The translations under genes and the position numbers were made by a program. A DNA stretch of 20,159 nt. Origin: a virus. The stretch lies in the IMG/VR virus record IMGVR_UViG_3300028812_000221, positions 1-20,159 of that record; one strand, written 5' to 3'. This document shows, one piece after another, positions 1-20,159 of this stretch (its first letter is position 1; each line of letters begins with the position of its first letter). The notes under the pieces are model-generated. The model did no database searches. It saw only the letters and a program-made list of their open reading frames with translations, and was not told where the DNA came from.

Positions 1-237
1 GCATGGGGAACGCGCTACCGCAACGCCCTAGCTGCGCTGGAACGGAGCGTGGCCGAGCGGGACCGGCTGGCCGATGCGCTGGCCCGATGCGTCTACGCGA
101 AGGGCTACGACGCACGGATGCAGGCGCACGCGGAAGCCCAGGACGTACTCCGCGCCCTGGCCGCTGAACCGAGGGAGCCCGACCCGTGCCCTGTGTGCGG
201 ACCCGTGTGCGAGCAACCGGGGGTGCATCACCGATGA
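1..237 (+). CDS. Small helical protein, 5'-truncated by the window edge
   Basis: The reading frame is open from base 1 and ends at TGA 235-237, so the true start lies upstream; an internal GTG at 49 is possible but has no better support. The visible 78 residues are charged and Ala/Arg-rich, probably helical, followed by a Cys-rich tail (CPVCGPVC) that could bind a metal. An AAEPREP peptide is encoded by the 19-bp repeat at 159-177, which also occurs at the ends of the next two genes. The stop overlaps an ATG at 234 (ATGA), so translation is probably coupled to the next gene. No family is recognised. It could be a truncated member of the same small-gene group as its neighbours. Confidence 0.6.
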   Translation, partial: AWGTRYRNALAALERSVAERDRLADALARCVYAKGYDARMQAHAEAQDVLRALAAEPREPDPCPVCGPVCEQPGVHHR

Positions 238-550
238 GTTGGCCCGTCTGTGAGAACTGCGGAAGGCGGGTTGTGTTGCCGTGGCGACACGCCCTACCCC
301 CGGCCTACTACGACGTAAGTCACTGGACATACGTTTGCACGGCCGCTGAACCGAGGGAGCCATGAACGTCCCAGCGATCTTCCTGGGAGGACCGTGGGCC
401 GGACGGCACGACCTGTCCGTGAGGTACGGCGTCCACGTCCTTCACACGACCACCGACCGGGGCGAGTACCGCTACCGCGACCGAGGCATGTACGGCACCG
501 GGGAACCTGCCTGGGTCGGATACCTGTGGTGGGCCGCTGAACCGAGGGAG
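159..550 (+). repeat. Three identical 19-bp junction repeats
   Basis: The sequence GGCCGCTGAACCGAGGGAG occurs exactly at 159-177, 341-359 and 532-550. Each copy lies at or near the 3' end of a small gene, is read there as AAEPRE, and carries a GAGGGAG Shine-Dalgarno sequence just before the next start (GTG 186 or ATG 234, ATG 362, GTG 556). The first and third copies are both followed by a GACCCGTG start context. This looks like a mobile or recombining gene junction, comparable in idea to the start-associated sequences described in some mycobacteriophages, though the sequence differs. Confidence 0.85.
234..365 (+). CDS. Small Cys-containing protein of unknown function
   Basis: A 43-residue frame from ATG 234 to TGA 363-365, overlapping the upstream stop by ATGA. 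It begins with a CENCGRR knuckle-like motif and has a third Cys near the end, so metal binding is possible but incomplete. The last residues, AAEPREP, come from the second 19-bp repeat. An alternative start is GTG 186, in the same frame and 8 bases after the GGGAG of the first repeat; this would add 16 residues. The stop overlaps the next ATG at 362. No family is recognised. Confidence 0.55.
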   Translation: MSWPVCENCGRRVVLPWRHALPPAYYDVSHWTYVCTAAEPREP

Positions 551-559
551 GACCCGTGA
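362..559 (+). CDS. Small protein of unknown function ending in AAEPREDP
   Basis: A 65-residue frame starting at ATG 362 directly after the GAGGGAG of the second 19-bp repeat. The sequence is Trp/Tyr/Gly-rich (GGPWAGRHD near the N-terminus, YRYRDRGMY in the middle, GYLWW near the end). This pattern resembles short beta-rich phage proteins annotated as hypothetical. The C-terminus AAEPREDP is encoded by the third repeat. The stop TGA 557-559 overlaps the GTG start of the next gene (GTGA), so the two are likely co-translated. Function unknown. Confidence 0.7.
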   Translation: MNVPAIFLGGPWAGRHDLSVRYGVHVLHTTTDRGEYRYRDRGMYGTGEPAWVGYLWWAAEPREDP

Positions 560-702
560 CCGAATGGTATGAGGAGGCGCAGATGAGGGGAAAGCACCGG
601 GGCCCGGACCGGCTGTTGCGATGGTCCGTGTCCCTGGCCGTTCTGGCGTTGGCCGGGCTCCTATTCGGTCAGACCATCGTGGAGTTGTGGGCGTCATGCT
701 GA
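556..702 (+). CDS. Small single-span membrane protein
   Basis: A 48-residue frame from GTG 556, five bases after the GGGAG of the third 19-bp repeat, to TGA 700-702. Residues 1-21 are polar and basic (RGKHRGPDRLLR), followed by a hydrophobic stretch at about residues 22-42 that fits one transmembrane helix and a short outside tail. This arrangement suggests a cytoplasmic N-terminus by the positive-inside rule. It overlaps the next ATG at 696. It is too small to be assigned a role; a holin-like function is conceivable, but nothing in the neighbourhood supports it. Confidence 0.6.
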   Translation: MTEWYEEAQMRGKHRGPDRLLRWSVSLAVLALAGLLFGQTIVELWASC

Positions 703-803
703 GCGAAAAGCTGGTCCGCTGCCCCGACTGCCACGAAAAGCATCATCCACACGAGGCGTGTGTACCCGACCCCCAGGAGCCCTTGCCGCTATGGAACAAA
801 TAG
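696..803 (+). CDS. Tiny Cys/His zinc-knuckle-like protein
   Basis: A 35-residue frame from ATG 696 to TAG 801-803, overlapping the upstream gene by seven bases. It contains Cys9-x2-Cys12 followed by a His-rich stretch (His13, 16, 17, 19) and Cys22, enough ligands for one zinc ion. The downstream gene at 791 overlaps its 3' end. Small Cys/His proteins like this are frequent in phage accessory regions and often have no known role. No family is recognised. Confidence 0.55.
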   Translation: MLSEKLVRCPDCHEKHHPHEACVPDPQEPLPLWNK

Positions 804-1174
804 CCGACGCGTTTAACAAGTGCGAGCACGGCCTAACCCAGTCCAGCTGCGGATTCTGCCACCCGCCGGACCGCAACGAGCCCCCGGGGCATCGGGGCCA
901 CCCGGACGGGACCGAGGTCGCGCGGGCCGAGATGGTGCGCCAGCGGATCATCGGCATTCTGGGTAAGCTCGCAGCCGCAGGCGTCGATCGGCCGCTCCCG
1001 TTCTTCGTGGAAATGGCGCAGCTCGTGACTGTCGAGGATCGGCGCGAGAACTGGTCCAGCATCTACAGCGCCAAAGGCACGGTCGAAAACATCCTGGCCG
1101 GGCGGGCGGCCAAGCATTGGTCGATGGACGCAATCGACGCCACGTGCAAGACGGTGGAGGAGCTGTTGCAATGA
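791..1174 (+). CDS. Unknown protein with N-terminal Cys/His motif
   Basis: 127 residues. ATG 791 is preferred over the in-frame ATG at 758 because AGGAG lies about 11 bases upstream of it and the extra N-terminal residues of the longer form are shadow-like. Cys11, His13, Cys20, Cys23 and His24 form a possible zinc site. After a Pro/His/Gly-rich linker, residues of about 45-127 are predicted helical and amphipathic (RQRIIGILGKLAAAG; TVENILAGRAAKHW). The stop overlaps ATG 1171 of the next gene (ATGA). No family recognised. Confidence 0.7.
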   Translation: MEQIADAFNKCEHGLTQSSCGFCHPPDRNEPPGHRGHPDGTEVARAEMVRQRIIGILGKLAAAGVDRPLPFFVEMAQLVTVEDRRENWSSIYSAKGTVENILAGRAAKHWSMDAIDATCKTVEELLQ

Positions 1175-1314
1175 GGATGGGCTTGCTGGCTATCGTTCTT
1201 TCATTGCTGACGATTTGGGTGTTCGCGCAGGGCATGATCGTGGCAGGCATCCTCGCCGCTGCGTTCACCATCTGCTGTTGGCTGGTAGCCATTGACGATT
1301 GGGAACATCGCTAG
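1171..1314 (+). CDS. Small two-span membrane protein
   Basis: 47 residues from ATG 1171, overlapping the upstream stop, to TAG 1312-1314. Two hydrophobic segments, at about residues 3-19 and 22-41, are separated by a short Gln-Gly turn, and the tail is polar (IDDWEHR), so both ends may face the cytoplasm. The AGGAGG ribosome site of the next large gene overlaps its stop. Length and topology would allow a small holin or a membrane accessory protein, but no lysin adjoins it; function is left open. Confidence 0.65.
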   Translation: MRMGLLAIVLSLLTIWVFAQGMIVAGILAAAFTICCWLVAIDDWEHR

Positions 1315-1325
1315 GAGGCGATCAC

Positions 1326-3254
1326 GTGACGATTGCAGGTACTTGGCTGTTGCAGGAGGTTCCGAACGAGGCCAAGCTCGAAGAGCTGACCCCCACGCTC
1401 TTCCAGATCCTCGATACGACCGATGTTACCGGCCTCTCGCTCCGGTTGCAATGGGACCAGTACGAGCGCGACGGTGGATTCCTCGACGCGCTCCCCGAGC
1501 AGGGCCTGGCCATCGCGCAGGCGGCCGACAAGGACTTCGCCCTCAGGGTGATGGGGGGCCGATTCACTCCGATTAAGTACCAGGGCCGCACCATGGTTTA
1601 CGACGGATCCGCGTCAAACGGGCTGGGCCGGGGAGAGATCATCCCCTTGTGCTTCGGCACGAGAGGCCGTCGCAACATCGCTTTGTTCCTTGGGATGCTA
1701 GGATTGTACGAGCACGTCATCAACTGGTCCAAGGATCGCAGCCTTGAGCTGGTGCACCTTCCCTGGCCGGGGCTCCTGTGGGCCGAGCTGGCGCTGATCA
1801 CGCAAATGACCCGCCAGCGCGGCTACAACTACGAGGTCGTGCGCGACTTCCACCAAGATCTGATGTCCCAGGCTCTGAACGCAGCCGACGACAAGCTGTC
1901 GATCGAGTTCGCCACCTCCGGCCACGTCGATATCAAGCAGATCCGGACCGACATCCAGGCCACGCTCGCCAACCACCCGAACGGGGACTACGGGCTGCTT
2001 TCCACCAACAACGTTAGCGACACGCTGATCGGGTTGCCGTTGAGGAACCAAGACCGGCGCTACGGGGCGCAGATGGTCCGTGAGTTCAACGAGTACGACT
2101 GGCCGCGAGTTTACACGATCATCGAGGGCGAGGATCAGCACGAGAACGCCTACTCCGAGTACCTCGAAGTGTACACCCCCTCGTTCAGCGGCGGCACGTC
2201 GGCGCAGCTGCGCGAGCAGATCACCCTGCACGCTCCGGTCGTCGAGCCGGACCCCGATCCTGACCCCGAGCCCGCCATCTACAAACTGCCCCCCGCGTCG
2301 GTGGACGTCATCCAACAACTGTACTCGCCAACCACGCAGGGGCTCGATTCCAAGGTCCGAGCTGCCCTGGCTAACACCGACCAGTACCTTACCGGATTCG
2401 GCACGCGGATCCCGGCGCACTACCTGGACGACGACCTGCACCTGCTCGACGAATCTTTCGAGATCGCAGAGCGGAACGGACTACGCTACCGGCCCCGGCT
2501 CATGATGGGTGGCCACGTCTCAGAGGAAGTGAAGGCCGCGATGCCCGACCGATTCTTGTACCAGGGGACGGGCCAGCAAAAGGGCAAGATCCCGCGTCCG
2601 ACCGACGGGCTGCGTACGAACCTGAACACCTGGATGCTGGACTACTACCGCGAAAAGATGCGCGTCGTGTTCGCCTGGTGCTCGGCGCGCGGAGTGGATC
2701 TGTTCAACGTCCCGATGCTCGGCCGCGACTACTCCGAGCTGTACGACGGACCCGAGGTCCAAAACGACCAAGCGGGATGGCTCGCGTTCCACAAGGCGAT
2801 GATCGACATCGTGTGCGAGGAGCAGGTCCCCGGCGTCACAGCCGGATTCGGATTCAGCGGCCATGGCCCGTTTTACAACGCGCTCATCGACGGCGTTCGG
2901 GTGGACATGGGCATGGAGCTGTCAAAGCACGTCGCGCTGCGGATGCCCAAGCCCGACCAGGCCGAGGTCCAGGGGAACGGATGGAGCCCGACGCAGATTT
3001 GGGGCCAGTCCTCGTCCAGCACCGAGGCGCAGCTGGACCGCTACCTCACCACGAACCCGACGCTCGTCCCCGGCGCACAGGCGATCCAGCCTTGGGGCGT
3101 GAGCCCCTACGCGATGCTCACGACGGCGCAATGTCAATCCCTGTTCGACCAGCTCGATCGGATCGGAGCCCGGCAGGTGGAGCTTTACCTGGAAACCCCG
3201 GCGCGGGACACGACCGGCCGCCTCGCCCCGCTCCTGGCCGAGTATCTGGCCTGA
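1326..3254 (+). CDS. Two-domain barrel-like protein, probable glycoside-hydrolase-like virion protein
   Basis: 642 residues from GTG 1326, seven bases after AGGAGG. An acidic Pro-Asp linker at about residues 305-315 joins two halves that resemble each other. Matching blocks are VTGLSLRL / LTGFGTRI, RVMGG / RLMMGG, LVHLPWPGLLWAEL / LFNVPMLGRDYSEL, a downstream FH, and FATSGH / FGFSGH. The pattern of alternating hydrophobic strands and helices fits (beta/alpha)8 barrels as in glycoside hydrolases. Glu154 and Glu471 sit at equivalent positions in the two halves and could be catalytic, though no specific GH family is identified. It may be a tail or tip-associated carbohydrate-binding or cleaving protein; this is inference from size, fold pattern and position. 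An enzyme that is not in the virion remains possible. Confidence 0.7.
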   Translation: MTIAGTWLLQEVPNEAKLEELTPTLFQILDTTDVTGLSLRLQWDQYERDGGFLDALPEQGLAIAQAADKDFALRVMGGRFTPIKYQGRTMVYDGSASNGLGRGEIIPLCFGTRGRRNIALFLGMLGLYEHVINWSKDRSLELVHLPWPGLLWAELALITQMTRQRGYNYEVVRDFHQDLMSQALNAADDKLSIEFATSGHVDIKQIRTDIQATLANHPNGDYGLLSTNNVSDTLIGLPLRNQDRRYGAQMVREFNEYDWPRVYTIIEGEDQHENAYSEYLEVYTPSFSGGTSAQLREQITLHAPVVEPDPDPDPEPAIYKLPPASVDVIQQLYSPTTQGLDSKVRAALANTDQYLTGFGTRIPAHYLDDDLHLLDESFEIAERNGLRYRPRLMMGGHVSEEVKAAMPDRFLYQGTGQQKGKIPRPTDGLRTNLNTWMLDYYREKMRVVFAWCSARGVDLFNVPMLGRDYSELYDGPEVQNDQAGWLAFHKAMIDIVCEEQVPGVTAGFGFSGHGPFYNALIDGVRVDMGMELSKHVALRMPKPDQAEVQGNGWSPTQIWGQSSSSTEAQLDRYLTTNPTLVPGAQAIQPWGVSPYAMLTTAQCQSLFDQLDRIGARQVELYLETPARDTTGRLAPLLAEYLA

Positions 3255-3263
3255 CACAGGATA

Positions 3264-3292
3264 TTGACAGGACGCGGCGGCTGTGTTATGAT
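3264..3292 (+). promoter_or_regulatory. SigA-type promoter ahead of the 3341 gene
   Basis: TTGACA (3264-3269), a 17-base spacer and TATGAT (3287-3292) form a near-consensus housekeeping promoter. It starts ten bases after the stop codon of the barrel protein, and transcription should begin near 3299, about 42 bases before ATG 3341. Confidence 0.9.
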
Positions 3293-3340
3293 GGTGTCGT
3301 CGGGGAGGGACCCCGGCACCGGATGGAAGGGAGGCCACAG

Positions 3341-4264
3341 ATGCGAACCCGCATCAACAAGCTCACAGCGCAAAACGTGGCGGCGCTGAAAGAGGTCGGC
3401 ATGGACGGAGCCTACACGGCCACGACCGCCGAGTGGGGCGAGTCCCCCGGCGCGGTCCTGCTGGCCCTGGAAGGGAAGATGCGCGACCTGCCCACGAACG
3501 AGCACCCGCGCAAGTCGCTGTACGCGGTCCGGCGCAAGCTGGCCGCCCTCATCGAGGCGGAGGAGCCCGACTTCACCGCGACGATCACCGTCACCGCGCC
3601 CCCACCCGACCTGGGGATCGACCTCCCGGCGGGCGTGGACCTGAGCGAGGGATCGGTCGTGCTGTTCCGCGACTGGGACGACTCGGACGTGTGGCTCAAG
3701 GTGCAGGGCATCGAGCAGAGCAAGGAACACGGGCCCGCCGCGCGGGGGATCGAGTACCTGAGCGAGCGGTGCCTCGATTCCGAGTACGTCAGCCTGCGCA
3801 GCCTCCCGCTCAGCCAGCTCGTGGACCGCGAGGCCGTGGAGGAAGAAAAGCGCGAGCGCAAGGCCGCCAGCCGCGCCCGCAGCAACGGCACCCGCCGAGT
3901 GGGTGGCGGGGTTTGCGAGCATTGTGGCGAAAAGACCGGCGGCGGCCGATTCCTGGCCGGTCACGACGCCAAGCTCAAGGCCGAGTTGAAGCGCAACGCG
4001 CTCGACCTCTCGGTGGAAGCGGACATTCGCCACCGGATGGCGGCCGAGTCCAACATCCGCGCCGCGCAGCACAAGCCCGAGGACCCCGCCAGCTCCGCCT
4101 GGTTCATCCAGCCCCACGCGTCGGACGTGAAGCGCGTGAAGGAGCTGGTCGGCCAGGGGGACGGATTCCTGCGGTCCGAGGTCGCCCGCCGCATCGGGGC
4201 CGACCCCAAGCCCAAGATCAGCAACGACGGGCCCGAGAGCTTGAAGGAGCTGATGAGGCTGTGA
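3341..4264 (+). CDS. Unknown protein with C-x2-C...GHDA zinc-binding segment
   Basis: 307 residues from ATG 3341, preceded by AAGGGAGG at good spacing and by a strong promoter; the frame extends upstream but crosses the previous gene and promoter. The N-terminal 75 residues look helical. A beta-rich stretch around residues 85-165 (VVLFRDWDDSDVWLKVQGIE) is followed by a charged Arg/Lys/Glu helix. Cys192-x2-Cys195 with GHDAKLKAELKR from His208 makes a small zinc-binding unit also found in the gene at 17160-17468. The C-terminus is basic and helical. DNA or RNA binding is plausible but not shown. It heads a run of small overlapping genes to 5580. Confidence 0.75.
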   Translation: MRTRINKLTAQNVAALKEVGMDGAYTATTAEWGESPGAVLLALEGKMRDLPTNEHPRKSLYAVRRKLAALIEAEEPDFTATITVTAPPPDLGIDLPAGVDLSEGSVVLFRDWDDSDVWLKVQGIEQSKEHGPAARGIEYLSERCLDSEYVSLRSLPLSQLVDREAVEEEKRERKAASRARSNGTRRVGGGVCEHCGEKTGGGRFLAGHDAKLKAELKRNALDLSVEADIRHRMAAESNIRAAQHKPEDPASSAWFIQPHASDVKRVKELVGQGDGFLRSEVARRIGADPKPKISNDGPESLKELMRL

Positions 4265-4452
4265 TGGAGAACCTGGAACAGCGCGTGCAGAGCGTCCTCG
4301 ACGCGTACATCGCCGAGAACGACCCCGAAAAAGGCCACAGTCTGGAAGACGATCTCCTGTGGGACTACATCAACCGTCGGGGAGCCTTGGGCGACCCCGA
4401 CGCCGTGATTCTGCTCCGCATCCAGATTCGCCAGAAGAAGTGGTTCGCATGA
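4264..4452 (+). CDS. Small acidic helical protein of unknown function
   Basis: 62 residues from ATG 4264, whose A is the last base of the upstream TGA stop; GTG 4261 is a less likely alternative. The protein is acidic in the first half (ENDPEKGHSLEDDLLWDY) and ends in a basic amphipathic helix (LLRIQIRQKKW). The stop overlaps ATG 4449. It belongs to the translationally coupled series 3341-5002. No family recognised. Confidence 0.65.
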   Translation: MENLEQRVQSVLDAYIAENDPEKGHSLEDDLLWDYINRRGALGDPDAVILLRIQIRQKKWFA

Positions 4453-4628
4453 ACGATCCGACCATGCAGGAGGTGGCGGACTGGGAGCGGTGGCCGATCG
4501 TCACCATCAAGATCCCGGGGGGCGGAGAGGCGTCGTTGCAGATCGCCCCCGGCATCTTCAAGGACGATCCGCAGATCGGCCCCATGATGAAGCGCCTGTT
4601 CCAAAAGGCGAAGAAAGCGAGCGCATGA
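4449..4628 (+). CDS. Small protein of unknown function
   Basis: 59 residues from ATG 4449 (overlapping the upstream stop) to TGA 4626-4628. It reads as a short beta-hairpin-like stretch (WPIVTIKIPGGGEASLQI) followed by a basic C-terminal helix (MMKRLFQKAKKAS), giving a net positive end that could contact nucleic acid or a partner. The stop overlaps ATG 4625 of the next gene. No family recognised. Confidence 0.65.
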   Translation: MNDPTMQEVADWERWPIVTIKIPGGGEASLQIAPGIFKDDPQIGPMMKRLFQKAKKASA

Positions 4629-5002
4629 TGACGGTGATGGAGGAGCACGGCCGCAAGGCGACGTACCGGGTTTGGGACGGACCCGCCCACCTGTACCGAT
4701 CCTCGTGCATCTGTGGTGAAACGCGAGACCGCCGCACCCCCGCGCTGGCGGAGCGCGAAATCGAGCGCCACATCCTGGATTGGAAGGAAGTGGCCAAGGT
4801 GATCCACGCGCTGCAGCAAGCCGACGGCCCGTGGGAGCGGATCCAGGTCGCCAACGACCCGGCCTACGGCAGCGTGGGCGTGCGGCTCGTGGCGCTCACG
4901 ATGTACGACGCGGACCGAGCGGGCCTGGACGCCACCATGGACCGCCATCCCGCCGGGGGGTCATCCCTGGTCACTCGCGGATCTCACCTAAGGGCCACGT
5001 GA
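4625..5002 (+). CDS. Unknown protein with CxC motif
   Basis: 125 residues from ATG 4625, coupled to the upstream gene by ATGA. The N-terminal part has a Cys28-x-Cys30 pair with His49 further on, in the setting RSSCICGE...ALAEREIERHILDW, a pattern seen in many small actinophage proteins where a Cys pair precedes an amphipathic helix. The C-terminal third is low in recognisable features and Gly/Ser-rich. The stop TGA 5000-5002 overlaps ATG 5002. Function unknown. Confidence 0.65.
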   Translation: MMTVMEEHGRKATYRVWDGPAHLYRSSCICGETRDRRTPALAEREIERHILDWKEVAKVIHALQQADGPWERIQVANDPAYGSVGVRLVALTMYDADRAGLDATMDRHPAGGSSLVTRGSHLRAT

Positions 5003-5304
5003 TGCGAGTCTTCTCAGTCAAGGCGCACCAACGCTGGCACAACTTCTGGAATTACGTCATGGACCGGTTCGCCCTGTTCATGCTCGTATGGATGACCATC
5101 CTGCTTGGGGCCCTGATCGGTTTGGTTGCCCTATTCTCCTGGATCGAGCCCAACGAAGATACGATCCTGTACTTCGAGGGCGGGAACCGGATCGTGTGCG
5201 ACGACGCGCAAATGTTCGACTCCGGCTGGGTCGAGTGCGACGACGTGGGGTACTCGCCCGAGGACGTAGTACGCTGGGAAGACGTCCCCGAGGAGGCCGA
5301 CTAG
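5002..5304 (+). CDS. Single-span membrane protein with acidic tail
   Basis: 100 residues from ATG 5002. Residues 1-22 are basic and aromatic (KAHQRWHNFWNYVMDR), about residues 23-47 form one strongly hydrophobic helix, and the remaining 50 residues are very acidic with two Cys (C64 and C78 region). By the positive-inside rule the acidic domain would lie outside the membrane, where the two Cys could pair. The stop TAG directly precedes ATG 5305. Its position two genes before the secreted lysozyme-like protein makes a lysis-related role possible, but this is only context. Confidence 0.7.
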   Translation: MRVFSVKAHQRWHNFWNYVMDRFALFMLVWMTILLGALIGLVALFSWIEPNEDTILYFEGGNRIVCDDAQMFDSGWVECDDVGYSPEDVVRWEDVPEEAD

Positions 5305-5580
5305 ATGGACATGGGCAAGCTCAACGTCAACCTCAGCCCCGAGGGCGAGCGCGTGCTCCGGCTGATGATGACCCCGTACGTGGGCTCAGTCTGCGCGGTG
5401 TGTGGCGTAGAATACGATACGGTTGACAACCTCATCGCCCGCAACCCCATCTCCACGCCGACCTTCCCCGATCGCAAGACCGGGCTCGTGGATCGCGAGT
5501 GCTGGCTCCCCGCGTTCGATGCGTGGTTCGGCGTGCAGCACGACACCGGCAGGGTCACGGCCCCGGGGGGTGATGCCTAA
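5305..5580 (+). CDS. Small zinc-finger-like protein
   Basis: 91 residues starting immediately after the upstream stop, with GAGGAGG about nine bases before ATG 5305; the ATG at 5311 is an alternative. Cys30-x2-Cys33 (VCAVCGVEYD) and a distant Cys66 (DRECW) could bind zinc. The N-terminus (LNVNLSPEGERVLRLMM) is amphipathic. The block ends the tightly overlapping gene series; a 60-base gap with no clear promoter follows. No family recognised. Confidence 0.65.
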   Translation: MDMGKLNVNLSPEGERVLRLMMTPYVGSVCAVCGVEYDTVDNLIARNPISTPTFPDRKTGLVDRECWLPAFDAWFGVQHDTGRVTAPGGDA

Positions 5581-5640
5581 CAGACCAAACCGCTCGATGC
5601 GCCCCTACCAAGCGGGGCCTACACCGAACGGAGGTGCAAG

Positions 5641-6102
5641 ATGATCAGAAAGCTCACCGGTCTGCTACTTGCAGGCACCTTGATGACCGCCGCAGTCGGG
5701 TTCATGCTGGCACCCGCCAGCGCCGACTCGGCCCGCACGATCCAGGACCGCGAGCGCTGGGGCCGTTACGGCTCGCTCGACGGAAAGCCTGGCCTCAACC
5801 AACATGAAGTGCGCCTGACGATCCGCTGGGCGGCCGAGCGCTGGGACGTACCGGTTGCTACCGCCCTCGCCATCGCCGAGCGCGAGTCTGGTTTCAACGC
5901 TCGAGCCGTAAACAGCTCGTCCGGCGCGTGCGGGGTGTATCAAGCGTACGGACCCGATCCGCAACGGACCTTCCTCGAACGGGTGCGGAAGTTCAACCGC
6001 GAGGTCCCCAACGGCAACGCCGGGCCCTCTTGTTTCAACGGTCGATCCAACGTGATCGTGCACGTGCGAATCATGGGGCGGTCCCTGAGCCCCTGGGATT
6101 GA
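5641..6102 (+). CDS. Secreted lysozyme/lytic-transglycosylase-like protein
   Basis: 153 residues with GGAGG seven bases before ATG 5641. Residues 1-28 are a signal peptide (basic start, hydrophobic core, APASA cleavage site before Asp29). Residues 60-110 contain the SLT-type pattern: a helix, then AIAERESGFNARAVN with probable catalytic Glu82, then SGACGVYQ in the position of the conserved GLMQ-type strand. Cys97 and a Cys near residue 131 may form a disulfide. The domain is short for an SLT lysozyme. Likely it cleaves peptidoglycan outside the membrane, either at lysis or during infection. The stop codon overlaps the -35 box of the next promoter. Confidence 0.8.
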   Translation: MIRKLTGLLLAGTLMTAAVGFMLAPASADSARTIQDRERWGRYGSLDGKPGLNQHEVRLTIRWAAERWDVPVATALAIAERESGFNARAVNSSSGACGVYQAYGPDPQRTFLERVRKFNREVPNGNAGPSCFNGRSNVIVHVRIMGRSLSPWD

Positions 6103-6128
6103 CACGGCCCCAAGGGCCATGCTATGGT
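6099..6128 (+). promoter_or_regulatory. Promoter of the recombination/replication block
   Basis: TTGACA (6099-6104), an 18-base spacer and TATGGT (6123-6128). The TGA inside the -35 box is the stop codon of the lysozyme-like gene. Predicted transcription starts near 6135 and leaves a leader of about 95 bases before ATG 6230. Confidence 0.85.
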
Positions 6129-6143
6129 CCTAGCCCTGGTAGT

Positions 6144-6216
6144 GGCGGGGTGGGCGTTCAATCCGCGTCCGTCCCACCTCGCCGCTGCTGGTTCCGGCGA
6201 GCCGGCGCAAACCGGC
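6144..6216 (+). promoter_or_regulatory. Structured 5' leader of the Sak4-like gene
   Basis: The leader holds an 11-bp stem, GGCGGGGTGGG (6144-6154) with CCCACCTCGCC (6173-6183, one G-U pair), around an 18-base loop. A second small hairpin follows (GCCGG-CGCAAA-CCGGC, about 6201-6216), just before the AGGAGGAGG ribosome site. No known riboswitch class is recognised; it may modulate translation or mRNA stability. Confidence 0.5.
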
Positions 6217-6229
6217 AGGAGGAGGAAGA

Positions 6230-7093
6230 ATGCCAGTACAGTTGGTGAAGGTCGCGGACGCCCGCGACACCACCACAGTTTTGTACTACGGCGACGGAGG
6301 ATCTGGCAAGACCAGCTCCCTCGCTTCGATGGCCAATCTCGGACGAGTCCTGTACGTGGACGCCGAGGCCGGTATCAAGCGCAAGCCCCTGGAAGGACTC
6401 GGCGTCGATGTCGATAACGTCGAGATGCTCCGCATCCAGGGCCTGGACTTCCCCACGCTTGAGGAGGTCTTCGAGATGGTCAAGGCGGACCTGGACGACG
6501 ACGCCGACGCCTGGACGGGCGTGGTGTGGGACTCCGGGACCGAGATCTACCAAGCCCTGCTCCAAGAATCCGTCACCACGAGGGTGAAGCGATTCGCGGC
6601 GCGGGGTGAGTCCAACGCCAAGTCGGACCCGTTCTTCATCGACCGGGACGACTGGGGCCGGGCCAACGGCGAATTCCGCCAGCTCATCCGGCGGTTCCGT
6701 GACCTACCCTGCCACTTCGGTACGGCGTTCTTGCCCCGGCGCGACCAGGACGACAACGGGAAGGTCCACGTTGGTCCGTCCATCTCGCCGGGACTCCAAG
6801 CCGACCTCATCGGCTGGCACGATATCGTCTGCCACACGACCTACGACGACGAGTCGGGCCTCTACATGGGTCGGTTCAAGCCCCACGGGGTGTACCAAGT
6901 CAAGGACCGCTACAGCGCCCTGCCGAACGTGATGGTGGATCCCACCTTCGAGCGGATCATCGGCTACATCTCCGGTGAGCTGGTCGAGGACAACGATCCG
7001 CGTCAGGACGCTCTCAACGGAGCGGACGACGACACGCCGTCACCCACCCCGATCCGCGCGGCGAAGCCCGCCGCAAAGGCCAGTCGCGGCTAG
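6230..7093 (+). CDS. Sak4-like RecA-fold recombination ATPase (AAA_24 type)
   Basis: 287 residues, with AGGAGGAGG just before ATG 6230. Walker A is GDGGSGKT at residues 21-28; VLYVDAEAG follows at about 40-48, and a Walker B-like VVWDSGTE lies near residue 100. The C-terminus is a disordered Ala/Lys/Pro tail. This is the layout of phage nucleotide-binding proteins of the Sak4/AAA_24 group, RecA/Rad51-related ATPases thought to work with a phage single-strand binding protein in annealing-type recombination. The next gene, DUF669-like, is the usual partner, which supports the call. It acts on phage DNA in the cytoplasm. Confidence 0.85.
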   Translation: MPVQLVKVADARDTTTVLYYGDGGSGKTSSLASMANLGRVLYVDAEAGIKRKPLEGLGVDVDNVEMLRIQGLDFPTLEEVFEMVKADLDDDADAWTGVVWDSGTEIYQALLQESVTTRVKRFAARGESNAKSDPFFIDRDDWGRANGEFRQLIRRFRDLPCHFGTAFLPRRDQDDNGKVHVGPSISPGLQADLIGWHDIVCHTTYDDESGLYMGRFKPHGVYQVKDRYSALPNVMVDPTFERIIGYISGELVEDNDPRQDALNGADDDTPSPTPIRAAKPAAKASRG

Positions 7094-7113
7094 CGACAGG
7101 AGGAAGAGAACAG

Positions 7114-7545
7114 ATGCCCCAGCTAGACAAGAAGCAAGCGAAGGAAGTCCAGGAAGTCGAGCCCACCGAGTTTCCGGTCCTGCCGATCGGGTTCTACTGG
7201 GCCAAGCTCCTCGACTGCAAGGTGTCCGACGCGCCCGGTGGATCCGGGTTCCACTACTGGATCTGGGAGTTCGGCGACCTGTCGAACGTCGAGACCAAGG
7301 AAACCGCCCCCGGCCGTCAGTGGATGAACACGAGCCTCAGCCCCAACGCCCAGTGGAAGCTGGCGGAGGTCTTCGAGGCGTTCGGCGTGTCCCCCGACAC
7401 GGACACCGACGAGCTGCTCGGCACCGAGATCGGGCTGTTCATCGGCCAGCGCGAGATCGAGCAGGGTCAGCGCAAGGGCCAGATCGGTAACCAGGTCGAG
7501 CGCGTCGTATCGCTCGATGAGATCAGCGAGGGCGCGGAAGCCTAG
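7114..7545 (+). CDS. DUF669-like, probable single-stranded-DNA-binding partner
   Basis: 143 residues with AGGAGGAAGAG ahead of ATG 7114. The order GFYWAKLLDCKVSD (residues 27-40), FHYWIWEFGDL, GRQWMNTSLSPNAQWKLAEVF and a C-terminal beta segment fits the DUF669 family, found beside Sak4-type ATPases in many phages and thought to be a diverged OB-fold single-strand binding protein. The gene follows the ATPase by 20 bases and is presumably co-transcribed from 6099. The C-terminus is acidic (LDEISEGAEA), as in SSB proteins that recruit partners. The binding activity is inferred from family and context. Confidence 0.75.
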   Translation: MPQLDKKQAKEVQEVEPTEFPVLPIGFYWAKLLDCKVSDAPGGSGFHYWIWEFGDLSNVETKETAPGRQWMNTSLSPNAQWKLAEVFEAFGVSPDTDTDELLGTEIGLFIGQREIEQGQRKGQIGNQVERVVSLDEISEGAEA

Positions 7546-7558
7546 CACCCTCTGAGTC

Positions 7559-7608
7559 GGGGATCCCGGGACTGCCGCCCACGGGGGGAGGTGGCTCCCG
7601 GGGTCCCC
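7559..7608 (+). promoter_or_regulatory. Large hairpin before the PrimPol gene
   Basis: GGGGATCCCGGGA (7559-7571) pairs with TCCCGGGGTCCCC (7596-7608) with one G-T pair, and the interior can add GCC/GGC and CCAC/GTGG pairs. There is no T-run after it, so it is more likely an attenuator, an mRNA-stability element or a processing site than an intrinsic terminator. Confidence 0.55.
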
Positions 7609-7632
7609 ACCCCTTCGCGATGGAGGCCCGCG

Positions 7633-9564
7633 TTGGACGAAGCTCTGGCAGGCGCACTAGAGGTCGCCAAGCTAGGAGCCCGAGTATTCCCGGTCTGGTC
7701 CCCGCGCGACGGCGCGTGCTCATGTAAGGCAGGGGGAGCATGCGAGTCGCCGGGTAAGCACCCGATCGAGGCGGGCTGGCAAAAGACCGCCACAACTTCA
7801 CCCGCCCGCATCAAGCGCTGGTACGAGACAACATTCCCCGGATGCAACTTCGGCTACCGTACCGATGACGTCGTGATCGTGGACGTCGATCCGCGCAATG
7901 GCGGCGAGCTAGGCGACCTGATCCAGGTTCTTCCCGGCACCCAATGGTTGGTTTCAACCGGGGGTGGCGGGTGGCACCTGGGATTCGCTCCGAACGGCCA
8001 CCAACCCAACGCCAAGATCGGGCCCGGCGTGGACCTCAAGGGTGAGGGCGGATTCGTCGTCGCGCCCGGCTCCCGTCATGCCTCTGGCATGAGCTACGCG
8101 TGGGATCCCGAGGCCCCGGAGGGCGCTCTCCCGATGTGGCCGGGTATCGATACCGCCCGGGGTGCCGTCGTGGTCCCCGGTGTCACGGGAGGCCCAGGAG
8201 AGGCCCAGGACGGGGCCCCCCGGACGGGCTGGATAGGCACCGTGTGGGGCGGCGTGGGAGAGGGCCAGCGCAACGACACGTGCGCCCGGCTGGCGGGCTA
8301 CCTCATTTCACATGGCCTCAGCACCGACATCGTTCTAACAATGATGCTCGACTGGGGCGAACGGTGTGACCCTCCGATGGCCGAGTACGAGATTCGGCGC
8401 ACGGTCCAATCGGTGGACAAGAAAGAACGCAGTAAAGCGCTCGAGCCGCAAACTGCCGCCGACCCGGACGCCGAGCGCGAGGCCAAGATCGCCGCCCGAA
8501 TGATCAGCATCGAGGTGGACACGGAGGCCCGACGCCGGATCAAGGCCGGTACGTTCGAAGAGCCGCCACCTGGTTTCCTCGTCGGAGACTTCATCGCCCA
8601 GCCCGACGATCCCGAGCCCTGGGCCGTCAAAGGACTCCTGCAGGCCGGAGGCAACGCCCTATTCGCCGCCCAGTACAAGGCGGGCAAGACCACCACGATG
8701 CTCAACCTCATGAAGAGCTTGGCCGACGGGACCCCGTTCCTGGGTCAAATCGAGGCCACCCTCAGTCCCGGACGACGCGTCGCATTCTTCAATTACGAGA
8801 TGACGGCAGATCAGTTCCGGGCCTGGGTCAGGGCCATCGGCATCCTCAACGTTGGAGCCTGCGCGGTACTCAATCTGCGCGGGGCCTCCCTCCATCTTGA
8901 GGAGCCGATGGCCCGGGCCTGGATCACCGAATGGCTCCGCGAGTGGAAGATCGAGCATTGGATCATCGACCCCTTCGCCCGTGCCTACGCTGGCGACGAG
9001 AATAGCAACACCGAGGCCAGCTATTTCACCGGAGTCCTGGACGACATCAAGGCCGACGCCGGTGTGGAGACAGCCTACCTCGCGGCCCACTTCGGCCGCC
9101 AATCCTTCGAGGAGGGAACGGAACATGTGCGGGGTGCTACGCGTCTGGACGATTGGGCCGACAGCCGTTGGATGCTTGTCCGAGGACGGGACTCCGATGA
9201 TCGTTATTTTTCCGCCCAGGGACGAGACGTGGATTTTGAAGAATCCCGCCTACAGTTCCACTACGAGACTCGCACCCTCTCGGTGGTCGGTGGATCCCGA
9301 CGAACCGCCAACCACGAACGAACCATGACGGTAGTGGAAAACCATCTGGCGTCCCTAACATCCCGATTCAGCGGCAACGAGCTACGGTCGCATCTGACCG
9401 GCAAGGCCCTGCGAGCGGAGATCGACGGCCGAGACGCGGAGATCGATGCAAGCCTACGTCAGCTCGTGGCGGCGGGCCACTTGAAGGTCGTCACCGGCCC
9501 CCACGGGGAGCGGTGGCATTATCCCTCGGATCATCCCGAGACGGCCCAGGAGTCGATGATCTAA
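7633..9564 (+). CDS. PrimPol-helicase fusion (primase/polymerase plus RecA-like ATPase)
   Basis: 643 residues from TTG 7633, chosen because GGAGG lies six bases upstream and the N-terminus then matches the family (ALEVAKLGARVFPVW). Residues 1-190 are a bifunctional primase/polymerase domain: C-x-C...PGKHP near 29-43, DVD metal site at 84-86, STGGGGWH with His115, and D134LK. Residues of about 335-560 are a RecA-like ATPase with a Walker A-like KAGKTT (Lys352) and Walker B HWIIDPFARAY (Asp446), as in RepA-like helicases. The last 90 residues look like a winged helix. It probably primes and unwinds phage DNA for the downstream polymerase. It is the normal length for such fusions. Confidence 0.87.
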   Translation: MDEALAGALEVAKLGARVFPVWSPRDGACSCKAGGACESPGKHPIEAGWQKTATTSPARIKRWYETTFPGCNFGYRTDDVVIVDVDPRNGGELGDLIQVLPGTQWLVSTGGGGWHLGFAPNGHQPNAKIGPGVDLKGEGGFVVAPGSRHASGMSYAWDPEAPEGALPMWPGIDTARGAVVVPGVTGGPGEAQDGAPRTGWIGTVWGGVGEGQRNDTCARLAGYLISHGLSTDIVLTMMLDWGERCDPPMAEYEIRRTVQSVDKKERSKALEPQTAADPDAEREAKIAARMISIEVDTEARRRIKAGTFEEPPPGFLVGDFIAQPDDPEPWAVKGLLQAGGNALFAAQYKAGKTTTMLNLMKSLADGTPFLGQIEATLSPGRRVAFFNYEMTADQFRAWVRAIGILNVGACAVLNLRGASLHLEEPMARAWITEWLREWKIEHWIIDPFARAYAGDENSNTEASYFTGVLDDIKADAGVETAYLAAHFGRQSFEEGTEHVRGATRLDDWADSRWMLVRGRDSDDRYFSAQGRDVDFEESRLQFHYETRTLSVVGGSRRTANHERTMTVVENHLASLTSRFSGNELRSHLTGKALRAEIDGRDAEIDASLRQLVAAGHLKVVTGPHGERWHYPSDHPETAQESMI

Positions 9565-9760
9565 TGCACAATTGTCAGACACAGTATTGCGCCGGCGGGG
9601 ATTACTCTCTCCTAATATCGTCCGATATCGGCCGGGGGTCGGCCGCCTATCCTACGCCCGCAGGATCGGCCCGACGACTCCTACGGAGTCGGGCCGAGCG
9701 GACGACCTATCCCCCTCTGTCAACCCCTCCGGGCGGGGCCGATATTATGGAGACGCAACT
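9565..9760 (+). promoter_or_regulatory. Hairpin-rich leader upstream of the DNA polymerase gene
   Basis: This 196-base gap holds several inverted repeats: CCGATATCGG (9622-9631); GGCCG-GGGGT-CGGCC (9630-9644); a bulged hairpin CGGCCC-GAC-GACTCC-TAC-GGAGTC-GGGCCG (9667-9696); and outer arms CTAATATCG (about 9612) and CGATATTAT (about 9739). TATTAT at 9743-9748 could be a -10 box, but no good -35 box lies at the right distance. A frame that extends the polymerase through this stretch encodes low-complexity residues and is not believed. Confidence 0.5.
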
Positions 9761-11575
9761 ATGACACGCGACGCCCGGGCCGGGCTGGCATTGCCCTGGG
9801 ACACATCAGGTCTGCTCGTGGCCGTGGACACCGAAACCACGGGCCTACACCCGGACCCCCCTGAAAACGCGCGGGTGTCGGTGGTGTCCCTTGCCTGGCG
9901 CGACTGGTCCGAACACTTCATCCGTCCGGCACGAGCCATGGCGCTGCCCTTCGAGTTCGGCCGGGGTACGGGGGGCCAGGCGACACTGGACCTAGAGCCC
10001 GACCCGAATCTGGGCCCCGAGGAGTGGCGGGTCTTGATGGAATGGCTGGCCCGCCAACGGCTGGTGTTTCAGGGGGGATCGTTCGACCTCATGATGCTGC
10101 ACGCCGGTACAGCTCGATTCGAGGGCTCGAGCCTTGAGGACGCGTGGTACTGGGACACGATCATCGGCAGTCGCGAGCTGGATCCGGCCGAGTCGGCCGA
10201 GTTGGGCGACATCGAGCGCAGACTAAACATCCTGGGGACGCAGGAGCGGGCCGACTGGCTCAACAGCAAGAAGCTGCGGGCGAGGGTGAACCTCATGGAG
10301 TGGGCGCGGGCGGCCGAGTACGCCACGGTAGACGCGGTGGTGACGCTGCACGCGGCAGAGCACCAGCTGGCCCGCTTCGGTCAGGGAGAGGGCTCCCGCG
10401 CCTCGATGGACCGGCTCCTGGCGCAGGGGCGCGAGCTGTTGCGGATCGAGCGCCGGGGCGTGGGGTACGACAGGCAGCGCTCCCTGGAAATCGCCGAGCA
10501 GATGAAGAAGGTCGAATCGTCGATGCGCGTGGGCCTGCCGTTCCGAGCGACGCCCGCCGGGGCCAAGCGCTACTTTTTCACAGAGCGGGGGTACGATCCG
10601 GCCGAGCGTACGGCGACGGGTCAGCCGAGGCTAGACGATCAAGAGGTGTCGCGTCTTGTGGCGTTGGGAGCGCCGTTCGCCCGCGAGTACCAGGAGCTGC
10701 GCTCGATCGAGGTCGCCCGGACCAAGTGGTACGAGAGCTATGCCGAGCATTGCGGGTGGGACGGGCGACTGCGCACGAAGTTCAGCCAGGCCAAGGTCAT
10801 CAGCGGACGGCTTAGCTCCACCCGCGTCAACCTACAGGCGATCCCGCACGACTACCAGCTCAAAGAGATCACGGAGCGGGGCTGGGAAACGCCGCGCCAG
10901 CTGTTCCGGGCCAGGGACGGAGCGCGGTTGTGGGAGCTGGATCTGAGCCAGGCGGAGCTGCGCGTGGCCGCCGTCGAGGCCGGGTGCACCTCGATGCTTG
11001 AACTGATCCGCGAGGGCGCAGACATCCACGGATCGGTCACGTCCGACCTATTCAACATCCAGCCCGAGCACCCCGACTGGGGCGAGAAGCGTCAGATCGG
11101 CAAGCGCGCGGACTTCGCATTCATCTTCGGCGTCGGGGCCGACACGTTCCAATTCGATCTCGCCAAGCTCACCGGCATCTGGCTGCCGATCGGTGAGTGC
11201 CAGTCGATCGTGGCCAAGTGGCGCAAGCTCTTCCCCGAGTACGGGCGGGCGATCAAGCGGTACATGGACCTCGCGGACCGGCGACAATGGATCCGGCTCG
11301 TGAACGGGCGGGTGCGGCACTTCGCCTCCTGGGAGGACCAGCACAAGGCGTTCAACCAGTACGTGCAGGGCTCGCTGGCGGAGCTGATGACCGACTGGTT
11401 GATCGAGGTCGGCAAACGGTGGCCCGGGCTGGTCCTGCTCACGATCCACGACTCGCTCGTGCTCGAAACGGCCGACGAGGCGCTGGTGCAAGAGGTCCGT
11501 CAACTGGGGGAGGAGCTGGGCACGAAGATGTTCAAGGTCCCGATGGTCGTAGACATGAAGGTGTGGGGGGAATGA
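9761..11575 (+). CDS. dpoZ: Family A DNA polymerase with 3'-5' exonuclease, candidate DpoZ
   Basis: 604 residues; ATG 9761 follows GGAGA at seven bases. The exonuclease domain has DTE (Asp23, Glu25), Asp109 in GGSFDLMM and Tyr187-x3-Asp191. Polymerase motif A is ELDLSQAELR (Asp394), motif B is Arg444-x3-Lys448-x7-Phe456-Gly457, with Phe where Pol I has Tyr766, and motif C is HDS at 563-565 rather than the common HDE. It lacks a 5' nuclease domain, as usual for phages. Proximity to the PurZ homologue suggests a DpoZ enzyme that prefers dZTP over dATP; that preference is inference and cannot be read from the motifs. The stop overlaps ATG 11572 of the resolvase. Confidence 0.88.
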   Translation: MTRDARAGLALPWDTSGLLVAVDTETTGLHPDPPENARVSVVSLAWRDWSEHFIRPARAMALPFEFGRGTGGQATLDLEPDPNLGPEEWRVLMEWLARQRLVFQGGSFDLMMLHAGTARFEGSSLEDAWYWDTIIGSRELDPAESAELGDIERRLNILGTQERADWLNSKKLRARVNLMEWARAAEYATVDAVVTLHAAEHQLARFGQGEGSRASMDRLLAQGRELLRIERRGVGYDRQRSLEIAEQMKKVESSMRVGLPFRATPAGAKRYFFTERGYDPAERTATGQPRLDDQEVSRLVALGAPFAREYQELRSIEVARTKWYESYAEHCGWDGRLRTKFSQAKVISGRLSSTRVNLQAIPHDYQLKEITERGWETPRQLFRARDGARLWELDLSQAELRVAAVEAGCTSMLELIREGADIHGSVTSDLFNIQPEHPDWGEKRQIGKRADFAFIFGVGADTFQFDLAKLTGIWLPIGECQSIVAKWRKLFPEYGRAIKRYMDLADRRQWIRLVNGRVRHFASWEDQHKAFNQYVQGSLAELMTDWLIEVGKRWPGLVLLTIHDSLVLETADEALVQEVRQLGEELGTKMFKVPMVVDMKVWGE

Positions 11576-12105
11576 CGAAGCCACGGGGAGACTCGGCCAA
11601 GCGCCGGAGCGGCGGTGCGTTCAACCTCCGACTCGACGTCCCCGGGGATCTAGTGCGGGAGGTGCTCGCGATCGACCCGGGAGCGGCCCGCACCAGCAAG
11701 ACGAACGGGTACTCGCATTGGATCCGGGACAACGGCACGGATCAGTTCGTTCAAGTCGCAGTCGGGTCAACCGGCGTTCTCGAAGCGATCATGATGTTGA
11801 GCGAGTGGGCGAGGCGCAACCGAGGTCAGGGAGTGGCGGTAGTTGAGGAGTTCAGGCTCTATCCGCACCTGCTGGCGGATCAAGGTTTGACGCAGGTAGC
11901 CACCGCGCAGGTGATCGGCGCAATGCAATGGGAGCTGCACCGGCTCGATTGGCCCGTGCCGATGATCATGCAGGGAGCGCACATCAAGAAAGCTGCCCAA
12001 CGGGCGATGGACGAGGCGGCGATCGAGGCCCAAGGGACGAACCAGCACGCCCGAGACGCGGAGATGCACGGATGGTACTGGATCCTCAAAAAGTGGCGCC
12101 ATTGA
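11572..12105 (+). CDS. RuvC-like Holliday junction resolvase
   Basis: 177 residues, ATG 11572 overlapping the polymerase stop. The RNase H-like core is visible: VLAIDPG with Asp35, then GYSHW, acidic VAVVEEFRLYP with Glu92/Glu93, QVIGAMQW, and the final NQHARDAEMHG with Asp162 in the place of the last metal ligand. This is the arrangement of the RuvC-like endonucleases common in actinophages, which resolve branched replication and recombination DNA before packaging. The first 20 residues are basic and may contact DNA. The TGA stop lies inside the -35 box of the next promoter. Confidence 0.82.
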   Translation: MTKPRGDSAKRRSGGAFNLRLDVPGDLVREVLAIDPGAARTSKTNGYSHWIRDNGTDQFVQVAVGSTGVLEAIMMLSEWARRNRGQGVAVVEEFRLYPHLLADQGLTQVATAQVIGAMQWELHRLDWPVPMIMQGAHIKKAAQRAMDEAAIEAQGTNQHARDAEMHGWYWILKKWRH

Positions 12106-12131
12106 CAGGCCACTAACCGGCGTGCTAGGAT
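12102..12131 (+). promoter_or_regulatory. Promoter of the PurZ operon
   Basis: TTGACA (12102-12107), an 18-base spacer and TAGGAT (12126-12131). The stop codon of the resolvase gene lies within the -35 box. It should drive genes 12168 through at least 14998. Confidence 0.85.
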
Positions 12132-12167
12132 GCGCTCACACGATGGACGACGGAGGAGGTGAGACAG

Positions 12168-12596
12168 ATGACGGGATTCGCGATCATCGACGACGCTTGG
12201 GAGCTGGACGACCTCATGGAGGTCAACAGCATCCGGTATTCGGCGAAGCTCAGTGACGGCAGCACGCTCGCAGCCTTCGACGGGAACATTCCCGTAGGGG
12301 GAAGTGACGTCCGGATCTTCACCGAGTACGAGGCACCGGCCGCGTTCTGGCCGTGGCGTGCGTTCCCGAAGCGGGCGATCGGGACGGAGGAGGACGTGGA
12401 ACACCTCACGTTCAGCCTCATGTCGATCGACCTGCTCGACACGCTGGCGGCGGCCGACCCGGAAGGGAAGGCGGCCGTGGTCGTAGTGAACGAGGACATG
12501 CTCCTCGTGGAGGCCCGCGACTGGACGCCGCCTATGGCAACGTGGACGGCGACGGTCAAAGAATTCCGGGACGCTCGGCAGCCGGTCCCGGCGTAG
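12168..12596 (+). CDS. Unknown acidic protein, first gene of the PurZ operon
   Basis: 142 residues from ATG 12168, eight bases after GGAGGAGG; GTG 12159 is in frame but overlaps the ribosome site. The sequence alternates short hydrophobic strands and turns (FAIIDDAWELDDLMEV, LAAFDGNIPVGGSDVRIF, AAVVVVNEDMLLVEARDW), which suggests a compact alpha/beta or beta fold, and it is acidic overall. No catalytic motif is recognised. As the first gene of the transcript containing the Z-DNA enzymes, it may take part in nucleotide metabolism or its control, but this rests on position only. Confidence 0.7.
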   Translation: MTGFAIIDDAWELDDLMEVNSIRYSAKLSDGSTLAAFDGNIPVGGSDVRIFTEYEAPAAFWPWRAFPKRAIGTEEDVEHLTFSLMSIDLLDTLAAADPEGKAAVVVVNEDMLLVEARDWTPPMATWTATVKEFRDARQPVPA

Positions 12597-12628
12597 GGGT
12601 AGATCCGCAAGACTACCCTGCGGGAGCG

Positions 12629-12650
12629 CCGGGGGGCGACGGCCCCCCGG
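12629..12650 (+). promoter_or_regulatory. Strong GC hairpin inside the PurZ operon
   Basis: CCGGGGGGC (12629-12637), loop GACG and GCCCCCCGG (12642-12650) give a perfect 9-bp stem 33 bases after the stop of the upstream gene. No T-run follows, so partial termination, RNA processing or mRNA protection are all possible. Confidence 0.55.
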
Positions 12651-12677
12651 TCAACCCGTCGAACGAGAGGATGGAAG

Positions 12678-12905
12678 ATGAGCGATCTGATGGACGATCG
12701 ACGCAAGGTCCTGGACGACGGGTACAAGGCCATCCGGGCTTTGGAGACGTTGGGACTGGACACGGAGGCTCTACACAAGGTGATCGAGCTGGGCTGGGAG
12801 ATGGAGTCGATCCTGCAATTCCGCAATCTGGAAGACACGCTGGATCGGATCGAGCGTCTCCGACAGGACCGGGCCGAGGCCTTAAGGGAGGCAGCCCGTG
12901 GGTAA
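12678..12905 (+). CDS. Small helical protein upstream of PurZ
   Basis: 75 residues from ATG 12678, with GAGAGGATGGAAG upstream, to TAA 12903-12905, overlapping the PurZ start by eight bases. It is almost entirely charged heptad-like helix (RRKVLDDGYKAIRALETLG, FRNLEDTLDRIERLRQDRAEALREA), consistent with a small coiled-coil or helical-bundle protein. No family is recognised. Overlap with PurZ means the two are translationally coupled, so it could be a partner or regulator of that enzyme. Confidence 0.7.
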   Translation: MSDLMDDRRKVLDDGYKAIRALETLGLDTEALHKVIELGWEMESILQFRNLEDTLDRIERLRQDRAEALREAARG

Positions 12906-13968
12906 GCTGCAAGTGATCGTGGGGGGGCAGTTCGGGTCCGAGGCTAAGGGCGCAGTCGCGGCCCATCTCGCCCGGACCGAGGAAAAGCACGTGATGGCGA
13001 TTCGCATCGGGGGACCGAACGCGGGCCACACGGCGTACGACGAGCAGGGCCAGCGCCACGCGCTGAGGCAGCTGCCGGTTGCGGCGGTCGTGCCGCACCG
13101 CTCCATCTCCGAGCCCATCCTGGCGATCGGGGCGGGGTCTGAGGTGGACATGGACGTGCTGGCGGCCGAGATTCGCGAGGTCCAAGCGATCCGGGATCCG
13201 TGGCTCGTGATCGACAGCCAGGCCACCATCTTGAACAACGCCCACGCCGAGCAGGAGGAACACGACCGGCTGCGAGATCGGATTGGCTCGACCAGCAAGG
13301 GAATCGGGGCCGCACGCGCCGCCCGCCTCATGCGAACCGCTCACCTGTTCGATCGAGACACCGAGGTAGGGGCCCCGCCCGAGTACAAGATGGCGGATGG
13401 TGTGAACGTCGCGCACTACGCGATCCAGCACATGCTGGCGGGCGGCACGGTTCAGATCGAGGGGACGCAGGGGTTCGGGCTGGGGCTGCACGCCGGGTAC
13501 TACCCGTTTTGCACCAGCGGGGACTGCCGGGCGGTGGACTTCCTGGCCCAGGCGGGGCTTAGCCCGTGGCACCCGGCCGTCACCGAGTTCGAAGTGTGGA
13601 TCGTGTACCGGCCGTTCCCGATTCGGGTGGCAGGCAACAGCGGGCCTCTGCTGGGCGAAACGACGTGGGCCGCGCTGGGACTGCCCGAGGAGCGGACCAC
13701 GGTCACGAACAAGGTTCGCCGGGTGGGGGCGTGGGACGAGAAGCTGGCGCAGCAGGCCATGATTGCGAACGGTGGCACGACTCCCGCCGTGCATCTGGCT
13801 CTGACCATGTTCGATCACGTCGCACCCGACGTCATCGGTACGACCGACGAGCGCGACCTCTTGCCCCAAGACTTCATGACGCTCCGCCAGTACGAACGGC
13901 CGCTGGGGCGGGCATTTGAGTTGATCGGCACCGGGCCACAGACCATGATCGATCGGAGGGGAGAATGA
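12898..13968 (+). CDS. purZ: PurZ-type adenylosuccinate synthetase homologue (Z-DNA precursor synthesis)
   Basis: 356 residues from GTG 12898, six bases after GGGAGG; PurA enzymes have about 430. The nucleotide loop GGQFGSEAKG (residues 9-18) has Ser14 where PurA has its catalytic Asp, and Ala16 where PurA has Gly. GGPNAGHT with His44, GSTSKGIG (130-137), the EGTQG...YYPFCTS block (188-207) and NKVRRVGAW (271-279) match the rest of the PurA/PurZ fold. Loss of that Asp together with the short length are the described marks of phage PurZ, which joins dGMP and aspartate to form the precursor of 2-aminoadenine; host PurB and kinases finish dZTP. Substrate use here is inferred. Confidence 0.88.
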   Translation: MGKLQVIVGGQFGSEAKGAVAAHLARTEEKHVMAIRIGGPNAGHTAYDEQGQRHALRQLPVAAVVPHRSISEPILAIGAGSEVDMDVLAAEIREVQAIRDPWLVIDSQATILNNAHAEQEEHDRLRDRIGSTSKGIGAARAARLMRTAHLFDRDTEVGAPPEYKMADGVNVAHYAIQHMLAGGTVQIEGTQGFGLGLHAGYYPFCTSGDCRAVDFLAQAGLSPWHPAVTEFEVWIVYRPFPIRVAGNSGPLLGETTWAALGLPEERTTVTNKVRRVGAWDEKLAQQAMIANGGTTPAVHLALTMFDHVAPDVIGTTDERDLLPQDFMTLRQYERPLGRAFELIGTGPQTMIDRRGE

Positions 13969-14351
13969 TTCCGGAGGGATACGCGTCCCCGGAGGACGTG
14001 ATGTCGGCGTTGCGGCAGTCGGTGGATCGGGAGAACGAGCGCCCGTCGCTGCAGCTGGCCGCGTGGTGGGACGAGACAGCGGACGACGACCTCAAGGCCG
14101 TGATGCCGAAGGTGGACGAGTACACGGCCCTCGACCTTGAGATCATGGGCGACGTGCTCGAACGATGGGGCATCGCCGCCAAGGGCGGGGGCCAAGAGGC
14201 CGCGTGCATGTGGTATCTCCTGGGCAAAGTCGCCCGCGCGGTGGCGGCCTATCGCGAAGGGCGCGAGCCGTCCGAAGACACGCTGCACGACATCACTGTG
14301 TACTCGATGATGGCGCGTCGGATCCGGGAGGTGGGACGGTGGCCAAGCTGA
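13965..14351 (+). CDS. Conserved small helical phage protein, possibly MazG-like
   Basis: 128 residues from ATG 13965, coupled by ATGA to the PurZ stop. It is helical throughout. The C-terminal block WYLLGKVARAVAAYREGREPSEDTLHD is written here only in part; it continues ITVYSMMARRI and resembles actinophage proteins of unknown role, with a Gly-Lys-x-Ala-Arg helix and a His-Asp before the last helix. The acidic positions and helix spacing recall all-alpha NTP pyrophosphatases (MazG/DUF1599-like), but I cannot establish homology. Its place between PurZ and the MazG-like fusion makes a role in dNTP handling worth testing. It overlaps the next gene by 13 bases. Confidence 0.75.
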   Translation: MIPEGYASPEDVMSALRQSVDRENERPSLQLAAWWDETADDDLKAVMPKVDEYTALDLEIMGDVLERWGIAAKGGGQEAACMWYLLGKVARAVAAYREGREPSEDTLHDITVYSMMARRIREVGRWPS

Positions 14352-14998
14352 TCTATCTCGCCAGCCCGATCGATAAGGCCCCGGAAGGGTTCGCCGTGCG
14401 CAGGCTCGACATCAAGACGAGACTACGCAGTATGGGCTACTCGGTGTTCGATCCGTCACAGGCGTTCATCTCGGACACCGGCACAGAGCAGATCCAGGCG
14501 GTAAACGAGGTCGCCATCCGCAACTCGGACGGCGTGTTCGTATTCTACCCCCCGGAGATGGAGTCGGTCGGGGTCCCGCGCGAGATGCGGTTCGCCTACA
14601 GCTTGGGCGTCCCGTACGTAGTGTGCAAGGACGAGAACGACTTCGCCCGCTGCATCGAGATTCTGGAAAAGGAGATGACCAAGGAGGAAGAGCCAGACGA
14701 GCGTTGGATGGATTGGACGTTGGCCGTGTCGGCAGAGATGACCCGTGCTCAGGAAAAGTTCCCTGACTCGGACAGGAACACGTATGGCCACTGGTACGGG
14801 ATTTACATGGAAGAAGTGGTGGAGGTGGCGCAGGCATGGAACGAGTTTTGGGCAGGAAGGCACAGCACACTAGGCGGGCTGTTGACCGAAATCGAGCAGG
14901 TGGGAGCAATGGCGGGACGCCTGTGGATGAAGCTGCACGAGGATGGCCCCTCCGAAGGGGAATCTTCGACTACGACGCCGGAGGATGGTGGTTCTTGA
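14339..14998 (+). CDS. Fusion of nucleoside 2-deoxyribosyltransferase-like and MazG-like (MazZ candidate) domains
   Basis: 219 residues from GTG 14339, seven bases after GGGAGG. Residues 1-108 fit the nucleoside 2-deoxyribosyltransferase-like fold: KLIYLASPI, GYSVFDPS, a TEQIQAVNEVAIRNSDGVFVF block and a REMRFAYSLGVP helix. Residues of about 120-200 form a MazG-like helical domain with MEEVVEVAQAW (Glu158, Glu159, Glu162) and LLTEIEQVG (Glu184, Glu186). The Asp expected at the end of the second motif appears to be Gln187. In known Z-DNA phages a MazG-like enzyme (MazZ) turns dGTP into dGMP, the PurZ substrate, so this domain is the candidate. The N-terminal domain may hydrolyse or exchange deoxynucleotides. 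Confidence 0.8.
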   Translation: MAKLIYLASPIDKAPEGFAVRRLDIKTRLRSMGYSVFDPSQAFISDTGTEQIQAVNEVAIRNSDGVFVFYPPEMESVGVPREMRFAYSLGVPYVVCKDENDFARCIEILEKEMTKEEEPDERWMDWTLAVSAEMTRAQEKFPDSDRNTYGHWYGIYMEEVVEVAQAWNEFWAGRHSTLGGLLTEIEQVGAMAGRLWMKLHEDGPSEGESSTTTPEDGGS

Positions 14999-15057
14999 TC
15001 GACCCGGACCGCGACCCGCTCACCCGCGTAGACTTGCTGGTGCCCGCCCGTGGATAA
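14923..15057 (+). CDS. Possible small protein bridging the MazG-like gene and the next gene
   Basis: A frame of 44 residues from GTG 14923 to TAA 15055-15057 (earlier starts also exist in the same frame). The part beyond the end of the MazG-like gene reads FDYDAGGWWFLIDPDRDP, then TRVDLLVPARG, which looks like real protein, and the frame fills an otherwise empty 50-base gap, with its stop overlapping the next GTG start. The ribosome site is weak and the overlap with the upstream gene is long, so the start is uncertain. Confidence 0.35.
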   Translation: MDEAARGWPLRRGIFDYDAGGWWFLIDPDRDPLTRVDLLVPARG

Positions 15058-15265
15058 ACGGACGATTGCAATTGTGAGCTTCCTCGTGCGAGACGACGAG
15101 GGATCCCGAGTCGAAACGTTCTCTGGATTCGTCGTTGATCATAGCTGGGCCCGAGAGCCGGTCGAGGTTCCGAGTCAGGACGGGATTTGGAAGGATTACG
15201 AGCCGGGACCGGACATCGACCTCCACATCCATTTTGATGCTAAGGGGTTCTCGCGTGAGCCGTAA
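15050..15265 (+). CDS. Small beta-rich protein of unknown function
   Basis: 71 residues from GTG 15050 to TAA 15263-15265. It reads as alternating strands (TIAIVSFLVRDDEG, FSGFVVDHSW, DIDLHIHFDA) and is acidic. The start overlaps the end of a possible upstream frame and the stop overlaps the next gene by 11 bases. No clear ribosome site is seen, so coupling to upstream translation is likely. No family recognised. Confidence 0.6.
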   Translation: MDKRTIAIVSFLVRDDEGSRVETFSGFVVDHSWAREPVEVPSQDGIWKDYEPGPDIDLHIHFDAKGFSREP

Positions 15266-15512
15266 AGAGCGCAAGATGAAAGACACGCCGGGGCGGTGGT
15301 ACGAGCGGATTATGGGCAAGGATCTGCAGGAGCACCAGGACGCCCCGGCCGCCTCCGCCCCCGAGCCCCGTCCGGCGGTGCTCCGCCCGTCGGGGCGGAC
15401 CGGGCAGCTCATCCAGGCGTGTCGGTGCGGGCGTCGGGCGGTGTATTCCAAGAAGTTCAAGCGGTGGATCCACGTCGCCCCCAACGCCGAGCACCCGGCC
15501 GTCGTTCGTTGA
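15255..15512 (+). CDS. Small basic CxC protein of unknown function
   Basis: 85 residues from GTG 15255 to TGA 15510-15512. The N-terminus is basic (SRKERKMKD), the middle is Pro/Ala-rich and probably disordered, and the C-terminus has Cys56-x-Cys58 in QACRCGRRAVYSKKFKRW, a basic strand-turn segment that could bind nucleic acid. Its stop codon is embedded in the -35 box of the following promoter, as with two other genes in the window. No family recognised. Confidence 0.6.
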   Translation: MSRKERKMKDTPGRWYERIMGKDLQEHQDAPAASAPEPRPAVLRPSGRTGQLIQACRCGRRAVYSKKFKRWIHVAPNAEHPAVVR

Positions 15513-15537
15513 CAGCCTCAAGACGGCATAGTACCCT
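15509..15537 (+). promoter_or_regulatory. Probable promoter giving a leaderless transcript
   Basis: TTGACA (15509-15514), a 17-base spacer and TACCCT (15532-15537), a weak -10 box. Transcription would start at about 15544-15545, exactly at the GTG start of the next gene, which has no ribosome-binding site. Confidence 0.55.
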
Positions 15538-15544
15538 GGGGCCC

Positions 15545-15952
15545 GTGACGACGCCGCCACCGACCCCGCAGAGGCTCGCCTCCTGGATCGCCCAAATCAA
15601 GACATCGCTCGACGAGATCGAGCGGGAGTACCGCTGGTGGCACAATGCGACGTACAACAGCGGCGGGGGTTCGGGATTCGAGCCAGGACACACATCCCCC
15701 CACGAGTCAGACGCGACAGGACAAGCAGGGGTGGCGGCAGTCAAGACATCAGGACGCCTAAGACTCTGGGCTAAGACAATAAGACGCCTAGGGGTGGTAT
15801 CCCAAACGGTGGCCCGCGAGATGCGGGCGAGGCCCGAGACGGTGGAGCGGCCGGACGAGTTCCCGATGACCGTCACGCCCGACCAGCTGCAGGACCTGAG
15901 AGAGGCGCAGTCGAGGCGGGCCGCCCGAGGCGAGGGCTGGGGGACCGGTTGA
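15545..15952 (+). CDS. Unknown helical protein, probably leaderless
   Basis: 135 residues from GTG 15545. No Shine-Dalgarno sequence precedes the GTG, but a promoter places the transcription start on it. Residues 10-35 form an amphipathic helix (RLASWIAQIKTSLDEIEREY), the middle is Gly/Ser/Thr-rich, and residues 70-100 form a basic helix. Bases 15735-15795 are unusual: they contain AGA, CTA, ATA and ACA codons rare elsewhere here, and AAGAC is repeated. The C-terminal segment MTVTPDQLQDLREAQSRRAA is helical. The stop overlaps the TTG start of the next gene. No family recognised. Confidence 0.6.
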   Translation: MTTPPPTPQRLASWIAQIKTSLDEIEREYRWWHNATYNSGGGSGFEPGHTSPHESDATGQAGVAAVKTSGRLRLWAKTIRRLGVVSQTVAREMRARPETVERPDEFPMTVTPDQLQDLREAQSRRAARGEGWGTG

Positions 15953-16146
15953 GTTCACCCCTAGCCTGTCGTCGCTGCGGGTGGAAACGTCGACACGCCA
16001 AAGGTCTTTGCATGGCGTGTTACCAATGGGAGCGTCGGCACGGGGAGCCCCGACCTTACGAGGTCATCGCCGCTGCGGGCCAGCGAGCGATCGACGAGGC
16101 CAACGAGCTTGAAATAGCGAAGTACCGGTATCGTCTTTCGGGTTGA
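15949..16146 (+). CDS. Small four-cysteine zinc-binding protein
   Basis: 65 residues from TTG 15949 (TTGA overlap with the upstream stop) to TGA 16144-16146. Cys7-x2-Cys10-x10-Cys21-x2-Cys24 in a basic setting (CRRCGWKRRHAKGLCMACYQW) makes one complete zinc site, a pattern frequent in small actinophage proteins. The C-terminal half is helical. A DNA-binding or adaptor role is likely but undefined. Its stop codon touches the first GAGGCTAATC repeat, and it is the last convincing rightward gene. Confidence 0.7.
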   Translation: MSSPLACRRCGWKRRHAKGLCMACYQWERRHGEPRPYEVIAAAGQRAIDEANELEIAKYRYRLSG

Positions 16147-16240
16147 GGCTAATCGCTCAAGCTCGCGTCTTGCGCATATCGAGGCTAATCGCCCACGCCC
16201 GCGTCTCGAATATGAGGCTAATCAAACGGGCTCGCGTCTT
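16145..16240 (+). repeat. Three tandem GAGGCTAATC repeat units
   Basis: GAGGCTAATC begins at 16145, 16181 and 16214. Each copy is followed after a short variable stretch by a second conserved part, CYCGCGTCTY, making units of about 27 bases spaced 36 and 33 apart. Two further direct copies lie at 19296 and 19322, and a partial inverted copy (TAGCCTC) near 17724. They lie mainly outside genes and may be binding sites. Confidence 0.8.
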
Positions 16241-16268
16241 AGCTCGATCTAACGCCGGGGGTATCGCC

Positions 16269-16338
16269 GGTTTAACGTTTTCGCACCGGGGGCCAGGTTT
16301 AACGTTTTCGCCACGGGGTGTGCGCAAACGTTTAACCC
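16269..16338 (+). repeat. Iteron-like 16-bp elements, two direct and one inverted
   Basis: GGTTTAACGTTTTCGC occurs exactly at 16269-16284 and 16296-16311 (27 bases apart), and an inverted copy with two changes occupies 16322-16338 (GCGCAAACGTTTAACCC). All are centred on AACGTT. Such clustering suits a replication origin, a partition site or an operator. Confidence 0.75.
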
Positions 16339-16412
16339 GGGACCGCAATGGCAAACCGTTTTTGGGCATGGGTGCCTCCCCGGGGGTTGCGCCGGGATAA
16401 TAACGTCAGGTA

Positions 16413-16430
16413 AACCGGGTTCGCCCGGTT
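16413..16430 (-). terminator. AACCGGG hairpin downstream of the leftward operon
   Basis: AACCGGG-TTCG-CCCGGTT is a perfect 7-bp stem with a four-base loop, 17 bases past the stop codon of the 16447 gene on the minus strand. Only three T residues follow on that strand, so it is a moderate candidate. A close copy lies at 19444-19460. Confidence 0.5.
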
Positions 16431-16446
16431 CGCTTGAACGCAATTC

Positions 16447-16563
16447 CTAGCTGAGAGCGCCCCCGGCGGAGTCCGCCATGGCGGCGGCCCAGCTAAGGAC
16501 GTGCCAGGCCAGGAACAGGCCCAGGGCGGCAAAGCCCAGGAGGGCTAGTGTCTCAAAGCGCAT
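16447..16563 (-). CDS. Small single-span membrane protein
   Basis: 38 residues on the minus strand, ATG at 16563 preceded by GGAGGAGG with good spacing, TAG at 16447-16449. Residues of about 5-27 are one hydrophobic helix (LALLGFAALGLFLAW and following). The strong ribosome site lies inside a 10-residue frame (MTEEVSTDAL) that begins at the stop of the upstream gene and may act as a coupling leader. It is the last gene of the leftward unit starting at 17024. Role unknown. Confidence 0.65.
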   Translation of the reverse strand: MRFETLALLGFAALGLFLAWHVLSWAAAMADSAGGALS

Positions 16564-16581
16564 CGGTGCTCACCTCCTCCG

Positions 16582-16815
16582 TCATCGGTATCTCCCCTTT
16601 CCGTTTACGCTGGCGATCCGGTCGCACGGGTAGGTCGTGACGCTGGCCACGTTCGGCCAGGCCAGGACGGCCAGGGCCTCGCGGCGCAGACGCTCGCGGC
16701 CGTGCGGGTCGTTGTAGGCGTGGCCCAGGACGCGGGCGGTCCCGTCCCGAAAGACGGCTTTCAGCTCGCGGTAGCGCGCGGGCCCCGACGGGCCCGGGGT
16801 CCCGAGGGCGGTCAC
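16582..16815 (-). CDS. Small basic protein of unknown function
   Basis: 77 residues on the minus strand from GTG 16815, overlapping the stop of the upstream gene (GTGA), to TGA 16582-16584. After a short Gly/Pro-rich start, the sequence RYRELKAVFRDGTARVLGHAYNDPHGRERLRREALAVLA (given here as context beginning RYRELKAVF) reads as strand-turn-helix with a basic helix, then a final strand ending in a Lys/Arg tail. Longer starts in this frame would cross the upstream gene and promoter. No family recognised. Confidence 0.6.
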   Translation of the reverse strand: MTALGTPGPSGPARYRELKAVFRDGTARVLGHAYNDPHGRERLRREALAVLAWPNVASVTTYPCDRIASVNGKGRYR

Positions 16816-17024
16816 GCGAGCCCCCGGGTCGAGCGGTACTCCGGGACGTCCACCGACCACGGGCCCCACAACACCGAGGTGTCGCCCGGCCAGGGCGAGA
16901 GGGCCACGGCGGCCGGAGAGAGGGCGCAGCGGGCGAGGTGCCGACGCCCGGCCAGGCAACCGCAATCGTAGCACGGGCCGCCAGCCGAGCGGTGGATCGG
17001 GCCTGTTTCCTGTGTCTTGTCCAT
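16812..17024 (-). CDS. Small Cys-rich protein, probably leaderless
   Basis: 70 residues on the minus strand. ATG 17024 lies only six bases after the -10 box of a strong promoter, so the transcript should start at the ATG itself; no ribosome site is present. Cys18, Cys21, Cys23 and Cys33 (PCYDCGCLAGRRHLARC) form a likely zinc site. The rest is Pro/Trp-rich. The stop overlaps the GTG of the next gene. It heads a three-gene leftward unit. No family recognised. Confidence 0.65.
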   Translation of the reverse strand: MDKTQETGPIHRSAGGPCYDCGCLAGRRHLARCALSPAAVALSPWPGDTSVLWGPWSVDVPEYRSTRGLA

Positions 17025-17030
17025 ACGAAA

Positions 17031-17059
17031 ATCCTACCACACCCGTAGCGCCGTGTCAA
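17031..17059 (-). promoter_or_regulatory. Leftward SigA-type promoter
   Basis: On the minus strand TTGACA (17054-17059), a 17-base spacer and TAGGAT (17031-17036). The spacer ends in GGGTGTGG, giving a TGN extended -10 shared with several other leftward promoters. It drives the three-gene unit from 17024. Confidence 0.9.
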
Positions 17060-17071
17060 CTATTCCCTCAG

Positions 17072-17096
17072 CGCAATGCTTTTGGACGCAATGCTT
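17072..17096. repeat. CGCAATGCTT direct repeat
   Basis: Two exact copies of CGCAATGCTT, at 17072-17081 and 17087-17096, lie 15 bases apart between a terminator and a leftward promoter. They are well placed for an upstream activator or operator site of the 17024 promoter. Confidence 0.55.
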
Positions 17097-17104
17097 GAGG
17101 CACG

Positions 17105-17134
17105 GAAAAGCCCCCGGCCGTGTGACCGGGGGCT
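17105..17134 (-). terminator. Rho-independent terminator of the 17160 gene
   Basis: AGCCCCCGG and CCGGGGGCT form a 9-bp stem with an 8-base loop (17109-17134), followed on the minus strand by TTTTCC. It lies about 25 bases beyond the stop codon at 17160. Confidence 0.85.
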
Positions 17135-17159
17135 GATCCGCCGCTGGGCTTCGGAGGCC

Positions 17160-17468
17160 TCAGCTGGCCTTCTTGGCCGCCGTCCGCTTGCGGGCCTTGG
17201 GGGCCGTGCTCTTGGCCGGAGCCTTGGGCTTGGCCGCCTTGGGCTTGCTGGCGGGCGGGATCGGGAAGCCGTGCTCCTTGAGCGCCGACTCCGCCGACTG
17301 GGCCTTGCCGCTGCCGAACTGGACGCTCTCCCCGGCCTTGTAGGCCCGGCCGAGGATCCCGCGCAGCCGCGCGTCGTGGCCCTGCTTGTACTGCCGCTTG
17401 GGCTTGGTCTCCGCGCCGCAGCCGCAGCCGCAGACGCCCTCGCCGGTCGCGATCTTCACGGTGGCCAT
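17160..17468 (-). CDS. Basic DNA-binding-type protein with Cys/GHDA head and Lys-Ala-Pro tail
   Basis: 102 residues on the minus strand. ATG 17468 is chosen over longer starts because AGGAGGGAGG lies six bases upstream. The head has Cys13-x-Cys15-x-Cys17 and QGHDARLRGILGRAY from about residue 29, the same small motif as in the gene at 3341. Residues 45-70 are a short helical segment. The last 30 residues are a Lys/Ala/Pro-rich tail (KPKAAKPKAPAK and following) like those of histone H1-like or actinobacterial HU tails. It probably binds nucleic acid. It is monocistronic, with its own promoter and terminator. Confidence 0.8.
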   Translation of the reverse strand: MATVKIATGEGVCGCGCGAETKPKRQYKQGHDARLRGILGRAYKAGESVQFGSGKAQSAESALKEHGFPIPPASKPKAAKPKAPAKSTAPKARKRTAAKKAS

Positions 17469-17536
17469 GAGAGGCCTCCCTCCTGGAAGCTCCCGCTTCC
17501 GTCGTGGCGGGCCCGTGGCGGGCCCGCGTCCTGTCC

Positions 17537-17566
17537 ATTCTAACATGCTCGGTGGCTTGCTGTCAA
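17537..17566 (-). promoter_or_regulatory. Leftward promoter of the 17160 gene
   Basis: On the minus strand TTGACA (17561-17566), an 18-base spacer and TAGAAT (17537-17542). The leader of about 60 bases contains GGAAGC-GGGA-GCTTCC directly before the AGGAGGGAGG ribosome site, a hairpin that could tune translation. Confidence 0.8.
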
Positions 17567-17882
17567 GCCCCGAACGGGGCCCCGGGAGGGCGAGCGCTCC
17601 GCGTGTGCGAAGAGTCGCGGCCCGCTGTGCGCGGTCCGCCGTCGTGGCCTCCCGGGGTTTCCCCCGGGGGTGGCGCTTTTGGCGGTTAGGCCCTCGGCTC
17701 TCTGCCGCTCGCGCGGTTTCGTTTAGCCTCGCCGATATGCCGCCGAAGCGCCCATGCCCCCCGGGGGTCCGGGCCGTTGGCGACTACCACCGCAGGCCCG
17801 GAACCTCTCTATTCGGTAGGATCCGGTTCGTGGCGAGGGCCTCGCGGCCCCGGCTCCCCGGTTCCCTTTCCCTTACCCACAA

Positions 17883-17911
17883 ATCATACCACATCCGTAG
17901 CGCCGTGTCAA
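17883..17911 (-). promoter_or_regulatory. Leftward promoter with no clear gene downstream
   Basis: On the minus strand TTGACA (17906-17911), a 17-base spacer ending GGATGTGG, and TATGAT (17883-17888): the best leftward match to consensus in the window. The spacer nearly matches that of the 17031 promoter (CGGCGCTACGG). Transcription from about 17876 enters a region with no good ORF. Confidence 0.85.
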
Positions 17912-17941
17912 TCCCCAAGGGCGGTTCGTGGGGCCCGCGCA

Positions 17942-17956
17942 ATGACCGGCGGTCAT
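17942..17956. promoter_or_regulatory. 15-bp palindromic operator between divergent promoters
   Basis: ATGACCG-G-CGGTCAT is a perfect 7-bp inverted repeat. It lies 30 bases from the leftward -35 box and 9 bases from the rightward -35 box. A second copy with the same 9-base spacing is at 20119-20133. The size fits a dimeric repressor such as TetR or MarR types; none is seen in the window. Confidence 0.75.
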
Positions 17957-17965
17957 GCGGGGGTA

Positions 17966-17995
17966 TTGACAGGATGCCATCCCGTGTGGTAGACT
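17966..17995 (+). promoter_or_regulatory. Rightward promoter facing the leftward arm
   Basis: TTGACA (17966-17971), an 18-base spacer ending GTGTGG and TAGACT (17990-17995). It fires opposite to all genes of this arm. The transcript would reach the 18051-18070 hairpin after about 70 bases and otherwise run antisense into the gene at 18088-18375. Confidence 0.75.
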
Positions 17996-18001
17996 TTGGT
18001 A

Positions 18002-18074
18002 ACTGTGCCAACGACGGCCCGGAGGAGTGGCGGGTTGAGACACGGCAGGACCCCCGGCGCTGGCCGGGGGCCCG
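18002..18074 (+). ncRNA. Candidate short RNA ending at a GC hairpin
   Basis: A rightward transcript from the 17966 promoter would begin near 18002 and meet CCCCCGGC-GCTG-GCCGGGGG at 18051-18070. A 42-codon frame from GTG 18005 exists but continues across the antisense of the neighbouring gene and is not convincing. No T-run follows the hairpin, so the 3' end is uncertain. An antisense regulator of the 18088 gene is one possibility. Confidence 0.3.
18051..18070 (-). terminator. GC hairpin after the 18088 gene
   Basis: CCCCCGGC-GCTG-GCCGGGGG is a perfect 8-bp stem 18 bases beyond the stop of the leftward gene. It lacks a T-run on either strand, so it is probably a terminator of the GC-rich type or an RNA-stabilising hairpin, usable from both directions. 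Confidence 0.6.
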
Positions 18075-18087
18075 ATACCGCAGCGGT

Positions 18088-18375
18088 TCAGCGCATGGCC
18101 TCCCAACGGGGGCGGGTGCCGACGCAACGGTAAACGTCGCGGCCGGTCTCGCGCTTGGTCATGATCAGGATGGACAGAGAGTCCTCCGTGGCCTCCGTGC
18201 CGCTGCACTTGAGGACGAGCTGGGCCCGCGTCCCGGGCGTAATGCTCGACGCCAGCTCGTAGACGTTGCGGTACTGCGGCTGGGTCTGACGGGCGACGGC
18301 GCTCGACGTGAGCGCCCCCGCGCCGAAGACGGCCAGCAACGCAATTCCCGCTGCCAGCTTGCGTGTCTTGGTCAT
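18088..18375 (-). CDS. Small secreted protein with two cysteines
   Basis: 95 residues on the minus strand, ATG 18375 preceded by GAGGAG and overlapping the upstream stop (ATGA). Residues 1-28 form a clear signal peptide (KTRK, a hydrophobic core, SSAVA before Arg29). The 67-residue mature part has Cys57 and Cys84, probably paired outside the cell, and beta-type segments (AQLVLKCSG, LSILIMTK). There is no lipobox, so it should be released or remain at the cell surface. A superinfection-exclusion or cell-envelope role would fit a phage or prophage, but this is inference. Confidence 0.75.
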   Translation of the reverse strand: MTKTRKLAAGIALLAVFGAGALTSSAVARQTQPQYRNVYELASSITPGTRAQLVLKCSGTEATEDSLSILIMTKRETGRDVYRCVGTRPRWEAMR

Positions 18376-18779
18376 CAGATCATCTCCTCCTCGGTGCGGC
18401 TGTTGCGGTTCGAGGCCTCGATCATCGCAATGGCGTCAGCGATCTCGCCCTCGTCGGTGAAGAGGGTCCCGGTGTAGAAACCCTGCGAGTCCCAGTCGAG
18501 ACCCAGGGCCCCGGCGTTGCCGAAGGCCTTGTCAAGCTCGGTCAGCTCTTCCCAGGTCATGTCGTGCTCGTCGGCCAGGTAGCGGGCCTCGTCGAACGTG
18601 AGGCCGTTGGGGCGGTTGTTGCGCTGGTTGTTGGCCCAGCCGATGAGGAACAGGGCAGACCCCGACCCGTCGCCCTCGTTGGCGAAATCGTAGTCGCCGA
18701 AGTCGCCCTCGTTCATCCACTTGTTGGCCAGGGCCGCCGCTGCTGCGTCGCCCCCGAAACGCCCGTGACCTGTGTCCAT
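18375..18779 (-). CDS. Highly acidic protein of unknown function
   Basis: 134 residues on the minus strand, ATG 18779 with GGAG six bases upstream. It contains about 27 Asp/Glu against about 8 Lys/Arg, so it is strongly negative. The middle (GSALFLIGWANNQRNN) is hydrophobic with Asn/Gln, followed by helices (TFDEARYLADEHDMTWEEL). Strong acidity is a property of DNA-mimic antirestriction and other inhibitor proteins, but no ArdA or Ocr motif is seen. It is co-transcribed with, and overlaps, the secreted 18088 protein. Confidence 0.75.
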   Translation of the reverse strand: MDTGHGRFGGDAAAAALANKWMNEGDFGDYDFANEGDGSGSALFLIGWANNQRNNRPNGLTFDEARYLADEHDMTWEELTELDKAFGNAGALGLDWDSQGFYTGTLFTDEGEIADAIAMIEASNRNSRTEEEMI

Positions 18780-18822
18780 GTCCTGCTCCTTCCATCCGGG
18801 CCCCGGTGGGGCCGACTTCTAA

Positions 18823-18851
18823 ATCCTACCACACCCGACGCGTCCTGTCAA
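18823..18851 (-). promoter_or_regulatory. Leftward promoter of the 18779-18088 operon
   Basis: On the minus strand TTGACA (18846-18851), a 17-base spacer ending GGGTGTGG and TAGGAT (18823-18828). The leader carries ATTTAG, GTCGG and a GGCCCC-ACC-GGGGCC hairpin, closely resembling the leader of the 20014 gene. Confidence 0.9.
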
Positions 18852-18852
18852 T

Positions 18853-18904
18853 ATCTCAAGACAAGACGGGGGCATGCCATCTTGAGACAAGACAGGGCCA
18901 TACC
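18853..18904. repeat. 26-bp tandem repeat with an inverted core
   Basis: Two adjacent 26-base units (18853-18878 and 18879-18904) share 21 bases in the pattern ATCTnnAGACAAGACnGGGnCATnCC. The differences CA/TG also make TCTCAAGA (18854-18861) and TCTTGAGA (18880-18887) inverted repeats. The block abuts the -35 box of the 18823 promoter and lies just past the stop of the 18909 gene, so it could be an operator or a terminator. Confidence 0.7.
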
Positions 18905-18908
18905 CTAT

Positions 18909-19271
18909 TTACTCCGAGCGCAATACCGTGACGTCGCGGCCCGCTTCCTGCTCCCACCGCAAGAACGCAATGACGAGGGACCGCTCGACGTCGAGGTCGG
19001 CGCTCTGGCCGGTCGTGTGCGCTTCGCTGCGCTTCCCGTCCTTGCGCAGGACGTGACCACGCGCGGATGCGGAGACGGCCACGTTGCCGTCGTCCAGGAA
19101 GCGCTCGGTGATCGTGGCGGAGAACAGCCGGAGCGTCTGGACCTTGCGCGTCCAGGTGTTGTAGCTGTCAACAACGGGGCCGCTGTCGCCCGGCCAGGTG
19201 AGCGTGTGGATCCGCTCGACCATGGGGATGGCGGTCATTTTGCTCTCGTAGATCTTCTCGTTCTGGTTCAT
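18909..19271 (-). CDS. Unknown protein, monocistronic leftward gene
   Basis: 120 residues on the minus strand, ATG 19271 with AAGGAGG six bases upstream. Short strand-like segments (KMTAIPMVERIHTLTW, TLRLFSATITERFL, NVAVSASARGHVLR) suggest a beta-rich fold, followed by a helix (LDVERSLVIAFLRWEQEAG). There is no signal peptide or Cys. Unlike its neighbours it has no TTGACA promoter close by; instead its leader contains two GATTAGCCTC repeats (the reverse complement of GAGGCTAATC) and a GTTATTAT box. No family recognised. Confidence 0.7.
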   Translation of the reverse strand: MNQNEKIYESKMTAIPMVERIHTLTWPGDSGPVVDSYNTWTRKVQTLRLFSATITERFLDDGNVAVSASARGHVLRKDGKRSEAHTTGQSADLDVERSLVIAFLRWEQEAGRDVTVLRSE

Positions 19272-19597
19272 GTCGTGCCTCCTTGCCTCGAATGCGAGGC
19301 TAATCGCTCAAGCGCCGATGCGAGGCTAATCGAACGCCCTCGCGTCTTGTCTGCAACGCCGGGGCTGGCGTCGTCTCGGGCGGCCCGGCCCCCGGGCGGC
19401 GTATCACGTCAGCGCAATTGCGCCGATATAATAACACCCCGGGAACCGGGTTCGCCGGTTGCGTCCAAATGAAACCTCCTCGGGGGCCCGGTCGGGCGGG
19501 CCCGCGCGCGGCCCCGGCCGCCGCCCGGGGCTCGCGCCCTCGCGGGCGGGCCGGGTGGCCAGGGGCCGCGCGCGCGCCCTCCCGGCGCGCGTTGCGT
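19272..19597. other. Non-coding composite element plus extremely GC-rich stretch
   Basis: Between two leftward genes. It contains GAGGCTAATC repeats (19296 and 19322, 26 bases apart), the palindrome GCGCAATTGCGC (about 19414), a TATAATAAC box (about 19427), and the hairpin AACCGG-GTTCG-CCGGTT (19444-19460). Then comes about 115 bases of nearly pure G and C (19476-19590) with many possible hairpins. On the minus strand GAGGAGG is followed by ATT, not by a usual start codon. The element order matches the region 16145-16430. Confidence 0.75.
19296..19349 (+). repeat. Two further GAGGCTAATC repeat units
   Basis: GAGGCTAATCGCTCAAGC at 19296-19313 is identical over 18 bases to the start of the first unit at 16145. 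The unit at 19322-19349 has both conserved parts, GAGGCTAATCG and CTCGCGTCTTG. They occupy the 5' leader of the leftward gene at 18909-19271. Confidence 0.8.
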
Positions 19598-20014
19598 TTA
19601 GAAGAATCGGCGGGCCGACGCGGCGAGGAGCCCCGACGCGGCGGTGATTGCCTTGCCGAGAAACGCGGACCAGTAGTTGTCCTCGAAGTAAATCCTGGCC
19701 TCCTCGTCGTCGCGGGCGACCCCGGCCGCGTCTAGCGCGGCGTCGATTGCGTCCTCGAAGATCCCCCGGTTTTCCGGCGGGTAAATTGCCGCGAGGAAAT
19801 CGGTCGGCTCGTCCACGACGGCCTGGATTGCGTCCCCGAGGAACCCCGCGAGGGCGGTCAGATCCTCGTCCACCACGGGGGCCCCGGCGGGGTCGCCGAA
19901 GGATGTGTCCACGAAGATTTCCGCGTCGGAAATCCCGGCGGCGGTTGCCTCGCGGGAAATCGCCTGGGCGGCGGCCCGCTCGCGCTCGCGGCGGGTGGTT
20001 TCACTCTCGCGCAT
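19598..20014 (-). CDS. Acidic helical protein of unknown function
   Basis: 138 residues on the minus strand, ATG 20014 with AGAGGAG at good spacing. The N-terminus is a charged helix (RESETTRRERERAAAQAISRE), then a stretch FVDTSFGDPAGAPVVDEDL, then repeated amphipathic acidic helices (AGFLGDAIQAVVDEP, IFEDAIDAALDAAGV) and a C-terminus ending LLAASARRFF. Codon choice differs from most of the window, with ATT and GCA used often. It is monocistronic, with its own strong promoter at 20061. A helical-bundle inhibitor or structural protein is possible; no family is recognised. Confidence 0.72.
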   Translation of the reverse strand: MRESETTRRERERAAAQAISREATAAGISDAEIFVDTSFGDPAGAPVVDEDLTALAGFLGDAIQAVVDEPTDFLAAIYPPENRGIFEDAIDAALDAAGVARDDEEARIYFEDNYWSAFLGKAITAASGLLAASARRFF

Positions 20015-20060
20015 TTCGCGCTCCTCTCGTCCCCGGGGCCCCGGCGGCCCCGACCCCTAA

Positions 20061-20089
20061 ATCTTACCACACCCGCCGCGCGCTGTCAA
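20061..20089 (-). promoter_or_regulatory. Leftward promoter of the 20014 gene
   Basis: On the minus strand TTGACA (20084-20089), a 17-base spacer ending GGGTGTGG and TAAGAT (20061-20066). The leader starts ATTTAGGGGTCGG and forms a GGGGCC/GGCCCC hairpin like that of the 18779 operon. Confidence 0.9.
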
Positions 20090-20118
20090 TCCCCCGGGGG
20101 CGGCGGCGGGCCCCGGCC

Positions 20119-20148
20119 ATGACCGCCGGTCATGGGAAATACTTGACA
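20119..20148 (+). promoter_or_regulatory. Second palindrome plus rightward -35 box at the window edge
   Basis: ATGACCG-C-CGGTCAT (20119-20133) is followed after exactly nine bases by TTGACA (20143-20148); the -10 box would lie beyond base 20159. With the leftward promoter at 20061-20089 it repeats the arrangement seen at 17883-17995. Confidence 0.65.
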
Positions 20149-20159
20149 CGGGGGCCCGG

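Follow-up and report, generated by a model that had tools for sequence, protein, structure and literature searches.

Organization of the locus

The window analyzed here is the entire IMG/VR virus record IMGVR_UViG_3300028812_000221 (20,159 bases), which is probably a fragment of a virus genome. A megablast of the whole window against phages gave no match, and single-protein scans of IMG/VR found no close relatives of the window; the related records that carry DmtZ-MazG fusions are L050, L080 (50.1 kb) and L024 (48.3 kb). A family A DNA polymerase, a conserved phage protein, purZ0, HP128 and a DmtZ-MazG-like fusion follow each other on the plus strand, and all reading frames are intact. Upstream on the same strand, a Sak4-like recombinase (6230..7093; phrog_124, 6e-31) and a primase-polymerase fused to an AAA ATPase (7591..9564; PF09250 8e-26, PF13481 7e-25, PF08708) provide the context of a replication block.

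PurZ0 and the DpoZ-like polymerase

The preliminary description had reported a PurA-fold reading frame of 356 aa with Ser14 in place of Asp and had taken it for a PurZ homologue. Both observations held: the protein encoded at 12898..13968 (plus strand) scored 325 bits against NF038379 (NCBIfam PurZ), passing the cut-off of 300, and in the residue alignment its Ser14 occupies the position of the catalytic Asp13 of PurA, which is Asp in E. coli PurA. The type of the enzyme required revision. The guanine-binding Asp306 of the GTP site is retained in the window protein, where true, ATP-type PurZ lacks it and phiVC8, S-2L and SH-Ab carry Asn or Gln, and the pair of Ser and Asp seen as Ser14/Asp306 was present in all 61 PurZ0 rows. 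In a phylogeny with PurA and PurZ references, used without two rows having extremely long branches, the window protein was placed inside the PurZ0 clade, apart from PurZ and PurA, with a branch support of 99/99. This placement, together with the residues, ruled out a PurA identity, and on sequence grounds the product is a GTP-type PurZ0. Some rhizobial plasmids and cellular genomes also encode PurA-like enzymes with Ser at this position, and the other Z genes were not found near them.

The family A DNA polymerase lies upstream of purZ in the same block (9761..11575, plus strand; PF00476 3e-41) and has a 3'-5' exonuclease domain with recognizable exonuclease motifs; an alternative start is located upstream, at 9572. 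The earlier proposal that it is a candidate DpoZ was borne out by the polymerase tree, in which it grouped in a clade of PurZ0-phage polymerases (100/100), although its score against NF038381 (DpoZ) was 295.7 bits, under the cut-off of 350. This cut-off may be too strict, because close relatives of the polymerase are absent from the cultured set. A change of Tyr to Phe in helix O is common to both DpoZ subfamilies (PMC8599892), and the residue of the window polymerase is Phe456; Tyr is retained in 17 of 41 Z-phage polymerases, so this Phe is not a strict mark. In addition, the four carriers of DmtZ-MazG fusions (the window, L050, L080 and L024) formed one polymerase clade (100/99), which resolved their unity where the weak inner branches of the PurZ tree did not.

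The DmtZ-MazG-like fusion

The CDS at 14339..14998 (plus strand, GTG start, 219 aa), the start of which overlaps the stop of the upstream gene, had been described as a MazG-like fusion. Its second half is indeed MazG-like, and the first half can now be assigned as a DmtZ-type nucleoside deoxyribosyltransferase domain. The DmtZ domain (14339..14677, plus strand; Y6, D12, P39, N56, G78, E82) has the NDT/DNPH1/MilB fold, with a Foldseek value of 2.7e-5 to NDT and a Z of 14.1 to MilB (VIA; rmsd 2.2 over 114 residues), and the DmtZ half alone reached 29.3 bits against PF05014 (cut-off 28.8). The catalytic and specificity residues tested in Ghobes DmtZ are Y6, D12, P57, N77 and E103 (PMC12884076); they correspond to Y6, D12, P39, N56 and E82 of the window, in columns that were invariant or more than 90% conserved among 36 domains, and the full set of catalytic residues is retained in the window fusion. 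The DmtZ of related phages was reported in 2026 to hydrolyze dAMP and to move the deoxyribose phosphate to the Z base (PMC12884076).

The MazG-like helical domain (14690..14950, plus strand) carries E158, E159 and E162 followed by E184xxQ187. The final Asp of the MazG motif EExxE ... ExxD is replaced by Gln (ExxQ) in three of three domains of the window type, which is shared with L050 and L080. The only family that matched the window domain was phrog_2831 (3e-7), of unknown function. PF03819 did not match it, and this says little because PF03819 also misses S-2L MazZ, to which a relationship of the window domain was not detectable. A profile built from the three domains found no convincing solved structure in the PDB; the weak matches, two designed proteins (E 0.007) and AF_0060 (2p06; E 0.23), were too weak for use. 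In the L024 fusion, a clear MazG pyrophosphatase occupies the same C-terminal position (phrog_3301, 1e-32), and the fusions of the four records include two MazG types, one in the window, L050 and L080 and the other in L024. No DmtZ-MazG fusion was named in the literature searched, which included few subscription papers.

Exclusion of adenine and the proposed Z pathway

Phages with Z-DNA exchange one base throughout the genome, and the main difficulty for them lies in keeping A out. In known PurZ0 phages, DutZ, a dATP/dGTP hydrolase with a dUTPase fold, is encoded fused to or near DmtZ, and dutZ was present in 98 of 98 genomes of a 2026 PurZ0 survey (PMC12884076). A dUTPase (PF00692) was not found in the window, L050, L080 or L024 by a search that was positive in controls. 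DatZ (YfbR-like, PF12917), noted as lacking in the preliminary description, was not found in these four records either, by a search that detected it in phiVC8, S-2L and SH-Ab 15497. Judged from the sequences, the usual dATP-clearing enzyme appears to have been replaced by an unrelated enzyme that has the same fusion partner. As the fusion combines a MazG-like domain with a DmtZ whose catalytic residues are kept, removal of dATP/dAMP is probably encoded, and A exclusion therefore need not depend on the polymerase alone, as had been supposed.

The window has PurZ0, a DpoZ-like polymerase, DmtZ and gene order in common with the actinophage PurZ0 clusters (Gordonia Ghobes and Archimedes, Streptomyces Galactica, Arthrobacter Wayne; PMC12884076), and HP128 right after purZ with all except the Wayne-type clusters, but differs from them in having no DutZ, a DmtZ-MazG-like fusion and no lyase gene in the fragment. 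In the DmtZ-DutZ fusion of Wayne and Galactica, as in the window fusion, DmtZ comes first and a domain for the triphosphate-to-monophosphate step second, and the fusion gene takes the same operon position; this second domain has a dUTPase fold (PF00692) in Wayne and Galactica, whereas it is MazG-like in the window. The same chemistry would be expected of the PurZ/DatZ/MazZ set of S-2L and phiVC8/SH-Ab 15497, and in S-2L and SH-Ab 15497 a MazG-type enzyme hydrolyzes dGTP; the window differs from these phages in its PurZ clade, its GTP site and the lack of DatZ.

We consider it likely that these genes form a PurZ0-type set that serves to replace adenine by 2-aminoadenine (Z), in which the MazG-like domain replaces DutZ; the clade placements of PurZ and the polymerase agree with the Z-genome assignment made at first inspection. 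PurZ0 would couple aspartate to dGMP, with GTP as the probable phosphate donor. No lyase gene was found in the 20-kb fragment, so a lyase from the host or elsewhere, together with host kinases, would complete the route to dZTP, which the DpoZ-like polymerase would incorporate into DNA. The fusion protein would clear A from the nucleotide pool: the MazG-like domain, taking the role of DutZ, would convert dATP to the monophosphate and dGTP to dGMP, which feeds PurZ0, and the DmtZ domain would release adenine from dAMP or transfer its deoxyribose phosphate to the free Z base. For this phage, we infer the activity of every enzyme as well as the presence of Z in virion DNA. The DmtZ-MazG pairing would represent a testable variant of a known phage strategy for A exclusion.

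HP128 and alternative interpretations

HP128 (13965..14351, plus strand; 128 aa, helical, function unknown) is located directly 3' of purZ. It was present in 68 of 79 PurZ0 loci and DUF5664 in 9 of 79, never together, and HP128 also lies beside DutZ in most loci. None of 7 members of the family matched Pfam, HHalign found no homology to DUF5664 or MazG, and Foldseek against solved structures returned nothing significant. The best named fold neighbors beyond its own family, DUF6378, Nmad1 and DUF1599, were non-significant on their own (E 0.27 or worse); these phage proteins are helical as well, and the likeness of HP128 to DUF1599/Nmad1 is weak. Chains of iMazG and MazG appeared among many unrelated helical rows, with a Z of about 5 or less, and were set aside as evidence on its fold. 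As indicated by its distribution, HP128 is a conserved component of PurZ0 clusters, which the earlier finding did not mention.

These data bear on a different reading, in our view unlikely, in which the MazG-like half is a non-working pyrophosphohydrolase, maybe serving dimerization or regulation, and HP128 or a gene outside the fragment carries out the dATP/dGTP step. The change of ExxD to ExxQ in all domains of the window type would fit a non-working enzyme. HP128 occupies the position of the active DUF5664 enzyme in Arthrobacter phages, the Wayne member of which hydrolyzes dATP and dGTP (PMC12884076), and its mutual exclusion with DUF5664 and weak likeness to nucleotide-modification-associated domains are consistent with a role in this step. 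However, HP128 adjoins DutZ in most loci and is thus no simple replacement for it, and the L024 fusion has an unmistakable MazG pyrophosphatase at the position in question.

As the window is a fragment, dutZ might also lie outside its 20 kb, the MazG-like domain being an addition rather than a replacement; we regard this as improbable, because all other loci with enough flank have dutZ within a few kb of purZ and the same-clade records L080 and L024, of 50.1 and 48.3 kb, contain no dUTPase. It is very doubtful that, as the preliminary description had it, a MazZ-like enzyme supplies dGMP and the polymerase alone excludes A: the absence of DatZ and the candidate DpoZ would agree with this, but the fusion has a complete DmtZ active site, with dAMP-removing activity in relatives. 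Hardly credible is a cluster that makes no Z-DNA, through decay or another purpose of the PurZ-like enzyme, for which the Ser-type enzymes of rhizobial plasmids and cellular genomes could be a precedent, since the entire neighborhood including the polymerase matches PurZ0 phages and the frames are intact.

It is conceivable, though we would stop short of calling it probable, that this PurZ0 lineage lost DutZ and fused DmtZ, perhaps twice, to unrelated MazG-type pyrophosphohydrolases, that the step from dATP to adenine is thereby a modular slot open to any enzyme converting triphosphate to monophosphate, and that HP128 is a further, previously unrecognized enzyme or subunit of PurZ0-type Z-DNA synthesis. 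If DmtZ can pair with triphosphate hydrolases as unrelated as DutZ and two MazG types, its step would be the fixed core of this PurZ0 branch and its partner would be exchangeable. A target that may complete the pathway is HP128: it is small, its fold is of high confidence, and its gene adjoins purZ in the great majority of PurZ0 phages.

The interval between the polymerase and purZ encodes a conserved phage protein of unknown function (11572..12105, plus strand; phrog_5202, 6e-10), possibly an accessory and, as far as known, outside the Z pathway. Similar ORFs bearing LAIDPG or VAVDPG are found at the same position in L080, L050 and L024, and the window protein looks RuvC-like by eye (LAIDPG motif).

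A GTP-Type PurZ0

The window takes in an entire virus record of 20,159 bases, probably a genome fragment, and an ORF check showed that the genes named in the preliminary description are real open frames. The protein encoded at 12898-13968 (+), which had been taken for a PurZ homologue, passed the cut-off of the curated PurZ model (325 versus 300 bits), and Ser14 does occupy the nucleotide-loop place of the catalytic Asp of PurA. It shares 46-51% identity with PurZ0 of Gordonia, Streptomyces, Arthrobacter, and Microbacterium phages, 31-33% with the PurZ of phiVC8 and S-2L, and 26% with E. coli PurA. In a maximum-likelihood tree with PurA and PurZ references, it fell within the PurZ0 clade (99/99) and not with PurA; the PurZ proteins of phiVC8, S-2L, and SH-Ab made up a clade of their own (100/99), with the standard PurA rows outside both clades. 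In the alignment, the Asp13 column is Ser in 61/61 PurZ0 rows, and the guanine-binding column is Asp in all 61, whereas it is Asn or Gln in the three PurZ proteins. Because of this clade placement and these two columns, the window enzyme is, as judged from sequence, a GTP-type PurZ0, for which a structure from Gordonia phage Archimedes has been solved (PDB 7VF6).

PurA-like enzymes with the catalytic Asp replaced by Ser were also observed on plasmids of rhizobia and in cellular genomes, one of them archaeal and the others bacterial (loci L116, L117, L186-L192, L194, and L198; the motif check left out L193). They share approximately 35% identity with PurZ0, and other Z genes are mostly absent within reach of them. 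One locus of 13 kb, L188 from Mesorhizobium qingshengii, also carries a weak DatZ-like match (E 0.00075) on the opposite strand.

The DNA Polymerase

The polymerase at 9761-11575 (+) was confirmed as family A by domain search. Its proposed identity as a DpoZ is supported by its position inside the PurZ0-phage polymerase clade (100/100) but not by the curated DpoZ model, against which it scored 295.7 bits and missed the cut-off of 350. Among the matches listed from the phage collection, identity was 33-37% to PurZ0 phages versus approximately 24% to other phages. The window polymerase groups with those of two related virus records, L080 and L050 (100/100), and a third, L024, joins next, the four making up a single clade (100/99) for which a scan of IMG/VR found no further members. 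In helix O, the polymerase has Phe456 versus Tyr in PolA; this is the single change common to both DpoZ subfamilies (PMC8599892), and as Tyr is kept in 17 of 41 aligned Z-phage polymerases, Phe is no strict mark. The 3′-5′ exonuclease motifs look intact in the sequence.

A DmtZ-MazG-Like Fusion Without DutZ

The gene cluster itself is of an already known kind. PurZ0 phages use DutZ, a protein of dUTPase fold that converts dATP and dGTP to monophosphates, together with DmtZ, of NDT fold, which breaks down dAMP and can hand its deoxyribose phosphate on to the Z base, and the activities of PurZ0, DmtZ, and DutZ have been established in relatives of the window phage (2026 study, PMC12884076). In that study, dutZ was present in 98/98 PurZ0 genomes and dmtZ in 85, of which 77 had it fused to dutZ. 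In contrast, the window lacks a dUTPase and has DmtZ fused to a MazG-like domain.

This fusion, the last gene of the cluster (14339-14998, +), has a GTG start at 14339 overlapping the stop codon of the preceding gene, and encodes 219 residues. The preliminary description had called it MazG-like, which suits its second half; its first half is a DmtZ, according to both invariant residues and a structural model. Across 36 aligned DmtZ domains, Y6, D12, P39, G78, and E82 (window numbering) are invariant and N56 is conserved in >90%; Y6, D12, P39, N56, and E82 align with Y6, D12, P57, N77, and E103 of Ghobes DmtZ, which were mutated in PMC12884076. Modelled with AlphaFold2, this half resembles solved structures of NDT, DNPH1, and MilB (Foldseek 2.7e-5; VIA Z 14.1). 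The second half is helical with an EExxE...ExxQ motif, and its sole match is phrog_2831, a family of unknown function (3e-7). Its likeness to MazG is one of pattern, and it is not a proven MazG. All four records of the polymerase clade join DmtZ to a MazG-type domain, which is of the window type in L050 and L080 as well; the L024 domain is a clear pyrophosphatase (phrog_3301, 1e-32).

Cluster-gene HMMs were run on the window and on PurZ0 loci, of which 79 had at least 2.5 kb downstream, a redundant set in which phage references and IMG/VR copies are each counted. The order is nearly always purZ, HP128, (purB), and after these either dutZ by itself or dmtZ ahead of dutZ, as separate genes or as a fusion. 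No dutZ was found by this search in only three of the 79 (the window, L080, and L024), nor in L050, whose flank is shorter than 2.5 kb. When whole records were searched with PF00692, the controls L015 and L069 each yielded a dUTPase, whereas the window and the records L050 (16.8 kb), L080 (50.1 kb), and L024 (48.3 kb) yielded none. DatZ, already noted as missing from the window, was not found in any of the four records. The simplest reading of these sequences is that the lineage lost DutZ and that MazG-type domains filled its slot, either twice or with a later swap. The MazG-like domain would then take over the job of DutZ in the window phage. The virion DNA of this phage would carry Z for A. 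No adenylosuccinate lyase was found in the four records, so this step would fall to the host enzyme, as it does in Z phages without a lyase of their own.

The literature searched, which left out most subscription papers, contains a single paper on DmtZ and describes no DmtZ-MazG fusion. As far as our searches reach, the DmtZ-MazG architecture without DutZ is new, as is the near-universal partner HP128.

The HP128 Neighbor

HP128, the 128-residue product of the gene after purZ (13965-14351, +), has relatives in 31 phage records, lying directly after purZ in those looked up, and its counts per host genus equal those of PurZ in Microbacterium, Gordonia, Streptomyces, and Curtobacterium. It occurs in 68/79 PurZ0 loci and DUF5664 in nine, all from one group of Arthrobacter phages; none has both and two have neither. 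In these two (L067 and L078), a small unrelated ORF lies between purZ and the DmtZ-DutZ fusion. The DUF5664 protein of phage Wayne is an active dATP/dGTP hydrolase (PMC12884076). HP128 is predicted to form a confident helical domain (pLDDT 92.5), and its best named viral structures beyond its own family are DUF6378, Nmad1, and DUF1599 proteins, each individually non-significant. Our best guess is a role in the nucleotide pool.

Other Features of the Window

A sigma-70-like promoter repeat, TTGACA-N17-TAKGAT, with a conserved spacer, occurs in five copies versus 0.57 expected by chance, at 3264-3292 (+) and at 17031-17059, 17883-17911, 18823-18851, and 20061-20089 (-), mostly preceding leftward genes. 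Around leftward genes, a 28-nt repeat (GAGGCTAATCG...CGCGTCTT) forms clusters of three and two copies at 16144-16240 and 19295-19348, respectively, which are possible protein-binding sites. At 5641-6102 lies a gene for a small protein in which an SLT transglycosylase domain was recognized (PF01464, 8e-6).
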